Assembly (NCBI RefSeq): GCF_024362205.1
Contig: NZ_CP101462.1
Coordinates: 2,565,001-2,629,000 of the forward strand
DNA length: 64,000 nucleotides
DNA from: Exiguobacterium aurantiacum
Lineage (GTDB): Bacteria > Bacillota > Bacilli > Exiguobacteriales > Exiguobacteriaceae
Direction of reading: 5' to 3'
A program made the position numbers and the translations under genes. Below, piece after piece: positions 1-64,000 of the stretch (its first letter is position 1; each line of letters starts with the position of its first letter). The notes below the pieces were generated by a model. That model did no database searches. It saw nothing but the letters and a program-made list of their open reading frames with translations, and was not told where the DNA came from.

Positions 1-1238
1 CCAATCCCCGTCGCAATCGACGAAGTGAGGGGCATCATGAGGATGGTCATAAACGCAGGAATCGCGATTTCTAACTTTCTCCAGTCGATGTCGAGCAAAG
101 CCGAAGCCATGAGCACTCCTACGATGATGAGTGCTGGAGCCGTGACTGCAGATGTAACGACGGCCAAGAGTGGTGAGAAGAAGAGGGCTAGGCCGAAGAA
201 AAGGCCTGCGAACACAGCTGTCAATCCCGAACGACCACCGGCAGCTACACCAGCAGATGATTCAACGTATGACGTCGCCGTCGATGTACCAAAGATCGCA
301 CCTGCTACTGTCGCTGTCGAGTCTGCCATGAGCGCCTTACTCGCACGCGGCACTTTGTTATCTTTCATGATTCCCGCTTGACGCGCTACCGCTACGAGCG
401 TACCAGCTGTATCGAAGAAATCAATGAAGAAGAACGTCAAGATGACGACAAGCATTTGGACAGTGAAGACGTCAGAGAAGTTGATGAACGCTTGACCAAA
501 TGTCGACGCCATGCTCGGAGGTGCCGAGATGACATCCGAGATTGCAGTCGGCGTCGGTACAAGATTAAAGATCATTCCAACGATTGCCGTTAAAAGCATC
601 CCGATGAAGATGCCGCCTTTAATGTTTCGAACCATCAATAACGCTGTGACGACAAGACCGAATACCGAAAGGAGTGTCGTCCCTGTTCCAAGTGAACCGA
701 GACCGACGAGCGTCGCTTCGTTTGCGACGACGATACCCGCATTTTTCAAGCCGATGAAAGCGATGAAGAAACCAATCCCTGCGGCGACTGCCATTTTAAG
801 TGGTCCCGGGATGGCGTTGACAACTGTTTCACGAATACCTGAGAGCGTCAAAACGATGAAGAACAAACCAGAAACAAGGACACCTGATAAGGCTGTCTGC
901 CATGGGATCCCCATACCGATGACTACACTGTAAGCAAAGAAGGCGTTGAGTCCCATACCCGGCGCAATCGCGATTGGGTAGTTGGCGAACAAGCCCATCA
1001 TGACAGAACCGATGAGGGCAACGAGGCCGGTCGCCACGAAGACGGCGCCCATGTCCATACCTGCTGCACCTAACACGTTCGGGTTGACGAACAAGATGTA
1101 AGCCATGGCCAAGAATGTTGTAAACCCTGCAACTAGCTCTGTTTTCACGTTTGTCCCAAGTTCGTTCAATTGGAAGTAACGTTCAATCCGGTTTCCTGAT
1201 GGTTGATGATTTGGTTCTTGCTTGAGCTGTGTGCTCAT
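1..1238 (-). CDS. pbuG: Hypoxanthine/guanine permease (NCS2, AzgA subfamily), C-terminus cut off by window edge
   Basis: Integral membrane importer for purine bases (hypoxanthine, guanine) feeding salvage. I translated about 412 codons from the ATG at 1238, which sits behind a GGAGG ribosome site; the gene runs off the left edge, so the end is missing. The protein opens with RIERYFQLNELGT and has the family signatures FLAMAYILFVNP and PIAIAPGMGLNAFFAYSV, then further hydrophobic helices, and FFFIDFFDTAGTLV, which fits the NCS2 substrate-site helix. This matches Bacillus PbuG closely. A guanine riboswitch lies directly upstream, which supports a purine substrate. PbuO-type specificity cannot be excluded. 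Confidence 0.93.
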   Translation of the reverse strand, partial: MSTQLKQEPNHQPSGNRIERYFQLNELGTNVKTELVAGFTTFLAMAYILFVNPNVLGAAGMDMGAVFVATGLVALIGSVMMGLFANYPIAIAPGMGLNAFFAYSVVIGMGIPWQTALSGVLVSGLFFIVLTLSGIRETVVNAIPGPLKMAVAAGIGFFIAFIGLKNAGIVVANEATLVGLGSLGTGTTLLSVFGLVVTALLMVRNIKGGIFIGMLLTAIVGMIFNLVPTPTAISDVISAPPSMASTFGQAFINFSDVFTVQMLVVILTFFFIDFFDTAGTLVAVARQAGIMKDNKVPRASKALMADSTATVAGAIFGTSTATSYVESSAGVAAGGRSGLTAVFAGLFFGLALFFSPLLAVVTSAVTAPALIIVGVLMASALLDIDWRKLEIAIPAFMTILMMPLTSSIATGI

Positions 1239-1262
1239 TGATTTTCCTCCTTGGCTCGCCGT

Positions 1263-1299
1263 AAAACGAGAAAAGGTCCCCGATCGATGACCGGAGACC
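1263..1299 (-). terminator. Riboswitch expression platform: terminator before the permease gene
   Basis: On the minus strand an 11-bp stem (GGTCTCCGGTC against GATCGGGGACC, counting G-U pairs) with an ATC loop is followed by TTTTCTCGTTTT. It lies between the aptamer and the permease start, so it is the likely premature terminator of the riboswitch. Confidence 0.8.
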
Positions 1300-1342
1300 C
1301 CACGCGAAACATACAGGGACATACGTCCCCAATCTATGTCTC

Positions 1343-1409
1343 GCCGTAGTGAAATCATTTAAGGTGATTTCGTAGAGACTCTCGGGCCATATTCCCGATA
1401 TTATACGGC
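1343..1409 (-). ncRNA. Guanine-class purine riboswitch aptamer (permease leader)
   Basis: The minus strand reads through a perfect P1 helix (GCCGTA with TACGGC). Inside it are the conserved junction elements TATAAT, ATATGGCC, the J2/3 element GAGAGTCTCTAC, a P3 arm ending in TTAAATGA, and CACTACG at the 3' side. The discriminating base before TACG is C, which in this class pairs with guanine rather than adenine. The permease start is about 105 nt downstream. Confidence 0.93.
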
Positions 1410-1535
1410 AAAATAATTTTTAATTGTTCGGATATGATAAGAACGTTTTTATCTTAACAACGTCAAAAATGAATGTCAACAGTAATAACGGATTTTAAAT
1501 AAAATATTTAGACTTAATGTTCGGTTTTTCCATAT

Positions 1536-1563
1536 AAAAACAGAGAGGGTTGCCCCCCTCTGC
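1536..1563 (-). terminator. Terminator after guaA
   Basis: A GC-rich hairpin with AGAGGG and CCCTCT arms, followed by TTTTT on the minus strand, begins a few bases after the guaA stop codon. Confidence 0.8.
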
Positions 1564-1566
1564 CTT

Positions 1567-3108
1567 TTATTCCCACTCGATCGTTGCTGGTGGCTTCGAT
1601 GTGATGTCGTACAGGACACGGTTGACGTGACTGACTTCATTGACGATACGGACCGAAATCTTTTCGAGGACATCCCAAGGGATGCGGGCCCAATCCGAAG
1701 TCATTCCGTCAATCGATGTGACAGCACGGACACCGACCGCATAGTCATACGTCCGCTCGTCGCCCATGACGCCGACTGAGCGAATTGGTGTGAGGACCGT
1801 GAAGTACTGCCAAATGTCACGTTCGAGACCGGCTTTCTTCACTTCTTCACGTAAAATCGCGTCCGACTCGCGCACGATTTCAAGTTTCTCTTCCGTGATT
1901 TCACCGAGGACACGAATGCCGAGACCCGGACCCGGGAACGGCTGGCGCCATACGATATAGTCTGGCAATCCAAGCTCTGTCCCAAGTTCACGTACTTCGT
2001 CTTTGAAGAGCGTGTTGAGCGGCTCGATCAACGTGAAGTTCATATCTTCCGGAAGTCCACCGACGTTATGGTGTGACTTGATTGTTTGAGCCGTATCCGT
2101 CCCGCTCTCGATAATATCCGTGTAAAGCGTACCTTGAGCAAGGAAGTCCATATCCACAAGTTTCGACGCTTCTTCGTCAAACACATAGATGAACTCGTTG
2201 CCGATGATTTTACGCTTTTGTTCCGGATCTGAGACGCCGGCAAGTTTCGACATGAAGCGCTCCTGCGCGTCAATCTTGATGACTTTCATGTTGAAGCCGT
2301 CCGCGAACGTCTTCATGACGCTGTCCGCTTCATTTTTACGAAGCAAGCCATGGTCAACGAACATACACGTCAACTGGTCACCGATGGCACGATGGACGAG
2401 CGCTGCGACAACTGATGAGTCGACACCGCCTGACAACGCGCAAAGAACTTGCTTGTCGCCAACGATTTCACGAATCTTCTCGACTTCGATGTCGATGAAG
2501 TTTTCCATTGACCACTCACCTTTGGCCCCACACACTTCATAAATGAAGTTCTTCAAGATGTCATTCCCGTACTCTGAGTGACGGACTTCCGGATGGTACT
2601 GGACGCCATACATTTTGAGGTCGTCGCTCTTAATCGAAGCGACCGGACATGATGGGTTCGTCCCGTCGACGATGAATCCTGGCGGAGCTTCCATGACGAG
2701 GTCGCCGTGGCTCATCCAAACGGTATGTTCCACTGGGAGGCCCTTGTAGAGCGCCGAGGCTTCTGGTGTTGAGAAGAGCGTCGCTTTCCCGTATTCACGA
2801 TGCGCAGCCCGCTCGACACGTCCACCGAAGTGATGCGTCATGAGTTGCATGCCGTAGCAAATTCCGAAAATCGGAATCCCGAGCTCGAAAATTTCTGGGT
2901 CACAGCGGTAGGCGCCTTCCGCGTACACACTGTTCGGTCCACCCGAGAAAATGATTCCCGCCGGAGCGAGTTCACGAATCTCAGCAGCGGTCATCTTGTG
3001 GGAATGGAGCTCACTGTATACCCCAAGGTCACGCACACGACGTGTGATTAACTGGTTGTACTGGCCTCCAAAGTCGAGCACCAAAATCATCTCTTGTTCT
3101 ACTTTCAC
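1567..3108 (-). CDS. guaA: GMP synthase, glutamine-hydrolysing
   Basis: Converts XMP to GMP with glutamine and ATP, the last step of guanine nucleotide synthesis, in the cytosol. The class I glutaminase domain comes first: nucleophile Cys84 in GICYG, with His172 and Glu174 in YHPE. The ATP pyrophosphatase domain follows, with the P-loop SGGVDSS near residue 226, and then the C-terminal dimerisation domain ending in PPATIEWE. I chose the GTG start at 3108, giving 513 residues, the length of the Bacillus enzyme. It follows a strong AGGTGGAGG site. The reading frame stays open further upstream, but that part overlaps the riboswitch and is not coding. Confidence 0.97.
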
Positions 3109-3136
3109 AAAACCTCCACCTTTCTGCCTTCTTCTC

Positions 3137-3191
3137 AAAAAAAGAGCGAGCCTCTCCCACGGATTCACCAAACCGAAGAAGAAGCACGCCC
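3137..3191 (-). terminator. guaA riboswitch terminator
   Basis: On the minus strand GGGCGTGCTTCTTC can pair with GGAGAGGCTCGCTC (14 positions, one U-U mismatch, some G-U), directly followed by seven T. The 5' arm can instead pair with the 3' side of the aptamer, giving a clear on/off switch. Confidence 0.82.
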
Positions 3192-3217
3192 TTTTCTGTG
3201 TATACGAAACGTGCTCC

Positions 3218-3283
3218 TTCATAGTCGGTCCATTTACGGTGGTCCGGTAGAGACTCTCGCGCCAATTCGCGAGTATATACGAA
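3218..3283 (-). ncRNA. Guanine-class purine riboswitch aptamer (guaA leader)
   Basis: The minus strand shows TTCGTATATACT opening the P1 helix, a P2 arm CTCGCG/CGCGAG, the J2/3 element GAGTCTCTAC, a P3 arm GGACC/GGTCC-like with loop GTAAATGG, and the closing CGACTATGAA. C before TATG indicates guanine. It lies about 110 nt upstream of the guaA start, so the enzyme that makes GMP is under guanine feedback. Confidence 0.94.
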
Positions 3284-3341
3284 GGAATGCTGTTCAATTA
3301 TCTAACTAATGCGTCTATCTTACTGTATGCATCCGCCTACT

Positions 3342-5438
3342 TCAACTCATAATTCGGCGAATCATGATTTTCCAATATTCTTTATATTTTGAATTTGGCG
3401 TTTTTTCGGCATAGATGCTCTGTTCAAATAAACGGGTCAATCGCGTCATTTCGGTCGACTCATAATAAGCATCGACTTCCGCGGCGAGTTCCGATGGCGT
3501 GCGTCCATCAACTTTGAAACCTGCCCCACGAAGCCGCTTAACGAGATAGCGATGCATGGCGACGAGTCGGTTCTCATTCAACGGGCGACGTGTCCACCAA
3601 AGCATCATCACGAGACGTTCGATTGTCTTCCGGTTCCACACAAGAACAGCGACTGCGAAGACAATTAAAATCCAACCCCATACCGGCATATTCCAATTCT
3701 CGGTTGCCGCCTCCCCTGATGTGACATCGTCGAGTGCCAAATCTTCCTGTGGACGGTTCGTCGGTTCATTGTCTTGCGACGCCTGTGGATCGTTGGCCGC
3801 TGGATCTTCTGCATTCGCTTCGTCCTCCGTCTCGATTTGAAGCAGGTTGGCGTCAGTGAAACTGATGGTGGCCTCGAGCGGGACCCAGCCCGCACCTTCG
3901 ACGAAGTATTCCACCCATGAGTGGGCGTGTCGGTTCCGGACGGTATACTCCTCTTCACCTTGGATAATCCCGCGTGCATCACCCATCGTGAAGCCTTTGA
4001 CCCAACGCGTCGGCACTCCCCTCGCCCGGAGAAGGACGGCAGCCGAGGTCGAGAAGTTGTCGCAGTAACCAATCAACGTATCAAACAAAAATTGATCGAC
4101 GTAATCGGTATCCTCTTCAGGGACAGCCACGTCTTCCGTATTGTACTGGAAGTCCCCGGTTTGGAAGTAGTCCTGGACCGCTTGGGCCTGATCATAAGGC
4201 GTCTCACTGTCGGAAGTGATGTCGGCCGACAAATCTCGAACCCGATCCGGAAGCGAGTCCGGCAATTGCAAGTATGCTTGTCGCTCTTCTTCCGTCAACG
4301 TCGTCACTGGCTCATTCAACGCCAATTGCTCTTCCGTGAAGGAAGGGACACTGTAGCGCAATTGAATCGTTTGCGGCGTCGTTTGGCCGTCATTGTCGAA
4401 CACGATTTTCCCGGACGGTCGGATGTGAATCGTCTCGTTCGGGAACGGTTCTTCGATATTCCCGACTCGGAATTCGGTGCCGTTGTCCGTCTCGGTCGCC
4501 TGCGGATACTCTCCGCCATACGGGACGAACGTCTGGCGCCGGTCAAATCGGAGTAACGCCTGTTCCGGTGTCGTGTCGACATCTTGGTCGACGAGTTGCC
4601 CACGGTTGTAGTCCGAGTCGAGGACCGGGGACTCGACCCAGCCTTTGCCCGTGTAAATTTCTTTTGATTCGATGCGCCAATAGCGTGCCGGTACACCACG
4701 GGCGATGAAGACGATGCCGTCATCTTGCTCAAACGGCCCGCCGAGTTGCTCATCGTTTACCCCATAACCGACTCGACCACTACCTGATCCCTCATCGTTC
4801 ACGGCGTTTTGGAAACTCGTCGTCAACCGGTCAGACCAATCGCCTTCGAGCGTCGGGGACACGCTCGCGAGCGCCAACACAACCGATGCGAGGAGCGCGA
4901 TGCTGACATAACGGACGAGCGACTTGCTCGGCCGTTTCGCCAAATCGGTGACGAAGAGTAAAAAGAGTGACGCTAAAATCGCAAGGAGAATCTTCCCTTC
5001 TCCGTCATAAAGCGTCCACGTGTCAAAGTACGCCATCAATCCGAGCGTCGAGACAATCATCCCGAGGACGAAACCATAGCTCGGATACGTCCGCCCGACC
5101 AAGATGGCGAATAGAACACCAATGAGCGCCATCGCCGAGAAGAAAATCGCCTCTTCTGGCAAAGCTCCGCTCAGCACCCCGCTTAAATCGTCTAGCCAGA
5201 GGCCAAACCAGTCCAAGACACTACCGTGGTACACGTATAAGACAACAAAGAAGTTGAAGACGACCACCGTGATGAAGCCATACCAAGGGAGTAAACTCGC
5301 AAACATCGGTACGAGCAACAAGAACAAGAACGGCCAATTGACGTCGAACGTCGTGCTCCCGACAATCGGCTCGACCCAAAACGACAACAAGTAGGCGGCA
5401 AGCGCCGTATAGACAATCCGTTTCACCCACATTGTCAT
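3342..5438 (-). CDS. yebA: Transglutaminase-like membrane protein (TgpA/YebA family)
   Basis: A 698-residue membrane protein: several N-terminal transmembrane helices (DUF3488-type), a large extracellular transglutaminase-like domain, one more helix (MPVWGWILIVFAVAVLVW), then a cytoplasmic DUF4129-like tail. The domain keeps the Cys of YCDNFSTSAAVLLRARGVPTR and the His of NRHAHSWVEYF. Its natural substrate is unknown. It overlaps the DUF58 gene by ATGA, and with the MoxR gene forms the same three-gene unit found beside guaA in Bacillus, which suggests assembly or maturation of an envelope complex (inference). The start ATG follows GAGGTG. Confidence 0.88.
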   Translation of the reverse strand: MTMWVKRIVYTALAAYLLSFWVEPIVGSTTFDVNWPFLFLLLVPMFASLLPWYGFITVVVFNFFVVLYVYHGSVLDWFGLWLDDLSGVLSGALPEEAIFFSAMALIGVLFAILVGRTYPSYGFVLGMIVSTLGLMAYFDTWTLYDGEGKILLAILASLFLLFVTDLAKRPSKSLVRYVSIALLASVVLALASVSPTLEGDWSDRLTTSFQNAVNDEGSGSGRVGYGVNDEQLGGPFEQDDGIVFIARGVPARYWRIESKEIYTGKGWVESPVLDSDYNRGQLVDQDVDTTPEQALLRFDRRQTFVPYGGEYPQATETDNGTEFRVGNIEEPFPNETIHIRPSGKIVFDNDGQTTPQTIQLRYSVPSFTEEQLALNEPVTTLTEEERQAYLQLPDSLPDRVRDLSADITSDSETPYDQAQAVQDYFQTGDFQYNTEDVAVPEEDTDYVDQFLFDTLIGYCDNFSTSAAVLLRARGVPTRWVKGFTMGDARGIIQGEEEYTVRNRHAHSWVEYFVEGAGWVPLEATISFTDANLLQIETEDEANAEDPAANDPQASQDNEPTNRPQEDLALDDVTSGEAATENWNMPVWGWILIVFAVAVLVWNRKTIERLVMMLWWTRRPLNENRLVAMHRYLVKRLRGAGFKVDGRTPSELAAEVDAYYESTEMTRLTRLFEQSIYAEKTPNSKYKEYWKIMIRRIMS

Positions 5439-6502
5439 GTCGTCACCTCGTTTGCCGTGTACAGATGATAACTGCCTTGGGTCTCGTTCATGATTTCACG
5501 CACCCACTTCGTCTCGAGCGGGCTAATCAAAATCATATTCCCCACTTCTTGTGGCAGGTTACGTTTCACTCGTTCGACGAGGCGGCCCTCGGGTTCCGGT
5601 GTCGCCGTCAGCAAATAATGGCCGACCTCGGCGCTTTGGTCCGGCAAATGGAATAGGCGGACCTGTTCTTCGATGACATACAGTTCAAACGGCAAGTTTT
5701 TCCGTTCGAGCTGTCGGATTGCGCCGACGAGTAACGACAACGAGCGCTCGAACGCTTCTTCATGCCCGGCCGAAGTGGACGGGACAAAGACGAGCGAGAG
5801 TTTTTTCTCCTGCTCTTGGTCGAACGTTTTCGTCATCAAGTTGCCTCGACGAGCCGATGCCTTCCAATCGATCCGGCCGATGCGGTCACCGGCCGCGTAT
5901 TCTCGGACGCCGCTCGTCGTGTTGGCCACTTCCGTATAGGTTCGAGTGCGTCGGTATTGTTCGCCACGCCCCCCGACTTGCTCGTCACGCGGCAAGTCGA
6001 ACTGAAGTTCCGCCGGTGACACTTCGACGACCGTCTCGAGTCGCAACGTGCGTTTTCGGTCGAATAGTCCGAACACGTCACGCACATGAAGGGCCGTCCG
6101 GTCGAACACATGGATACCTCGGCGAATCTGTTCGATTTCATAATGGACCGTCTCTGTGCGCCGAAAGAAGCGGTCGACCGGGGTGACAATCACGTCTGGC
6201 GACGTCGCTAGACGCGGCGGCGGTGTCTCTTCTAATGTGACGATCCCGACGAGAAACGGATATTTTCGTTCCACTTGTAGCTCTACGTCCATCGTCTGTC
6301 CCGAGACGAGTCGTTTCGTCGTGACCCGCCGCGAGACGTTGGCCGCTGTGACCGGGTAAATCATAAAGAGGGTCCAATACGCAGCCAAGACGAAAAATGA
6401 CCACCATAGTGTCGAGGCGACGATACTCCCTTCAATCCGGGCGAACGTGTAAAGTCCGAATGCCGCCGCCCACACGAGGAACAGCTTCATCCAATTTTTC
6501 AT
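5435..6502 (-). CDS. yeaD: DUF58 (YeaD-like) membrane-anchored protein
   Basis: 355 residues. Two hydrophobic segments lie at the N-terminus, followed by a long soluble region with the DUF58 signature EYAAGDRIGRIDWKASARR and a von Willebrand-like fold region after it. DUF58 proteins act together with MoxR ATPases, but their biochemical role is not settled. It is translationally coupled on both sides: its start overlaps the MoxR stop and its stop overlaps the transglutaminase start, each by four bases. Confidence 0.88.
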   Translation of the reverse strand: MKNWMKLFLVWAAAFGLYTFARIEGSIVASTLWWSFFVLAAYWTLFMIYPVTAANVSRRVTTKRLVSGQTMDVELQVERKYPFLVGIVTLEETPPPRLATSPDVIVTPVDRFFRRTETVHYEIEQIRRGIHVFDRTALHVRDVFGLFDRKRTLRLETVVEVSPAELQFDLPRDEQVGGRGEQYRRTRTYTEVANTTSGVREYAAGDRIGRIDWKASARRGNLMTKTFDQEQEKKLSLVFVPSTSAGHEEAFERSLSLLVGAIRQLERKNLPFELYVIEEQVRLFHLPDQSAEVGHYLLTATPEPEGRLVERVKRNLPQEVGNMILISPLETKWVREIMNETQGSYHLYTANEVTT

Positions 6503-7452
6503 ACTTCTTTGACCTCACGATCCATCGGTACCGGAAGGGAGTCGAGCCAACCTTTGACGAGATGCTCGGCCGTCTTTCCTTTATAGCGCGCCTCCGCCGT
6601 CAACAAGATACGGTGACCGAGCACACTTCCGGCAAGCGCCTTCACATCGTCCGGTAACACGAAATCGCGGTTATGGATATATGCCCACGCTTGAGCAGCC
6701 TTCATCAGAGCAAGAGTCGCACGCGGGCTACCCCCAAGGTACGTGTTCGGGTCGTTGCGTGTCTCGTGAATCAAGCGGACGATGTACTGTTTGACCGCAC
6801 TCGAGACGTGAACCTCACGTACTTCGCGTTGCATTTGTTCGACTTCGTGCTTTGTGATAACGCTTTGTAGCGCCTCGAGTGGCTCTGCCTTTTCGAAGCG
6901 GGTCAACAAGGAAATCTCTTCATTGAACGACGGATAGCCCATCTCGATTTTGAGAAGGAAACGGTCGAGTTGGGCTTCTGGGAGCGGGTACGTCCCTTCA
7001 TGTTCAATCGGGTTTTGCGTCGCCATGACAAAAAACGGGGATGGTAAGATTTTGACTTCCCCGTCGACCGTCACACTACGCTCCGCCATCGCCTCGAGAA
7101 GCGCGGACTGTGTTTTTGGAGAAGTCCGGTTGATTTCATCAGCTAAAACGATATTGCCCATCAAAGGTCCTGGACGGTACTCGAACTCTTTTGTTTTTTG
7201 GTTATACATTGAGATTCCAGTTAAATCAGACGGCAGCATGTCCGGCGTGAACTGAACGCGTTTGAAATCCAAATCGATGGCGCGACTGAACGTACGAACG
7301 AGCATCGTTTTCCCGACGCCCGGGACATCTTCTAGCAACACATGGCCTCCGGCAAGCAAAGCAGTCAAACTTTTTGCGATGACATCTTCTTTCCCGACGA
7401 TCACCGTCTCAATGGCATTGATGATCGATTGAATGGCTGGACGATAAGACAT
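6499..7452 (-). CDS. yeaC: MoxR-family AAA+ ATPase
   Basis: 317-residue AAA+ ATPase with Walker A (EDVPGVGKTML), Walker B (VLADEINRTSPKTQSALLEAM), sensor region FFVMATQNPIEHEGTYPLPEAQLDRF, and the MoxR lid domain. MoxR proteins are thought to act as chaperone-like remodelers for proteins encoded alongside; here the partners are the DUF58 and transglutaminase proteins in the same operon. It is the first gene of the operon, with its ATG behind AAAGGGGAGT. Confidence 0.93.
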   Translation of the reverse strand: MSYRPAIQSIINAIETVIVGKEDVIAKSLTALLAGGHVLLEDVPGVGKTMLVRTFSRAIDLDFKRVQFTPDMLPSDLTGISMYNQKTKEFEYRPGPLMGNIVLADEINRTSPKTQSALLEAMAERSVTVDGEVKILPSPFFVMATQNPIEHEGTYPLPEAQLDRFLLKIEMGYPSFNEEISLLTRFEKAEPLEALQSVITKHEVEQMQREVREVHVSSAVKQYIVRLIHETRNDPNTYLGGSPRATLALMKAAQAWAYIHNRDFVLPDDVKALAGSVLGHRILLTAEARYKGKTAEHLVKGWLDSLPVPMDREVKEV

Positions 7453-7582
7453 AGCCGACTCCCCTTTTTTTCTCTAATCGCTGACGCGTTCGAAAATTGA
7501 ATGTTCTGACTTTATTGTGACATATTCAAGCGCTCGTGTGAAAGAAAACCATCATGCCAATCGGTTTTCCATTCTTTACCCG

Positions 7583-7618
7583 AAAAAAGGCGCCTTGTCT
7601 CTGATTTGAGAAGGCGCC
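7583..7618 (-). terminator. Terminator after the flavin reductase-like gene
   Basis: Perfect GGCGCCTT/AAGGCGCC hairpin followed by TTTTTT on the minus strand, 8 nt past the stop codon. Confidence 0.9.
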
Positions 7619-7625
7619 ATTGCAT

Positions 7626-8231
7626 TTATTTCGGGCGTTCGATTTCAAACGTTTCGCCGAGTGTCGCATAAAAGTTTCCAGCAAGGCGACTGACCGGGGC
7701 CAATTGTTCCGCATCGATGCGTCCGGCCTGATAGAGCGTCGGGTCAATGTGAAAACGGACGACGCGAGCAATTAATAAATCGGCTGTTACGATGCCGTCA
7801 TGTTCGATCGGAACGTGATGATGCAATTTACATTCCATCCGAATTTTCGCTTCTTTCACACCAGGTGTCTCAATGATGTCACTCGGTGTGATGGTGAACG
7901 TCGTCCGATCGAGCTCACTTTCTTCCGGTCCCAAATTGGCTGCCGTCTCGTTGACGAGGTCCACGTTCGTCTCATCCACGATATGGATGACGAGTTCTTC
8001 GGTCGCGACCGCGTTACGGGCCGTGTCTTTCATGATACCGTTCTTCCGTTGGACCGACACCGATAACAGCGGCGGCTCGGAAGCGACGATGTTGAAGTAA
8101 CTGAATGGTGCGGCGTTGACCGTCTCGCCGTTTCGGGTCGTCACGAATGCAATCGGACGTGGAACGACACTCCCGATTAAAAATTTATACGTATCTCGCT
8201 CGGTTAACACTGAAGGTTCAATCGATAGCAT
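7626..8231 (-). CDS. Flavin reductase-like, FMN-binding split-barrel protein
   Basis: 201 residues matching the flavin reductase domain: SVVPRPIAFVTTRNGETVNAAPFSYFN near the N-terminus, then VSVQRKNGIMKDTARN. These are the typical FMN-contacting stretches of the split-barrel fold. The physiological substrate is unknown; relatives serve as NAD(P)H:flavin reductases or partners of monooxygenases. The frame is open to 8252, but the ATG at 8231 has GGGAGAGG at good spacing, so that start is used. Stands alone between terminators. Confidence 0.85.
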   Translation of the reverse strand: MLSIEPSVLTERDTYKFLIGSVVPRPIAFVTTRNGETVNAAPFSYFNIVASEPPLLSVSVQRKNGIMKDTARNAVATEELVIHIVDETNVDLVNETAANLGPEESELDRTTFTITPSDIIETPGVKEAKIRMECKLHHHVPIEHDGIVTADLLIARVVRFHIDPTLYQAGRIDAEQLAPVSRLAGNFYATLGETFEIERPK

Positions 8232-8489
8232 AAGCACCTCTCCCTTGGTCATTTCTTCTCTTTCAAGCTATCCTGTTCACTTCATTCATGTCAATCGGAA
8301 GCACATTTGAATGTGTAAGATCTATAAAACCGGGGTATATCCGTCTAGATATGACATTTAAATAGAGAATCTTTGATGGCACATCACGTGAGCAATTCGG
8401 TGTTCATCTGATTTTTCTTTTTGTATATTTCCGTTATAAGACGATTGAATTGGAGTTGGTTTTAGTTAAGGAAGGAAGTAGAGCGTATT

Positions 8490-10328
8490 ATGGGCAAGTG
8501 GATTGAACAATTGAACAGTCGTCAAATACTCGGCATCCTGTATGGGGTCTGTATCGCCAGTCTCTTTTTAACGGCCATCGGGGCTTGGTTTGTTCGTGAC
8601 AATAACGTCTCGGCCACCGAACTGATTACGCTACGTTGGGTTTGGATGATCGGGTTAGTCATGTTTATCACTGCTATTTTATTGATTGGACGTCCCTTGA
8701 TCAAACGAATGATCGAACAAAACGAGAAAATGCATGCGAAGCAAGAAGAGATGCAGTCGGTGCTCGAGGCGTCTAAACAAAATGAGACAAAACTGCAATA
8801 CCGTAACGAGTTGATTGAAGTGCTAGCTTCGAAAGAATCATTACTCGATTATTCTGCAGTCATCGAAAAGATCGTCTGGTTGACCGAGGCCGAGTTCGGG
8901 GCCGTGCTTCTGGTTAAGGATGATGAAATCACTTCTGTCGTACCAAAAGGAATGACGCAAGAACAACAAGAAGATTTGAAGGTGCAGTCACTCTTGTTAA
9001 AACGCGTCATGATTTCGAAATCGCTCGAGGCGACATCGAAGAAAGTGGCCGATCAGATTCACGGCTACCCGTACTACATCCACGAGACGGTCATCCCGGT
9101 AAAAGACCCGTCAGACGGGACGATGATCGGTTGCTTATACTTGGCATGTTATGACGAGCCGTTCGACGCGAGTGAAACGTCGGAACTGAACGCATTTGCG
9201 AATCAGTTGGCTATCTCGCTCTTACGGACGCGACTCTATCGCCAAATGCAACAAGACCGGAAAGAGACGGCCCAGCTCATCAATTCGGTGCGTGAAGCCA
9301 TCCTCTACTTCAACTACGAAGAAGACACGGTCGTCGGCAACCGCGCCTTTATCCGTATGTTCGATGAACTCCAATTCGAATACGCGGGTTATGAAGAATT
9401 GTCGGCCGTGTCGATTGATATCGAGCAGTTTGCCGAACGTGTCGACCAACAAGACCTCTTCATCAGTTATGTCGAGCGCGTTTTCGACCAAGAACCGCCG
9501 GAAGATGGGCTATCGATTTCACTAGATCAAGGCGATTGCTTCCTCCAAGTGTATGCCGAGAGCATCTACCGGGATGGGAAAATTCACGGCACGATGCTCG
9601 TATTGCGTGATGTGACCGCCGAGACCGAAATCGACCGCATGAAGTCGGAGCTTGTCTCGACGGTGTCTCACGAATTGAGAACGCCACTGTCATCCATTTA
9701 TGGGTTCACAGAGTTGATGCTCGAGCGTGATTTGAAGGCAAACCGCCGCGAATTGTACTTGAAGACGATTCACGATGAAGCGAAGCGGCTCTCTTACTTG
9801 GTGAACGACTTCCTCGACCTTCAAAAAATGGAGGCGGGGAAACAGACGTTCGAGTGGGAGACGGTCGATTTGCTCGAGCTCGCCCGCGATAGTATCAGTT
9901 TTTATCAAGAGACGACCGATTCGCATCATCTACACCTCGATGCCGATGTCGGACAAGACTTTAAAATCGAAGCCGACTTGGAAGGAATGCGGCAGTTGCT
10001 CGGTAATTTACTGAGTAACGCCATCAAGTATTCACCAGAAGGCGGAAACGTCCTCGTTTCATTAGAGCGACTAGAAGGTCAAGTCGTCATGAAAGTTCGA
10101 GACAACGGGATAGGGATCCCTTCATCTGCGCTACCGAATTTGTTCGGCAAGTTTTACCGAGTCGATAACTCAGACCGTCGTAAAATCGGCGGGACAGGAC
10201 TCGGTCTCGCCATCTGTAAAGAGATCGCCAAAGCGCACGACGGACATTTGCATGTCGAATCCATTTATGGTGAAGGTAGCACCTTTATTTGTGAGCTCCC
10301 GACGTCAAAAGAGGCGATTCATCAATGA
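8490..10328 (+). CDS. Membrane sensor histidine kinase (GAF-PAS-HisKA-HATPase)
   Basis: 612 residues. Two N-terminal membrane helices (near 12-34 and 50-71) with a short loop between them, a coiled stretch, a GAF-like domain (about 100-260), a PAS-like domain (about 265-380), HisKA with the phospho-acceptor in STVSHELRTPLSS, then the ATPase domain with N box NLLSNAIKYSPEGG, G1 RDNGIGIP and G2 GGTGLGLAI. No response regulator gene is adjacent, so it is an orphan whose partner lies elsewhere. The signal is unknown. ATG preceded by AAGGAAGG. Confidence 0.92.
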   Translation: MGKWIEQLNSRQILGILYGVCIASLFLTAIGAWFVRDNNVSATELITLRWVWMIGLVMFITAILLIGRPLIKRMIEQNEKMHAKQEEMQSVLEASKQNETKLQYRNELIEVLASKESLLDYSAVIEKIVWLTEAEFGAVLLVKDDEITSVVPKGMTQEQQEDLKVQSLLLKRVMISKSLEATSKKVADQIHGYPYYIHETVIPVKDPSDGTMIGCLYLACYDEPFDASETSELNAFANQLAISLLRTRLYRQMQQDRKETAQLINSVREAILYFNYEEDTVVGNRAFIRMFDELQFEYAGYEELSAVSIDIEQFAERVDQQDLFISYVERVFDQEPPEDGLSISLDQGDCFLQVYAESIYRDGKIHGTMLVLRDVTAETEIDRMKSELVSTVSHELRTPLSSIYGFTELMLERDLKANRRELYLKTIHDEAKRLSYLVNDFLDLQKMEAGKQTFEWETVDLLELARDSISFYQETTDSHHLHLDADVGQDFKIEADLEGMRQLLGNLLSNAIKYSPEGGNVLVSLERLEGQVVMKVRDNGIGIPSSALPNLFGKFYRVDNSDRRKIGGTGLGLAICKEIAKAHDGHLHVESIYGEGSTFICELPTSKEAIHQ

Positions 10329-10330
10329 GC

Positions 10331-10360
10331 GCGGCCGGATTCATTCTGGTCGTGTTTTTT
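10331..10360 (+). terminator. Terminator after the histidine kinase gene
   Basis: CGGCCGG pairs with CTGGTCG (two G-U) around a 7-nt loop, followed by TTTTTT. Confidence 0.7.
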
Positions 10361-10530
10361 ATATCGTCGCTTCTCTTTTTTGCAGGAATGTTTTGACAGT
10401 ATCTAGAAAAAGAGTAACACCGAGAACCTGAGGCAACGTCACTACACCCTTCCCATTATTCTCGCAGGTAAATTTTAAAAAAAGAGCTATACTAGTAAGG
10501 AAGAGACAGACAAGATTGGAGGTCATGGAG

Positions 10531-10848
10531 TTGGATCATCGCGACCCACCGTTTTCAGAAGTAGGCGACTTTAAACAATGGGGCCGTTTTGATATAAACG
10601 TGCCACTGCAGGGCGGGCAAGCTGAACTTCAGACTGCCGTGTCGATTGTAAGAAATCATATTCCGTTGCGATTAGGTGGATTTTATATCATCGCCAGTGA
10701 AGATGGGATTTTGACGAGCGGCTCACACGACGCTAACTTACAAAAGCACATTATTCATTTGCTCCAACAAGTGCAAATGGGTCATGTGGAAGATGAGGCA
10801 TTGATGAACGAGCCGATTTGGACGATTCATTATTTCACCACTCCATAA
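10531..10848 (+). CDS. Small protein of unknown function
   Basis: About 105 residues, soluble, no recognised domain; a middle stretch HIPLRLGGFYIIASEDGIL is well structured and hydrophobic in alternation. The start is uncertain: GGAGG at 10518-10522 is only 2 nt from the ATG at 10525 but 8 nt from a TTG at 10531, so the TTG is favoured. A TATACT -10 hexamer lies at 10488-10493. Followed by its own terminator, so it is a monocistronic gene. Confidence 0.65.
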   Translation: MDHRDPPFSEVGDFKQWGRFDINVPLQGGQAELQTAVSIVRNHIPLRLGGFYIIASEDGILTSGSHDANLQKHIIHLLQQVQMGHVEDEALMNEPIWTIHYFTTP

Positions 10849-10853
10849 ACGAC

Positions 10854-10882
10854 AAGAGACGATTCGGGCGTCTCTTTTTTTT
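10854..10882 (+). terminator. Terminator after the small unknown gene
   Basis: GAGACG/CGTCTC hairpin with loop ATTCGGG and a run of eight T. Confidence 0.85.
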
Positions 10883-10910
10883 GCGCAAAAAAAGAACGCC
10901 TGGGGAGGCG

Positions 10911-12173
10911 TTAATCGATGTGAGACATGATATCGATGACTTTTTCGTAGTACTCGGTTGCCAATTTATACTTCCCATTACTTCGAAGTTCTCTGGCTAA
11001 CCATAGAGAGTATTTTTGCATATACACATAATCATTATATTTTTCGAAATAGTGAACCGCTTCTTTCAGCGATTTAATCAACTCAAGCTTATCTGGAACT
11101 TGATAACAATTTTTATAAATTTCAAAATGATGATCAAATTCTTCTAATCCCGTTCGATCTCCTTTGATTTCGTACCCTTTGGATAACCAGTTTAGTATTT
11201 CTTCTACGTTGTTATAGTTTGTATATCCTTCAATCAACGACACGACGCTGTATAGCTTACTCTTTACTTCTACTTTATAATCAAAACTTTGCATAAAGTA
11301 TTCAAGGGCTTTTTCTTGATCGCCTAAAGAAGAATAAATTTCACCCATATTATTATACAGCATTCCATAGTAGTCTTTCATAGTTGTGGCACTTATCACT
11401 TTTACCGCTCTATGGTAATGCGCCAATGCTTCCGTAAAGCGTCTTCGTCGTTTAAAGGCTAGCCCAATAATGATATGGCATTCAACGATTCTTTCTAAGA
11501 AGAAATGTTCTTGAAAATAATCAAGCGCAAATTTCACATTCTCGATTGCTTGAAGGTAATCTGTAAATTTATAATACATCCCGCCCATGATATATCGCAT
11601 ATCTGCTATTTCCCATATTGGTAGACTTGAGTGTGGAAGTTGTTCGTTCAGTTCTTCAAGTAATTCTAGTGATTTTTCTTTTTCATTCTCATTAAATAGC
11701 TTTAGACTCTTCATTAGAGTATATCTAAGGCCAGCTTCACGATTCAGCTGTTCCTCAATCCAACCAATTTCAGTAATGTACCTATTTTGTCCCCCAGGCA
11801 TAATATCAAATCTAGCTAAAGCCAATAGCAAGCTAATATAGAGTTCCTTCGATTGATTGACTACGGGATTAGATAAATACTTTTCTACTTCCTGCAACTT
11901 ACCTTTATCTTTTCTTGTTAAAATTGCATCTCTTAATATTTCTTCAATTTCAGCCCTAACTTTTTCAACTTGTTCGCTGAAGTCATAGTAAAGAGGAACT
12001 TCAATTCCAAGCCTCTTAAAAATCATCTCTAGTACTTCTTCACTAGCGGAAGTTTGGTTGTTCTCGATTTTACTTAAGTAAGATATTGAACAAATGCCTC
12101 TAGCTAAGACTGACTGCTTCATATTCCTACGCATTCTCTCAATTTTTATAAGGTTTCCGTAGTTGTATTCCAT
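10911..12173 (-). CDS. HTH-TPR transcriptional regulator, RNPP-like (PlcR/NprR type)
   Basis: 420 residues. An XRE-type helix-turn-helix occupies roughly residues 5-60 (NLIKIERMRRNMKQSVLARG, then SISYLSKIENNQT). It is followed by about 330 residues of alpha-helical repeats with TPR-like spacing, such as EALAHYHRAVKVI, NMGEIYSSLGDQEKALEYFM and ATEYYEKVIDIM. Length and layout match receptors that bind imported signal peptides (PlcR, NprR). It is divergent from an unknown gene and a repeat-peptide precursor gene, its likely ligand source (inference). The ATG at 12173 is preferred; a TTG at 12182 closer to AAGGGG is possible. AT-rich compared with its neighbours. Confidence 0.85.
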   Translation of the reverse strand: MEYNYGNLIKIERMRRNMKQSVLARGICSISYLSKIENNQTSASEEVLEMIFKRLGIEVPLYYDFSEQVEKVRAEIEEILRDAILTRKDKGKLQEVEKYLSNPVVNQSKELYISLLLALARFDIMPGGQNRYITEIGWIEEQLNREAGLRYTLMKSLKLFNENEKEKSLELLEELNEQLPHSSLPIWEIADMRYIMGGMYYKFTDYLQAIENVKFALDYFQEHFFLERIVECHIIIGLAFKRRRRFTEALAHYHRAVKVISATTMKDYYGMLYNNMGEIYSSLGDQEKALEYFMQSFDYKVEVKSKLYSVVSLIEGYTNYNNVEEILNWLSKGYEIKGDRTGLEEFDHHFEIYKNCYQVPDKLELIKSLKEAVHYFEKYNDYVYMQKYSLWLARELRSNGKYKLATEYYEKVIDIMSHID

Positions 12174-12437
12174 CCTAAGCAATAGCCCCTTCGCCCTAAT
12201 TATTAGCGTTTTTTTAAATATATATAGTCTAGAAACAATCGTACCAGGAAAATCCTCTTCAAAAAACGATATTTTTGCTGTTTTCCCACTATTATTTTCC
12301 CAACTGGTAGCAGTCCGTTAGACTCTTTAATCATGATAGAATTTAACTAGTAAATAAAAACCTTTACGTTTTTTTAGGTAAAACGATTCATTAAAAATTA
12401 ATCATAGGATTTATATTTTCGGAGGTGTATACATCAG
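12174..12437. promoter_or_regulatory. Divergent intergenic region of the peptide locus
   Basis: 264 AT-rich bases between the regulator and the acyltransferase-like gene. It contains a direct repeat TTTTCCCA at 12281-12288 and 12295-12302 (14 nt apart, so not quite on the same helix face) and an inverted repeat ACCT/AGGT around 12360-12378. Either may be a regulator site; no clear -35/-10 pair could be assigned. Confidence 0.4.
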
Positions 12438-13115
12438 ATGGGAAAATTAAATTTTTTACTTGCGGAAGATTACATTAAACCTAAAATTTATTTCCAATCT
12501 AAACAAGCTCCACTGTTTAATACGTCTTACTCCTATGCTGATCGCAGTCAGTTTGAGGGGCTAGAGCATTTGACCCAATTGTTGCGTTCTCCTAAAGGAT
12601 TTATACTAAACGCTTTTCAAATTGACTACTATCAAACTTTGCCACAATTGATTGCTAGAACACTTAAAGAAAATCGATCATATAAAAAACTATACATTCT
12701 CGGACCGGAACTGTCTCTCTCTATTCTAAAGCGCAGTTCAAAAACCGTCTATGAGAAACACTTTCAAGAATTTGGTTATATAAATGTAGAACGGGATTTC
12801 CAAGGCGTTTTGCGTCAATGTTTAGCTTTATTACAAGAAGGACACATCTTATACATTCTTCCTGAAGCGTCAATTTGTTGGCGCCCAGAATATTTCCAAC
12901 CATTAGAAAACACACTCACCCCTCTATGTAGCACATTACTCAGTCAAGAAGCGCACGTCCCAATTTTATCGTCTTCTACTAAAGAAGGTTCTGATAAAGT
13001 CATCTTGCATGAACCGAATATGCCACAACAGTATGTAGGAGATTTGGAGTCGCGTATTTACCAACAATCAGAATCGGTATATAATTTACTAGAATCTCCA
13101 GTTTCTGACTACTGA
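12438..13115 (+). CDS. Unknown protein, weakly like LpxL-type acyltransferases
   Basis: 225 residues, no signal peptide or membrane helix. The C-terminal half (GHILYILPEAS, then a stretch ending STLLSQEAHVPILSSST) has the spacing seen in lysophospholipid/lipid A acyltransferases, where a proline-glutamate segment is followed by a buried substrate helix and a VPI strand. No HxxxxD catalytic motif is visible, so activity is doubtful and the family call is tentative. ATG follows TCGGAGGTG. Only 44-59 nt separate it from the repeat-peptide precursor gene with no terminator between, so they are probably co-transcribed. Confidence 0.6.
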   Translation: MGKLNFLLAEDYIKPKIYFQSKQAPLFNTSYSYADRSQFEGLEHLTQLLRSPKGFILNAFQIDYYQTLPQLIARTLKENRSYKKLYILGPELSLSILKRSSKTVYEKHFQEFGYINVERDFQGVLRQCLALLQEGHILYILPEASICWRPEYFQPLENTLTPLCSTLLSQEAHVPILSSSTKEGSDKVILHEPNMPQQYVGDLESRIYQQSESVYNLLESPVSDY

Positions 13116-13174
13116 GTACCATTACACTAGAGATCGTAGCTTTCAACACACCAATATATTTGATGGAGGGATTC

Positions 13175-13429
13175 ATGATGAAAAAGATTACAGGTCTGTT
13201 ATTCATCGCAGCAGCAGTATTACTATTAGGCAGCTCAATCAAACCAATGGGTGAAGACTTCCCACGCCTCGCTAAGTTTGATACACCAATTCAAACGTTT
13301 GGTGAGGACTTCCCACGTCTCGCTAAATTTGAATCAACGATTAAACCAATTGGTGAAGATTTCCCACGCTTGGCAAAAGTTGAATCGACAATCAAACCAC
13401 TCGGTGAAGATTTCCCACGCCTTGCATAA
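13175..13429 (+). CDS. Secreted precursor with four copies of the octapeptide GEDFPRLA
   Basis: 84 residues. It starts with a Sec-type signal (MKKITGLLFIAAAVLLLGSS). The rest is four 17-residue units, each containing GEDFPRLA; the last copy ends exactly at the stop codon. Linkers between copies vary in sequence while the octapeptide does not, and its codons differ only synonymously. This is the architecture of an exported peptide signal processed to several identical products. With the HTH-TPR regulator upstream, the inferred role is a quorum-sensing pheromone. The ATG at 13175 is 7 nt from GGAGGG; ATG 13172 also fits, whereas ATG 13160 lies inside the ribosome site. Confidence 0.82.
   Translation: MMKKITGLLFIAAAVLLLGSSIKPMGEDFPRLAKFDTPIQTFGEDFPRLAKFESTIKPIGEDFPRLAKVESTIKPLGEDFPRLA
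13250..13426 (+). repeat. Four in-frame tandem copies of a 51-bp unit
   Basis: Octapeptide codons start at 13250, 13301, 13352 and 13403, exactly 51 bp apart. Between copies the GEDFPRLA codons change only at silent positions (GAA/GAG, GAC/GAT, CGC/CGT, CTC/TTG/CTT, GCT/GCA). Confidence 0.97.
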
Positions 13430-13438
13430 TCCTTTAAA

Positions 13439-13466
13439 AGAGACGCCCTGCGCGTCTCTTTTTTAT
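13439..13466 (+). terminator. Terminator after the peptide precursor
   Basis: AGAGACGC/GCGTCTCT hairpin followed by TTTTTT, 10 nt after the stop codon. Confidence 0.92.
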
Positions 13467-13607
13467 TTCCGAAACGTTGGAAATAATATTTTTGAAAAAA
13501 AGTCAAACAATTTACATATTAACCTCCATTTTTTTCTTGTTTCCTTATATAATAACGAAGACATGATAACAATTTTTTATATCATCACAAAAAGGAGCGG
13601 ATCTTGT

Positions 13608-14939
13608 TTGAACATATCGAAACCATCTTGGAATCTTAAACTGCTACTTAGCTCGTCTCTAGTTTTAGGAGGAATGGTTGTCGCTCCATCTGATTTGACA
13701 TCAAAATACTTCAACACAAGTCAAGTTGAAGCTGCCTCTACCTATACAACTACTGCTAACTTGAACTTACGTAAAAGTGCATCCACATCTGCCACAGTGC
13801 TCCTGACTATCCCTAGCGGTAAAGCCGTCTCTTACCTCGGCACTTATGGCTCTTGGTACAAGGTCAGTTACGGTGGGAGAACCGGGTATGTTTCTTCACA
13901 GTATGTAAAAGTCTCAACAGCAAGCACTGTGACTACTGCTTCTTCAAAGAAGTACACTACGACTGTCAACTTAAACCTACGTAAGAGCGCATCTACGTCC
14001 GCTACAGTTCTCGTGACAATCCCAAACGGTAAAGCCGTCACTTACCTCGGTACATATGGCTCTTGGTACAAAGTCAGTTACGGTGGAAAGACTGGCTACG
14101 TTTCTTCTCAATACGTTAAAGTTTCAACGACTAGCACGACAACGACAAGTTCTACAAAAACCTACACGACTACCGTCAACCTGAACCTACGCCAAAGCAC
14201 CTCTACATCCGCTACAGTCCTCGTGACAATCCCAAGCGGCAAAGCTGTCACCTATCTCGGCACTTATGGCTCTTGGTACAAAGTCAGCTACGGTGGCAAG
14301 ACTGGATATGTGTCTTCCCAATACGTAAAGGTTTCAACAACGACGACACCGACGACGTCCACAGGAACGGGACGGACGATTGTGATCGATGCCGGACACG
14401 GCGGAAATGACCCTGGAGCTGTCTACGGCTCAACATACGAAAAAGTGATTGCGTTCGATATTGCCGCACGTCTCGCGAGTACGCTCTCGAATACATATGG
14501 CTATAACGCACGGATGACACGCACGAACGATGTCTACTTGTCACTCGCACAACGCGTCGAATTGACGAAGTCGTATAAAGGCAGCGCCTTTGTCAGCCTT
14601 CACGCCAATTCATCAACGAATACGTCTTACCACGGCCATGAAGTACTCGTACCGACCGGGGAAAGCTATACGACGAACCCATACATCTCGGCCAGCCGGA
14701 GTTTAGGCGCGTCCATCAACCGTGAACTGGGAGCACGCATCCCGACAATCCGCAACCGCGGCGTGAAATATCAAAACGTTTACGTTGTCGGAAAGAACAG
14801 CGTCCCTTCGACACTCGTCGAATACGGATTCATTAGCAATGCGAACGACCGCTCGCATTTGACGAGCACCACTTACCGGCAACGGATGGCAGACGCCACC
14901 GCTTCTGGAATTCATCAATTCATGAGCACTTATAAATAA
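13608..14939 (+). CDS. Secreted N-acetylmuramoyl-L-alanine amidase with three SH3b domains
   Basis: 443 residues. Signal peptide ending near SQVEAA, then three nearly identical bacterial SH3 domains (each about 65 residues, core NLNLRKS...GSWYKVSYGGKTGYVSSQYVKV in parts) that bind cell wall. The Amidase_3 catalytic domain follows: zinc ligands in DAGHGG, the Glu of STYEKV and SLHAN, with catalytic Glu in TLVEYGF. It cleaves the bond between muramic acid and L-Ala in peptidoglycan. The start is a TTG at 13608, 10 nt after GGAG; an in-frame ATG at 13563 has no ribosome site. It follows the peptide gene but is separated from it by a terminator. Confidence 0.92.
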   Translation: MNISKPSWNLKLLLSSSLVLGGMVVAPSDLTSKYFNTSQVEAASTYTTTANLNLRKSASTSATVLLTIPSGKAVSYLGTYGSWYKVSYGGRTGYVSSQYVKVSTASTVTTASSKKYTTTVNLNLRKSASTSATVLVTIPNGKAVTYLGTYGSWYKVSYGGKTGYVSSQYVKVSTTSTTTTSSTKTYTTTVNLNLRQSTSTSATVLVTIPSGKAVTYLGTYGSWYKVSYGGKTGYVSSQYVKVSTTTTPTTSTGTGRTIVIDAGHGGNDPGAVYGSTYEKVIAFDIAARLASTLSNTYGYNARMTRTNDVYLSLAQRVELTKSYKGSAFVSLHANSSTNTSYHGHEVLVPTGESYTTNPYISASRSLGASINRELGARIPTIRNRGVKYQNVYVVGKNSVPSTLVEYGFISNANDRSHLTSTTYRQRMADATASGIHQFMSTYK

Positions 14940-14941
14940 GC

Positions 14942-14980
14942 AAGAGACCTGACCGCATATGCGATCAAGTCTCTTTTTCT
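14942..14980. terminator. Bidirectional terminator between amidase and acetyltransferase
   Basis: AGAGAC...GTCTCT outer stem with an inner TGACCGCATATGCGATCA-like helix and T-run on the plus strand. It overlaps the last codons of the convergent acetyltransferase gene. Confidence 0.78.
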
Positions 14981-15498
14981 GTAGTCGTGCAATGCCAAAT
15001 CTTATGCGGTGCGCCAGGCCCCCAGTAATGGTCAAGCGTCAACGCCGGCGGCCCGAGTCGCTTCTCCCAATAGGCTTGAGACGTCGGGAAGCCGGCATCC
15101 AAGTAAAACGCCGCTTGTCCATTCGCAAACATTTCCCGTTTGACGTTCTCGATTAAGAAGTGACCGACCCCTTGACGCTGAGACGCAGGCGACACATATA
15201 TGCACCCGACTTCCGGCGTGTTCGGTTCGACGTCGACATGGGCCGTGATGATGTCATTCGGAGGTAAAATTGCAGCTGTGCCCACGATGACGCCGTCTTG
15301 TACGACAACAAAAATTTGAACGGTCTCGTCCTCGAAACTGTCTTGCACGGTCGTGTTCAATCGCTCTACTTCTTCATCCAACAGGTCAGCGTCCTCGAAC
15401 TGTTCTCGACGAATCAAATCACTCAGACTCTCCATAAATAACCGTTGGAGCGGTTTGACGTCTTCACGTTCAAGCGGGCGAAAATTCAATGTCTCCAC
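14965..15498 (-). CDS. GNAT-family N-acetyltransferase
   Basis: 177 residues. GNAT fold with the acetyl-CoA loop in VGCIYVSPASQRQGVGHFL (motif A, Q/RxxGxG variant QRQGVG) and the motif B region AFYLDAGFPTSQAYWEKRLG. The acceptor is unknown. The start is ambiguous: GTG at 15498, or TTG nine bases later giving MNFRPLER. Its stop codon lies inside the shared terminator hairpin. Confidence 0.87.
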   Translation of the reverse strand: METLNFRPLEREDVKPLQRLFMESLSDLIRREQFEDADLLDEEVERLNTTVQDSFEDETVQIFVVVQDGVIVGTAAILPPNDIITAHVDVEPNTPEVGCIYVSPASQRQGVGHFLIENVKREMFANGQAAFYLDAGFPTSQAYWEKRLGPPALTLDHYWGPGAPHKIWHCTTTEKET

Positions 15499-15524
15499 TT
15501 CCCTTTAGTCCTGAATTGTACGTG

Positions 15525-16367
15525 CTAGTCTTTACCCGCGTCCCGATTCGGCGTAACGTTCGCTTGATGTGACCCTTCCACCGCTTCAAGTTGCTCCAGA
15601 TGATCATACCCGAGGTGCCCATGTGTCTGCCAAATAAGAATGATTGCGGTCGTGACGAGCAACAGCGTCAAGTGAAGAAACCCAATCGGGAACGCGCCTG
15701 GTTCAATCAATGGAATGAGCGCGAACGAGACGTTGAACATCGTGTGTAATACGAACACGGCCCATAAGTTCATCGTCGTGACGTTATAGAGCCACGAGAT
15801 GATGAATGTGAATGCGAGAATCGCCATTCCATACGCCCAAAATGGGATGAATGATTGCCCCGTCCCGTCCATAAAGATGAGCGGGATATGCCAAGCAGCC
15901 CAGATGACACCAACAGACAAGCTCGCCTTGACCGGCGTGACGTTCAGTTGGAACGCATCAAGCAAATATCCGCGCCAGCCATATTCTTCTTGGATTGTCC
16001 CCCCGAGGAACAGCATGTAGAGGAAATAAGGAAAGACGAGCCAAGGCCGTTCGAACAACAACGCCCCATCGGCATCAGACCACCAGTAAGCAATCAAAAA
16101 TAGCATAGGCAAGAACAAGACCCCGATCGCATAGTATCTTCCAGCCATCCGCCACTCGAACCCTCGCTTCCATAGCGTCTTGACGCCTGACCAGCCATTC
16201 TCTCGGAGCGCCATATAGCTTCCGGCCAGACTCGGACCGAACGCTCCAATCACGACAATCACCTGGATTGGTAACCGGCTCCACATATACAGCCCCCACC
16301 ACGCCAGCCACGAGAACCCGAACGCGATGAGGAGAAACAAGATGATTTCTTTTTTTGTTGGAATCAA
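15525..16367 (-). CDS. CPBP-family intramembrane metalloprotease
   Basis: 280 residues with about eight hydrophobic helices. It carries the CPBP motifs: QEEYGWRGYLL (motif 1, EExxxR) and WAAWHIPL (motif 2, His), the glutamate/histidine set of the Abi/Rce1 membrane protease family. Bacterial members process membrane or secreted peptides, but this one's substrate is unknown. TTG start behind GGAGGGGG. The acetyltransferase starts 27 nt downstream, so the two may form an operon. Confidence 0.9.
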   Translation of the reverse strand: MIPTKKEIILFLLIAFGFSWLAWWGLYMWSRLPIQVIVVIGAFGPSLAGSYMALRENGWSGVKTLWKRGFEWRMAGRYYAIGVLFLPMLFLIAYWWSDADGALLFERPWLVFPYFLYMLFLGGTIQEEYGWRGYLLDAFQLNVTPVKASLSVGVIWAAWHIPLIFMDGTGQSFIPFWAYGMAILAFTFIISWLYNVTTMNLWAVFVLHTMFNVSFALIPLIEPGAFPIGFLHLTLLLVTTAIILIWQTHGHLGYDHLEQLEAVEGSHQANVTPNRDAGKD

Positions 16368-16529
16368 TGGTTCCCCCTCCTTCTACACGTAGTTTACCCG
16401 CTTTCGGAACGACTTCCCTATTTCACCCGAAAAATATTTTCAACAAGTGAAGCAAAATGATAGGTAGGCTTTTGTTTTGCAGGGTATAATTAGAATTACT
16501 ATAAAAATATATTCTTTAGCGAGGTACAC

Positions 16530-18887
16530 ATGGAACCAGTAGTCGAACACTCGATGAGTCATAATATTTTTCTTGTGATTCTGTCTTATATTATCGCCGC
16601 TGTTTCTGCTTACGCCGCCATCGAGCTGGCACGGCGTGTCAATTCAGCGAACCGTTCCGTCCAGAACGTGTGGATCTTAGCTGGAGGTGCGACGCTAGGT
16701 CTCGGGATCTGGTCGATGCATTTCATCGCCATGCTTGCGCACGAGATGTTGCGACCGGTCACCTATTCAGTCCCGCTCGTCATGTTATCCGTCATTATCG
16801 CCATGGCCGGGTGTATTTTCGGCTTCTTGATCGTCTCGCGTCGCACGACCCGTCCTGCTCTAATCGGTGCAGGGGTCGTCATGGGAAGTAGTATCGCCAG
16901 CATGCATTATGTTGGGATGGCCGCGCTCCAAGGCGTCACAACTGCTTACAATCCGTGGCTGGCTGCACTATCAATCCTGATTGCGATTGGTGCCTCGTTC
17001 GTCGCTCTATGGATTGGATTCTTTTCAAAGTACACACAGAAAAAGATGCACCTCGAACTGAAAGTGTTCTTCTCTCTATTGATGGGGGTCGCCATCTTCG
17101 GGATGCATTTCGTCGGTATGATTGCAGCAACGTTCACGCTCGTTGATACAGACAGATCTTTCGCCAATGCGATCGAGCCTTCCCTTCTCGCCTGGCTCGT
17201 CACGGCAATCACGATTCTGTTGTTCGCGATTTTCTTCCTGTCGCTCACGCTCGACCGTCATCTACGCAGACGTGAATTTATTCAGGCGACGATTCTTGAT
17301 TCCACGACGGATGCGGTCGTCACGACGACAAAGGACGGGATGATTCAATACGCAAATACAGCATTCTATCGCTTGTTCGATGAAGTCGTGGAAGACGCCT
17401 TCTTCCAGGACTATCATCCATCGCTCACAATCAACCAACCGTTTTACGAACCACGACGTGTCGATCTCGACGACCAGACGATTGAAGTGACGAGCTATCC
17501 GCTCCAAGGCGAGACGATGGACCAAATGCTTTGGTTCCTTCGCGACGTCTCCGAGACGATCGCCTCGCAGCGCCTTGTCGAACATATGGCGTATCACGAT
17601 ACGCTCACCGATTTGCCGAACCGGCATAAACTCGAACGTATTCTCGCCGAGCATATTCAAATCGAGGATCCGGTCGCATGCCTATATATCGATATCGATC
17701 GTTGGCGCTTCTTGAGCGATATGCTCGGGCATCACGGTTCGGACGAATTGACGATGCAAATCGCCGAGCGTCTGCAAGTGACAATCCATCCGGACGACAT
17801 TTTGACGCGCGTCGGTTCATCCGAGTTCATCATCCTGTTGTTCGACAAGCGGAGCACGCTCGCCAAACAGAAAGCCGAGAAGTGCATCAAAGCGATCTCA
17901 CAACCGTTCGATATCGACGGGACGACCGTCGAACTGACGATGAGTGCCGGAATCAGCCACTATCCGAAAGACACGACGTCAGCCGAGGAACTCGTGCAAT
18001 ACGCCCGCCTCGCCGTCCACGAGTCGAAACGGACCGGAAAGAACCAAATCAAAGAGTTCGAAGACGAGTCGAAGCATCAAATCCTTCGGACTGTCGAGAT
18101 CGAGAAGGCGCTCACCCATGCGCTCGACCGAAACGAGTTTTCACTCGTCTACCAACCGAAAGTGTCACTGACGCAAAACCGGCTCGAAGGTGTTGAAGCG
18201 CTCCTCCGTTGGAACAACCGCGAACTCGGTCATGTGTCGCCGACCGACTTCATCCCGATTGCAGAAAACACAGGTCTCATTCACCCGATCGGCAGCTGGG
18301 TCATGCGCGAGTCGTGCCGGGCATGGGTCCGGTGGAACAAGTCAGGTGTGAAGCCGTTCACCCTTTCGGTCAACGTCTCCCCGCTCCAGTTCGTACGTGA
18401 AGACTTCGTCGAGTCGCTCCAGGAGATTCTCGACGAGACCGGGATGGACCCGATGTTCCTCGAGCTAGAGGTGACGGAGTCGTCGATGTTGTCTTATGAG
18501 GCATCGACGCGGGAGAAACTCACCCAGCTCCATCAGTTCGGCATCTTGATCTCACTCGATGATTTCGGGACGGGCTACTCGTCGTTCCGTCAATTGCGAG
18601 AGCTTCCGGTCCAAGTGTTGAAGATCGACCGGTCGTTCATCGTCAACTTGTTCACGGACCGAAACCAGGAAGCCATCGTCCGCTCGATGATCCAACTCGG
18701 CCATAACCTCAATATGAAAGTGCTCATGGAGGGCGTCGAGACGTCGGATCAGCTCGAATGGTTGCTGAACGAGCAATGTGATTACGTTCAAGGTTATTAC
18801 TTCAGCCGTCCCCTTCGTGAGAAGGACGTCGTGAAGCACATCAAATCGGTCACCACTTATATCGAATTCGGGAAGACCCGCGCTTGA
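16530..18887 (+). CDS. MHYT-PAS-GGDEF(degenerate)-EAL cyclic-di-GMP protein
   Basis: 785 residues. Seven N-terminal helices with three MHYT-type motifs (SMHFIAM, SMHYVGM, GMHFVGM), proposed to sense a gas or redox metal. A PAS-like segment (about 250-340) follows, then a GGDEF domain (about 350-510) whose active-site loop reads GSSEF, so diguanylate cyclase activity is unlikely. The EAL domain (about 530-780) keeps GVEALLRW, ELEVTESS, SLDDFGTGYSS and the late VQGYYFSRPL, so phosphodiesterase activity is expected. The likely role is c-di-GMP breakdown under membrane control. ATG preceded by GCGAGG. Confidence 0.93.
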   Translation: MEPVVEHSMSHNIFLVILSYIIAAVSAYAAIELARRVNSANRSVQNVWILAGGATLGLGIWSMHFIAMLAHEMLRPVTYSVPLVMLSVIIAMAGCIFGFLIVSRRTTRPALIGAGVVMGSSIASMHYVGMAALQGVTTAYNPWLAALSILIAIGASFVALWIGFFSKYTQKKMHLELKVFFSLLMGVAIFGMHFVGMIAATFTLVDTDRSFANAIEPSLLAWLVTAITILLFAIFFLSLTLDRHLRRREFIQATILDSTTDAVVTTTKDGMIQYANTAFYRLFDEVVEDAFFQDYHPSLTINQPFYEPRRVDLDDQTIEVTSYPLQGETMDQMLWFLRDVSETIASQRLVEHMAYHDTLTDLPNRHKLERILAEHIQIEDPVACLYIDIDRWRFLSDMLGHHGSDELTMQIAERLQVTIHPDDILTRVGSSEFIILLFDKRSTLAKQKAEKCIKAISQPFDIDGTTVELTMSAGISHYPKDTTSAEELVQYARLAVHESKRTGKNQIKEFEDESKHQILRTVEIEKALTHALDRNEFSLVYQPKVSLTQNRLEGVEALLRWNNRELGHVSPTDFIPIAENTGLIHPIGSWVMRESCRAWVRWNKSGVKPFTLSVNVSPLQFVREDFVESLQEILDETGMDPMFLELEVTESSMLSYEASTREKLTQLHQFGILISLDDFGTGYSSFRQLRELPVQVLKIDRSFIVNLFTDRNQEAIVRSMIQLGHNLNMKVLMEGVETSDQLEWLLNEQCDYVQGYYFSRPLREKDVVKHIKSVTTYIEFGKTRA

Positions 18888-18888
18888 T

Positions 18889-18919
18889 GAGACTGCAGCC
18901 CTGCGCTGCAGTCTTTTTG
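18889..18919 (+). terminator. Terminator after the EAL protein gene
   Basis: GACTGCAG/CTGCAGTC hairpin followed by TTTTT. Confidence 0.9.
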
Positions 18920-18926
18920 TATGTCA

Positions 18927-18962
18927 AAAATCTCCCATGCCGCTCGGGCACAGGAGATTTGA
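18927..18962 (-). terminator. Terminator of the mannitol operon
   Basis: AATCTCC/GGAGATT outer stem with a GC-rich inner helix and TTTTT on the minus strand, just past the mtlD stop. Confidence 0.85.
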
Positions 18963-18963
18963 T

Positions 18964-20109
18964 TTATGAGACTTGCGCTTTTTCTTGTTCGCGAATCAAG
19001 TGGTATTGTTCGAGGATCAACTTCGTGAGCGTATCGTCCTCGTGCAATTGTAGATATTTTTCCACCGTCGAGACGATGCCGTCTTCTTCGATAGACACAT
19101 AAAGTTCAGAAGATTCTGAATCCTCAGGGTTGTAATAGGTCAAGGCAGCCGCGATTCCGTAGGCTAGTTCATTCGGTTCGATGCCGTTGTCAATCAGTTC
19201 GCGGGCCGGTTTGACAAGCCGGTCACTCGGTCCGAGTTTACGAATCGGCGAACGGGCGACACGTGAGACTTCATCTTTCAACTTCGGATTCTCGAACCGC
19301 TTGATGATCTTTTGAATGTATTGGCTATGTTCTTTCGCCTCGAATCCATACTTCTCGAGCAGGAGCCACCCAGTCTCATACAAGGCACCTTGTACAACTT
19401 GACGGACACGGCGGTCTTTGAGCGCTTCGTCGATTGTCGCTTTCCCGAACAAAGAACCGATGTACGACGCGATGGCGTGGCCAGTATTGACCGTGAACAG
19501 CTTCCGCTCGATATATGGCCCAATCTCGTCGACCCACGTCACACCTTGAAGCGGGGGCCGCTCGGCCAATCCGTTCGTCTCGATGACCCATTCGTAAAAC
19601 GTTTCGACCTCGACGAACAGCGGGTCTGCGTGTTGCTGCAGCGGGACGATCCGGTCGACGGCCGCATTCGGGAACGAGACGTTCGCCGTCCCGACCCCGC
19701 CTGATGTCTCGATTGCTTGATGAAGTGATGCACTACCACCAATCATGTTCTCGCACGCAATCACATACACCGGGGCCTCCGTTTCACGGTCACGTAGTCC
19801 TGCACTGATAAGTGGCGCGACTTTCGGCAGAAGCGTCGGTCCGACCGCGGTCGTGACGAGATCGGCCTCCGCGATGAGGCTGATGACACGCTCCGGATCG
19901 GTCAAGCTGTTGACGCCGCGGACCCGGTCGACGACGACATTCTCGACGCCTTCTTCGGCAAATCCGACTTCATAAAATCGTTTGTCTTCTAACGCTTGGA
20001 TGACGGTATCGTTAATGTCGACGAACGTGACCTCGTAGCCACTCTGATTGAGCAACAATCCGATAAAGCCCCGTCCGATATTTCCTGCCCCAAAATGTAC
20101 GGCTTTCAT
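18964..20109 (-). CDS. mtlD: Mannitol-1-phosphate 5-dehydrogenase
   Basis: 381 residues, the usual length. It oxidises mannitol 1-phosphate to fructose 6-phosphate with NAD+, after PTS uptake. The N-terminal Rossmann motif is AVHFGAGNIGRGFIG; the polyol dehydrogenase catalytic signature lies in the C-terminal half (KLFTVNTGHAIASYIGSLFG, with a conserved Lys and His). The start codon overlaps the mtlF stop by one base (TAATG), showing translational coupling. Last gene of the operon. Confidence 0.96.
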   Translation of the reverse strand: MKAVHFGAGNIGRGFIGLLLNQSGYEVTFVDINDTVIQALEDKRFYEVGFAEEGVENVVVDRVRGVNSLTDPERVISLIAEADLVTTAVGPTLLPKVAPLISAGLRDRETEAPVYVIACENMIGGSASLHQAIETSGGVGTANVSFPNAAVDRIVPLQQHADPLFVEVETFYEWVIETNGLAERPPLQGVTWVDEIGPYIERKLFTVNTGHAIASYIGSLFGKATIDEALKDRRVRQVVQGALYETGWLLLEKYGFEAKEHSQYIQKIIKRFENPKLKDEVSRVARSPIRKLGPSDRLVKPARELIDNGIEPNELAYGIAAALTYYNPEDSESSELYVSIEEDGIVSTVEKYLQLHEDDTLTKLILEQYHLIREQEKAQVS

Positions 20110-20540
20110 TACGCCACCTCTTCCATGAATAGCGACAGGATCTCTTCTTTCGTCTTGGCCTGTACGAGGCGCTCGACGTTATCCTCATCTGAACAGATGA
20201 CCGCGATTTGGGACAGGAGTTCCAAATGTTCGTCATCCACCCCGGCAATCCCGATGACGAGTTTCGCCGTCTGGCCACCGAAGTCGACCCCGGCCGGCAC
20301 TTGGAGGATAGAAATCCCCGTCTTTTGAACGGCGGATTTCGCTTCCTCGGTCCCGTGCGGAATCGCGACTTGGTTCCCGATATACACGCTCGAGAGCGCT
20401 TGACGCTCGTGCATCGCTTGGACGTAAGCCGGTGACACGCAGCCGGCTGCTTCTAACACTTGACCGGCCGCATCGATCGCTTCGGCCGACGTGTGGAACG
20501 ATTGGTTGAGTCGAATCATCTCTGTCTGAATGAATGGCAT
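20109..20540 (-). CDS. mtlF: Mannitol-specific PTS EIIA component
   Basis: 143 residues. Phosphoryl carrier between HPr and the EIIB domain of MtlA. The phospho-histidine lies in NQVAIPHGTEEAK. It is a separate EIIA polypeptide, as in Staphylococcus and Bacillus, rather than fused to MtlA. Sits between mtlA and mtlD; ribosome site AGGAGG. Confidence 0.95.
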   Translation of the reverse strand: MPFIQTEMIRLNQSFHTSAEAIDAAGQVLEAAGCVSPAYVQAMHERQALSSVYIGNQVAIPHGTEEAKSAVQKTGISILQVPAGVDFGGQTAKLVIGIAGVDDEHLELLSQIAVICSDEDNVERLVQAKTKEEILSLFMEEVA

Positions 20541-20585
20541 TTTAGTTCCTCCTATACCTTAAAACCTTGTCTCTGTCTGCTTCTG

Positions 20586-22007
20586 TTATGAGATTTTGCT
20601 GCGCTCTGCTTTAATTTCTTCGATCAATTGATCGTAGTAGTCTGCGTTCAAGAAGTTCGTGACCGAACGATGAATCGCATCCGGCACTTGTGCTTCGGCC
20701 CGGTCCGTCAAATCCTCATGGGTGATGACGAATTGGGCATCTTTCGGCAATTGGCTGATTGATGTGTTCGTGACTTTGATCGGCAAGTTCGCTTTATTCA
20801 CTTTATTGCGCAGCACCGATGCTCCCATCGCGCTCGAACCCATACCGGCGTCACAAGCAAAGATGATGTGATCGACTTTATCGAGACGGTCGTGGACGAG
20901 TGCTGACGCATAAGACTGTTTACCTTTCATCGCGCTGACGTTTTGTGTCGCTTCTTCAAGTGACACTTCTTCTGCCGCGCTCGATTTCAAGATGACACTT
21001 GCCACGGCGAACGTGACCGCTGCCGACAAGAGAATCCCTGTGACGAGTCCGAGGTACGAACCGCGTGACGCCATCGCGAGGATTGCGAAGATACTACCTG
21101 GTGACGCTGGTGCGACGAGACCGACATCGAACAAGACGAATGTGAAGACGCCTGTTGCGCCCCCGGCGATCATCGCAAGGATCAAGACTGGCTTCATCAA
21201 GACGTATGGGAAGTAAATCTCGTGAATCCCACCGAGGAAGTGAATAATCGCTGCCCCTGGTGCTGTACGTTTGGCCGCACCTTTGGCAAATACCATGTAC
21301 GCGAGCAGTAAACCAAGACCTGGTCCTGGGTTTGCTTCAAGTAAGAACAAGACCGATTTCCCGGCGTCCGCCACTTGATCGACACCAAGCGGGCTCAAAA
21401 TCCCGTGGTTGATGGCGTTGTTCAAGAACAAGATTTTCGCTGGCTCGATGAATAGACTTGCGATTGGCAACAGCTTCGCGCCGACGATCCAGTCGACACC
21501 GGCTGCCATGACTTTATCAAGGCCGCTCATGATTGGACCGAACACTTCAAAGCCACCGATCATGAGAAGACCACCGATGATACCGACCGAGAAGTTGTTG
21601 ACGAGCATTTCGAATCCAGCTTTGACTTTTCCTTCGATGAGACGGTCAAACTGTTTAATGACATATCCACCGAGTGGACCCATGATCATCGCACCGAGAA
21701 ACATCGGAATGTCCGTCCCGACGATGACACCCATCGTGGCGAGTACCCCGACGACTCCGCCTCGTACGTCGTGAATCAACTTACCGCCGGTGAACCCGAT
21801 TAAGAGCGGTAATAGATACGTGATTGTCGGACCGACGAGTTCTGCTAATTTTTCATTCGGCCACCAGCCCGTCGGAATGAAGAGGGCGGTGATAATCCCC
21901 CAGGCGATGAAGGCACCGATGTTTGGCATGACCATCCCGCTCAGGAAACTCCCGAACCGTTGTACTTTGACTCGAACCCCGCCCGAGCCAGCTTGCGCAT
22001 TCGCCAT
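20586..22007 (-). CDS. mtlA: Mannitol-specific PTS EIICB permease
   Basis: 473 residues. Imports mannitol as mannitol 1-phosphate. The membrane EIIC domain covers about residues 1-340 (VQRFGSFLSGMVMPNIGAFI and the NAINHGILSPLG, GGIHEIYFPYV stretches). The EIIB domain follows, with the phospho-cysteine in FACDAGMGSSAMGA. There is no fused EIIA, which is supplied by mtlF. First gene of the catabolic operon, behind a promoter overlapped by a cre site. Ribosome site GGAGG. Confidence 0.96.
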   Translation of the reverse strand: MANAQAGSGGVRVKVQRFGSFLSGMVMPNIGAFIAWGIITALFIPTGWWPNEKLAELVGPTITYLLPLLIGFTGGKLIHDVRGGVVGVLATMGVIVGTDIPMFLGAMIMGPLGGYVIKQFDRLIEGKVKAGFEMLVNNFSVGIIGGLLMIGGFEVFGPIMSGLDKVMAAGVDWIVGAKLLPIASLFIEPAKILFLNNAINHGILSPLGVDQVADAGKSVLFLLEANPGPGLGLLLAYMVFAKGAAKRTAPGAAIIHFLGGIHEIYFPYVLMKPVLILAMIAGGATGVFTFVLFDVGLVAPASPGSIFAILAMASRGSYLGLVTGILLSAAVTFAVASVILKSSAAEEVSLEEATQNVSAMKGKQSYASALVHDRLDKVDHIIFACDAGMGSSAMGASVLRNKVNKANLPIKVTNTSISQLPKDAQFVITHEDLTDRAEAQVPDAIHRSVTNFLNADYYDQLIEEIKAERSKIS

Positions 22008-22051
22008 GTATAAAACCTCCAGTCGATTATTGTGAAAGGTAGATTGTTGTA

Positions 22052-22079
22052 GTGTAGCTAACCGGTTTGTGCTCTACAC
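22052..22079 (-). promoter_or_regulatory. Inverted repeat in the mtlA leader
   Basis: GTGTAG and CTACAC arms separated by 16 nt, just downstream of the predicted transcription start. It may be an RNA hairpin or a protein site; neither is shown. Confidence 0.4.
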
Positions 22080-22083
22080 TCGT

Positions 22084-22113
22084 ATTGTAGTCTCATCGTA
22101 AGCGCTTTCTCAA
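22084..22113 (-). promoter_or_regulatory. mtlA promoter with overlapping cre site
   Basis: Minus-strand -35 TTGAGA (22113-22108), 18-bp spacer, -10 TACAAT (22089-22084). A cre-like palindrome AGAAAGCGCTTACG (22110-22097) overlaps the -35 and spacer, which fits CcpA carbon catabolite repression. Confidence 0.78.
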
Positions 22114-22152
22114 TTCAATCCAGTTCATACTTTGGCAACATTCTGTGCCAAA

Positions 22153-22180
22153 TAAAAAAATGACCACGGCGGGTCATTTC
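22153..22180 (-). terminator. Terminator after mtlR
   Basis: AAATGACC/GGTCATTT hairpin followed by a T-run; its 5' arm includes the mtlR stop codon. Confidence 0.85.
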
Positions 22181-24207
22181 TCGTGCAACGTGTCTTGAAT
22201 CATTTTCTTCATACATTCATGAAGCAAGAGACGCAGTTCTTTCTTTGATCCGTTACTGTATAAGTTCATATGTCGTTCGCTCTCAATCAATGATCCGCTG
22301 ACAGCACTCAAAAATTGGAGTTCGACGTCCTCTGCCTCTTCCGGAGCGAGCAGGACGAGCAAACGCGATACCGGCTCGGTCGATTGGTCCATCATGAGGA
22401 GCGGGATCGAACGGTTCAAATCGAAGGCGAACACGCTCGCCCGTTCGATTGACGCATGACGTCCATGGAACAAGGCCAATTTCGTGCCCGGAATCCCGAG
22501 CCCCGCCACTTCGTGACGTCGGAGCAATTGGGCTGACAATTGGATGCCGCTTTCAACGAGTCCACGCTCTTCAAGATGCGTCCCGATATCGAGCAAGATG
22601 TCTTCAAGCCGGTCGCTATTATCGAGCGTGACGAGATCGAACTGTCGGTCCATCCGTTCGAACGTCTCGACGAGCGCACTGAGTTCATTGAAGTCGAGCA
22701 TCGTCGAATGGCTCTTCTCTTTCGTCTGGAACGACTGCGGGAGTGACAACAGCAAGTGACGGACGCGTTGCACTTCTTCGTTCGTCAACAGCGGGTTGAC
22801 GATGAGTGTCGGCACCGATAGCGGCGGCAACGGCACGGTCGACAAGATGACGTCATAGTCATCGAGCCGATGCTGTTCGAGACCGAACAACGACGAGTTG
22901 ACGACGTCTTGCATCTCCGGGAACTCTTGTTTGACCCGGTTGACGAGCATCTTCGAGGAGCCGAGACCGGCCGAACAGACGACGAGGGCACGATACTCCC
23001 GGCGCCGGACCGGCTTGACGAGCGCGGCGGCGAAATGCATCGCCCAAAACACCGTCTCTTCTTCCGTGAACGTGTTCGTCCCGAAGACGATATCGGCCGC
23101 CTGTTGGATGGCCGACCGTAAATGTGGATAGTCACGGTCGATGTGCGGCCGGACCGTGTCCGTATCCGGAAGCACCTGGGTATTCATGCTCGATAGGATA
23201 TGGGCGAGGAGCCCTTTCTCGAGCGCGGCATCGTCCGTGAAGGCGAACCCGTGGATGAGCGAGACGTGATGGATGAGCTTATGGACGCGAATCTGCATGA
23301 CCCAACGTTCTTCTTCGTCTTCTTTCATCTGTTCCTTCAACGACCGGAGCCGATTCGCTTCCTCGGCAAACCAGACCCGCTCTGCCATCGAGAACGGCGT
23401 CCCGAGCGCCGTTTCCATGTCGTGTGCGACTTTCAAATAATCATCCGAGCGTCCTTTCGTATACATCTCGAGGAAGAAACCGGCGTCCAGACGGGCTTGT
23501 TGCACACCATAGGCGAACGTCACCCGCATGATGGTCCGGTCATCCATCCGCTCATACGGATGTTCCTTTAGATAGTCGTAACCGTCACGGAGCGCCTCGA
23601 GCATGACGTCACACGGAACCGTCTTTAAAAACGCCGGTATATAGTCATCCTCACCGCGGACGAAACGATAGAACGCGAGCGTGTCCCAATGGGCGAGGAG
23701 CGCATTGATCATCAGCTTCCGCTTCTCGGCTTCAAGGCCGAGCACACGGGCCCCGACCCCTTTCTTCCGCTCGACTTCGAGGTGATACTCGTCGAACCAA
23801 CGATCGAGTTTCTCGAGGTCTTGTGTGAGCGTGCTCGGGGAGACGTGCATCTGTTTCGCGACCGCCTGCAGTTTGAGCGTGTCTCTTTCAAATAAAAGCC
23901 GCCAGGCGAGCTCGAAGATGCGATCCTCGGCCGTCGGAATCGCTTCGGCCGACAAGATCAAGTCTTCGCGCAACTGTTGCTTCGCATCGGAACGACCGAT
24001 GAGACTGAGACCGTGCCCGCGCTGCCAAGCGAGTTCTAACTCGAACTCGCGCAAGATGCCCTCGAGCAGTTGACGCTCCCGTTGAATCGTCCGCTCAGAC
24101 AAATTGACCGCTTGCGCGATTTCCGCGAGCGGTGTCGACGTCTCCGTTGCCAATAGATGTAGTAAAATCGAGCGCTCCCGGGCGCTCCACTCATGTTTCA
24201 TATGCAT
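22174..24207 (-). CDS. mtlR: Mannitol operon activator MtlR (HTH-PRD-EIIB-EIIA)
   Basis: 677 residues. DNA-binding N-terminus with two winged HTH segments (AEIAQAVNLSERTIQRE; LQAVAKQMHVSPSTLTQDL), two PTS regulation domains (about 190-400), a galactitol-type EIIB domain with phospho-cysteine in ALVVCSAGLGSSKML, and a C-terminal EIIA-mannitol-like domain with GIPGTKLALFHGRH. PTS components control it by phosphorylation, and it activates the mtl promoter. It lies 166 bp upstream of mtlA on the same strand with its own terminator. The start overlaps the upstream EIIB-like gene by 17 bases. Confidence 0.94.
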   Translation of the reverse strand: MHMKHEWSARERSILLHLLATETSTPLAEIAQAVNLSERTIQRERQLLEGILREFELELAWQRGHGLSLIGRSDAKQQLREDLILSAEAIPTAEDRIFELAWRLLFERDTLKLQAVAKQMHVSPSTLTQDLEKLDRWFDEYHLEVERKKGVGARVLGLEAEKRKLMINALLAHWDTLAFYRFVRGEDDYIPAFLKTVPCDVMLEALRDGYDYLKEHPYERMDDRTIMRVTFAYGVQQARLDAGFFLEMYTKGRSDDYLKVAHDMETALGTPFSMAERVWFAEEANRLRSLKEQMKEDEEERWVMQIRVHKLIHHVSLIHGFAFTDDAALEKGLLAHILSSMNTQVLPDTDTVRPHIDRDYPHLRSAIQQAADIVFGTNTFTEEETVFWAMHFAAALVKPVRRREYRALVVCSAGLGSSKMLVNRVKQEFPEMQDVVNSSLFGLEQHRLDDYDVILSTVPLPPLSVPTLIVNPLLTNEEVQRVRHLLLSLPQSFQTKEKSHSTMLDFNELSALVETFERMDRQFDLVTLDNSDRLEDILLDIGTHLEERGLVESGIQLSAQLLRRHEVAGLGIPGTKLALFHGRHASIERASVFAFDLNRSIPLLMMDQSTEPVSRLLVLLAPEEAEDVELQFLSAVSGSLIESERHMNLYSNGSKKELRLLLHECMKKMIQDTLHEK

Positions 24208-24460
24208 TCACCCATTCCTCGACGAGTTGTCGATATTCCGTGAGCGATAACATGTGTCTGACCGAGCGAACGTGCGCGGTCGGATGATCGATCGTCGCTG
24301 TCCCGGCTTGATAGATGATCCAATCCACGTCTTCCGGGACGTCTCGATACGTGCCGTGTTGAATCACACACGACAATTTCCCAGAACACGCTTCGGCAAA
24401 CAGCTTCGCCGCCATCGCGCTCGTGACGAACCCGCATGGACAGGCAATATATACGTTCAT
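24191..24460 (-). CDS. Stand-alone PTS EIIB-like small protein
   Basis: 89 residues. The N-terminus IACPCGFVTSAMAAKLF has the layout of the galactitol-type EIIB phosphate loop (a Cys, then GxxTS and AxKL), followed by a Rossmann-like alternation of strands and helices. It has no EIIC or EIIA partner nearby and its stop overlaps the mtlR start, so it is made together with MtlR. A role in phospho-signalling to MtlR is inferred. Weak points are the doubled cysteine CPC and the absence of a known family name. Ribosome site AAGG at 7 nt. Confidence 0.72.
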   Translation of the reverse strand: MNVYIACPCGFVTSAMAAKLFAEACSGKLSCVIQHGTYRDVPEDVDWIIYQAGTATIDHPTAHVRSVRHMLSLTEYRQLVEEWVNAYET

Positions 24461-24559
24461 GTCAGACCTTCTTTCATCGCTTATCTTTATATAACCATAC
24501 GATGCAACCGCTTACTTCACCTACTATTTTGCTTGTTGGCAAAGATATCGGCAAGCAGT

Positions 24560-24591
24560 AAAAAGCATCTTTCCTCAATCGGAAAGATGCT
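24560..24591 (-). terminator. Terminator after the DUF2798 gene
   Basis: GCATCTTTCC/GGAAAGATGC hairpin with loop GATTGA, then TTTTT on the minus strand. Confidence 0.92.
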
Positions 24592-24601
24592 GTGTCTAAA
24601 G

Positions 24602-25093
24602 TTAGGCGGTCTTCATGCGATTTCGTGTATGAATCGACTTCATGACGGCCCGGGCAATTGGTTGGGCGAACAACAGCTCGACCCAGAACGCGATGCCAAA
24701 GTTACGGAACCACGTCGGGAAGAAATGTTGTAGCGTATCAAAATTGATTTCCCCCATTCCAATCCAAGGTCCGAGAATCGTCATGAACAACGAGATCAGC
24801 GAGACGTTCAACACGATGTTCAATAAGATCCGGGCGTTAAAGCCGTCCATTTCTCCGGCAAATCGTTTGAACAGGAACCCGGCTACCGGTTTGACGATGA
24901 AGCGAATCAAAATCATGAGCGCAATCCAGGCGAACGGGATGATTTTGAGCGTGTCGATATAATGGGCGACACTAAAGCCGCGTTCCATCCCGACGATGAT
25001 CGGCGCAATCGTGTTCACGGACAAGATCGAAATAATCAGCATGAACAAGACGCCTTCTTTAGGATTTTGAGGTAATCGGTCTTCTTGGTACAT
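24602..25093 (-). CDS. DUF2798-type membrane protein
   Basis: 163 residues with four transmembrane helices in two hairpins, each resembling the DUF2798 unit (LFMLIISILSVNTIAPII; LNIVLNVSLISLFMTILGP). Function unknown. The ATG at 25093 is 7 nt after GGAGG; the longer upstream reading has no ribosome site. Monocistronic, with a perfect 15-bp palindrome 61 bp upstream of the start. Confidence 0.8.
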   Translation of the reverse strand: MYQEDRLPQNPKEGVLFMLIISILSVNTIAPIIVGMERGFSVAHYIDTLKIIPFAWIALMILIRFIVKPVAGFLFKRFAGEMDGFNARILLNIVLNVSLISLFMTILGPWIGMGEINFDTLQHFFPTWFRNFGIAFWVELLFAQPIARAVMKSIHTRNRMKTA

Positions 25094-25153
25094 AAGTAAG
25101 CCTCCATACAACATATGATTTCAGAGGGTAGACGTATCTTGCGACATATATTT

Positions 25154-25168
25154 TCGGTCTGAGACCGA
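25154..25168. promoter_or_regulatory. Perfect palindrome TCGGTCTGAGACCGA, candidate operator
   Basis: Seven-base arms around one central G, upstream of the DUF2798 gene and downstream of the glmS stop. There is no T-run, so it is not a terminator. The cognate regulator is not evident in the window. Confidence 0.5.
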
Positions 25169-25237
25169 TATCTCTACGAACTGATTGTCATAGTGTAGCA
25201 AGTTGGAGGCTTGCTTCGTAAGCATTATTTTTAAAAT

Positions 25238-27034
25238 TTATTCGACCGTCACCGATTTCGCCAAGTTGCGCGGTTTATCGACGTCGCAACCTCGAGCGAG
25301 AGCGGCGTAATACGCCATGAGTTGCACCGGTAGCACCGTGATGAGCGGCGCGAGGATCGGTTCGACGTGCGGCAAGATGAACTCGTCGTTCTCGTGCTCG
25401 ACGCCTTGCATCGAGATGATACACGCGTTGGCACCACGGGCAACGACTTCTTTGACGTTACCGCGAATGTTCAAGTTCGTCTTCGGTTGCGAGATGAGCG
25501 CGATGACCGGTGTCCCGTCTTCAATCAAGGCAATCGAACCGTGTTTGAGCTCTCCGCCCGGATACCCTTCTGCTTGGATGTACGAGATCTCTTTTACTTT
25601 GAGCGCGCCTTCGAGACAGACCGACGCATCGAGTCCACGTCCGATGAAGAATGTGTTCGGTGTCGTCTTCAAGTAACGGTCCGACAAATCTTCGAACAGC
25701 TCTTTTTGCGACATGATCGAGTCCATGATTGTCGCGACACGCGCGAGTTCTGGCATCAATTCGAACGGCAATTCTTTCCCGTTCGCCCGAGCGATGTCGT
25801 AGGCGAGGATCGCGAGCACGGCGATTTGGGCCGTGTATGCTTTCGTCGACGCGACCGCGATCTCTGGGCCGGCGTGGAGGAGCATCGTCTCGTTCGCTTC
25901 ACGCGAGAGCGTCGATCCTGGCACGTTCGTCATCGTCAGCGCCTTGTAACCGCGCTTCTTCACTTCGACGAGGACGGCCCGGCTGTCGGCCGTCTCTCCC
26001 GACTGTGACAAGAAGACGAAGAGCGGACGTGAACTTAAGAGCGGCATATTGTAGCCGAACTCTGACGAGACGTGGACCTCGGTCGGGATGCCGGCAATCC
26101 GCTCGAGGATGTCTTTTCCGACGAGCCCAGCGTTATAGCTCGTACCGCAAGCGACGATATAGATGCGGTCCGCTTCCGAGACGAGCGAGCGCACGCCTTC
26201 CGTGAGCTCGATGTCACCGTTCTCGTTCTGGTAGTGCTGGATGATGTTGCGGATGACGGCCGGCTGCTCGTCCATCTCTTTCAACATGTAGTGCGCGTAC
26301 GTGCCCTTCTCGATGTCTGACGCATCGATCTCGGCCGTGTACGGCGCACGCTCGAGGACGTCACCGTCGAGTGTCTTGATCGTCGCCGATTCGCGCGTCA
26401 AGATGACGATTTCGCCGTCGTGGAGCTCGAGGTACTGGTCCGTCACCTGGAGCATCGCCATCGCGTCAGACGCCACGACGTTGAACGTGCCGTCCCCGAG
26501 TCCGACGAGGAGTGGTGACTTGTTCTTGCCGATATAGAGACGTTCTTGATCTTCCGAGTCGATCATCGCGATCGCGTACGAGCCGTGGAGCTCAGACAAC
26601 GTCTTGCGGAACGCCGCCTCGACGTCATTTAGCACGACGAAGTTCTTCTCCATGAGCTGGACGATGACTTCCGTGTCCGTCTCCGAGAGGAACGGCACGT
26701 CGAGCGTCGCCTTGATCTGCTCGTCGTTCTCGATGACACCGTTGTGGACGAGCGTGAAGCGGCCCGTCGTGCTCTGGTGCGGGTGGGCGTTCGGGACGCT
26801 CGGCACGCCGTGTGTCGCCCAACGTGTGTGGCCGATGCCGATGGCGCCTTCCGCTTCGACCGGTACGATGTCACGAAGTGCGGCGATGCGACCGACTTCT
26901 TTGAATACATGGACATCATCACCGACGAGCGCGATTCCGGCTGAGTCGTAGCCTCGATACTCGAGCTTCTCCAACCCTTTCAATAAAATCTCTTTCGTTC
27001 CGACTTGACCAATCATTCCTACAATTCCACACAT
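25238..27034 (-). CDS. glmS: Glutamine-fructose-6-phosphate aminotransferase
   Basis: 598 residues. Makes glucosamine 6-phosphate from fructose 6-phosphate and glutamine, the first step toward UDP-GlcNAc and cell wall. N-terminal nucleophile Cys2 (MCGIVGMIG) with glutaminase signatures YRGYDSAG and GHTRWATHG; two SIS sugar isomerase domains with [10 protein letters not shown] and [10 protein letters not shown]-terminal [13 protein letters not shown]. All are typical and full length. Expression is controlled by the self-cleaving ribozyme in its leader. Confidence 0.98.
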
Positions 27035-27084
27035 ACAAAAATCTCCTCTATATTCGATTTCTCGAAAAAGGAAACGGGCTTTTT

Positions 27085-27229
27085 AGAGTGCTGTCAACGT
27101 GTTCCTCGTTGTCCGTCCGGTCACCCGAACGTTTTAGAAGAACACTTTTAGTCGTGACAGGCGACTAGGAGGCATCCGCCGAAACATCGATTACCCCCAC
27201 CTCGTCAACTCCGCAGAGTTCTGGCGCTT
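27085..27229 (-). ncRNA. glmS ribozyme / riboswitch
   Basis: The minus strand has the invariant core: AAGCGCCAGAACT at the cleavage end, GACGAGGTGGGG, TAATCGA, TTTCGGCGGATGCCTCC. Peripheral helices follow, including GTGTTC pairing with GAACAC at the 3' side. Cleavage is triggered by glucosamine 6-phosphate and lowers glmS mRNA. The 3' boundary is approximate. The region 27230-27380 beyond holds the promoter area; nothing else could be assigned there. Confidence 0.95.
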
Positions 27230-27446
27230 TTCCTTCATAGCTGGCCGTTTCTCCAGATACCCTTTCATGCTAGCCGGTCTCGATTGAAACCGAAAGCGTT
27301 TATGTCACAACCGAATCCGATACTTTTTTACTGTTCATGTAAAAGTCACCACTTTCACTAAAAAGCTACTTTTTTGAACAGGCTTGTCCCGGCGAGCTCG
27401 TTCGGGCATGATGGAAGTATCTATTAGATGGAGTGGAGGAATGGCT

Positions 27447-27782
27447 ATGAATATCGTCTTTCTCGTCATCGGCATCATCTTATCGACCGCATCGAAATGG
27501 CTGCAAATCGAAGGACGGAGTGAAGTCGGGGATTTTCTCGTGTTTCCGGCCGCCTTTTTCTTGGCGCTCGCGCTCATGTTCAGCTTCCCGTTCTTTAAAG
27601 AATGGTGGGACGACCCGTCGCTCCGTCCGAAGGCGTATCGCTTTGCCGGGCTTGCTGCCGGCGGCGTCTTGTCATTCCAGCTCTTCGCCTGGCTCCTGTT
27701 CGGACAAGGCGAGTGGATCGGAAGTATGTTCTTGATCCCTTTCTTCATCTGTCTCTACTTCGTCATCCGTACGTTTAAATGA
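27447..27782 (+). CDS. Small membrane protein, function unknown
   Basis: 111 residues with four hydrophobic helices (NIVFLVIGIILSTAS; FLVFPAAFFLALALMFS; FAGLAAGGVLSFQLFAWLL; GSMFLIPFFICLYFVI). The family was not recognised. The ATG at 27447 is 7 nt from GGAGG; two earlier in-frame starts have poor spacing. Convergent with the endonuclease-like gene through a shared terminator. Confidence 0.72.
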   Translation: MNIVFLVIGIILSTASKWLQIEGRSEVGDFLVFPAAFFLALALMFSFPFFKEWWDDPSLRPKAYRFAGLAAGGVLSFQLFAWLLFGQGEWIGSMFLIPFFICLYFVIRTFK

Positions 27783-27815
27783 AAAAGGGGGAGCGCCTAA
27801 GCGTTCCCCCTTTTA
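27782..27815. terminator. Bidirectional terminator
   Basis: AAAAAGGGGGA...TCCCCCTTTT hairpin with A- and T-tracts on both sides, between two convergent genes and touching both stop codons. Confidence 0.88.
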
Positions 27816-28571
27816 GGTGATGTCGAGGTCGAGTAAGACTCCATAGTGATCACTCGGCAACACGTCGGTGTCCGTGACGGACGTCTTTCCAAACACGTCT
27901 ACGTTCGAGATGAAGGGGACGTCCCCTTCATCGTGACGCAATAACATCCAATCATAGCGCGACGGTTGTTTCAGCAAGGAATCCTGCTTCAAATACGGGT
28001 TATGTACATAATCCAACGTCGGCTCATCCCCACCACGACCACACAGGGCGACATCCATCCACCGATGCCCGGTCAAATAACGATGGATCTCCGACTGAGG
28101 GTCGTCATTGAAGTCCCCGCACAACAGCTCGTAACGTACTCCCGCTCCAATCCACTCGCGGACCGCCCGCACTTGTGCTTCCCGAATGTCCGGCGACCGC
28201 CAATTCAAATGGACGTTCGTCAACCCGAACGTGTGGCCTGCCACTCGGAACGTCACCCGCATCGCACAGTAGTTCGCTTCTTCCACATCGTGGTGCCAAA
28301 TCGCATCATTCATATCGAGCGGAATGTGACTTAAGACCGCGAGTCCTTCATCGGGTGAGTCCGGATAGGCGAGAAATATGCAAAACGGATAGCCCGTTTC
28401 GTTGGCAATCTGCTCGGCTACACTGATGCCTCGCTCCCCTCCTACATGCGTTTTGACTTCTTGAAGCGCTAGTACATCTGCGTCAATCATCTTCACTGTG
28501 GCACAGATGGACTCAATCCGCTCCGACCATAACGTCGGATTGTTCCAAAGGTTGAACGTCGCAATCTTCAT
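27813..28571 (-). CDS. Endonuclease/exonuclease/phosphatase-family hydrolase
   Basis: 252 residues. Metal-dependent EEP fold: IATFNLWNN at the N-terminus, the metal-binding Glu in ALQEVK, LTNVHLNWRSPDIR, the catalytic Asp-Asn region LLCGDFNDDP, and the terminal SDHYGVLLDL with catalytic His. Could act on nucleic acid or on a phosphoester; the substrate is unknown. Its ATG overlaps the stop of the P-loop kinase gene (ATGA), so the two are coupled. Confidence 0.88.
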   Translation of the reverse strand: MKIATFNLWNNPTLWSERIESICATVKMIDADVLALQEVKTHVGGERGISVAEQIANETGYPFCIFLAYPDSPDEGLAVLSHIPLDMNDAIWHHDVEEANYCAMRVTFRVAGHTFGLTNVHLNWRSPDIREAQVRAVREWIGAGVRYELLCGDFNDDPQSEIHRYLTGHRWMDVALCGRGGDEPTLDYVHNPYLKQDSLLKQPSRYDWMLLRHDEGDVPFISNVDVFGKTSVTDTDVLPSDHYGVLLDLDIT

Positions 28572-29113
28572 GTACTGGCTCCACTTTGTTGCACATCTGT
28601 CAGCACAAATTTTTCGTTTTCTTGAAGCTGTCGAATCGTCTCGTTCAACTCACCGACCGTGTTGTCTAAATAGTAACGGTCCGGTGCACCCGAGTTTCGA
28701 AACTCGTTCCGCAATATGAGGACCCGCTCCCCCATCTGCGCATCGCTCGGCCGGTGTTGATCACGTTGGACGTGAACGTCTTGATCTGCCCATAAGATGA
28801 CGTAGCGCACTTCGATGTCCTGCTCGATCCAGTGAGCCGTGTAGCGCTTCACGTCTTGCCAAAAGGCGACCCAGTCCACGACGACGTCATACCCTGCCTC
28901 AAGAAAATTTTCGGTCAACGCGACGATGTTTTTCCACACCAGGTCGTTCGCCCGCTCGGACTCCCACGGTCTTTCACGACCGGACACCGTCATATGACTG
29001 ATGTCATCCCCAGACACGTATGCACTCTTCTCCATAGCTTGAGCGAGCCGTCTCGCCGTCGTCGATTTCCCGACACCGGCCGGACCTGAAATGATCCATA
29101 CTTTCCGATTCAT
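28568..29113 (-). CDS. P-loop NTPase, small-molecule kinase-like
   Basis: 181 residues. Walker A in ISGPAGVGKSTTARRL, then a substrate-loop region YVSGDDISHM and a lid-like basic region, as in AAA_33 / shikimate- or gluconate-kinase-like proteins. The acceptor is unknown. ATG 29113 is chosen, 6 nt from AAGGAGG (a second ATG is 3 nt upstream). It is the first gene of a two-gene operon with the EEP hydrolase. Confidence 0.82.
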   Translation of the reverse strand: MNRKVWIISGPAGVGKSTTARRLAQAMEKSAYVSGDDISHMTVSGRERPWESERANDLVWKNIVALTENFLEAGYDVVVDWVAFWQDVKRYTAHWIEQDIEVRYVILWADQDVHVQRDQHRPSDAQMGERVLILRNEFRNSGAPDRYYLDNTVGELNETIRQLQENEKFVLTDVQQSGAST

Positions 29114-29145
29114 CATTATCCTCCTTAACATATAAGAGGAAGCGC

Positions 29146-29616
29146 CTAAGCGCTCCCCCACTTTTGTTCTTCTTGCAATTCGGATTCCGTGACGTAGTTG
29201 TCATCGAGTCGAACCATATGCCGCTCGTAAAGACGATGCTCGAGAATAGCGAGCACGTATCCCCCTAACCCAATCAAAGCGAACGTTTGGAGTGAAATCA
29301 AATCCGTGAGCAATGCGTAAACCCATAATATGAAGAAGGGTAACGTCACGAGCCCGAAGATGGAGTTAAGATGGATGAGGCGTTTTGCTGCATCCGACTT
29401 CAAAAACTGCTTTTTGATGTTCTCTCGTTGCCACATCTTACGAAAATCAGGCAGACCCGCTACGACGCTGAGGAATATGACCGTCATTGGTGAGAGCCAA
29501 TTATACTCTAACGAGAAAAATAGAAGAGCGGCAAACACCGCTGACAAGAACACGTGCGTGGAATGCTTTCTCTGATCGAACGCCGTCAATTCACGCATTT
29601 GGCTCCGTTTATCCAT
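29146..29616 (-). CDS. Small four-helix membrane protein, tandem family copy A
   Basis: 156 residues, last gene of the tandem array. Two helix hairpins separated by a cytoplasmic loop rich in Arg/Lys (FRKMWQRENIKKQFLKSDAAKR in part). Same plan as its neighbours but more divergent. ATG 29616 is 7 nt from AGGAG, and overlaps the end of the upstream copy by 8 bases. No family function recognised. Confidence 0.75.
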   Translation of the reverse strand: MDKRSQMRELTAFDQRKHSTHVFLSAVFAALLFFSLEYNWLSPMTVIFLSVVAGLPDFRKMWQRENIKKQFLKSDAAKRLIHLNSIFGLVTLPFFILWVYALLTDLISLQTFALIGLGGYVLAILEHRLYERHMVRLDDNYVTESELQEEQKWGSA

Positions 29617-30118
29617 GACCTTGCTCCTGTTCAATGTCGCGCGCTTCCCGAATCAATTTCAAATCCTCTCCCGTCAAATAATGACCGTCATGCTTTTGGA
29701 TGATGCGGTCGAGCCATCTGCCGAAAAAGGCTGCTCCCCAGAAAAAGGCTTGCGACAACAAGAATGCCTGGAACGTTTGTGGTTGTGTCGTCTCATAAAA
29801 TACGACGATCCCGTAGTATCCGATCGCGCTAAACCCAATCAAATAAACCATGTACCGCAGCGTTAGCAGCTTGCGTGCTTTTTCGTTTTTCACGAACCGG
29901 AGCCACATGAGGAATCGAGTGGTTTCGATGCTAATCAACATAGCGAAAATCACAACTAAAAACACTAGGAAAAATGAATCGGGCATCTCCCAGTACGATG
30001 CGTAAACGAGCATCCCAACGATTGCAGAGACAGCCACGATACCAAAACCCCAACCGGTCCACTTCTCAAATCGAAGAATCGTATCAATTTGTTGTTTTGA
30101 TTGTGGTGATAACTCCAT
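29609..30118 (-). CDS. Small four-helix membrane protein, tandem family copy B
   Basis: 169 residues. Starts MELSPQSKQQIDTILRF, then two hydrophobic hairpins around the loop RFVKNEKARKLLTLRYMV, and a charged C-terminal tail (HYLTGEDLKLIREARDIEQ). The N-terminus is clearly related to the shortened copy just upstream, showing recent duplication. Function unknown. Confidence 0.78.
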   Translation of the reverse strand: MELSPQSKQQIDTILRFEKWTGWGFGIVAVSAIVGMLVYASYWEMPDSFFLVFLVVIFAMLISIETTRFLMWLRFVKNEKARKLLTLRYMVYLIGFSAIGYYGIVVFYETTQPQTFQAFLLSQAFFWGAAFFGRWLDRIIQKHDGHYLTGEDLKLIREARDIEQEQGHG

Positions 30119-30268
30119 TCAACTCATCCTTTCGAGTATTTCATCATATGCCGGCATCATCGAATCACACGCCGTGTTTTTTGCTAAATGACAAATTCGA
30201 ACCGTTTTACCAACTTCTACTTTCAAAATCGTATTGATTTGTAATTTTATTCTTGGTGATAGTTCCAT
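30119..30268 (-). pseudogene. Collapsed copy C of the tandem membrane protein family
   Basis: 49 codons. The start MELSPRIKLQINTILKVE mirrors copy B, and the end MMPAYDEILERMS resembles the C-terminal tails of the other copies (PTYEEVIEG, LTYSDILEKE). All transmembrane helices are missing, so it looks like an internal in-frame deletion of a paralog. It begins inside the end of copy D (22-base overlap) and ends one base before the start codon of copy B. Could still be translated as a small soluble peptide. Confidence 0.65.
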
Positions 30269-30717
30269 GAGTCTTTCTCTTTTTCCAATATATCTGAATA
30301 GGTTAGCAACTGCGGTTGATGCAGATCGATTCGTTGTTTCCACTTTTTCTCCCGATAAGATCCTGTTAAATTCCAAAGGGCGACTACGCCGCCAGTTAAA
30401 ATAAAGGCACCCTCGTTTACGTACAGCGGAATGAACAGCGCAAATAATGAAGCGGCCCTAATCCAGCAGTCAACGAGTCGGTAACGTAACACCTGCACGA
30501 CAGCTTGATGTTCGGCAAAATGACGTACGACTCGATACTCCATGTATCCTTTATACGCCATTCCCATAGATACGACCAACATGACTGGGATGACCCAGGT
30601 CGCCTGTGTCCATAACATAACAACTAACGAGATCAGGAAAATGAATAGTATCGGCCAGCCAAAGAGCCGTTCGAATTGTTTGGCACGTTCTAACGAGATA
30701 TCAAATTGACGATCCAT
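30247..30717 (-). CDS. Small four-helix membrane protein, tandem family copy D
   Basis: 156 residues from the ATG at 30717 (AAGG at 6 nt). Helices PILFIFLISLVVMLW and VIPVMLVVSMGMAY, loop EYRVVRHFAEHQAVVQVLRY, helices near 90-130, tail LLTYSDILEKEKDSW. Overlaps copy E by 17 bases. Function unknown. Confidence 0.78.
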   Translation of the reverse strand: MDRQFDISLERAKQFERLFGWPILFIFLISLVVMLWTQATWVIPVMLVVSMGMAYKGYMEYRVVRHFAEHQAVVQVLRYRLVDCWIRAASLFALFIPLYVNEGAFILTGGVVALWNLTGSYREKKWKQRIDLHQPQLLTYSDILEKEKDSWNYHQE

Positions 30718-31150
30718 TTGGAACCTTCCCTTCAATCACTTCCTCATACGTCGGCAACTCTGGTTCGACCTGTTTGAGTTTTTTGACAAACCACTTCTGC
30801 CGAATCGGACTCAAAGCTCCCCATATCCCAAAAAAGAGACCAATCAAGAGACCAAGATTTTCCGCTGTCAGCAGCGTCACCATGAGTGTCGTCAACAAAA
30901 ACGCGTCCACCAGTTCAAAAACGTATTGGAGAATGAGGATCCGATGCGCCTTAGGATGCTCCGTCATCCTCCACATGATGCGCATTTCTTTATAGCCTGT
31001 CGCGATGATTATGAAAGAGACCGAACCCATGATGGGAATGAGCCACATTTTCTCCAGCAAGAGGGCGACGATGACGGCTGTGACATATAGTATCAACACC
31101 GGAACACTATATCGCCGCATCTGTTGAATCCAGTTCACATCTCGCTCCAT
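30701..31150 (-). CDS. Small four-helix membrane protein, tandem family copy E
   Basis: 149 residues. Helices at about 15-30 and 35-52, loop RIMWRMTEHPKAHRILILQY, second helix pair, tail ELPTYEEVIEGKV. Closest in tail sequence to copies C and D. Three bases separate it from copy F, so it is translated from the same message. Function unknown. Confidence 0.78.
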   Translation of the reverse strand: MERDVNWIQQMRRYSVPVLILYVTAVIVALLLEKMWLIPIMGSVSFIIIATGYKEMRIMWRMTEHPKAHRILILQYVFELVDAFLLTTLMVTLLTAENLGLLIGLFFGIWGALSPIRQKWFVKKLKQVEPELPTYEEVIEGKVPNGSSI

Positions 31151-31153
31151 CCG

Positions 31154-31579
31154 TTATCCCTCCTTGTCCAAACTTAAATACTCAACATCCTGTCGCTTCG
31201 ATTGTGTTTCAACGTTCCACGTCCATAGCAAGGCTCCTCCGATGAAGATCATCACGCATACGTACGCCACGTTTGATGTGAACAAAATCTCATGATTCAA
31301 TACAAGAAAAAATGCGACACTGTTTATTCCGTCTCGAGCAAGTTGGCGACGATACAATTCCTTCAATTCTGGATGGAATGTTAGGCGCATACGATAGCGT
31401 TTCATATATAAAAAATTGAATGGAATGAGTGTACACGCGATGTACAGGGCGCCCCACTTGAGGTCATCCGTCCACAAACTAACCGGTAGCATCAGGACGA
31501 AAAGCGTTCCAAAAAGACCAAAGATCCATTGCTGGAACAGACGATTCCATGCTTTCTCTTGTGTCATCCGCTCATTCAT
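31154..31579 (-). CDS. Small four-helix membrane protein, tandem family copy F
   Basis: 141 residues. Same layout: hairpin, basic loop KRYRMRLTFHPELKELYRR, hairpin, short charged tail. Start overlaps the end of copy G by four bases (ATGA). Function unknown. Confidence 0.76.
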   Translation of the reverse strand: MNERMTQEKAWNRLFQQWIFGLFGTLFVLMLPVSLWTDDLKWGALYIACTLIPFNFLYMKRYRMRLTFHPELKELYRRQLARDGINSVAFFLVLNHEILFTSNVAYVCVMIFIGGALLWTWNVETQSKRQDVEYLSLDKEG

Positions 31580-32010
31580 CGCTTTTGTCGTTCCTTCTCT
31601 GATTGCTCTAACAATGGGACACGTTCACTTAACTGCTTCTGGAATGATCGACCGAACACTACCCATAGGAGCAGTACAATGAATATCGTCAAACTGTCAT
31701 ATTGCAAGAAGAGGAGCGCTGCGGTTATTGAAATGAGAATCGTCGAGTTCACCAAATCAGATACGAGATCCCACTTAAGTAATCGCACTAAATCTTGTTC
31801 GCATATATGTGCACGCCGCATTCGATACGTTTTCACATCCAACACAATCATGGCGATTCCAATCACGACAAGCGGAATGGTCAACCATAAATAACTTCCG
31901 AAGAAGGATATGGCGAGCGCCATCAATGCGAACGCAAGGGAAGCATAGCTTATGCGAAGAGGTGACTTCCCCCATGTATCCTCCTCCATATACCAACGTG
32001 TCTCTTTCAC
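31576..32010 (-). CDS. Small four-helix membrane protein, tandem family copy G
   Basis: 144 residues, first gene of the array. Hairpin LAFALMALAISFFGSYLW/LTIPLVVIGIAMIVLD, loop TYRMRRAHICEQDLVRLL, then a second hairpin and tail. The likely start is a GTG at 32010; an in-frame ATG seven codons later is possible. The operon promoter must lie between here and the divergent GntR gene. Confidence 0.72.
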   Translation of the reverse strand: MKETRWYMEEDTWGKSPLRISYASLAFALMALAISFFGSYLWLTIPLVVIGIAMIVLDVKTYRMRRAHICEQDLVRLLKWDLVSDLVNSTILISITAALLFLQYDSLTIFIVLLLWVVFGRSFQKQLSERVPLLEQSEKERQKR

Positions 32011-32176
32011 TTAAGGCACACCCTTTCATTACAATGCTTACCTTACTGATACGTGCCCTATCACCTAATTGTTTCATATTTTCCAAATATTCTCGCAATG
32101 AATCGTTCGACGTTTTTCAACAATTGCCGAAGGATTGTCCGCCATCCATAGATGATTTCTGATATACTGATAGCGT

Positions 32177-32192
32177 ATTCATACCTACAAAT
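32177..32192. promoter_or_regulatory. GntR operator 1, ATTCATA-CC-TACAAAT
   Basis: 16-bp imperfect palindrome 25 nt upstream of the gntR start. Its reverse complement matches the site before the PTS operon at 14 of 16 positions (only the central two differ), pointing to autoregulation by the GntR protein encoded next to it. Confidence 0.75.
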
Positions 32193-32217
32193 TTTTATGT
32201 GAAAGGTGCAGACCCTG

Positions 32218-32928
32218 ATGGCTCCAAAGTATAAACAAGTCGCTGAACAGATTGAGACGGACATTATGAATCACGTCTATCAACATACGAACAAGCTCCT
32301 CACCGAGGACGAATATGCTACGAAATACGGCGTCAGCCGCAATACGATTCGAAAAGCGATTGAGATTCTCGTCAACAAAGGTTATGTCTATCAAGTCCAA
32401 GGGAGCGGCGTCTTCGTCCGTGACCATTACATGAGCGATTACGTGAACCTCGAGAAGTTGCAAGGTCTTACGAGCGACTTCAGTGGACGGAAAGTCGAAA
32501 CGCAAGTCCTTGATTTCGAATTGACGACAGCGAACGACGAAGTCGCCGAGCGAATGAAGTGCAACGTCGGGACACCCGTCTACTACGTCAAACGTCTCCG
32601 ACTCGTCGATGACCATCCGTTCTCGGTCGAGGATTCGTATTTCCGGAAAGATCTCGTCGTCTATCTCGACCGGAACATCACCGAGAAGTCGATCTACAAC
32701 TACTTCCGCAACGATCAAAAGCTCGCCATCGGTTTTGCCGACCGTGTCATTTACGCCGATTTTTTGAACGCAGAAGACGCGACACTGCTCGGACTGAAAG
32801 AGAACGACCCGGCCCTCCTCGTCGACAACACCGTCTATTTGACGAACGGTCAAATCTTCGACGTATCGCGCTCGACACATCATTTCCGCCATGTGAAGAT
32901 GCTCAAAGTCTCTAACATCAAGTCCTAA
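32218..32928 (+). CDS. GntR/HutC-family repressor of the beta-glucoside PTS operon
   Basis: 236 residues. N-terminal winged helix (LLTEDEYATKYGVSRNTIRKAIEIL, shown in part; YVYQVQGSGVFV wing), then a UTRA ligand-binding domain (about 80-230, with VYYVKRLRLVDDHPFSVEDSYF in part). Likely senses a phosphorylated beta-glucoside. The PTS operon starts 152 bp downstream with a matching operator. ATG 32218 is 9 nt from AAAGGTG; the earlier in-frame GTG overlaps that site. Confidence 0.9.
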   Translation: MAPKYKQVAEQIETDIMNHVYQHTNKLLTEDEYATKYGVSRNTIRKAIEILVNKGYVYQVQGSGVFVRDHYMSDYVNLEKLQGLTSDFSGRKVETQVLDFELTTANDEVAERMKCNVGTPVYYVKRLRLVDDHPFSVEDSYFRKDLVVYLDRNITEKSIYNYFRNDQKLAIGFADRVIYADFLNAEDATLLGLKENDPALLVDNTVYLTNGQIFDVSRSTHHFRHVKMLKVSNIKS

Positions 32929-32965
32929 ACGCGCTCGAGAGATTGTTCTCGTGTGCGTTTTTTTA
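32928..32965 (+). terminator. Terminator after gntR
   Basis: CGAGA/TCTCG core with outer AACGC/GCGTT pairing, followed by seven T. Confidence 0.85.
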
Positions 32966-32993
32966 TGTTCACATTTCGGACGAAAAGAAAGGG

Positions 32994-33049
32994 TTTACAT
33001 GTAAGCGGTATCGTGCTACTATCAACTTGTAGAATTTGTACCTATGAAT
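32994..33049 (+). promoter_or_regulatory. PTS operon promoter with cre site and GntR operator 2
   Basis: -35 TTTACA (32994-32999), 17-bp spacer, -10 TACTAT (33017-33022). A cre site TGTAAGCGGTATCG (33000-33013, 13 of 14 consensus) fills the spacer, and the GntR operator ATTTGTA-CC-TATGAAT (33034-33049) sits just after the expected transcription start. This implies dual control by CcpA and by substrate. Confidence 0.8.
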
Positions 33050-33080
33050 TTTGGTTATCCATACAAAAAGGAGAGATACT

Positions 33081-33428
33081 ATGGTTTCTGAAACAATCGA
33101 AATTACTCCCGAAGATATCTTCGGTTTAATCGCCCTTTCAGGCGACGCCAAAGCGAGCTACCATCACGCGATGCTGTTGATGCAAGAAGGCAAAGCAGAT
33201 GAAGCGGCTGAAGCAGTAAAAGCTGGTGACGCGACTTTGAAAGAAGCACACGCCATCCAAACGAAATTTGTCACACTCGAGGCACAAGGGAAAACGGCTA
33301 CAGTCGGCGTTCTCATGGTGCACGCGCAAGATCACTTGATGAACACCATCCTCGTTAAAGAGATGCTCGGCTATATGATGAACATGCAAAACGAAATCAA
33401 CCAATTGAAAGGAATGGATCAAAAATGA
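33081..33428 (+). CDS. PTS EIIA, lactose/cellobiose family
   Basis: 115 residues, the usual size. All-helical phosphocarrier with phospho-His81 in LMVHAQDHLMN. Passes phosphate from HPr to the EIIB encoded next. The ATG at 33081 follows AGGAGAG. Stop overlaps the EIIB start by four bases. Confidence 0.94.
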   Translation: MVSETIEITPEDIFGLIALSGDAKASYHHAMLLMQEGKADEAAEAVKAGDATLKEAHAIQTKFVTLEAQGKTATVGVLMVHAQDHLMNTILVKEMLGYMMNMQNEINQLKGMDQK

Positions 33429-33733
33429 TGAAAATCGGACTCTTCTGCGCAGCAGGTATGTCAACTAGTATGTTAGTAGAAAAAATGAAAGCGGTTGCCA
33501 CTGAACGAGGCATCGATGCTGAAATCGCTGCTTACCCAGAATCAGAAATGGAAACGTACGTGGACAACCTCGACGTCGCGCTTCTCGGACCACAAGTAAA
33601 ATACTTGCTCTCGAAAGGCAAACAAATCTGTGAGCCTAAAGGCGTTCCAATCGACGTCATCAACACAGTCGACTACGGCATGATGAACGGAACGAAAGTA
33701 TTAGACCACGCGTTAAAACTCGCAAATAAATAA
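33425..33733 (+). CDS. PTS EIIB, lactose/cellobiose family
   Basis: 102 residues. Cys8 in KIGLFCAAGMSTSMLV is the phospho-cysteine, followed by the family's typical alpha/beta fold (VDNLDVALLGPQVKYLL). A second ATG one codon later is equally possible. Works with the EIIA upstream and the EIIC two genes downstream. Confidence 0.94.
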   Translation: MMKIGLFCAAGMSTSMLVEKMKAVATERGIDAEIAAYPESEMETYVDNLDVALLGPQVKYLLSKGKQICEPKGVPIDVINTVDYGMMNGTKVLDHALKLANK

Positions 33734-33748
33734 ACTGAGGTGACCACT

Positions 33749-35155
33749 TTGAAAATGCCAAACAATTTCTTGTTCGGCGCTGCATCGGCTTCTTACCAAG
33801 TCGAGGGCGCATGGAACGAGGACGGGAAAGGACTCTCGAACTGGGACGTCTTCTCGAAAATTCCTGGAAAAACATTTGAAGATACGAACGGCGACGTCGC
33901 CGTCGACCATTACCACCGTTATAAAGAAGACATCGCACTCATGGCGGAGATGGGACTCGAATCATACCGTTTCTCGATTTCATGGCCGCGTGTCTTCCCG
34001 AACGGCACAGGTGAAGTGAACGAAAAAGGGCTCGAGTTTTACAACAACTTGATTGACGAGTGCTTGAAGCACAACATCGTCCCGTTCGTGACACTCTACC
34101 ACTGGGATCTCCCGCAAGCGCTTGAAGAAAAAGGCGGCTGGAAAAATCCAGAGACGGTTGACGCATTCGTCCGTTTCGCCGATACTTGCTTCCAATCGTT
34201 CGGCGACCGTGTCCGTCACTGGATCACGTTCAACGAAGCGGTCATCTTCTGTTCACTCGGCTATTTGACTGGGGCACACCCGCCAGGCATCGAAGGCGAC
34301 GTCAAAGGATACTTCCAAACGACGCACCACGTCTTCGTCGCTCACGCTCGTGCCGTCGAGTTGTTCAAACAAAACGGATATGAAGGCGAAATCGGAATCA
34401 CACACGTGTTCAACCCGGCTTTCAGCATCGATGACGCCGAAGAGAACAAGTTCGCCGAAATGCACGCGAACGCTTACTCGACACATTGGTTCTATGATCC
34501 GATTTTGAAAGGTGAATACCCAGCGTACGTCGTGAAAGGACTCGAGGAGCAAGGCCTTCTCCCTGACATGACAGACGAAGAGCTCGACCTCTTGAAGCGC
34601 ACGGCTTCGATGAACGACTTCATTGGCCTCAACTACTACAGCCCGCAACGCGTCATGAAAAATGACTCGGCGCTCGTCATGGCCGGTGGCCGTGAGAACT
34701 CGACAGGCCGCCCGGGTAACCCATCGTTCGATGGCGTCTATAAGACGGTCATGATGGATGATAAGGTCTACACGAAATGGGCTTGGGAAATCTCACCGGA
34801 AGCGTTCCTTGACGGCATGCACATGCTCAAAGATCGTTACGGCGATGTGAAAATCTACATTACAGAGAACGGTCTCGGTGATGTAGACCCAATCGTGGAC
34901 GGAGAAATCGTCGACGACGCGCGCATCGAATATATCGAAGGTCATATCCGCGCCGTGAAACACGCTGTCGAACAGGGTGTCAACGTCGCAGGTTACTACG
35001 CTTGGTCGGCCATCGATCTTCTCAGCTGGCTCAACGGATATAAGAAGCAGTATGGCTTCATCTACGTTGACCACGCCAACGGGCTTGCTCGTAAGAAGAA
35101 AAAATCGTTCTACTGGTACAAAGATATTATCGCTACTCGCGCTGAAAACCTATAA
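33749..35155 (+). CDS. 6-phospho-beta-glucosidase, GH1
   Basis: 468 residues. Cleaves the phosphorylated beta-glucoside delivered by the PTS. Acid/base Glu163 in TFNEA and nucleophile Glu373 in ITENG. The C-terminal stretch LLSWLNGYKKQYGFIYV has the Ser, Lys and Tyr positions that bind the sugar 6-phosphate in phospho-glucosidases, unlike the second GH1 enzyme of this window. The TTG at 33749, 8 nt from GAGG, is favoured; ATG 33755 is the alternative. Confidence 0.93.
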   Translation: MKMPNNFLFGAASASYQVEGAWNEDGKGLSNWDVFSKIPGKTFEDTNGDVAVDHYHRYKEDIALMAEMGLESYRFSISWPRVFPNGTGEVNEKGLEFYNNLIDECLKHNIVPFVTLYHWDLPQALEEKGGWKNPETVDAFVRFADTCFQSFGDRVRHWITFNEAVIFCSLGYLTGAHPPGIEGDVKGYFQTTHHVFVAHARAVELFKQNGYEGEIGITHVFNPAFSIDDAEENKFAEMHANAYSTHWFYDPILKGEYPAYVVKGLEEQGLLPDMTDEELDLLKRTASMNDFIGLNYYSPQRVMKNDSALVMAGGRENSTGRPGNPSFDGVYKTVMMDDKVYTKWAWEISPEAFLDGMHMLKDRYGDVKIYITENGLGDVDPIVDGEIVDDARIEYIEGHIRAVKHAVEQGVNVAGYYAWSAIDLLSWLNGYKKQYGFIYVDHANGLARKKKKSFYWYKDIIATRAENL

Positions 35156-35166
35156 GGAGGTTCCCC

Positions 35167-36495
35167 ATGAGCCGCTTAGAAACCGTATTTGAAAAATTCA
35201 CGCCAGGGTTCGTTCGTTTCGCGAACGCCAAGCCCGTCCTTGCAATTAAGGACGGGTTCATCCTGACGATGCCGATGACGATCATCGGGTCATTGTTCTT
35301 GCTCATCCTCGCGCTCCCGATTCCAGGCTGGGCCGAATTCATGTCAGGTCTGTTCGGAGCCGATTGGACGCTCCCCCTCACGCAAGTCGTCGGTGCGACG
35401 TTTGACATCCTTGCTTTAATCGGTGTTTTTGGAATCGCTTACTCGTACGTAAAAAACGAGAAAATCGAAGGCGTACCAGCTGGTATCCTCGGAATCATCT
35501 CGTTCTTGATTATCACGCAAGCGTCTGTCCTCTCTGAAGGTGGAGAAACAGTCGGCGGAGTCATCCCGAAAGTATGGACAGGCGGACAAGGTGTCCTCGC
35601 TGCCATCGTCGTCGGATTGGTCGTCGGATTCATTTATTCGCAGTTCATCAAACGCGGAATCAGCATCAAAATGCCTGACGGTGTTCCACCAGGCGTATCG
35701 AACTCATTCTCAGCACTCGTTCCTGGTCTTGCGATCATCACACTTGCGGTTGCGACGTTCGCGACTTTCCAAGCGGTTGCCGATCGTACGTTCACAGAAG
35801 TCGTCTATGACGTGCTTCAAGCTCCGCTTCAAAACTTGACGGACACACTTGCTGGAGCCGTTATTATCATGGTGCTCATGTCAGTCATGTGGTGGTGTGG
35901 AATTCACGGTGCCGCGATTATCATGGGGATTATGGGACCACTCCTTACAGCAAACGCGCTTCAAAACCAAGCAATTCTTGATTCAGGTGAAACACTCGTA
36001 GCCGGTGAGAATGCGAAAATCGTTACAATCCAGTTCCTCGACGTGTTCACGAAGCTCGGCGGATCAGGAATCACAATCGGATTCATCATCGCAACACTCA
36101 TCGTCGCCCGTTCGGCTCACTTGAAGCAACTCGGCAAGCTCTCGCTTGCGCCAAGTCTCTTCAACATCAACGAGCCGGTCATCTTCGGGATGCCGATCGT
36201 GTTCAACCCGATCATGTTCGTACCGTTCGTCATCGTTCCGGCGATTGCTTCGTTCATGGTCTACTTCTCAATCCTTTGGGGTTGGGTCGACCCGTTCAAC
36301 GCGCTTCAAGTGCCTTGGACGACACCACCGGTCATCTCCGGTTTCTTAATCGGCGGATGGCGTGCAGCGCTCTTACAGATTGTTACGATCGCTATGGCCG
36401 TAGCCGTCTACCTCCCGTTCGTTCGCATGCAAGACCGCGTCTCGTACGGTGAAGAGTTGAAAGCACAAGAAGAATCAGACAAAGCGTCAGCCTAA
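35167..36495 (+). CDS. PTS EIIC permease, cellobiose/lactose family
   Basis: 442 residues, about ten helices. Family stretches: GFILTMPMTIIGSLFLLI near the N-terminus, WWCGIHGAAIIMGI mid-protein, and FNINEPVIFGMPIVFNP (substrate-site loop with conserved Glu). Imports a beta-glucoside, probably cellobiose or an aryl-beta-glucoside. Last gene of the operon; ribosome site AAGGAGG. Confidence 0.95.
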   Translation: MSRLETVFEKFTPGFVRFANAKPVLAIKDGFILTMPMTIIGSLFLLILALPIPGWAEFMSGLFGADWTLPLTQVVGATFDILALIGVFGIAYSYVKNEKIEGVPAGILGIISFLIITQASVLSEGGETVGGVIPKVWTGGQGVLAAIVVGLVVGFIYSQFIKRGISIKMPDGVPPGVSNSFSALVPGLAIITLAVATFATFQAVADRTFTEVVYDVLQAPLQNLTDTLAGAVIIMVLMSVMWWCGIHGAAIIMGIMGPLLTANALQNQAILDSGETLVAGENAKIVTIQFLDVFTKLGGSGITIGFIIATLIVARSAHLKQLGKLSLAPSLFNINEPVIFGMPIVFNPIMFVPFVIVPAIASFMVYFSILWGWVDPFNALQVPWTTPPVISGFLIGGWRAALLQIVTIAMAVAVYLPFVRMQDRVSYGEELKAQEESDKASA

Positions 36496-36505
36496 GCAAA
36501 AAACG

Positions 36506-36535
36506 ACAGCCCTTCTCATCACAGAGAAGGGCTGT
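36506..36535 (+). terminator. Terminator of the PTS operon
   Basis: ACAGCCCTTCTC/GAGAAGGGCTGT, perfect 12-bp stem with a 6-nt loop, followed by the T-rich TATATTTA. Confidence 0.85.
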
Positions 36536-36622
36536 TATATTTAGGGAAACAAGTAATAATGTAGGTGGTTATCAGACATTGTCTACTTAATCGACACTAG
36601 TAAAGAATTAGAAAGGACCTCT

Positions 36623-36817
36623 ATGACAAGAAAGAACCTGCAATGGATCGCGTTTGCTATCGCTATATTGCCTACGTTCGCTCTAGCGATGGCTATGATT
36701 GTCGGATTTCAGTTATCAAGAGAAGACACGAGAACTATCTTGTCTATAGCTTACGGGCTATCGGTGGCCCTACTCTTGATTTCTCTTCTTCTACCTAAGA
36801 TAGTTACTAACAAATAG
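36623..36817 (+). CDS. Small two-helix membrane protein
   Basis: 64 residues with two hydrophobic helices (WIAFAIAILPTFALAMAMIV and LSVALLLISLLLP). Not recognised. ATG preceded by AAAGGA. Followed after 17 nt by another two-helix protein, probably co-transcribed. Confidence 0.65.
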   Translation: MTRKNLQWIAFAIAILPTFALAMAMIVGFQLSREDTRTILSIAYGLSVALLLISLLLPKIVTNK

Positions 36818-36834
36818 ATAAGGAGTAACTGAAT

Positions 36835-37017
36835 ATGAAAAACTACACCCCTAGCTTCATGATCTTATCGAGCGCAGCGCTCGCTTTCGGGCTTGGGTTC
36901 AAATCCATCGTCCCGTACGCGATGTTGATTGGCATCGGGCTACATATGATTTTTCTTCTATGTGCCGCCTACTCGTTAGGCAAGTACCGGGCCAATAAAT
37001 CACAACTCGATTCGTAA
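36835..37017 (+). CDS. Small two-helix membrane protein
   Basis: 60 residues, two helices (FMILSSAALAFGLGF; YAMLIGIGLHMIFLLCAAYS) and a basic tail. Not recognised. Strong AAGGAG site. Second of a two-gene unit, ended by a terminator. Confidence 0.68.
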   Translation: MKNYTPSFMILSSAALAFGLGFKSIVPYAMLIGIGLHMIFLLCAAYSLGKYRANKSQLDS

Positions 37018-37051
37018 CGCCATGACACTTACTGTCACGGCGTTTTTTTCA
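37016..37051 (+). terminator. Terminator after the two small membrane genes
   Basis: AACGCC-A-TGACA/TGTCA-C-GGCGTT hairpin followed by seven T. Confidence 0.9.
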
Positions 37052-37065
37052 TCTGTTTCGTCTTA

Positions 37066-37533
37066 TTACAAATCACTCTCACGTTCCCGGATCGGAAATT
37101 CAGCAGCGATGTCCCGTAAGCCTTTTAGGAAGCGTTCCACGTTCGCTACAGAGGTTTCAAAGTTAATATCAAGTTCTTCCATCTCGTCCCCGAGCGGGTG
37201 CTCCAGATGGCCTCGCACGTCCACCTCATCCCCATCGCCGTCTCTCCTCGTCACCGTCAAGCGGATATACGGTTCTGTCGGTTCGAACTCGACCTGTTGC
37301 ACGTCACCGGCAACGAACGACTCAAATACCGGTATGTAGTGAGCGACGAGCAGACTGTCGAGCATAATGTCATCGAACGTGATCCGATGGTCCGGTGCAT
37401 GAAACCCGACCCAATTCCGATGCCACGCCGCATCATGGATGTTGTCGGCGTCAGGATAGGCATACGCATAGCTCTCGATCGTCACATCAATCGTTTCGTC
37501 ACGCGACGCCAACTTCGTGAGCGCCATCGTCAA
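37066..37533 (-). CDS. Unknown soluble protein, possibly WapI-like immunity fold
   Basis: 155 residues, acidic. The order of features (VTIESYAYAYPDADNIHDAAW near the start in two parts, a mid stretch DSLLVAHYIPVFESF, then VEFEPTEPYIRLTV) recalls WapI-type immunity proteins, where a Dx(A/T)W element precedes an EP-x-L/I strand. This is weak pattern similarity only and no toxin gene is adjacent. Overlaps the upstream membrane gene by four bases. Confidence 0.6.
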   Translation of the reverse strand: MTMALTKLASRDETIDVTIESYAYAYPDADNIHDAAWHRNWVGFHAPDHRITFDDIMLDSLLVAHYIPVFESFVAGDVQQVEFEPTEPYIRLTVTRRDGDGDEVDVRGHLEHPLGDEMEELDINFETSVANVERFLKGLRDIAAEFPIRERESDL

Positions 37534-38030
37534 CTTTCCTTCCTGAGCGAATAGCCGTCAATCTCCTGCAACCGCATCCGTTTCTGATCGACAGCTGCAT
37601 GAACGATGACCGTCACGCCTGGGTTGAGCTCCATCATCTTCTTGATTTTCGTCAAATCGTCGCCTTTGATCTCGACCGGCAAGACGAATTCGCCTTCTCT
37701 CAAATGGATGAACTTGATCTTTCCTTTGTCGTCATAACCTGTCACTTCGTACGTCGCATACTCGCGTTTCATCAACATCTCCCCTTCTTCCGAATCAATC
37801 TCCACACCGAGATCACGAACTTCCCGTTCCCGTTCAATCCGTTTGTCGCGTGCAATCAGTCCTTTCACGCCTAAAAAAGAGGAGAACAGGACAAAAAAAA
37901 TCACGAGGACGTTAAAATAGACGAACCCATATAGTAGCCCGTACAAGAACCAGCACAGCAACGACATCATCATGAGCGAGGTCGTCTTATCCTGTTCTCG
38001 CTCTTGATCCGTCCTATGGTGTAACGCCAT
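37530..38030 (-). CDS. Membrane-anchored protein of unknown function
   Basis: 166 residues. Cytoplasmic N-terminus, two close hydrophobic segments (about 20-57), then a charged domain of about 105 residues with predicted beta strands (YEVTGYDDKGKIKFIHLREG in part). Not recognised. Operon partner of the following unknown gene by ATGA overlap. Confidence 0.68.
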   Translation of the reverse strand: MALHHRTDQEREQDKTTSLMMMSLLCWFLYGLLYGFVYFNVLVIFFVLFSSFLGVKGLIARDKRIEREREVRDLGVEIDSEEGEMLMKREYATYEVTGYDDKGKIKFIHLREGEFVLPVEIKGDDLTKIKKMMELNPGVTVIVHAAVDQKRMRLQEIDGYSLRKES

Positions 38031-38084
38031 CGTCCGTCCTCCTCTCTCTACTTCTTACGTTCCCTGCTTGAATATGTTCCACAC

Positions 38085-38118
38085 AAAAAATCCATCCCTG
38101 TAGCGGCAGGGATGGATT
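38085..38118 (-). terminator. Terminator of the ABC beta-glucoside operon
   Basis: AATCCATCCCTG/CAGGGATGGATT perfect stem with loop CCGCTA, followed by a T-run on the minus strand. Confidence 0.93.
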
Positions 38119-38122
38119 CGTC

Positions 38123-39475
38123 TTACGCCTCGACGCTATCCGCGTGTTTGGCTTTATGGTCGCCGATGACGCCGGCGTACCATTTCGCGCTGTCTTTCCA
38201 GACGCGCTCTTGCGTGTCGAAGTCGATGTAGAGGATGCCGAAGCGTTTCTCGTAACCGAAGCTCCATTCGAAGTTGTCCATGAGCGACCAGAGATAATAT
38301 CCGGCGATGTTCATGCCTTCGTCGTTCAAGTCGGATACGGCTGTGAGGTGCTTTTTAACGTAGTCGATGCGTTTCACGTCATGGACTTCGCCGTTCTCAA
38401 GCACGTCGTCGTAAGCCGCGCCGTTCTCTGTGATGATGATTGGAAGGTCTGTGTACTCGTTACGTAAGCGACGGATCAGGTCTTTGAATTCGTTCGGGGC
38501 GATATCCCAGCCCATGCCCGTCTTGTCGTAATCGGAGTACGCAGCCACCGTCATGAAGTCGTTCGCCGCGCTGAACTCAACGAGTCCGCGGCTGTAGAAG
38601 TTGATGCCGAAGAAGTCGCACTCTGTCGAGATTGTCTCCATGTCACCTGGTTTGATGAAATCGTACGTGTGAACGTATTTCGCGAACAAATTCATCATGT
38701 CGACCGGATACTGACCTTTGAATACTGGGTCGAGGAACCAGCGATTCGAGTAGCCGTCCGAGTTATTTTGTGCGAGTCGATCATTCACCGAGTCCGTCTT
38801 CGCGTAGACCGGTGACAAGTTGAGCGTGATGCCGATTGGCGTCGTCGACTTCAACTCTTGCTTCAACAGTTCGACCGCTTTCCCGTGCGAGAGGAGCATA
38901 TGGTGCACGGCGCGAACCGCTTCGTTCATGTCACGATGTCCCGGTGCATGAACACCGAGATGGTAGCCGAGGAATCCGGCACACCATGGCTCGTTGTGCG
39001 TAATCCACGAGTCGACGATGCCGTCGAGTTCATCAAAGCACACTTTGGCATAATCGAGGAACCAATCGACCGAGTCGCGGTTCACCCAGCCGCCTTCTTC
39101 ATGTGCCCACATCGGGAGATCCCAGTGGTAGAGCGTGACGGCCGGCTTGATGCCTTCCTCACGGAGGCGTGTCGCGAGCGTCTTGTAGAACGCCATCCCA
39201 GCCGGGTTGAACTCACCTTTCGCCGGGAAGATGCGCGGCCAGGCGATCGAGAAGCGATACGTGTCGACACCGAGCTGTTTGATGTGCTGGATGTCTTCTT
39301 CGAAGCGGTGGTAGTGGTCGCACGCGACGTCACCGTTATGCTTCTCGAACACGCGGCCGTCGATGTCACAGAACATGTCCCAAATCGACGGGGTACGCCC
39401 GTCTTCGTTATGCGCACCTTCAATCTGATACGACGAAGTGGCCGTTCCGAAGACGAAGTCTTTGTTAAACTGCAT
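38123..39475 (-). CDS. Beta-glucosidase, GH1
   Basis: 450 residues. Acid/base Glu162 in THNEP, nucleophile Glu350 in ITENG. The sugar-binding stretch MDNFEWSFGYEKRFG carries the Glu typical of enzymes acting on non-phosphorylated glucosides, which matches delivery by an ABC importer. Last gene of the operon after two permeases. ATG with AGAGGA upstream. Confidence 0.94.
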   Translation of the reverse strand: MQFNKDFVFGTATSSYQIEGAHNEDGRTPSIWDMFCDIDGRVFEKHNGDVACDHYHRFEEDIQHIKQLGVDTYRFSIAWPRIFPAKGEFNPAGMAFYKTLATRLREEGIKPAVTLYHWDLPMWAHEEGGWVNRDSVDWFLDYAKVCFDELDGIVDSWITHNEPWCAGFLGYHLGVHAPGHRDMNEAVRAVHHMLLSHGKAVELLKQELKSTTPIGITLNLSPVYAKTDSVNDRLAQNNSDGYSNRWFLDPVFKGQYPVDMMNLFAKYVHTYDFIKPGDMETISTECDFFGINFYSRGLVEFSAANDFMTVAAYSDYDKTGMGWDIAPNEFKDLIRRLRNEYTDLPIIITENGAAYDDVLENGEVHDVKRIDYVKKHLTAVSDLNDEGMNIAGYYLWSLMDNFEWSFGYEKRFGILYIDFDTQERVWKDSAKWYAGVIGDHKAKHADSVEA

Positions 39476-39499
39476 AATCCATTCCTCTTTTCTCTCTAG

Positions 39500-40426
39500 T
39501 TATTCTTTGACCGCACCAGCCGAGATACTGCTGACGATGTATTTCGACAAGAACAAGAAGGCGATCATAATCGGCACGACCGAGATGGCGATACCGAGGT
39601 AAAGGGCACCGAGGTTCTCGGCGACCTGTGAACCTTTCAAGAAGCCCATGAGGACCGGCAACGTGTACTTCTCTGGTGAGAACAAGAGCACGAGCGGCAT
39701 CAAGTAGTTGTTCCATGAGCCGATGAACGTAAAGATCGACATCGTCGCGACGGCTGGCATCATCATCGGGAGCGCAATAGTATGGAAGATGCGCAGTTCG
39801 CTCGCTCCATCGATTCGAGCCGCTTCAATCATACTGACGTGCAGCGTCGCTTGTGTGTACTGGCGGATGAAGAAGACGACGAACGGACTGGCGATCGACG
39901 GGATGATGAGCGGGATGAACGAATCAAGAATCCCGAGCGTCTTCGAAATCTCGTAGAACCCGATGAGTCCAAGTTGCCCTGGGACCATCATCATGACGAG
40001 CATGAAGATGAACATCACGTTTTTGCCTTTGAAGTTATAGAAGGCGAATCCGAACGCAGTCATCGCTGAGAAGTAACCAGAGAGCAATGTCACGAGCACC
40101 GCGACGATCAAACTGTTTTTAAAACCGGTCCAAATGTTAATATAGTCGCTCAAAATCGCATAGTTTTCGACGAGCGCCGATCCAGGGATGAGCGAGAAAC
40201 CAGACATGATTTCACCGTTCGTCCGAGTCGCGTTGACGAGCATCATCAAGAACGGGATGAAACAGATAATCGTCAAGATAATCAAGCCCGTGTAAATTAA
40301 GCCACGGCTAAACCATTTCTTTTTCTGCTTCTTTACTGGCGGTTCCACGCGAAGCGGTTTCTCCTCACGCGGCGGCTGCACTTCGCTGTCGGCGAGCATA
40401 CGCCGTGATTCTGCATTTTGTTCCAT
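39500..40426 (-). CDS. Sugar ABC transporter permease, MalG type
   Basis: 308 residues: a long basic cytoplasmic N-terminus, six helices, and the EAA loop EAARIDGASELRIFHTIALP that docks the ATPase. Inner-membrane half of an oligosaccharide importer, with the MalF-type partner encoded 3 bp upstream. Ribosome site AAGGGAG. Confidence 0.94.
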   Translation of the reverse strand: MEQNAESRRMLADSEVQPPREEKPLRVEPPVKKQKKKWFSRGLIYTGLIILTIICFIPFLMMLVNATRTNGEIMSGFSLIPGSALVENYAILSDYINIWTGFKNSLIVAVLVTLLSGYFSAMTAFGFAFYNFKGKNVMFIFMLVMMMVPGQLGLIGFYEISKTLGILDSFIPLIIPSIASPFVVFFIRQYTQATLHVSMIEAARIDGASELRIFHTIALPMMMPAVATMSIFTFIGSWNNYLMPLVLLFSPEKYTLPVLMGFLKGSQVAENLGALYLGIAISVVPIMIAFLFLSKYIVSSISAGAVKE

Positions 40427-40429
40427 TGC

Positions 40430-41329
40430 TTATGCTCCCTTCTGCGCAGCGCGTTCTTTACGGAACATACCTTTGAAGACGATCGCCGAGAAGACGAGTG
40501 TAATCAAGAACAAGCCGTAAGCGACCGCTGCCGCATAGCCATAGTTGTTATACTTGAATGCTTGGTTGTACAAGTAGAGAACCATCGTGTTCAGTGAGCC
40601 ATCTGGTGCACCGATTCCATCCGTCAATAGGAGCGGAAGATCGAACAGTTGAAGACCACCGATGAGCGATGTAATCATGATGTACAACAGAATCGGTTTG
40701 AGTAGTGGGACCGTGACGTTCGTGAACATCTGCCAACGGTTCGCGCCATCGATATGGGCGGCTTCGAAGAAGTCTTGTGAAATCCCCGATACACCGGCCA
40801 TGACGATGATGAACGAGTGACCGAACCACATCCATGTCAAAATGAGCGAGACGGACAGTTGTGCCGTCACCGGTTGCGATAACCAATTGATCGGGTCTGA
40901 GATGATACCAAGTTTCAAGAGCATCATGTTGAGTGATCCATGCTGCCAGTCGAGCAAGATTCCGAACAAGAGCGCGACGGAACTGATTGTGATCAAGTTA
41001 GGAAGATAGAAGAATGAACGGAAGAACGCAAGGCCCTTCAGTTTCAAACGAAGATCTGAGAACAAGAGCGCGAGAGCCAGTGCGAGACCGATTTGCAAGA
41101 CAAAGTTTATTCCCCAAATCTTAATCGTATTGACGAACGCCTCGATGAAGTATGTGTCTGTCAACAAACGCGCGTAGTTCGCGAAGCCGACGACCTCTTC
41201 TCCTTGGCTGCCGGTATAGTTGGTGAAACTGTAATAGAGGGTCAAGAAGACCGGATAGATACTGAATGTCAAAAAGACGACCCAAAATGGGGCAATAAAC
41301 GCATAGCCGTAACGGTCAAGTTTTTTCAC
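40430..41329 (-). CDS. Sugar ABC transporter permease, MalF type
   Basis: 299 residues, six helices, EAA loop EAAHIDGANRWQMFTNVTVP. The start is a GTG at 41329, 9 nt from GGAAGGAG; an ATG three codons earlier in another frame gives only a two-codon reading. Encoded between the binding protein and the MalG-type permease. Confidence 0.94.
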   Translation of the reverse strand: MKKLDRYGYAFIAPFWVVFLTFSIYPVFLTLYYSFTNYTGSQGEEVVGFANYARLLTDTYFIEAFVNTIKIWGINFVLQIGLALALALLFSDLRLKLKGLAFFRSFFYLPNLITISSVALLFGILLDWQHGSLNMMLLKLGIISDPINWLSQPVTAQLSVSLILTWMWFGHSFIIVMAGVSGISQDFFEAAHIDGANRWQMFTNVTVPLLKPILLYIMITSLIGGLQLFDLPLLLTDGIGAPDGSLNTMVLYLYNQAFKYNNYGYAAAVAYGLFLITLVFSAIVFKGMFRKERAAQKGA

Positions 41330-41351
41330 GTCATGTTACTCCTTCCATAGC

Positions 41352-41384
41352 AACCCTTCAAGGGGGAAATCCCCCCCACGGGTT
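41352..41384 (-). promoter_or_regulatory. Intercistronic stem-loop after the binding-protein gene
   Basis: AACCC/GGGTT and GGGGG/CCCCC arms form a GC-rich hairpin 9 nt after the binding-protein stop, with no T-run. Such hairpins commonly stabilise the highly expressed binding-protein message relative to the permease genes. Confidence 0.65.
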
Positions 41385-41392
41385 AGCTTGCT

Positions 41393-42706
41393 TCAGTCAA
41401 CTGTAATATCTGGGTAAGCGTTCTTCGCTTGTTTTTTGAACTCTTCGATCGCTTCTTCTTTCGACTTCTTACCTTCTACGTACTGAAGGACTGAAGCGCC
41501 GTAGAGCGTGTCGAGCTGTTGGTCATATTTCGTGACGATGCCTGGTGTGATTTCATCCGCTTGGTCGAGGAAGAAGTCGTAGTTGTTCTGTCCGCCGAGG
41601 AACTCATCGCTGAAGTCGTCTTTGATTTTGTCGGTAACTGGTTTGTAAGCGAGGACGTCGCCTGTCTCTTCAGCCCAGCCAGTCAAGAACTCTTCGTCTT
41701 GTGTCATGAGCTTAACGAAATCGTATGCAGCTTCTTTGTTTTTCGATCCTTCGTAAACGCCGAGCCATGTGCCGCCCCAGAAGTACGGGCTTGGACCGTT
41801 CGTGACTGCCCAGTCACCGGCTGTGTCTTTCGCGCTGTCTTTCAAGACGCTGTGGAGACCCCATGTTGGGAGGACGTAAGAGAAGACTTGTGTCTCTGTC
41901 TCTTTGCCGCCTTCTTTAACTTTGATTGGCTTCGACATGCCTTCGAACCAAGATGGTGACCATTCTGGTGCGAGTGCCGTATATTGTTTCTCACGAAGCT
42001 CTTTCGCATAGTCCATGTAGTTGATTTTGTCTTCTGTCAACACGAGTTCGTTCTTGTCGTTTACCCATGCTTCTGGGTTCGCGCCTTGTGAGAACCAACG
42101 GATCGCGCCTTCGTCTGGGAACATTTTGTAGCCTTTTTGCTTCATCTTCTCAGCAACTTCGAAGACGCCGTCCATCGAGCTCATCATGTTGCCGATTTCA
42201 GTCGGGTCATCTGTGCCGAGAACTTCTTTCGCTAAGCTACGTTTGTAGTAGACGCCACCTGGTGTCGTTTGCCATGAGAGCGCGCGCACGTTGCCATCTT
42301 TGTCTTTCCCAAGGTCGAAGACGTAAGGGATGTAGTCGTCTGAGATTTCATTGACGTTGTAAGGCTCGTCTGAAAGGTTTTCCCAGTAGCCTGCGTCAAC
42401 CCATTGCTTGAGGAACGCGATCTCACCTGTGAAGACGTCCGGTGCCCCAACGCCGCTTTCAAGTGCCGGCTTAAGTTTTGTCGGATAGTCGGCGATTGGA
42501 ACGATTGTCAATTCAACCTTGACGCCGTTCTTCTCTTCGTACGTTTTGATTGGTTCTTTGAGCTCGTCCGTGAACGACCAAACTTTGAGGACGTCATCTT
42601 TAGATCCTGACTCAGAACCTGAAGTTCCTTCGTCGTTTGAGCATGCGCCCAAGACGCCGACTGATAGAGCTCCGATTGAAAGTAAGCTGACTAATTTTTT
42701 ACGCAT
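41393..42706 (-). CDS. Sugar ABC transporter substrate-binding lipoprotein
   Basis: 437 residues. Lipoprotein signal with lipobox VLGAC (Cys20 or so), a Ser/Gly-rich linker, then a family 1 solute-binding fold (DVLKVWSFTDELKEPIKTYE in part). Captures a sugar, likely a beta-glucoside given the operon. The ATG at 42706 is used because the earlier in-frame ATG lies within the ribosome site AAGGATGG. No ATPase gene is present in the operon. Confidence 0.93.
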   Translation of the reverse strand: MRKKLVSLLSIGALSVGVLGACSNDEGTSGSESGSKDDVLKVWSFTDELKEPIKTYEEKNGVKVELTIVPIADYPTKLKPALESGVGAPDVFTGEIAFLKQWVDAGYWENLSDEPYNVNEISDDYIPYVFDLGKDKDGNVRALSWQTTPGGVYYKRSLAKEVLGTDDPTEIGNMMSSMDGVFEVAEKMKQKGYKMFPDEGAIRWFSQGANPEAWVNDKNELVLTEDKINYMDYAKELREKQYTALAPEWSPSWFEGMSKPIKVKEGGKETETQVFSYVLPTWGLHSVLKDSAKDTAGDWAVTNGPSPYFWGGTWLGVYEGSKNKEAAYDFVKLMTQDEEFLTGWAEETGDVLAYKPVTDKIKDDFSDEFLGGQNNYDFFLDQADEITPGIVTKYDQQLDTLYGASVLQYVEGKKSKEEAIEEFKKQAKNAYPDITVD

Positions 42707-42734
42707 GTGTGAACCCATCCTTTTAAGTGTTTTT

Positions 42735-42748
42735 AGAAAGCGTTTGCA
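42735..42748 (-). promoter_or_regulatory. cre-like site TGCAAACGCTTTCT
   Basis: 13 of 14 positions of the catabolite-responsive element, located between the operon start and the two LacI operators, suggesting CcpA repression. Confidence 0.65.
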
Positions 42749-42767
42749 AGAAGAAGTAATAATTTGT

Positions 42768-42815
42768 CGAAAGCGCTTTCGGAAATGCCGAAATAAAATA
42801 TCGAAAGCGGTTTCG
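42768..42815. promoter_or_regulatory. Two LacI-family operators before the ABC operon
   Basis: CGAAAGCGCTTTCG (perfect palindrome, 42768-42781) and CGAAAGCGGTTTCG (42802-42815), 34 bp apart. The same palindrome occurs before the LacI-type gene, so all three are probably its sites, although the core resembles cre and CcpA could also bind. Confidence 0.78.
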
Positions 42816-42903
42816 ATTTGGGGTGAATGATTTTCGAAATCGCTCTCTTCTCTCCATTCCGCTGAAGCGAACAGAGCGACTTCGAAAGATCATCGTGACT
42901 TGT

Positions 42904-43917
42904 TTACTTTTTGACCGGTGCGCAGGACGCCCGTTCAATCAACTGAACTGGGATGACGCGGCGTTCAGTCCGACGTTCTTTAGCTGTCATCTGCTCGATG
43001 AGCAGTTCAGCCGCCGCTTCCCCGATTTCATCCGTGTCTTGTCGGATTGTCGTCAGTTTCGGCGTGATGTACTTGATCATCTCGATGTCGTCATAGCCGA
43101 TAATCGAGATGTCTTCCGGGACTCGGAGACCGTGTTCATGGACGGCTTCGATGGCCCCGATGGCCATTTGATCGCCTGCGACGAAGACTGCGGTCGGCGG
43201 TGACTCAAGTTGTAATAACTTCTCCATCGCCTGTTTGCCTTCTTCGACCGAGAAGAACCCGGCGTTGACCAAGTAACCTGGTTGAATCGGCAAGTCGAGC
43301 TCCTCCATGGCGAGCTCATACCCTTTCACTCGGGCCGCACCGGCATCAATCGACGAGTCTCCGGCGATATGTGCGATGTGGCGATGGCCTAACTCATGCA
43401 AGTAGTTCACAGCAAGGCGGGCACCTTCCGTATTGTCCGAATAGACGACGCTGCAATTGGCGCTGTCCATGTCGACCACAACGATCGGGATGTCGCTCTG
43501 CATGAGCTCTTGTACTTGTTCGTCCATCCGGTCCGAACAAATGACGACGATACCGTCGACTGCTCGATGTTTGAAATGTTCGAGATAACTCATGTCACGG
43601 TTGCGAAGGTTTCGAGAGGCGAAAATCAAATCATAGCCGTGTTCCTCGGTCGCGTGACGGAAACTTTCAATGATGCCGTTAAAAAATGGATGCTTCATTC
43701 CGACTTCATTCGCTTCTGAGAACATGACCCCGATCGCCCACGATTTTTTCGTCGATAACGATTGTGCGTGCGCGTTCGGCAGATAGTCCATCTCAGCCGC
43801 AGCTTTTAATATTTTGGCTCTCGTCTTTTCGCTGACGTCCTTATAGTTGTTCAACGCTTTGGAGACCGTCGTAATCGAAAAGCCGGTTTTTTTAGCTAAA
43901 TCATAAATCGTGCCCAT
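42904..43917 (-). CDS. LacI-family transcriptional regulator of the ABC beta-glucoside operon
   Basis: 337 residues. N-terminal LacI HTH (TIYDLAKKTGFSITTVSKALN) with hinge helix, then a periplasmic-binding-like effector domain. Co-directional with the ABC operon 198 bp downstream and preceded by its own palindromic operator, so it likely represses itself and the transport genes until a beta-glucoside appears. Confidence 0.93.
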   Translation of the reverse strand: MGTIYDLAKKTGFSITTVSKALNNYKDVSEKTRAKILKAAAEMDYLPNAHAQSLSTKKSWAIGVMFSEANEVGMKHPFFNGIIESFRHATEEHGYDLIFASRNLRNRDMSYLEHFKHRAVDGIVVICSDRMDEQVQELMQSDIPIVVVDMDSANCSVVYSDNTEGARLAVNYLHELGHRHIAHIAGDSSIDAGAARVKGYELAMEELDLPIQPGYLVNAGFFSVEEGKQAMEKLLQLESPPTAVFVAGDQMAIGAIEAVHEHGLRVPEDISIIGYDDIEMIKYITPKLTTIRQDTDEIGEAAAELLIEQMTAKERRTERRVIPVQLIERASCAPVKK

Positions 43918-43932
43918 GTCATTCTCCTCTTC

Positions 43933-43948
43933 CCGAAAGCGCTTTCGG
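43933..43948. promoter_or_regulatory. LacI operator before its own gene, CCGAAAGCGCTTTCGG
   Basis: Perfect 16-bp palindrome 16 nt upstream of the start codon, matching the operators before the ABC operon; indicates autoregulation. Confidence 0.8.
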
Positions 43949-44063
43949 TAATTTGATTGTAGCGCATGAATTTGTAGGAATCAATTCTTTTTCGTGGAAT
44001 ATTTTGAGATTTATTTTCGTACCGTGTTTCTTCTATATTACTGCATCCAGACACTTTTTGTCG

Positions 44064-44936
44064 TTAGTGTGTCCGTGTATACAGCCAAACGAGATTCGTA
44101 AATTTCTGAACTTCCGTCTCCCCCGTCACGCCTTTGAACAGACGTTGGAAGGGCTTGAGCAATTGCTCGATGACGATTTTCCGGAGCCGGTCTTGGTGTA
44201 ACTCATACGTAATCGCCTCAAACAAATCCGCTTGTTCTTCGGTCATCTTGACGTGTGCGCGAATCCGTTCCGCCATCTCAATCAGTTCGTCTTTCGTAAC
44301 AAGGTTTTTATCCGTCGTACCACGCATCTGATCGACCGTGACCGGATTTAAAATATGCTCGTTCGTCTCGACCATGCGAGCCGCCATCAACTCGACGTAG
44401 GCGTATAAGTTCCGAATCAATTTCTGAATCGAATAGGCCGTATTCGTGATGCGGAGTGTGAACAGGATGTGTTGCAACATCCCATTGAAAAGCACCGTCA
44501 ACTCGACCGAGTACGGACGAATCTCCTCACCGATAATCTCGGTCAGACGCATGGCGAGCCACTCGATCTCATAAACCCGGTGCTGCAAGACGAGCTTCTT
44601 CAGCTCGGGCTCGTTCGCCGACATAATCGACTCGAACAAGGCATGCAGGTTCCGCTCTTCGTTCAATTGAATAAGGATGGAAATCTGCTCGATGAAGACG
44701 TCCTTGTCACGCTTGTCCCGTCCCATCTGCATCTCGATGCGGCGCTGGCCGGCGTCATAGCGCAAGTTCTCAAGGATATTGGCGACACAGTCCGTCTTCG
44801 AGGCGAAGTAATTGTAGAACGTCCCTTTCGAGATGTTCGCCCGCTCAATAATTTCTTGGACCGACGTCTGTTGCACCCCGTTCTCAATAAAGAGGTTCAT
44901 GGCGACATCGGCGACTTTTCGTTTCTTATCTTTCAT
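44064..44936 (-). CDS. TetR-family regulator of the divergent drug exporter
   Basis: 290 residues, longer than usual for TetR (about 200). TetR HTH at the N-terminus: VADVAMNLFIENGVQQTSVQ, then IIERANISKGTFYNYFASK. The extra length is a C-terminal helical extension after the ligand domain. ATG 44936 is chosen by its AGGA site; 27 upstream bases are also open. Divergent from an MFS exporter with a 25-bp inverted repeat between. Confidence 0.88.
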   Translation of the reverse strand: MKDKKRKVADVAMNLFIENGVQQTSVQEIIERANISKGTFYNYFASKTDCVANILENLRYDAGQRRIEMQMGRDKRDKDVFIEQISILIQLNEERNLHALFESIMSANEPELKKLVLQHRVYEIEWLAMRLTEIIGEEIRPYSVELTVLFNGMLQHILFTLRITNTAYSIQKLIRNLYAYVELMAARMVETNEHILNPVTVDQMRGTTDKNLVTKDELIEMAERIRAHVKMTEEQADLFEAITYELHQDRLRKIVIEQLLKPFQRLFKGVTGETEVQKFTNLVWLYTRTH

Positions 44937-44980
44937 ATCATTTCCTGCTCCGTTCTGTTTCATTTATAGATTCAGTATAT

Positions 44981-45005
44981 CATTTTGAACTGATAGTACA
45001 AAATG
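44981..45005. promoter_or_regulatory. Candidate TetR operator, CATTTTG-N11-CAAAATG
   Basis: Perfect 7-bp inverted repeat in the intergenic region between the TetR gene and the exporter, 44 bp from the regulator start and 86 bp from the exporter start. Confidence 0.7.
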
Positions 45006-45091
45006 GTTGATTTATTTATACGGTAGGTATAAAATCATCACATCGACACTTACTAGTATATAACTATTCACAACATAAAGGAGCAACTCGT

Positions 45092-46591
45092 ATGAAACCA
45101 GAATTCCAAAAGAAACCGCCGTATCTCATGCTCGCGGTCCTCTTTGCGGGGGCGTTCATCGCCTTCCTGAACAACTCTTTACTTAACGTCGCGCTCCCAT
45201 CGATCATGGTCGATTTAGAGATTGCTGACTACTCGACCGTCCAATGGCTCGCGACCGGCTTTATGCTCGTGACGGGCGTGCTCGTCCCGGCATCGGCCTA
45301 CTTGATCACCCGGTTCTCGAACCGGAGCCTCTTCATCACTTCGATGACGATTTTCGCTGTCGGGACGGCCATCGCCGCCTTCTCACCAAACTTCGGTGTC
45401 TTACTCACCGGTCGGATGATTCAAGCGGTCGGGGCGTCGACGATGGGACCGCTCTTGATGAACGTCATGCTTGTCAGTTTCCCGCGTGAAAAACGTGGAA
45501 CGGCGATGGGGATTTTCGGTCTCGTCATGATTTCAGCACCAGCCATCGGACCGACGCTTTCAGGTTACATCGTCGAGTATTACGACTGGCGCGTCTTGTT
45601 TGAGATGATTCTCCCGCTCGCCATCATCGGCCTCGGTCTCGCCATTTGGAAAGCTGAGAACGTCATGGTCCAGAATAAAGAGCAATCGCTCGACTATTTG
45701 TCACTCGTCTTATCGACGCTCGGGTTCGGTGGCGTCTTGTACGGCGTCAGCTCAGCGAGTTCAGACGGCTGGGATAACCCAATCGTCTTGACGACGATGA
45801 TTGTCGGTTTCGTCGCGTTGATCGCCTTCGTCATCCGTCAGCTCAACATGGAGAAGCCGCTTCTCGACTTGCGAGCCTATAAATATCCGATGTTTGCGCT
45901 CGCATCCATCATCGCCATGGTCAACGCCGTCGCCATGTTCTCCGGGATGATTTTGACACCGGCCTACGTTCAAAGCGTCCGCGGCATCTCGCCGCTCGAC
46001 TCTGGGCTCATGCTGTTACCGGGTGCCATCATCATGGGAATCATGTCGCCAATTACCGGGAAACTGTTCGATAAATTCGGGCCGAAGCTGCTCTCGATTA
46101 CAGGTCTCACGATTACGGCTATCTCGACGTATATGCTCGCCCACGTCCAGCTCGATTCGACGTATACGTACATCGTCACGACGTACACGCTCCGCATGTT
46201 CGGGATGTCGATGGTGATGATGCCCATCATGACCAATGGTCTCAACCAGCTACCGACGAGCCTTAACCCGCACGGAACGGCCATCAACAACACGGCCCAA
46301 CAAGTATCCGGTGCGATCGGGACAGCCGTCCTTGTCACGATCATGAACTCGGTGACGCGAACCGAAGCCGAATCGCTCATGACCGGCGTCGACCCAGCGA
46401 CACTCACCGAGAGTGCAATGGGCGCGTTGACACAGCAAGCGCTCCTGTCTGGAATTCAGTATTCGTTCTATGTCGCTCTTGGCATGAACATTTTGGCTCT
46501 CGTCCTCGCCTTCTTCGTGAAGCGGGTCGATGTTCGAAACCTTGATTTCAAACAAGAAGATATAAACAAAGAACTGAAACACGCAAACTAA
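45092..46591 (+). CDS. MFS multidrug exporter, DHA2 family (14 helices)
   Basis: 499 residues. The DHA2 opening is FLNNSLLNVALPSIMVDLEI, followed by WLATGFMLVTGVLVPASAYL and the antiporter motif C-like GLVMISAPAIGPTLSGYIVE. About 14 helices, as in EmrB/QacA/LmrB. Exports toxic compounds in exchange for protons; ligands unknown. Likely induced through the divergent TetR protein. ATG with AAGGAG. Confidence 0.93.
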   Translation: MKPEFQKKPPYLMLAVLFAGAFIAFLNNSLLNVALPSIMVDLEIADYSTVQWLATGFMLVTGVLVPASAYLITRFSNRSLFITSMTIFAVGTAIAAFSPNFGVLLTGRMIQAVGASTMGPLLMNVMLVSFPREKRGTAMGIFGLVMISAPAIGPTLSGYIVEYYDWRVLFEMILPLAIIGLGLAIWKAENVMVQNKEQSLDYLSLVLSTLGFGGVLYGVSSASSDGWDNPIVLTTMIVGFVALIAFVIRQLNMEKPLLDLRAYKYPMFALASIIAMVNAVAMFSGMILTPAYVQSVRGISPLDSGLMLLPGAIIMGIMSPITGKLFDKFGPKLLSITGLTITAISTYMLAHVQLDSTYTYIVTTYTLRMFGMSMVMMPIMTNGLNQLPTSLNPHGTAINNTAQQVSGAIGTAVLVTIMNSVTRTEAESLMTGVDPATLTESAMGALTQQALLSGIQYSFYVALGMNILALVLAFFVKRVDVRNLDFKQEDINKELKHAN

Positions 46592-46607
46592 ACAGACAAG
46601 AAATTAA

Positions 46608-46659
46608 TGTACAGGAAAATGGACGAGTCTCCTCAGAGGTTCGTCCATTTTCCTGTACA
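46608..46659. terminator. Large perfect hairpin between exporter gene and CRISPR array
   Basis: A 19-bp perfect inverted repeat (46608-46626 with 46641-46659) and a 14-nt loop that can pair further (CCTC/GAGG). AAAA on the left and TTTT on the right flank the GGACGA/TCGTCC core, so it can work as a bidirectional terminator of the exporter gene and of the array transcript. Confidence 0.7.
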
Positions 46660-46708
46660 ACGATGTAAATCATTTAAAAATGTCAATGCTTATGATACCG
46701 ATCATAAC

Positions 46709-48584
46709 TTTTCAATCCACGCACCTATGTGGGGGGCGATGACAGTTCGGTTTATAGTCATAACTTATTTGTCATTTCAATCCACGCACCTGCGTGAGGT
46801 GCGATTCATGTTCCTCACGAAAAAGGTGTCGGTCCATCTATTTCAATCCACGCACCTACGTGAGGTGCGATGTGAGTACGGCATCCGCCGCATCCGTGGC
46901 GCGAAATTTCAATCCACGCACCTACGTGAGGTGCGATCATCGAACCATCTTGAATGTTTGTAATCGCTAGAATTTCAATCCACGCACCTACGTGAGGTGC
47001 GATGTGGGGGCGCCTCCGCTACGGCGGCCGCTGCCATATTTCAATCCACGCACCTACGTGAGGTGCGATTCGGGGTCGTGTTATCAAAACCGACCGAGGT
47101 ACTATTTCAATCCACGCACCTACGTGAGGTGCGATTTGGCAGACGAGTCGCAGCGGTTGACACTTCTATTTCAATCCACGCACCTACGTGAGGTGCGATA
47201 CGAGCGTTCTCGATTACGGTGTGTTCTTGACCGTATTTCAATCCACGCACCTACGTGAGGTGCGATGACGATGGCGACATTATTATCAAATGTGGATTCT
47301 ATTTCAATCCACGCACCTACGTGAGGTGCGATCGGCGGCGTCGAACAGTTCGTAGCCGGGATGATATTTCAATCCACGCACCTACGTGAGGTGCGATCAA
47401 CCACACGATTGACGCGACCCGCTACGCATTGATTTCAATCCACGCACCTACGTGAGGTGCGATCTCAAATCACAGCTAAAGGGGTCAATTATAAATGATT
47501 TCAATCCACGCACCTACGTGAGGTGCGATTATCGCCGTTATCACCGACATCCTTCACGTCAATATTTCAATCCACGCACCTACGTGAGGTGCGATTGGGA
47601 CGAGTACGTAGACTAAGTATTATCCAACTTATTTCAATCCACGCACCTACGTGAGGTGCGATTGGCGCCTAAAGCGTGTTGTGCCGATTCGATGCCGATT
47701 TCAATCCACGCACCTACGTGAGGTGCGATCAAATGCGTTATTGTCAACCGGGTCAGGCGCGTTATTTCAATCCACGCACCTACGTGAGGTGCGATGCGAC
47801 TCCTTCAACTCGTCGGCCACTTCCAATTCATTTCAATCCACGCACCTACGTGAGGTGCGATACGAAAAATGTGCTTTTGAGACAAATTGAGACTATTTCA
47901 ATCCACGCACCTACGTGAGGTGCGATCGTGTAACCGTTCGTGAGCAACCAGTAAAGGATATTTCAATCCACGCACCTACGTGAGGTGCGATGGGACGAGT
48001 ACGTAGACTAAGTATTATCCAACTTATTTCAATCCACGCACCTACGTGAGGTGCGATACGAACGAGACAGCCGTCGACCGTGTCGTCGTAAATTTCAATC
48101 CACGCACCTACGTGAGGTGCGATCGGTCCCGCAAGGTGGTAAGGTCTACTTCATTAAATTTCAATCCACGCACCTACGTGAGGTGCGATGCGTATCGCCG
48201 CCTGTGTCGGGCCACCAATGATATTTCAATCCACGCACCTACGTGAGGTGCGATTGGATTGACTCGCAGGGACGACGTGGCCTATATGATTTCAATCCAC
48301 GCACCTACGTGAGGTGCGATAGTGATTGTATTGAAGTTCAGCATGTCCTCCGGATTTCAATCCACGCACCTACGTGAGGTGCGATCCAAACTCGGGCTTC
48401 CCAAACCGCTGGGTAACGAATTTCAATCCACGCACCTACGTGAGGTGCGATATTATGGAACGGAATACGACGTTGTTTCAATTGAATTTCAATCCACGCA
48501 CCTACGTGAGGTGCGATGCACGTCTACGGGCGCAGGGTACCGTCACCAAACAATTTCAATCCACGCACCTACGTGAGGTGCGAT
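46709..48584 (-). CRISPR. Type I-C CRISPR array, 29 repeats, 28 spacers
   Basis: 32-bp repeat, plus-strand start ATTTCAATCCACGC, palindromic part GCACCTACGTGAGGTGC, end GAT. Spacers are 32-35 bp. Read on the minus strand the repeat ends in GTGGATTGAAAT, the usual I-C orientation, so crRNA is transcribed leftward, away from the cas genes. Repeats 3-29 appear identical. Repeat 2 (46774) has one change and repeat 1 (46709) about five, marking the left side as the old trailer end. The spacer at 47596-47630 recurs at 47992-48025. Confidence 0.98.
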
Positions 48585-48764
48585 AGCCGATTCCAAATAA
48601 AAAACCGACTAAAAATAAATACAAGAAACAATATTATCCTTTTTAGGATTCAAACCTTAAAAATCATTCGTCTCTTGTCTAAGAATATGCTGAAAAAATG
48701 GTGCGAACCTTTCTAGAAAATACTGTGCGCTACATGTTCGCACTCACTAAAAACAACTTCCCCT
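48585..48764 (-). promoter_or_regulatory. CRISPR leader
   Basis: 180 AT-rich bases between cas2 and the newest repeat. It holds a perfect inverted repeat GTGCGAAC (48701-48708) / GTTCGCAC (48736-48743) and a short one ATCCT-TTTT-AGGAT (48636-48649). Expected to contain the array promoter and the integration signals. Confidence 0.85.
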
Positions 48765-49061
48765 TTAAAAAATGAGAGGTCCTTCCAAATCCAAAGATTC
48801 TTTTGCTCCATAATGCTCCACTTTTGTGGCATGTTGATTACCTAAACGATAAAATCGGAGACTGTCTTTATCCGCATCAACAATATCTTTTAACTTCAGC
48901 TTTAACGCTGTAAATTCAGTTTGATCAACGATGCATTCAAACACACTGTTCTGTACGCGCTGACCGTATTGCTGACAAACTTTCGCAACTTGTCTAAGCC
49001 GCTTCGTGCCTCCAGGTGAAATGGTATTCACATCATACGTCACTAAAACGAGCACATACAT
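48765..49061 (-). CDS. cas2: CRISPR adaptation protein Cas2
   Basis: 98 residues. Ferredoxin-like fold with VLVTYDVNTISPGGTKRLRQ (conserved Asp after the first strand) and SVFECIVD. Partner of Cas1 in spacer integration. Three bases after cas1, last cas gene before the leader. Confidence 0.96.
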   Translation of the reverse strand: MYVLVLVTYDVNTISPGGTKRLRQVAKVCQQYGQRVQNSVFECIVDQTEFTALKLKLKDIVDADKDSLRFYRLGNQHATKVEHYGAKESLDLEGPLIF

Positions 49062-49064
49062 CCC

Positions 49065-50096
49065 TCACTTGTATAGGAAAGTTGGATATTCTTCTAAGTC
49101 ACCACGCAAATGCCTGGCCAAGAGCAACGCTTGTGCGTAAGGCACGAGTCCCCACATCATTTTTTCTTTTAAGTAAGGATGCTGAATCATCTCCTGCTTT
49201 TTCTTCTGCCAGGAAGAGAGAAAAACTTTACGTCCTTCTTCCGTCATGAGTACAGCTCCGTTCTCCTTCTGAATAAAATGCTTCGCTTGAATGACTTTCA
49301 TATTGATTAGCGAAAGTACGAATCGATCTGCATAAATTCCGCGAAGCTCTTCCATCAAATCAAGCGCCAGCGAAATCCGTCCTGGACGTTCACGATGCAA
49401 AAATCCTACGTACGCATCGAGTCCGACTGCTTCGAGGGCCGCGCCAGTATCTCTTGCTAACAAGCTATAAGCGAATGACAACATTGCATTCACGCGATCA
49501 AGAGGTGGTCTTCTCGAACGTCCTTTAAACATGAAATCTTCTTTTTGTTGAAGAATCATATCGTCAAATAGTTGATTGTAGTGAACCGCTACTTTTCCTT
49601 CAAGTCCTCGTAACCTCTCCAAATCTTCGCATTCCTGAATTTCGATTAGCTTTCTTGAAAAATATTGTGATGTCTCTTTGAAACGCGCGACATCAATTCG
49701 CATCGGATAGTCTCGAGTCGTTCGTTCAAGCATCCATTTTTGATTGTATACTTTGCCAAGAATGAAGTTCCTTGCAAGTCGCGACGATTGGATTTCACAG
49801 TCAGAGTGGCGATATTGAGTTTTACGCAACACGACATTACCTTTACTTTCGCCAATAACGCGTGCTAAAAATCGACCGTTTTTCGTCATAAATGTCAAAG
49901 GAACATTGTTTTCAGCGCAATATCCCATTAATGCTGGACTTGCTCCCGTGTATCCGAACGTAACGATTCCTTCGAGATTATGGAGAGGCACTCGTCCTAA
50001 AATTTCGTCCTCTTTCTTTACGACTATATTCCCGCCATCAAGAGCAAGGTATGCATCCGACTGGTTCACGAATAGCGTATTCAACATCTTTTTCAC
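49065..50096 (-). CDS. cas1: CRISPR integrase Cas1, subtype I-C
   Basis: 343 residues, typical of I-C. Metal-binding residues are visible in RGLEGKVAVHYNQLF (Glu), YVGFLHRERPGR (His) and LALDLMEELRGIYAD (Asp/Glu). Integrates new spacers with Cas2. The cas4 stop overlaps its start by four bases. Confidence 0.97.
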   Translation of the reverse strand: MKKMLNTLFVNQSDAYLALDGGNIVVKKEDEILGRVPLHNLEGIVTFGYTGASPALMGYCAENNVPLTFMTKNGRFLARVIGESKGNVVLRKTQYRHSDCEIQSSRLARNFILGKVYNQKWMLERTTRDYPMRIDVARFKETSQYFSRKLIEIQECEDLERLRGLEGKVAVHYNQLFDDMILQQKEDFMFKGRSRRPPLDRVNAMLSFAYSLLARDTGAALEAVGLDAYVGFLHRERPGRISLALDLMEELRGIYADRFVLSLINMKVIQAKHFIQKENGAVLMTEEGRKVFLSSWQKKKQEMIQHPYLKEKMMWGLVPYAQALLLARHLRGDLEEYPTFLYK

Positions 50097-50752
50097 TCCC
50101 GAAGTCTCCTCTCCATATATTCACTGACACTTTCTCGCACCATCAATTCTGGCAAGCAGATATTTTGGAGTGAACAACTTTTACAATGTGGTCCGGTTTT
50201 TACTTTCGGGGTGTATCGTCGATGATAATAGCTGTTCATTTTTGTCACGATTGCTCTTACTTCTTGTTTTAATGCATCTGACAATAGTACAAGATGACGA
50301 TGCTTCGTTTCGTTGTAGTACAAATAACCCTCAGTAATTTGACATAAAAACATTTCCTCAAGACAAATTGCTTGCGCAGCTAACTGAAGCTCATCTTCTC
50401 TTCCAACTTTCGGCTTCCCACGCTTATACTCGACGGGAATCGGACGATACAGACTAGGGTTTCCATATAAGGAAACCCCAGCTGAATCCTCGACAAATTC
50501 AACGACATCACACTGACCGCTAATATTTAATGTCTCTGACTTAATTGCCATCCCTCGCACAATTAACTTATCTTTCCGCTTTTCACGTGCGGACGAATCA
50601 TCCGCTTTTTTGTGTACATGTTGCCCTTCAACGGTTCGAGAGTTTTCTTCCCATTGTTGTTCGATGTGAATGAGCGCCCACTGTCGTGGACAAAATTGAA
50701 AGTGTTGAATACCTGACAACAACAAATAGGAATCGTCTTGTTTATAATCCAT
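50093..50752 (-). CDS. cas4: Cas4 nuclease
   Basis: 219 residues. RecB-like nuclease: HFQFCPRQWALIH with first Cys, PVEYKRGKP with catalytic Lys, QLAAQAICLEEM, and three C-terminal Cys in GPHCKSCSLQNICLPEL that complete an iron-sulphur cluster. Trims prespacers and helps select the PAM in I-C systems. Overlaps cas7 by 11 bases. Confidence 0.96.
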   Translation of the reverse strand: MDYKQDDSYLLLSGIQHFQFCPRQWALIHIEQQWEENSRTVEGQHVHKKADDSSAREKRKDKLIVRGMAIKSETLNISGQCDVVEFVEDSAGVSLYGNPSLYRPIPVEYKRGKPKVGREDELQLAAQAICLEEMFLCQITEGYLYYNETKHRHLVLLSDALKQEVRAIVTKMNSYYHRRYTPKVKTGPHCKSCSLQNICLPELMVRESVSEYMERRLRE

Positions 50753-51596
50753 CCAAAACTTCAGGCTCTAGGCCATCAAGTGGAGCAACATGAATTTCAT
50801 AATCCGAAAAGTCTTTTGGCTCATCTGTCATCGATTTTACCGAAATGGAACGGTGCACTTTCGCCGATGAGTACTGTCCTAATTTCGAACTATGCTCCCA
50901 CCAATAGACTTTATGCACTTCCATACTTCCTTCAGGACGAGCAGAAGAAGCATCATTTTCAAACAATGTAACCAGTACCTGTTTTAATTTTTCTGCATCT
51001 TCTTTCGTGAAATTCGTTTTTTCAGCAAGTTGAGTATTAATACTTCCGTTTAATACATAGACTCCATGATCGACGCGATGTTTCATTCCCATCGTGTCAG
51101 AGCCACGTTCTTTGCCGCTCTCAGAGTTCACACTTTTCGTGATTTGCATACTCGTAACATCGATTGGGGCCACACTCGTTGCCGTGTGTATGGAGACAGG
51201 GCCACGCACACCAATGGACACTCCAGATTTCTCCCCTTTGAAAGCGAACACCTGACCAAACGAACGGACGTCCATCCATGCTGCACACGCTTCTTGTGCA
51301 AATTGATTTCCCATCCCTTTGCCCTTCATCAGCTTCTTCAATTCTTCATTTCCTTCAGCGCGATCTCGTAGACTTTCATAACTATCTGAACGACGATCAT
51401 TCGATTGTACAAAAATAGACTCGCCCATATCTTGGAGACGGTTCCGAATCTTACGTTTAATGGCGACATCTGAAATTTCGCCATAACCATCGTAATTCTG
51501 ACGTGGGCGGTTACCGTTGAGCGGATCTCCGTTCGGGTTTGCTTTAGAAACAGACAGAATGACGGTAAAATCGATTTTGTGATCTAATACGTTCAT
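50742..51596 (-). CDS. cas7: Cas7 (Csd2) backbone subunit
   Basis: 284 residues. RAMP-fold backbone protein that coats the crRNA in the I-C Cascade complex. The family start is VILSVSKANPNGDPLNGNRP and the late region has KRGSDTMGMKHRVDHG-like content. Overlaps cas8c by four bases. Confidence 0.95.
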   Translation of the reverse strand: MNVLDHKIDFTVILSVSKANPNGDPLNGNRPRQNYDGYGEISDVAIKRKIRNRLQDMGESIFVQSNDRRSDSYESLRDRAEGNEELKKLMKGKGMGNQFAQEACAAWMDVRSFGQVFAFKGEKSGVSIGVRGPVSIHTATSVAPIDVTSMQITKSVNSESGKERGSDTMGMKHRVDHGVYVLNGSINTQLAEKTNFTKEDAEKLKQVLVTLFENDASSARPEGSMEVHKVYWWEHSSKLGQYSSAKVHRSISVKSMTDEPKDFSDYEIHVAPLDGLEPEVLDGL

Positions 51597-53467
51597 GCTT
51601 CAACACTCTCCTCGTTAGATAAATTTGTTTCTTCACGTTTTTGGTACAAATCATGTCGCTGACTATAAAAACCTAATAGGTATTTACCTGATAACGGCTT
51701 GTTCGTAAAATCACTCGGATCAAGTTGTGAGCCCACCTCGTCAATCAATTTGTTAATGTAAGTTACTTTCCCACCAAGTTTCGCTTGATATGGTTGAAGT
51801 GCACTTTGAATCGTCAGCCATGTCCGTGCAGGATTTTGAGAAAATGCGTTCATGTAACGAATCGCATTGGTTGAACGATTTTCTTTCCCTAACGCTTTCC
51901 GCTCCAAATAGTCAGCCAGTGCTAATAATCGTCCAAATAAATAATCTCGATCTTTTAAATTTGAATCTAATGCCACAGTCATCCCTTCCTTCTTGTTAAT
52001 CATTCCACAGGCGATTTGTAACGTTTTCTCCCACTCCCAAGCTTCTAGCCCTACCGGATTCGATGCTCGTTGAATTAAACAACGGCGAACATCATCTGGT
52101 ACGATACGCCCGTCCACTACACACGGAACCAGTCTTTCCACAGTGGCTTTTATCAACTTTTCATTAGCACGCGGGCCATAAGCCGCCGTTGCGATATCGT
52201 GCAAAGATGGCGCACCGATGAAAACTCGACGTTTTTTCTCACGGTCAAAGTAGACATATTCCCACGGATGTTCAGTGTGCCAAGATTCGAGTCGCTTAAA
52301 GTATTGTTCTTGATCAAATGAACGATAATAAAGAATCGCTAAGCGACCTGTCGTTGCCGCATCGATTATTAAAATGTTCACTGTTTGTTGAGGTAATTTT
52401 CTTTTATAACCGATGAGTGCATCAGAAAATGCTCGTGCCCCGTCTCGGTTCGTATCGAATACTTCTTTCTCCTCCACGTCGTTAAACAACGCAGCAAGTG
52501 AAAAAGTCGAATCAACCGCACTCGGCATCTCGGTCACTTGACTCCCCCAGACAAGGAAAACACGTTGATCAATCAGTTTCCCTTGTCTTTGAATAAGCCA
52601 TTTAAGTGCATTGTGTGCTTTTTGCGATACTTCGTAACTAATCGTCGCTGCTTCAGAGGCTTTATCAAAGCGGCCACGATACGTGAACCCACTACTGTCG
52701 TTTGCTGAGATGAGCTTTGCTTTATCTCCAGCATTACGGATTTTATTCGCATGTTTGGTGGAACCAACTTTTTGTTCTCCCGTTACAAAACATAATGTAG
52801 AGTCCCCTGCTTGTTCAGCATAGTAAGCGATAAATGATTGATAAAACTCTGAATCTTGCCATGGCTCTTTATAAAGCTGTTCTGATGAATGAACATGAAA
52901 ACGTATAAACGCTCCTTCCATTCCACCGGTAACTATGGAGTAGATTTTCGGCTTTTCTTCTTTATCCTTCCACGTCCATTTCAACGTGCCATCAGTCTCT
53001 GTGAAAAGTACTTTCTCGTTCACTAAATCTTCAATGAGTCGTCCCTTTTGTAAGTACGTATAGATACTCTTCAACCGATCAAATCCATGAGAGGATTCAG
53101 ACCATTTTTTTAGGTTATTAATGTACACTTGATACGCATTGTCTTTTTTATACACTCCGCCAAATGCTTCATAATCCCCAGCCACATAAGGTAATTTGTC
53201 ATGTAACGGATACGGGGCTATCACACTCCCTGCTCGGCTAGATGAATCTTCGGTGCTTGGAATTAATGTATTTCCGCCTCCCTTCTCAATCACTTCAGCC
53301 GTGTGGAATTCGCCATTTGGGGTTATGTTGACAGTTATGTGAGCTGTTTGTGTCGTATGAGAAATCGGAAGCAACGTGAACGTCTTTCCTTCCCAACGAC
53401 TTTCTGATTTACCTACTTCATCGAGATGTTGATTGTATGTCTCGTATAGCTGTTGCCAAACGCTCAT
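51593..53467 (-). CDS. cas8c: Cas8c (Csd1) large subunit
   Basis: 624 residues, usual for Csd1. Recognises the PAM and holds target DNA in the I-C Cascade complex; in this subtype an internal start also makes the small subunit Cas11c from its 3' part, which may be true here but was not traced. Conserved-looking stretches include FRFHVHSSEQ-type AFIRFHVHSS and ALKWLIQRQGK. Gap of 11 bp after cas5. Confidence 0.94.
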   Translation of the reverse strand: MSVWQQLYETYNQHLDEVGKSESRWEGKTFTLLPISHTTQTAHITVNITPNGEFHTAEVIEKGGGNTLIPSTEDSSSRAGSVIAPYPLHDKLPYVAGDYEAFGGVYKKDNAYQVYINNLKKWSESSHGFDRLKSIYTYLQKGRLIEDLVNEKVLFTETDGTLKWTWKDKEEKPKIYSIVTGGMEGAFIRFHVHSSEQLYKEPWQDSEFYQSFIAYYAEQAGDSTLCFVTGEQKVGSTKHANKIRNAGDKAKLISANDSSGFTYRGRFDKASEAATISYEVSQKAHNALKWLIQRQGKLIDQRVFLVWGSQVTEMPSAVDSTFSLAALFNDVEEKEVFDTNRDGARAFSDALIGYKRKLPQQTVNILIIDAATTGRLAILYYRSFDQEQYFKRLESWHTEHPWEYVYFDREKKRRVFIGAPSLHDIATAAYGPRANEKLIKATVERLVPCVVDGRIVPDDVRRCLIQRASNPVGLEAWEWEKTLQIACGMINKKEGMTVALDSNLKDRDYLFGRLLALADYLERKALGKENRSTNAIRYMNAFSQNPARTWLTIQSALQPYQAKLGGKVTYINKLIDEVGSQLDPSDFTNKPLSGKYLLGFYSQRHDLYQKREETNLSNEESVEA

Positions 53468-53478
53468 GCCATCACCTC

Positions 53479-54177
53479 CTATAGTTGTTCATGCAACAAA
53501 TCTACTGGTTCAATATCATCTGCTGTAAATGTTTTTGCTTGCATTTTTTTAATCGGTTGGACAAGTGAACAGTCTTCTGGTCTTGTGAAAGTGATCACCC
53601 CATTTTTCATCACTGGATGCCACAAACGAACGGCAAGTTCATTAACCCCTGTCTCGTCGGGATAATTGAATCCGTGAACCATGGTTCCGAAATGAAGATC
53701 CACTCCATCGTAAAAACCTTCTCCTTGATCAAATTCAATGGGCTCTACGTATGCTTGGCATTCTCTTGCCCCCAGGAAAATATCTCTTCGACCACCCGCT
53801 TCCAGCGAACGTTTCAGAATGGCATAATGCTTTCCTTCATTTCGATCAAACGCTAAATCAGGACGGTGTGGATTGAATTCGAAATGCGCTCGAACGTGAT
53901 AGCACACGTCCCGCAAATACGTGTAGTGCGCTAGAGAATTCCCACCACTATACTCAATTGGCCGCATCCCCTTTGACTCCATTTTAATCGGCTTCATAAT
54001 CCGAATCGCATCGACGACCATGACAATCGTCGGCTTCCAGTAAATCGATTCGACAATCCCTTTCATGGCCTGATACGTTGGGATTTGATAGGACATTTTC
54101 TCGCCACCTAGTTTAGTTAATGGATCCGTAAACAAGGCGTAATCCCCATAAACTTTAAATTCAATCGTATTTCGCAT
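53479..54177 (-). CDS. cas5: Cas5 (Cas5d type) crRNA-processing subunit
   Basis: 232 residues. [20 protein letters not shown] and [14 protein letters not shown] are typical of the I-C variant, which replaces Cas6 as the endonuclease that cuts pre-crRNA at the repeat hairpin. No cas6 gene is present, consistent with this. Lies 15 bp after cas3. Confidence 0.95.
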
Positions 54178-54192
54178 AAGGGTCTCCTTTCA

Positions 54193-56532
54193 TCACATGA
54201 ATAAATTTTGCATCTCAGAATCTTGAGAAAGATTTAGCCCGTACTGTTCATCGTATGCGGTTGGTTGCAATGCGAGCAATCGACCATCCAGTAAAGAAAC
54301 AATCCCCCCACTTTGCTCAAGTGCTTGTCGTTCATGGTTATAAATACTGATCGTGTATTGTTGAGATTCCTTTAACCACTTCCGCGCATCTTCCCAATTG
54401 ATGTCGCCATTCAAGAGTGCAATCAATTCTTCTCCCTTATCTCCATAAGGGGCGAGCACGTCGTCTGTTTGCTGATCGATTACGTGAAAGTTGTCAGCAA
54501 CCGTTCGATGACGAGCCACAAGTAACATCGAGGTATCACTAATACGATGCTGATTTTTCGTCCCGTCAAACAACATCGAGGCCAATGTCGAACCTTTTAC
54601 TGGGTAATCTAAGTCAACTTCCCTGAGTTGATAAAACTCTTGGAAATATCGATTCATCGCAAGAACGGATAGTAACTCTCCACCATAAGCGTTCGAATCT
54701 CGCTGTAAATCGACGACCAATCGTTTAACAATTTCCTGCCCTTTTGCGATATCAGTTAATTTCGAGACATTTTCCTCAACGTGATTGATTAAGTAGACTG
54801 TTCGCCGTTCTACCTCACCATGTCGATTGCAACGTCCGGCTGCCTGAGCGATTGAATCAAGCCCTGCGAACGAGCGAATAACACATTGAAAGCTAACATC
54901 GACTCCCGCTTCTATCAGTTGGGTGCTTATACAAATCACTCGCTTACCGGTATCGAGTCGCCCATTGATTTTTTCTAATATGCACTTTCGATGAGCAGCG
55001 CACATCGATGTACTCAAGTGATAAACTTCATCTTCGGAAAACGACGATTTCAATGATTCGTATAACCTACGAACAACTGTCTTTGTATTTAAAATGATTA
55101 AAACACTTTGATTGAGTGCGGCTTTGTCTCGCACAAATAAGTCAAGTCGAGCCGTATCAAATTCATCTGGAACAACTTCAATCTCTGTACGTTTAAACGC
55201 ATCAACAACAGTCGATAAACCTTGAATCATTTCTCCGTCACTCGTTAATCGATGTTTAACAAAATCCAATGCTGGTTGTGTAGCCGTACATAGAATCACA
55301 CTTGAACTTAGTCCGTCTTTTAAGAAATTCAGAGATTCATTGAATAGCGATACGCATTTTGTAGGAACTTTTTGTACTTCATCAAAAATGACGACCGCTT
55401 CACTTAAATGATGAAGACGCCGCGTGTTACGGTTTCCTTTCGCATAAAACGTGTTTAAGTATTGAACCATCGTCGTAAAGATGACGGGGGCATCCCAATT
55501 GTCTTTCGCTAAATTCAATTTTGCCTGTAAACTCATTTCATCTTCCGAAGCATCATCTAATTGAATGACATTAGAATGGTGCTCGACGATTTCTTCAGTG
55601 TTTAAAACTGCTCTCGCGACTTGAGCGTTCTGCTCAATAATTGTCGTAAAAGGTACAACATAAATAATTCTTTTTTTCTGATGATGAGAAGCGTGGTGTA
55701 GAGCATAACGTAGGCTTGCCAACGTTTTTCCCCCACCTGTCGGAATCGAAAGTGTATAAACCCCGCTCGGTCGTTCAGCATACTGCATGCACTGCTCAGA
55801 CATTTGCTGCCGAAGAACATTTATCGTGGAAACAGTTGAACGATTGTTTTTCAAAGAGGATAAATGTCGCTCTAAATTTTCTTTTAACACTTGTAGATCA
55901 ACAGCTAAACTGGAGTCGACCCCCTTCTCTTCAAACTGTCTTGTATTTGTTCGATCTGCATCGATCAAAATGCTGAAGACTAACTTTGTAAGAAAAGTGG
56001 AGTTTACTAGCGTCTGCCCGATTCGTTCCAAATAACTCATCAATTGTTGAGAAGCTGCTTCCGTATAATTCATGAAGTCTGGTTCTGATATCACTTCATC
56101 AAAGAATCGCTTTTTACATACTTCGTATTCATCTAATACTTTCAATTCAACTCGTTGTAGAAAAGGTGAGTCTTCACCTTGAATATAATCATGAAGGTTT
56201 CCGTGATGCGATATGATCGCGTTGCTCACAATTTCTCCCAATAACTGGTCAGGCATTTTTCTTTTTAACGTTTCGAACAATAAACGTCCGCCCGCTGTAG
56301 CATGATCTACTTCGCCTCGCCTCACCTTCTCTCCTGAAACGGCTCGACGTATGTAATGTTGAAACGCATCACTGTACTTGCCCATATCATGTAGCAAGGC
56401 TGCAAGACCACAAACTTTTGAGATTCCAAGAGAGTTACCCCATCTCTCTGCTAATAATTTCGTATCTAATAAATGTTGATGAACGGATTGAATTTCTCCA
56501 TCTTCAACGCGTACATGAGCGATATATTCCAC
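54193..56532 (-). CDS. cas3: Cas3 helicase-nuclease
   Basis: 779 residues. N-terminal HD nuclease (HQHLLDTK, LLHDMGKYSDAF, ISHHG), then an SF2 helicase: Walker A SIPTGGGKTLAS, DEVQ box VVIFDEVQKVP, motif III LCTATQPA, motif VI QAAGRCNRHGE. Degrades target DNA after Cascade binding. The start is a GTG at 56532, 9 nt from GGGAGG; the frame is open 36 bases further. First gene of the cas operon; an inverted repeat AGGTG-TTTG-CACCT lies at 56574-56587 in its leader. Confidence 0.96.
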   Translation of the reverse strand: MEYIAHVRVEDGEIQSVHQHLLDTKLLAERWGNSLGISKVCGLAALLHDMGKYSDAFQHYIRRAVSGEKVRRGEVDHATAGGRLLFETLKRKMPDQLLGEIVSNAIISHHGNLHDYIQGEDSPFLQRVELKVLDEYEVCKKRFFDEVISEPDFMNYTEAASQQLMSYLERIGQTLVNSTFLTKLVFSILIDADRTNTRQFEEKGVDSSLAVDLQVLKENLERHLSSLKNNRSTVSTINVLRQQMSEQCMQYAERPSGVYTLSIPTGGGKTLASLRYALHHASHHQKKRIIYVVPFTTIIEQNAQVARAVLNTEEIVEHHSNVIQLDDASEDEMSLQAKLNLAKDNWDAPVIFTTMVQYLNTFYAKGNRNTRRLHHLSEAVVIFDEVQKVPTKCVSLFNESLNFLKDGLSSSVILCTATQPALDFVKHRLTSDGEMIQGLSTVVDAFKRTEIEVVPDEFDTARLDLFVRDKAALNQSVLIILNTKTVVRRLYESLKSSFSEDEVYHLSTSMCAAHRKCILEKINGRLDTGKRVICISTQLIEAGVDVSFQCVIRSFAGLDSIAQAAGRCNRHGEVERRTVYLINHVEENVSKLTDIAKGQEIVKRLVVDLQRDSNAYGGELLSVLAMNRYFQEFYQLREVDLDYPVKGSTLASMLFDGTKNQHRISDTSMLLVARHRTVADNFHVIDQQTDDVLAPYGDKGEELIALLNGDINWEDARKWLKESQQYTISIYNHERQALEQSGGIVSLLDGRLLALQPTAYDEQYGLNLSQDSEMQNLFM

Positions 56533-56643
56533 AATCCTATTCCTCCCTAAGCCTTTAAAACATTCCACAAAATAGGTGTTTGCACCTTCATTTCATTACA
56601 TTATTTTACTTTAGGTGGTTACTTTTTCTTTTCAGGTTCAAAT

Positions 56644-56666
56644 AAAAAAAGCGACATTCGCCGCTC
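56644..56666 (-). terminator. Terminator after the membrane protein gene at 56.7 kb
   Basis: Short hairpin GCGA/TCGC within AGCG...CGCT, followed by seven T on the minus strand. Confidence 0.65.
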
Positions 56667-56721
56667 TTATACTTGCCTTGATCCCTAAGTATCCAGTTCA
56701 ATATACTAACTATTTATCTAA

Positions 56722-57186
56722 TTATTTAGCGAAACTCAAGTCATGCCGACTCGGATGCTCCGGGTCAATCTGTCGGATCTTCCGCTCGTAATGTATCGTC
56801 GTGGCTGCCTGGGCAGCAATCGCACCAAAGAAAATGACGAGCCACAAAAGCAAGTTTGACTGCATCCCGTTCTTAAATAAGATGTAGAATCCAATCGCCC
56901 CGAACAATGAGACGGCATTGCGACCGACATACGTGCGGCGAATGAACTTCTGGACGGGTGGTTCGTTCGTCAATCGTTGCATGAATCGGCTCTCGCGCCA
57001 CTCCAAATAGATCAACACGACGAGCGCCGCTAAAAAGGCAATTCCATAACCGGTTTGAAACTCGTTCATGACCAATAACGCAAATGATATCCCGACCGCG
57101 ATGACGACCGATACGTGCAAGGGCATCCATCTTTTTTGATACGATTGAATCGAACGCATTCGTGCTTGTTTCTCCATTCCCATCAC
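56722..57186 (-). CDS. Small four-helix membrane protein, distant copy of the tandem family
   Basis: 154 residues. Same plan as the 29-32 kb array: helix hairpin, Arg-rich loop ESRFMQRLTNEPPVQKFIRR, second hairpin, short tail (HPSRHDLSFAK). It lies just upstream of the cas operon on the same strand but has its own terminator. Function unknown. Confidence 0.76.
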   Translation of the reverse strand: MMGMEKQARMRSIQSYQKRWMPLHVSVVIAVGISFALLVMNEFQTGYGIAFLAALVVLIYLEWRESRFMQRLTNEPPVQKFIRRTYVGRNAVSLFGAIGFYILFKNGMQSNLLLWLVIFFGAIAAQAATTIHYERKIRQIDPEHPSRHDLSFAK

Positions 57187-57357
57187 CTCGTTTCTATGTA
57201 CGTGAGCAAATTGACTTTAGTTTCGTTAAAGTAATACTCTCTGATTAGACTGCATAAATTTGGATGATTCCTCCCGCTTAATCAAAATGAAATAATTAAA
57301 AAGCCTAATATATGGTATTATCTTCATAGTTTATTTATTGATTAGGGAGGAACAAAG

Positions 57358-57975
57358 ATGAAAAACGTGTTCGTTTATTCGATCGGAATTGCTTTAATCC
57401 TATTTTCGTTGATTATATCGATGCCATCTGTTTCAGCTGCGTCAAAAAAAGAAAATCGTGCTATTATGGGAACGTCGGCATTAACACCTCAACAGATGGC
57501 GGACTTTGTCAAAAAGAAAAATCCGAAAAACGTCCGGCTTGAAGGTGTGACCGTCGAAGAACTCGCCAAGCTGTTCGTCGTCATCGGAGCAAAAGAAGGT
57601 GTCCGTGGCGATGTCGCGTTCGCGCAAGCATTGAAAGAGACCGGCTATTTCAGTTACAAAGGGGACGTCCTCCCAAGGCAACACAATTATGCGGGTATCG
57701 GCACGAGCGGTAACGGGGTAAAAGGCCATACGTTCCGCTCGCCTTTCCGAGGCGTCACGGCCCATATTCAGCATTTGAAGGCCTACGCTTCGAAAGACAA
57801 ACTGAACATGAAGCTCGTGGACCCTCGCTTCCGTTACGTGAAACGAGGATCCGCCCCAACATGGCCCGCCCTCCAAGGCAAATGGGCGATGCAGCCGAGA
57901 GGCAACTATGGCAACGACATCCTTACGATTTACAAAGAGATGGAACGAACAAAACTTCGCGTCGCCAAAAAATGA
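57358..57975 (+). CDS. Secreted glucosaminidase-domain protein
   Basis: 205 residues. Signal peptide ending near PSVSAAS, then a glucosaminidase-type lytic domain: VIGAKEGVRGDVAFAQALKE with the catalytic Glu in LKETGYF, followed by QHNYAGIGTSGNGVKG. Probably cuts glycan strands of peptidoglycan. No wall-binding repeats. ATG with GGGAGG. Confidence 0.88.
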   Translation: MKNVFVYSIGIALILFSLIISMPSVSAASKKENRAIMGTSALTPQQMADFVKKKNPKNVRLEGVTVEELAKLFVVIGAKEGVRGDVAFAQALKETGYFSYKGDVLPRQHNYAGIGTSGNGVKGHTFRSPFRGVTAHIQHLKAYASKDKLNMKLVDPRFRYVKRGSAPTWPALQGKWAMQPRGNYGNDILTIYKEMERTKLRVAKK

Positions 57976-58008
57976 ATGACCTACAATGACTTACAGAGGT
58001 GAAAGATA

Positions 58009-58086
58009 GTGACTTGCAACCAAGTACGATTGTTTAGCGGACTCGCACTTCTCGTGACCGGCGTCGCTTTACTACTTAAACGTTAA
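58009..58086 (+). CDS. 25-residue single-helix membrane peptide
   Basis: Reads M-TCNQVRLFSGLALLVTGVAL, then LLKR and stop. GTG start 7 nt after AGAGGTG, and a strong terminator immediately after the stop. One hydrophobic helix with a basic end, similar to half of a DUF2892 unit. A real small gene is suggested by the ribosome site plus terminator; function unknown. Confidence 0.6.
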   Translation: MTCNQVRLFSGLALLVTGVALLLKR

Positions 58087-58087
58087 C

Positions 58088-58121
58088 AAGCATTCGGGGT
58101 ATTTGCCCCGATGCTTTTTTA
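58088..58121 (+). terminator. Terminator after the small peptide gene
   Basis: AGCAT-CGGGG/CCCCG-ATGCT hairpin (one extra T in the left arm), followed by six T. Confidence 0.92.
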
Positions 58122-58191
58122 TGTTTCCTGTAAACTATAAAGAAGACATTTAGACGTGACCGATATAACGTCCGTTAAGGAGGAACAGAGC

Positions 58192-58806
58192 ATGTCGACT
58201 TGGGATAAACGATTCAACACGGATGAGTATGTGTACGGGGAAACACCGAACGCCTTTGTGAAGCAACAGGCACCCCTGTTCAAACAAGGGATGCGCGTGC
58301 TCGCAATCGCTGAAGGGGAAGGACGAAATGCAGTTTGGCTTGCAGAACAAGGAGTCGACGTGGACATGTGGGACTACTCGCAAGTCGGTCTCGACAAAGC
58401 AAACCGGTTAGCGGAACGTCGCGGAGTCACCCTTCACACCCGTCTCGTCGATTTGGCCGAGGCCGATTGGCCGGAAGACACCTATGACGCGATCGTCTGT
58501 ATTTACGGACATTTCCCCGCTCATGTGAAAAAGTCCGTCGTTGCTGGTGTCAACCGAGCCCTAAAGCCAGGCGGTTATTTTGTAACGGAAGTCTACAGTG
58601 AGGCGCAACTCGCTTACGGGACGGGCGGTCCGAAGCAAAAAGAACTGCTTTATACACCAGCCGATTTTGCCCCACTCATGGATGCATTCAAAACGATTCA
58701 CTTTTTTGACGGGACCGTCGAACGACACGAAGGTGCGCTCCATAACGGTGAATCGGCGGTGTTGCAATATATCGTACAAAAACATCACTCAATCGAAGAA
58801 TTGTAA
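58192..58806 (+). CDS. Class I SAM-dependent methyltransferase
   Basis: 204 residues. Opening WDKRFNTDEYVYGETPNAFV, SAM motif I VLAIAEGEGRNAVWLAEQG, then VDMWDYSQVGLDKA and the acidic loop DAIVCIYGHFP. Resembles TehB-like and YqjQ-neighbourhood methyltransferases; substrate unknown. The ATG at 58192 follows AAGGAGG. Its 3' end overlaps the convergent kinase gene by 22 bases. Confidence 0.9.
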   Translation: MSTWDKRFNTDEYVYGETPNAFVKQQAPLFKQGMRVLAIAEGEGRNAVWLAEQGVDVDMWDYSQVGLDKANRLAERRGVTLHTRLVDLAEADWPEDTYDAIVCIYGHFPAHVKKSVVAGVNRALKPGGYFVTEVYSEAQLAYGTGGPKQKELLYTPADFAPLMDAFKTIHFFDGTVERHEGALHNGESAVLQYIVQKHHSIEEL

Positions 58807-59879
58807 TCTCGTTCGATTCGAAAACAGGCTTCGAAACAAATCCGATTCTCCCCTGAAGCATATGCCGTCAACGTGCCTTCATGCAGGAGCATGATTTGCC
58901 GGGCAATCGACAGGCCAAGACCATCACCCGGCGTCTCGCCTCGTGATGCGTCCACCCGATACGTCCGGTCAAACAAATGGTCGATGGACGCAATCGTCTG
59001 GGGTGTCGTCTCATTACACAGTTGCCATAAGACATGCTCGTCTCGTTCAACGAGTGTCAATTCGATTGGTCCACCTGGTGTCGCGTATTTCAATGCGTTC
59101 GACATCAAGTTCTGAAAGACGCGAATCAGTTGGTCTTGATCAGCTTCGATGTAGAGATCCGATTGCACATTGATCGATATGCGAGATCCGGCCTCTTCAA
59201 ACAATGGGCCCATCTCGTGGACGAGCTGCGTCGTCAACAGACTGATATTCATCCGATGTTTCAAGAGCGTCACTTGAGATGAGTATAAGCGGTTTACATC
59301 CATCAACTGATCGAGCAATTGTTCGAGCTGGGCCGTTTTCTCGTTCAATACGTTGAAATGACTCCGTTCGACATCCGTCACGGCACGTTCGCTTTCAAGC
59401 AATTGCAGGTAGCCACGAATGCTCGTCAACGGTGTCCGTAAGTCGTGGGACAGGTTCGAGAACAGTTGATTGCGTTCTTCTTCGTGAGCCCGTTCTTTTT
59501 CGAACAGGTGTTGCAACTGCTTTGACATCCAATTCACGCTTTGCCCCAGTGAAGCCAGTTCATCCCGACCTTCCACTTCGACCGTCCGACCGAGGTCACC
59601 ACTAGCGATTCGCTCAATCTCGCTCGACAAATACGTGATCTTGCGTAACGTTTTGCGCATCATCAATGAGAAGCCGATCACAAAAATAAAAATCGTAATA
59701 AACGTCACGGTCAAAAAGGCAAGATTGGACGTTAATGGCTCAGGCGTGGTCTCATTCCGAATGTAATACATGCTGATTGAGTAGCCCATGATTAAAAACG
59801 CGATCGTGGCGATGAGTGCATTGATTAAGATAATCCCAATCAGCTTGACGAGTAATCGGTCCCACTGTCGCTGCTTCAT
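58785..59879 (-). CDS. Sensor histidine kinase of a two-component system
   Basis: 364 residues. Two helices (about 12-35 and 55-75) with a very short extracellular loop, HAMP (YLSSEIERIASGDLGRTVEV), HisKA with FSNLSHDLRTPLTSIRGYL, and ATPase domain (NLMSNALKYATPGG; GDGLGLSIARQIM). The short sensor loop suggests sensing in or at the membrane. Start overlaps the response regulator stop by ATGA. Confidence 0.93.
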   Translation of the reverse strand: MKQRQWDRLLVKLIGIILINALIATIAFLIMGYSISMYYIRNETTPEPLTSNLAFLTVTFITIFIFVIGFSLMMRKTLRKITYLSSEIERIASGDLGRTVEVEGRDELASLGQSVNWMSKQLQHLFEKERAHEEERNQLFSNLSHDLRTPLTSIRGYLQLLESERAVTDVERSHFNVLNEKTAQLEQLLDQLMDVNRLYSSQVTLLKHRMNISLLTTQLVHEMGPLFEEAGSRISINVQSDLYIEADQDQLIRVFQNLMSNALKYATPGGPIELTLVERDEHVLWQLCNETTPQTIASIDHLFDRTYRVDASRGETPGDGLGLSIARQIMLLHEGTLTAYASGENRICFEACFRIERDYNSSIE

Positions 59880-60568
59880 AACCGATACCCTACGCCCCAA
59901 ACCGTCTTGATAAACGATGGTTTCCGAGGCGTATCTTCTATTTTCTCGCGAATTTTTGTGATGTGCACCATCACGGTATTATCGACCTCAAACGCATCCT
60001 CTCCCCACACGGCCTCATAAATTTGTTCGACCGTCAGCACTTGATTCGGATGCCGCATGAAATAGGCGAGAATATCAAATTCTTTTGGGGTGAGGCGAAT
60101 CAGCGTCTCGCCTTTTTGGCATTGCCTCGTCTGCACATCGAGCGTCAATTCTTGAAACATGAGTTTTCCAGACTGGCTCGCTTGATGTGCCCCATAGTCA
60201 CGATAACGTCGGAGCAACGACTTGACCCGAAGTGTCACTTCGAGCGGGTTGAACGGCTTTTTCATATAGTCATCCGCTCCGACAGAAATGCCTTGCATCA
60301 AATCCAAGTCACTCGTTTTAGCCGTTAGCATCAAGATTGGCATGAACTGTGTCTTCCGGATTTCGATGCATGTGGAAATGCCGTCCATGACGGGCATCAT
60401 CCAATCCAAAATGAGTAAATCGATCGGTTCATGCGCGACGATGTCGAGCACCTCTTGCCCTGTTTTCGCAAACCGAAGCGCATATCCTTCGTTCTTCAAA
60501 TAAATCGCGAGCAGCTCGCGAATTGCCTCATCGTCATCAGCAATCAAAATGGTCGGTTGTGACCGCAT
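59876..60568 (-). CDS. OmpR-family response regulator
   Basis: 230 residues. Receiver with acidic pair DDDEA, phospho-Asp in LLILDWMMPVMDG, and Lys of MKKPFNPLEV; C-terminal winged helix (RLTPKEFDILAYFMRHPNQVLTV in part, VHITKIREKIED). Encoded upstream of its kinase. Tandem TTCTTAAGAT repeats lie between it and the divergent DedA gene. Confidence 0.95.
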   Translation of the reverse strand: MRSQPTILIADDDEAIRELLAIYLKNEGYALRFAKTGQEVLDIVAHEPIDLLILDWMMPVMDGISTCIEIRKTQFMPILMLTAKTSDLDLMQGISVGADDYMKKPFNPLEVTLRVKSLLRRYRDYGAHQASQSGKLMFQELTLDVQTRQCQKGETLIRLTPKEFDILAYFMRHPNQVLTVEQIYEAVWGEDAFEVDNTVMVHITKIREKIEDTPRKPSFIKTVWGVGYRL

Positions 60569-60687
60569 GTTCTTCCTCCTTACTTGAATACGCGTTATTA
60601 TGGACGTTCTAAGCAGTCGTCTCGATTGAACTTAGCGTAGCATCTTTTTTCTGCTTCTGTTCCATCCTACGCGTCAACTTGTCTATT

Positions 60688-60750
60688 TATCTTAAGTGTA
60701 CCGAGCGGATTGCAACGACTTCTGTGGTACTTCTTAAGATTTCTTAAGAT
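60688..60750. promoter_or_regulatory. Candidate response-regulator sites (CTTAAG repeats)
   Basis: Two perfect adjacent 10-bp copies TTCTTAAGAT (60731-60750), one helical turn apart as expected for an OmpR-type dimer, plus a related TATCTTAAG at 60688-60696, all in the divergent region between regulator and DedA genes. Confidence 0.72.
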
Positions 60751-60811
60751 GACGCTAAAAACTCCTTACGTTTGTCGGGGAATACTAGACAAAGATAAGG
60801 AGTGAACGAAC

Positions 60812-61276
60812 ATGGAATTATTGACACAATACGTGATGCTCGCCATCGGCATCATGTTTACCCCACTATCAGACGACGTATTGATGATTACCCATCTGAC
60901 CGTCGCACCATCTGGCTTGGCGCTCTTCATCACGACGTGGGTCGTCTTCACGCTCGCGTTCAGTTGGTTTTATGTTGTCGGCCGCGGACTCCATCGCGTG
61001 ATTCCGACTTCCAAGCGCAATTCCCGGTACTTGAATCGGGCGAAGGCACTCTATGAGAAGCATGGGTCACGGATTGTCCTCATCTCGTACTTTATTCCCG
61101 GCCTGCGCCATCCGCTCCACTACGTCGCCGGATTCACGTCACTCAAGTTTCGGACGTATGCATTCTACAATGCCATCTCGGCCTTTCTTTATACGGGCGC
61201 CTGGTTCATCGTGATTCGCTTAGCCGGGGATATTCCTGCATTTCAACAGCTCCAAAATTGGGTCCTGTCTTTATGA
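60812..61276 (+). CDS. DedA-family (VTT domain) membrane protein
   Basis: 154 residues, on the short side. Has the family segment YEKHGSRIVLISYFIPGLRHPLHYVAG in two parts (the FxPGxR motif) and about four helices. DedA proteins act in lipid flipping and envelope homeostasis. Divergent from a two-component system whose likely binding sites lie upstream, suggesting that system controls it. ATG after AAGGAG. Confidence 0.87.
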   Translation: MELLTQYVMLAIGIMFTPLSDDVLMITHLTVAPSGLALFITTWVVFTLAFSWFYVVGRGLHRVIPTSKRNSRYLNRAKALYEKHGSRIVLISYFIPGLRHPLHYVAGFTSLKFRTYAFYNAISAFLYTGAWFIVIRLAGDIPAFQQLQNWVLSL

Positions 61277-61278
61277 CA

Positions 61279-62292
61279 TCAATGTCCTCGATACTTCCCG
61301 AGCGCTCGCATGTTCAACATATAGAGCACACCCGCGTAAACAATCAAGCCGAGCACGTAGCCCCAGATGCCGGCGAAACCGCTACCGTACACCATCACTT
61401 CTTTGATTGCCGTCGCTCCGTAAAAGATGGGCATGATGTAGCTCAAGTTGCCGAGTCCATACGGAATCAATTCGAGCGGGATTAACCCTGAGAAGAACAC
61501 TTGCGGGATGATCGTGAACGGAATCATCTGGACAACTTGGAGCTCTGAACGGGCGAACACCGAAATCGTCGCGCCGAACAAGACGGCCGTTCCGGCCATG
61601 AGGATCATCACGAGAAACACCCAACCGATATTCCCAAGCGACGTCAGCCCGAGCACGTAAATCGTATAGAGAACGATGAAGACGGACTGGACGACCGCAA
61701 ACACACCGTAGCCGAGCGTATACCCTAGAATGACCTGTCCGCGTTTGATCGGTGTCATGAGCAATCGTTCGAGCGTGCCGCCGCTCCGCTCTTTGACGAG
61801 CGCCATCGCCGATAGGATGAAGACGAAGAAGAACGAGAACAGTGACAAGAACACATAGCCGAACGAATCGAACGTCGATTGTCCTTCCTCCCCATATACA
61901 TAGTTCATCTCGATATCAGCCGCCGGATTCAACGCCGACAGCGCCGCTTGAATCTCTCGTACCGCCTTTGAAGATTTCGTCGATGGCTCTCGGAGCGTGA
62001 TCGTCGTCCCTTCCTGCGTCGCTTCAAAAATCGCATCGACGTCTTTATTGTCCTCTAAATATCCGACCGGATTGTCGACCGTGTCCAACCTGACGTCGAG
62101 CGTCTCGGCTTCGAACGCCTCGACGAGTTGCGTTTGCGCGTTCTCATCGAGCACGACGACCGGCACGTAATCCGAGTCCCCGAGAAGAAAGTAAACGAGC
62201 GTCAAAATGAGGAGCGGTGCGATCAAAATCAAGGCGACACTCCGTTTATCGTTGAGCGTCTGAAAGATGACGCGTTTCGCCAAGTTACGCAT
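61279..62292 (-). CDS. ABC-2 type exporter permease
   Basis: 337 residues. One N-terminal helix (VALILIAPLLILTLVYFLLG), a large extracellular domain (about 40-150), then five helices with the ABC-2 signature ERSGGTLERLLMTPIKRGQVI. Resembles drug/daunorubicin-type exporters such as YhgE/LinA partners. The ATPase gene overlaps it by 8 bases. Confidence 0.9.
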   Translation of the reverse strand: MRNLAKRVIFQTLNDKRSVALILIAPLLILTLVYFLLGDSDYVPVVVLDENAQTQLVEAFEAETLDVRLDTVDNPVGYLEDNKDVDAIFEATQEGTTITLREPSTKSSKAVREIQAALSALNPAADIEMNYVYGEEGQSTFDSFGYVFLSLFSFFFVFILSAMALVKERSGGTLERLLMTPIKRGQVILGYTLGYGVFAVVQSVFIVLYTIYVLGLTSLGNIGWVFLVMILMAGTAVLFGATISVFARSELQVVQMIPFTIIPQVFFSGLIPLELIPYGLGNLSYIMPIFYGATAIKEVMVYGSGFAGIWGYVLGLIVYAGVLYMLNMRALGKYRGH

Positions 62293-63013
62293 GATCCGTC
62301 CCTCCTTTACGACCGGCGATGAGGAACAGTTCCTCGACGCGACCGTTTTCCGTTTGGTCTAACAGATGCGGCACAGTGTCGTAAGCGATCAAGCGTCCCT
62401 TATAGATGAGCGCGGCCCAATCACACTCGAGCACCTCATCCATGACGTGAGTCGAGACGATGATGGTCGTCCCGCTCGCCCGAATCGCTTGAAACTGATC
62501 CCAGATTTGGCGACGTAAAATGGGATCGATTCCGACCGTCGGCTCGTCTAAAAACAAGACGTCCGGCTGATGCAGGATGGCGATGGCGAGCGACAACCGT
62601 TTTTTCATCCCGCCCGAGAAGTTTCGGACGAGTTTTTTACGGTCGGCCGTCAAATCGACGAGCGTAAGCACTTCCGTGATGCGTTGTTGCAATGTCGTCT
62701 TGCCAAGCTTATAAATGGAGCCGAAAAACTCTAAGTTCGCCTCGGCCGACAAGTCGTCATACAATCCATCGTTCTGGGGCATGAAGCCGATGTTGTGGAG
62801 CATGTGCATGTTCGGCATGACCGTCTCCCCGATTCGAACCGAACCTTTGTCTGCGGCCAGAGCGCCGATCATCAGCCGGATGAGCGTCGTCTTCCCCGAA
62901 CCGGACGGACCGAGCAGGCAACAGATGTCCCCTGAGTTGATGGTAAAGCCGACGTGGTCGATGGCCAATTGGTCACCGAACGATTTGCTGACGCCATTCA
63001 GTTGAATGTCCAT
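62285..63013 (-). CDS. ABC exporter ATPase
   Basis: 242 residues. Walker A GPSGSGKTTLIRL, Q-loop in IGFMPQNDGLYDDLS, signature NFSGGMKKRLSLAI, Walker B VLFLDEPTVGIDP, His switch VSTHVMDE. ATG at 63013 behind AAAGGAG; the frame is open to 63193 but that would cross the promoter region. Works with the following permease; regulated by the divergent TetR protein. Confidence 0.94.
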   Translation of the reverse strand: MDIQLNGVSKSFGDQLAIDHVGFTINSGDICCLLGPSGSGKTTLIRLMIGALAADKGSVRIGETVMPNMHMLHNIGFMPQNDGLYDDLSAEANLEFFGSIYKLGKTTLQQRITEVLTLVDLTADRKKLVRNFSGGMKKRLSLAIAILHQPDVLFLDEPTVGIDPILRRQIWDQFQAIRASGTTIIVSTHVMDEVLECDWAALIYKGRLIAYDTVPHLLDQTENGRVEELFLIAGRKGGTDHA

Positions 63014-63055
63014 AACGATTCTCCTTTTCGATGTCCGATTCATGTACACTTGACT

Positions 63056-63112
63056 AACAGACACCGTGTTGGTTTGTATGTTCAGTATAGACCTCGTCCG
63101 ACAACCCAACAA
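63056..63112 (-). promoter_or_regulatory. ABC exporter promoter and TetR operator
   Basis: Minus-strand -35 TTGTTG (63112-63107), 17-bp spacer, -10 TATACT (63089-63084). Just downstream of the expected start lies an imperfect inverted repeat AACAGACAC-C-GTGTTGGTT (63056-63074, 7 of 9 pairs), a plausible repressor site. Confidence 0.65.
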
Positions 63113-63184
63113 TCGGCAATATCGTGCATCGTGTCGGTTATCAGACAGTCCGCACTCAAGTGTTGGATAAAGGAGAAAAAACAG

Positions 63185-63784
63185 ATGGGACATGAAGATT
63201 TACGCATCACACGAACGAAACAATTGATCAAGACGGCCTTTTTGGATTTGATTGACACGCACGGGTTTGAGGCGGTCACCGTGAAAGCCATCACCGAACG
63301 GGCCGGCATCAATCGCGGGACGTTTTACAGTCACTATGTGGATAAGTTCGACTTGATGGAGAAATTGATTGAAGTCATTTTTCATGAGGCCGAACAGAAA
63401 CTGGTCAAACAGATTCCACGCGTCTTCGGTGACCAACGCGGACCCGCCGCTCATGAGTTGCTCGTCCCGTTCATCCGCTTCATCGAAGACAATAAAATCT
63501 TGATGAAACCGCTCCTCGGGCCGAACGGCGACCCTCAGTTTCAGGTCCGGCTCCGGTCGTATATGCATGCGGCGCTGTTCCAACGTTCCCCAACAGTGTT
63601 GTTCGACGCGACGAAAGCACTCGTGCCGGCCGATTATCTCGTGTCCTATATTTCCGCGGCCCATATGGGGGTCATCTACGAATGGCTGTACAACGACCGT
63701 CCTGAGACCGCTGAGGACATCGCCCGTATCATTTATACGATCACGTTTGAAGGACCGTTGACGGCCGGAGGTCTGAAGCCATAA
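63185..63784 (+). CDS. TetR-family regulator
   Basis: 199 residues, normal length. HTH: TVKAITERAGINRGTFYSHY preceded by ITRTKQLIKTAFLDLIDTHG. The C-terminal ligand domain fits the TetR_C group with a KPLLGPNGDP element. Divergent from an ABC exporter it likely represses. ATG after AAGGAGAA. Confidence 0.92.
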   Translation: MGHEDLRITRTKQLIKTAFLDLIDTHGFEAVTVKAITERAGINRGTFYSHYVDKFDLMEKLIEVIFHEAEQKLVKQIPRVFGDQRGPAAHELLVPFIRFIEDNKILMKPLLGPNGDPQFQVRLRSYMHAALFQRSPTVLFDATKALVPADYLVSYISAAHMGVIYEWLYNDRPETAEDIARIIYTITFEGPLTAGGLKP

Positions 63785-63868
63785 GTTTTTCCCATCATCC
63801 AATTTGATAATTTTGTACATTCGAGCCCGATATGCATGTTCATACATCGCGAAGCAGGGAATAAGAGA

Positions 63869-63901
63869 CGTGATGGCAAATTGTTAGAGTAGTTCATCAC
63901 G
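63869..63901 (+). promoter_or_regulatory. Inverted repeat upstream of the last gene
   Basis: CGTGATG (63869-63875) and CATCACG (63895-63901), 19-nt spacer; the stem can extend with AGAG/CTCT around one bulged base. It could be a leader hairpin or operator of the following gene. Confidence 0.45.
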
Positions 63902-63952
63902 CTCTCATACTTAAGATTGAAAAATACATGGTGGAAGAAGGGCGAAACACAT

Positions 63953-64000
63953 ATGCAAAACGTGAACAAATCAGTAATTGTGATCGGTGGAGGTCTCGGA
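63953..64000 (+). CDS. Start of an FAD/NAD-binding protein, possibly carotenoid desaturase (CrtN-like)
   Basis: Only 16 codons are inside the window: MQNVNKSVIVIGGGLG. The VIVIGGGLG stretch is a dinucleotide-binding P-loop. CrtN/CrtI-type desaturases often start this way, and Exiguobacterium is known for carotenoid pigments, but other flavoproteins share the motif. Confidence 0.55.
   Translation, partial: MQNVNKSVIVIGGGLG

Follow-up and report, generated by a model that had tools for sequence, protein, structure and literature searches.

A locus in Exiguobacterium aurantiacum most likely represents an RRNPPA-type peptide quorum-sensing cassette with pherotypes, a reading to which we attach a probability of roughly 0.8 and which is based on sequence comparison and structural modelling. 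Within the window, that is, the whole stretch of 64,000 nucleotides analysed here, a regulator gene is divergent from a short operon comprising a gene for a 225-aa protein and a precursor gene, an arrangement described in an earlier note on this DNA and borne out by the coordinates and strands of the open reading frames. The quorum-sensing interpretation put forward in that note gains support from several directions: co-occurrence of the genes, selection on the octapeptide, co-divergence of the TPR domain, the cassette mosaic, the RRNPPA fold, and distant relatives with a classical layout. The features of the locus are as follows.

10911..12173, minus strand: HTH-TPR receptor gene, 420 aa from ATG (ORF; HTH_3 and TPR in Pfam; AF2 model)
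12246..12251, plus strand: AGGAAA, upstream half of a possible inverted operator (alignment of relatives)
12296..12303, plus strand: TTTCCCAA box, proposed receptor site (conserved spacing in relatives)
12334..12342, plus strand: extended -10 element (TGATAGAAT) with a poor -35 (conserved in relatives)
12421..12426, plus strand: ribosome binding site of the 225-aa gene (sequence)
12438..13115, plus strand: gene for the 225-aa protein, predicted LPLAT acyltransferase fold (ORF, structure model)
13165..13170, plus strand: ribosome binding site of the precursor gene (sequence)
13175..13429, plus strand: four-copy putative pheromone precursor, 84 aa, or 83 aa from 13178 (ORF)
13250..13273, plus strand: GEDFPRLA copy 1
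13301..13324, plus strand: GEDFPRLA copy 2
13352..13375, plus strand: GEDFPRLA copy 3
13403..13426, plus strand: GEDFPRLA copy 4, at the C-terminus
13436..13462, plus strand: terminator-like hairpin and T tail, 3' of the precursor (terminator scan)

Receptor and precursor start codons lie about 1.0 kb apart in this genus, divergent and with one gene between them. Terminator-like sites in the region number 4, against 2.0 (sd 1.3) in shuffles, and a hairpin resembling that at 13436..13462 is present, by eye, in most relatives.

The precursor carries GEDFPRLA at residues 26, 43, 60 and 77 of its 84-aa form, with spacings of 17, 17 and 17 residues and the last copy at the C-terminus, exactly as first described. 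The length of 84 residues holds from the first ATG and becomes 83 aa from the second; because precursor relatives align at the second Met, a start at 13178 is likelier than one at 13175. At 83-84 aa the precursor lies inside the range of RRNPPA propeptides (10-100 aa with an export signal), and an MKK followed by a hydrophobic stretch is seen by eye at the N-terminus of the 16 aligned precursors. Octapeptides differ by species (GEDFPRLA, GEELPRLG, ADDFPRLT, VDDMPRIV and others), with at least 10 peptide dialects at one chromosomal site, and the units are mostly preceded by F, L, M or Y and mostly followed by K.

Codon comparisons agree with the earlier observation that the octapeptide codons vary silently while the linkers vary in sequence: the four GEDFPRLA copies show 19 silent and 0 replacement differences over 6 pairs, as against 6 silent and 15 replacement differences over 3 pairs in the linkers of the same precursor. 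Genus-wide, differences inside precursors amount to 359 silent and 37 replacement in the units, and to 86 and 225, respectively, in the linkers. Across 16 precursors, unit identity is 0.946 inside one precursor and 0.518 between precursors, linker identity is 0.532, and 0 of 5000 reshuffles reach the observed unit uniformity. Because the repeat pattern is present in 18 of 19 genomes with near-uniform units, it lies far beyond chance, and the silent and replacement counts together with within-precursor uniformity support the proposal that the octapeptide is under selection. Unit uniformity could also reflect gene conversion among tandem repeats of a secreted protein with a surface role and no part in signalling, a very unlikely reading; in G013 the linkers, too, are nearly the same (3 codon differences, resembling a recent duplication), but where linkers can be compared, most precursors show mainly replacement differences in them and mainly or only silent ones in the units, and single-copy relatives retain the motif. 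In the linkers of G012 and G016, silent changes slightly outnumber replacement changes. Matches of the precursor elsewhere comprised weak PHROG matches (E 1.7e-4 to 5.2e-4) and 26 plasmid records, all but one from Bacillus, with E values as low as 5e-7 among the matches listed; the 2 plasmid matches examined lie antisense to an annotated gene and were rejected as repeat artefacts.

A search for octapeptide-like repeats near HTH-TPR genes, as had been recommended, found regulator, 225-aa protein and precursor together in 18 of 19 Exiguobacterium genomes, the remaining genome having neither regulator nor precursor; in the sister genus, precursor and 225-aa protein occur in 0 of 19 genomes. Precursor homologues without an HTH-TPR neighbour, named in advance as evidence against signalling, were not seen in the 19 Exiguobacterium genomes, the regulator being found wherever the precursor is. 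In G002 the two are both present across a contig break, and in G012 the receptor frame is broken and the precursor intact.

Comparison of 15 of the 18 genomes, with distances taken given the flanking kinase, yielded a partial r with peptide distance of 0.79 for the TPR domain, 0.50 for the HTH and 0.20 for the 225-aa protein (permutation p 0.003, partial Mantel permutation being known to be liberal), and of -0.03 to 0.03 for three other flanking genes. Since the HTH and the 225-aa protein also track the peptide, part of this signal reflects cassette linkage rather than binding; co-divergence of TPR domain and octapeptide beyond background is supported by these sequence distances. Moreover, receptor and precursor alleles seem, from their sequences, to be exchanged together as a cassette. 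Between G010 and G017, the bins leading to the cassette are 85-94% identical in nucleotides; identity drops to 60-75% within the cassette, stands at 83% in the bin containing its end and is 81-96% further on, a mosaic that looks as if a pherotype had been swapped. In the pair G000 and G007 the beginning of the downstream amidase is likewise poorly conserved (64% identity), and the stretch of low identity thus reaches past the cassette. Charge covariation between receptor and the peptide residue after the proline (63 receptors with K/R peptides versus 10 with D/E, and five others; peptides of L194, L205, L206 and L219 read by hand) scored D205, the best column in the expected direction, at 1.23, with E222 also suggestive; both are confounded by phylogeny, D205 is matched by a column of opposite sign, K258, at -1.18, and the comparison forms no part of the evidence for the reading.

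Distant relatives of the receptor show a classical receptor-then-precursor layout with a related peptide motif. A short ORF with an acidic-x-P-x motif, written after examples had been seen, lies just downstream of 58 of 78 distant receptors, as against 29 of 2120 random placements. The -60 to 400 bp adjacency of receptor and propeptide used for RRNPPA detection (PMC10075063) holds for 58 of 78 distant relatives, going by a motif search designed after some had been seen, and is absent in this genus. A receptor relative on a Priestia koreensis FS-1 plasmid (24.7% identity) is followed by an ORF with EEEFPEPTV; two plasmid NprR-NprX systems are reported in FS-1 (PMC10075063), which may or may not include this relative. 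It is very unlikely that the repeats give rise to an exported peptide of antimicrobial or toxin-like action, which the 225-aa protein would modify or confer immunity against and the regulator would simply control: a multi-copy precursor behind an uncharacterised protein with a predicted transferase fold would suit such a role, but peptide and TPR domain co-diverge, the 225-aa gene was found only in this genus while distant receptors keep a motif-bearing short ORF, and the units are short, with a net charge of -1 in 60 of 64.

The receptor itself is consistent with the quorum-sensing reading. The ORF at 10911-12173 on the minus strand, with Pfam matches to HTH_3 and TPR, confirms a 420-residue HTH-TPR regulator, and the structure prediction that had been suggested, carried out for the regulator alone, gave an RRNPPA fold in which the HTH comprises residues 1-65 (poorly modelled) and nine helix pairs comprise residues 66-420 (AF2 model). 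In fold comparison NprR (5dbk_B) scored Z 29.2 and RapI 28.9, the best non-RRNPPA TPR protein being LGN at 22.2. NprR (2.2e-10) and Rap (3.1e-9) were the best RRNPPA matches in a profile search in which designed consensus TPR proteins outscored both (4e-29) and no PlcR chain matched at E 0.01; identity to solved NprR is 16-18%. Of the PlcR/NprR layout originally proposed, the NprR part therefore stands (Z 29.2, nine helix pairs) and the PlcR part does not: by model and profile, the receptor is NprR/Rap-like, not PlcR-like. Its length, domains and fold agree with the RRNPPA receptor definition (250-500 aa, TPRs, HTH optional), and its HTH and nine non-degenerate TPRs with that of clan B. A phage origin of the receptor gains no support: a search of 50,697 phage records gave no match at E 1e-5, and viral contigs gave one weak HTH match.

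Set against known systems, the locus resembles NprR-NprX (clan B) in its HTH and nine TPRs, NprR being the best RRNPPA profile match with a top fold Z tied with RapI; unlike in that system, the precursor is encoded divergently, on the opposite strand and with a third gene in between, an NprX-type peptide just 3' of the receptor is absent, and GEDFPRLA is dissimilar to the NprX peptide SKPDIVG. PlcR-PapR, which shows pherotypes and in which PlcR is an activator, likewise joins an HTH-TPR receptor to a secreted peptide, here putative. However, PlcR is a five-TPR clan A receptor, in contrast to the nine helix pairs found here, and Rap lacks the HTH that is present here (both PMC12700828); PapR7, a secreted peptide, reads ADLPFEF (PMC6568020). 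With Rap-Phr the locus shares the nine-TPR fold and a multi-copy propeptide with identical copies, of which duplicated Phr pheromones carry up to 8 (PMC11343458). Among NprR propeptides, 17 of 17 atypically large ones carry repeats, and multi-copy precursors are recorded for Rap, NprR, PlcR and AimR (PMC9765709). The expectation that a multi-copy precursor would be unusual needs correcting, and copy number is not the novelty because such RRNPPA propeptides are already published, as both latter papers attest.

In the proposed mechanism, the precursor would be exported via its N-terminal signal sequence and cleaved outside the cell into identical octapeptides or a slightly shorter core, multiple copies per precursor presumably raising signal yield; an oligopeptide permease may then take the peptide back up (Opp-type binding proteins are represented in the genome by 7 SBP_bac_5 matches), and the TPR groove of the NprR/Rap-like receptor would bind it, as fold and co-divergence suggest. 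The loaded receptor probably binds the TTTCCCAA box (and AGGAAA) in the divergent promoter region and could activate transcription of the 225-aa gene and precursor from the extended -10 promoter, creating a positive feedback loop. With a peptide that differs in most species, receptor and precursor alleles would diverge or move together, giving rise to pherotypes.

Within the promoter region, 18 of 18 genomes have the TTTCCCAA box upstream of the extended -10 at a distance of exactly 38 nt from start to start, and the -35 is poor, 0-4 of 6 positions matching in the 18 genomes; the extended -10 at 12334..12342 is unlisted by a general promoter scan, which requires a -35. AGGAAA (AAGAAA in G001, ATGAAA in G002), a pattern chosen after the alignment was seen, lies 43-45 nt from the downstream box in relatives and 44 nt here. 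Box plus -10 match fully only at this locus in the window (next best, 2 mismatches at 42305), and no match with up to 2 mismatches arose in five letter shuffles. Across the genome, a gap-free 11-base pattern matched 9 times (7 on one strand, 2 on the other; 4 for the reversed control), never with an extended -10 at the fixed distance; the pattern, which has C as its last base and fails to match even the site at this locus, is narrow. As this narrow search found no other promoter with the box, no regulon is visible. NprR and Rap relatives act on partner proteins, and the TTTCCCAA box is no evident palindrome by itself, which leaves some room for a possible but doubtful alternative in which the receptor represses the operon until the peptide relieves it, or works through NprR/Rap-like protein contact, the promoter boxes serving another factor; however, the extended -10, its poor -35 and the constant distance to the box suit activation, and the HTH domain is retained in 18 of 18 aligned receptors.

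The 225-aa protein, found only in Exiguobacterium, has by prediction an LPLAT fold (pLDDT 77.7, residues 1-24 poor), shared with the acyltransferases PatA (Z 12.1 over 158 residues, rmsd 3.5), PlsC (10.0) and LpxM (9.8). Unlike these, it has no Pfam acyltransferase match. The catalytic motif of LPLAT acyltransferases is H-x4-D/E, and residues 45-77, which we take to be the place of motif I (H-x4-D), contain no histidine in 18 of 18 members, so that, in a structural register that is approximate, the protein departs from the motif and apparently lacks the expected catalytic histidine. The family profile gave just two weak matches to PDB sequences (E 0.41 and 0.63), a single-sequence search one (E 0.65), and a Pfam scan of the 18 members four unrelated weak families, each in at most 2 members. 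It is conceivable, if improbable, that these proteins form a new, catalytically altered LPLAT-fold family taking part in the signal (perhaps as binders of a lipid or acyl group, as escorts or modifiers of the pheromone, or as sole output of a closed loop), so that the whole genus would run a swappable private-language cassette tied to membrane state.

Altogether, what is apparently new is the split divergent layout, the promoter architecture, the pherotype cassette and the intervening LPLAT-fold protein without the expected catalytic histidine; in the collection of papers searched, none joins Exiguobacterium, quorum sensing and RRNPP. The split layout is likely to escape detectors based on receptor-propeptide adjacency (PMC10075063). 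If the reading is true, 18 of 19 Exiguobacterium species genomes would share a peptide language with at least 10 dialects at one chromosomal site, accompanied by a predicted LPLAT-fold family. Since receptor and signal co-diverge and are seemingly swapped as one cassette while the background stays similar, joint change of signal and receptor specificity would be directly testable in natural pairs, G017 and G010 among them.

The putative signalling cassette, carried by a 3.15 Mb genome of two contigs, and its immediate neighbours are organised as follows:

10516-10848, plus strand: 105-110-aa ORF ("110-aa gene"), no clear family match; conserved, adjoining the cassette across the genus
10911-12173, minus strand: HTH-TPR receptor, 420 aa
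12438-13115, plus strand: 225-aa gene, divergent from the receptor, with 264 bases between
13175-13429, plus strand: precursor, 59 or 62 bases past the 225-aa gene (first or second ATG)
13436-13462: terminator-like hairpin, directly 3' of the precursor
13605-14939, plus strand: amidase-like ORF with SH3-type repeats, called by eye; same place in relatives whose contigs extend there

ORF calls confirmed the coordinates and counts of the earlier note, and the GEDFPRLA octapeptide of the precursor was recovered in four units spaced 17 residues apart, the final one forming the C-terminus. The precursor was found in 18 of 19 Exiguobacterium genomes (source genome included) and the receptor and 225-aa gene in the identical 18; all three are absent from the remaining genome, G011. 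Among 19 genomes of the order's other genus, neither the 225-aa gene nor the precursor was found, nor any receptor match at E 1e-15. Furthermore, the 225-aa family was confined to those 18 genomes in a class-wide draw of 398 (E 0.001), and its matches in a named collection were Exiguobacterium at 15/15 loci. In all 16 genomes with a contig covering the region, the genes run kinase–110-aa gene–receptor–225-aa gene–precursor–SH3-amidase–GNAT; in G004 and G002 contig ends interrupt the region. One genome (G005, locus L054) differs from the others in that ~1 kb of extra sequence separates the receptor from the 110-aa gene. Elsewhere (G012, L055) the reading frame of the receptor is disrupted close to its 3' end, with stops inside the match, and the five-copy precursor is intact; the break would reflect either natural loss or a sequencing error.

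Precursors contain 2 to 5 octapeptide units under a slightly widened pattern, and unit sequence varies from species to species and is similar inside each precursor: GEDFPRLA in G000 and G014, GEELPRLG in G007 and G017, and elsewhere in the genus GEDLPRLT, ADDFPRLT, AEEAPRIT, ADEMPRIG, VDEMPRIG, VDEMPRLT, VDDMPRIV and AEERPRIV. In 16 precursors with 64 units (leaving out G017, whose protein equals that of G007, and the incomplete G002), mean unit identity was 0.946 within a precursor (100 pairs) versus 0.518 between precursors (1916 pairs), a result reached by 0 of 5000 reshuffles, and the linkers between units were 0.532 identical inside one precursor (50 pairs). P and R were invariant over the 64 units, both being demanded by the unit-finding pattern itself. 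The proposal that octapeptide codons vary silently while linkers vary in sequence also held and points to selection on the peptide: summed over precursors, units differed among copies by 359 silent and 37 replacement codon changes and linkers by 86 and 225, for which a Fisher value is not a probability because the pairs are non-independent. Units are preceded by F, L, M or Y in 57/64 cases and non-terminal units are followed by K in 42/48, which suggests a processing pattern. In four genomes (G004, G005, G006 and G018; loci L051, L052, L054 and L057) the final copy, VDELPRLV or SEELPRLI, deviates from the other three, and such precursors may therefore emit two messages. Additionally, the G009 precursor (L059) has two AEERPRIV units and a deviant final NESMPRIV, and that of G008 (L060) is degenerate, with two unlike units and shifted spacing.

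The AF2 model of the receptor (pLDDT 84.5, HTH badly modelled) contains nine helix pairs beyond the HTH, as in the nine-TPR NprR and Rap and in contrast to the five-TPR PlcR. Its best structural matches were apo NprR (Z 29.2; 345 residues, rmsd 3.4), RapI (28.9) and Rap3T (28.7), with the unrelated TPR protein LGN (22.2) and AimR (17.5-19.8) lower; Foldseek likewise returned Rap and NprR. The sequence profile matched NprR at 2.2e-10 and Rap3T at 3.1e-9, a similarity that is partly generic to TPRs, since designed consensus TPR proteins scored 4e-29. PlcR gave no match to the profile at E 0.01, and of the PlcR/NprR layout initially proposed only the NprR part stands. According to PMC12700828, nine-TPR QssR, NprR and Rap form clan B and five-TPR PlcR belongs to clan A, a division under which the modelled receptor would work as an NprR-type member.

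Peptide and receptor appear to have diverged together. Across 15 of the 18 genomes (dropping G004, whose kinase is not on the contig, the degenerate G008 and the split G002), peptide distance correlated, given the neighbouring kinase, with TPR distance (partial r 0.79), with the HTH (0.50) and with the 225-aa protein (0.20, permutation p 0.003); partial r was -0.03 for the 110-aa neighbour, 0.03 for the amidase and -0.02 for GNAT. Partial Mantel tests are liberal, yet TPR co-divergence plainly stands out from the flanking genes. The clearest case is G010 (ADDFPRLT) versus G017 (GEELPRLG), which differ in 5/8 peptide residues and in whose TPR domain identity is 68.5%, with the 110-aa gene and amidase 99% identical; nucleotide bins give 85-94% up to the receptor 3' end, 60-75% over the cassette, 83% in the bin containing its end, then 81-96%. 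Between G000 and G007 the receptor is at 66-77%, the precursor bin at 77% and the intervening 225-aa gene at 85-88%, the amidase start being likewise low (64%), and between G000 and G014, which share a peptide, the receptor drop is absent (82-91%). These profiles are read as pherotype alleles (peptide/receptor variants) that would be either exchanged or jointly fast-changing.

In the receptor/225-aa intergenic region of all 18 genomes, TTTCCCAA starts exactly 38 nt upstream of an extended -10 (TGnTA), a site not listed by a general promoter scan; AGGAAA or a near form lies 43-45 nt upstream of TTTCCCAA, and the -35 is poor (0-4/6 matches). This architecture would suit activator-dependent transcription, and we infer that the receptor is the activator. 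The source genome also contains seven oligopeptide-binding protein matches.

The 225-aa protein of the window has no Pfam, NCBIfam or PHROG family. Its AF2 model (pLDDT 77.7, pTM 0.76) matches LPLAT acyltransferases (PatA Z 12.1, PlsC 10.0, LpxM 9.8; Foldseek LpxM 2.8e-5, TM-score 0.50), with other folds first appearing lower, at Z 7.2. The predicted fold is thus common to these enzymes, but their usual H-x4-D motif seems to be missing, because residues 45-77 contain histidine in 0/18 proteins. The protein may be an output of the system, an accessory component or an altered enzyme.

Beyond the genus, almost full-length receptor matches occur in another Bacilli family (E 7e-57 to 1e-72; 48/200 genomes at E 1e-30), and weaker ones in further families. 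A subset of 77 loci gave 78 distinct receptor ORFs of at least 400 aa, and 58/78 precede a short ORF that begins with basic residues and carries an acidic-x-P-x motif (DQLPKLF, EEEAPRPT, EDDKPKIT, VDAKPEIT), compared with 29/2120 random placements, the motif having been defined after the first examples were known. The remaining 20 gave no motif ORF by pattern; some were missed because it is too narrow, L194, L205, L206 and L219 having candidates by eye. Multi-copy forms recur as five IQDKP[DE]IT units (L206, G489), four LDEVP[DE]IA units in a precursor starting 251 bases downstream (L197, G425), three SEPDHPKIV units (L145) and DEEFPPPLAP repeats encoded on a plasmid of Mesobacillus foraminis (L237, 2754-3167). 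The L237 precursor adjoins a receptor relative as well as thioesterase and phosphopantetheinyl transferase genes. At L136 (G298, 2223-3655), another HTH-TPR receptor, distinct from the first, precedes a short ORF with the end THGLGGTDVGPPHTRG. Since motif ORFs and multi-copy forms recur beside distant receptors, the Exiguobacterium octapeptide appears to be one member of a broader class of peptides, its own precursor lying behind another gene on the opposite strand.

The earlier note regarded a multi-copy precursor with this peptide as unusual, but multi-copy precursors as such are on record: two papers already describe propeptides with up to 8 copies (PMC11343458) and large repeat-bearing propeptides for NprR (17/17), PlcR (3/15), AimR (3/11) and Rap (5/311) (PMC9765709). 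PMC10075063 demands that receptor and propeptide be neighbours within -60 to 400 bp, a range outside which the Exiguobacterium layout falls. Neither Exiguobacterium, quorum sensing and RRNPP together nor four of the peptide strings were found in the literature searched, which excluded most subscription papers and supplements; broader searches gave no such system among the best-ranked results (15 of 742; 12 of 758), and the accessible text of PMC10837837 names quorum sensing only in its reference list. Altogether, the locus is most likely an NprR-like peptide-signalling cassette of the RRNPPA family, in which the precursor is multi-copy, pherotypes extend across the genus and the third gene is unusual.
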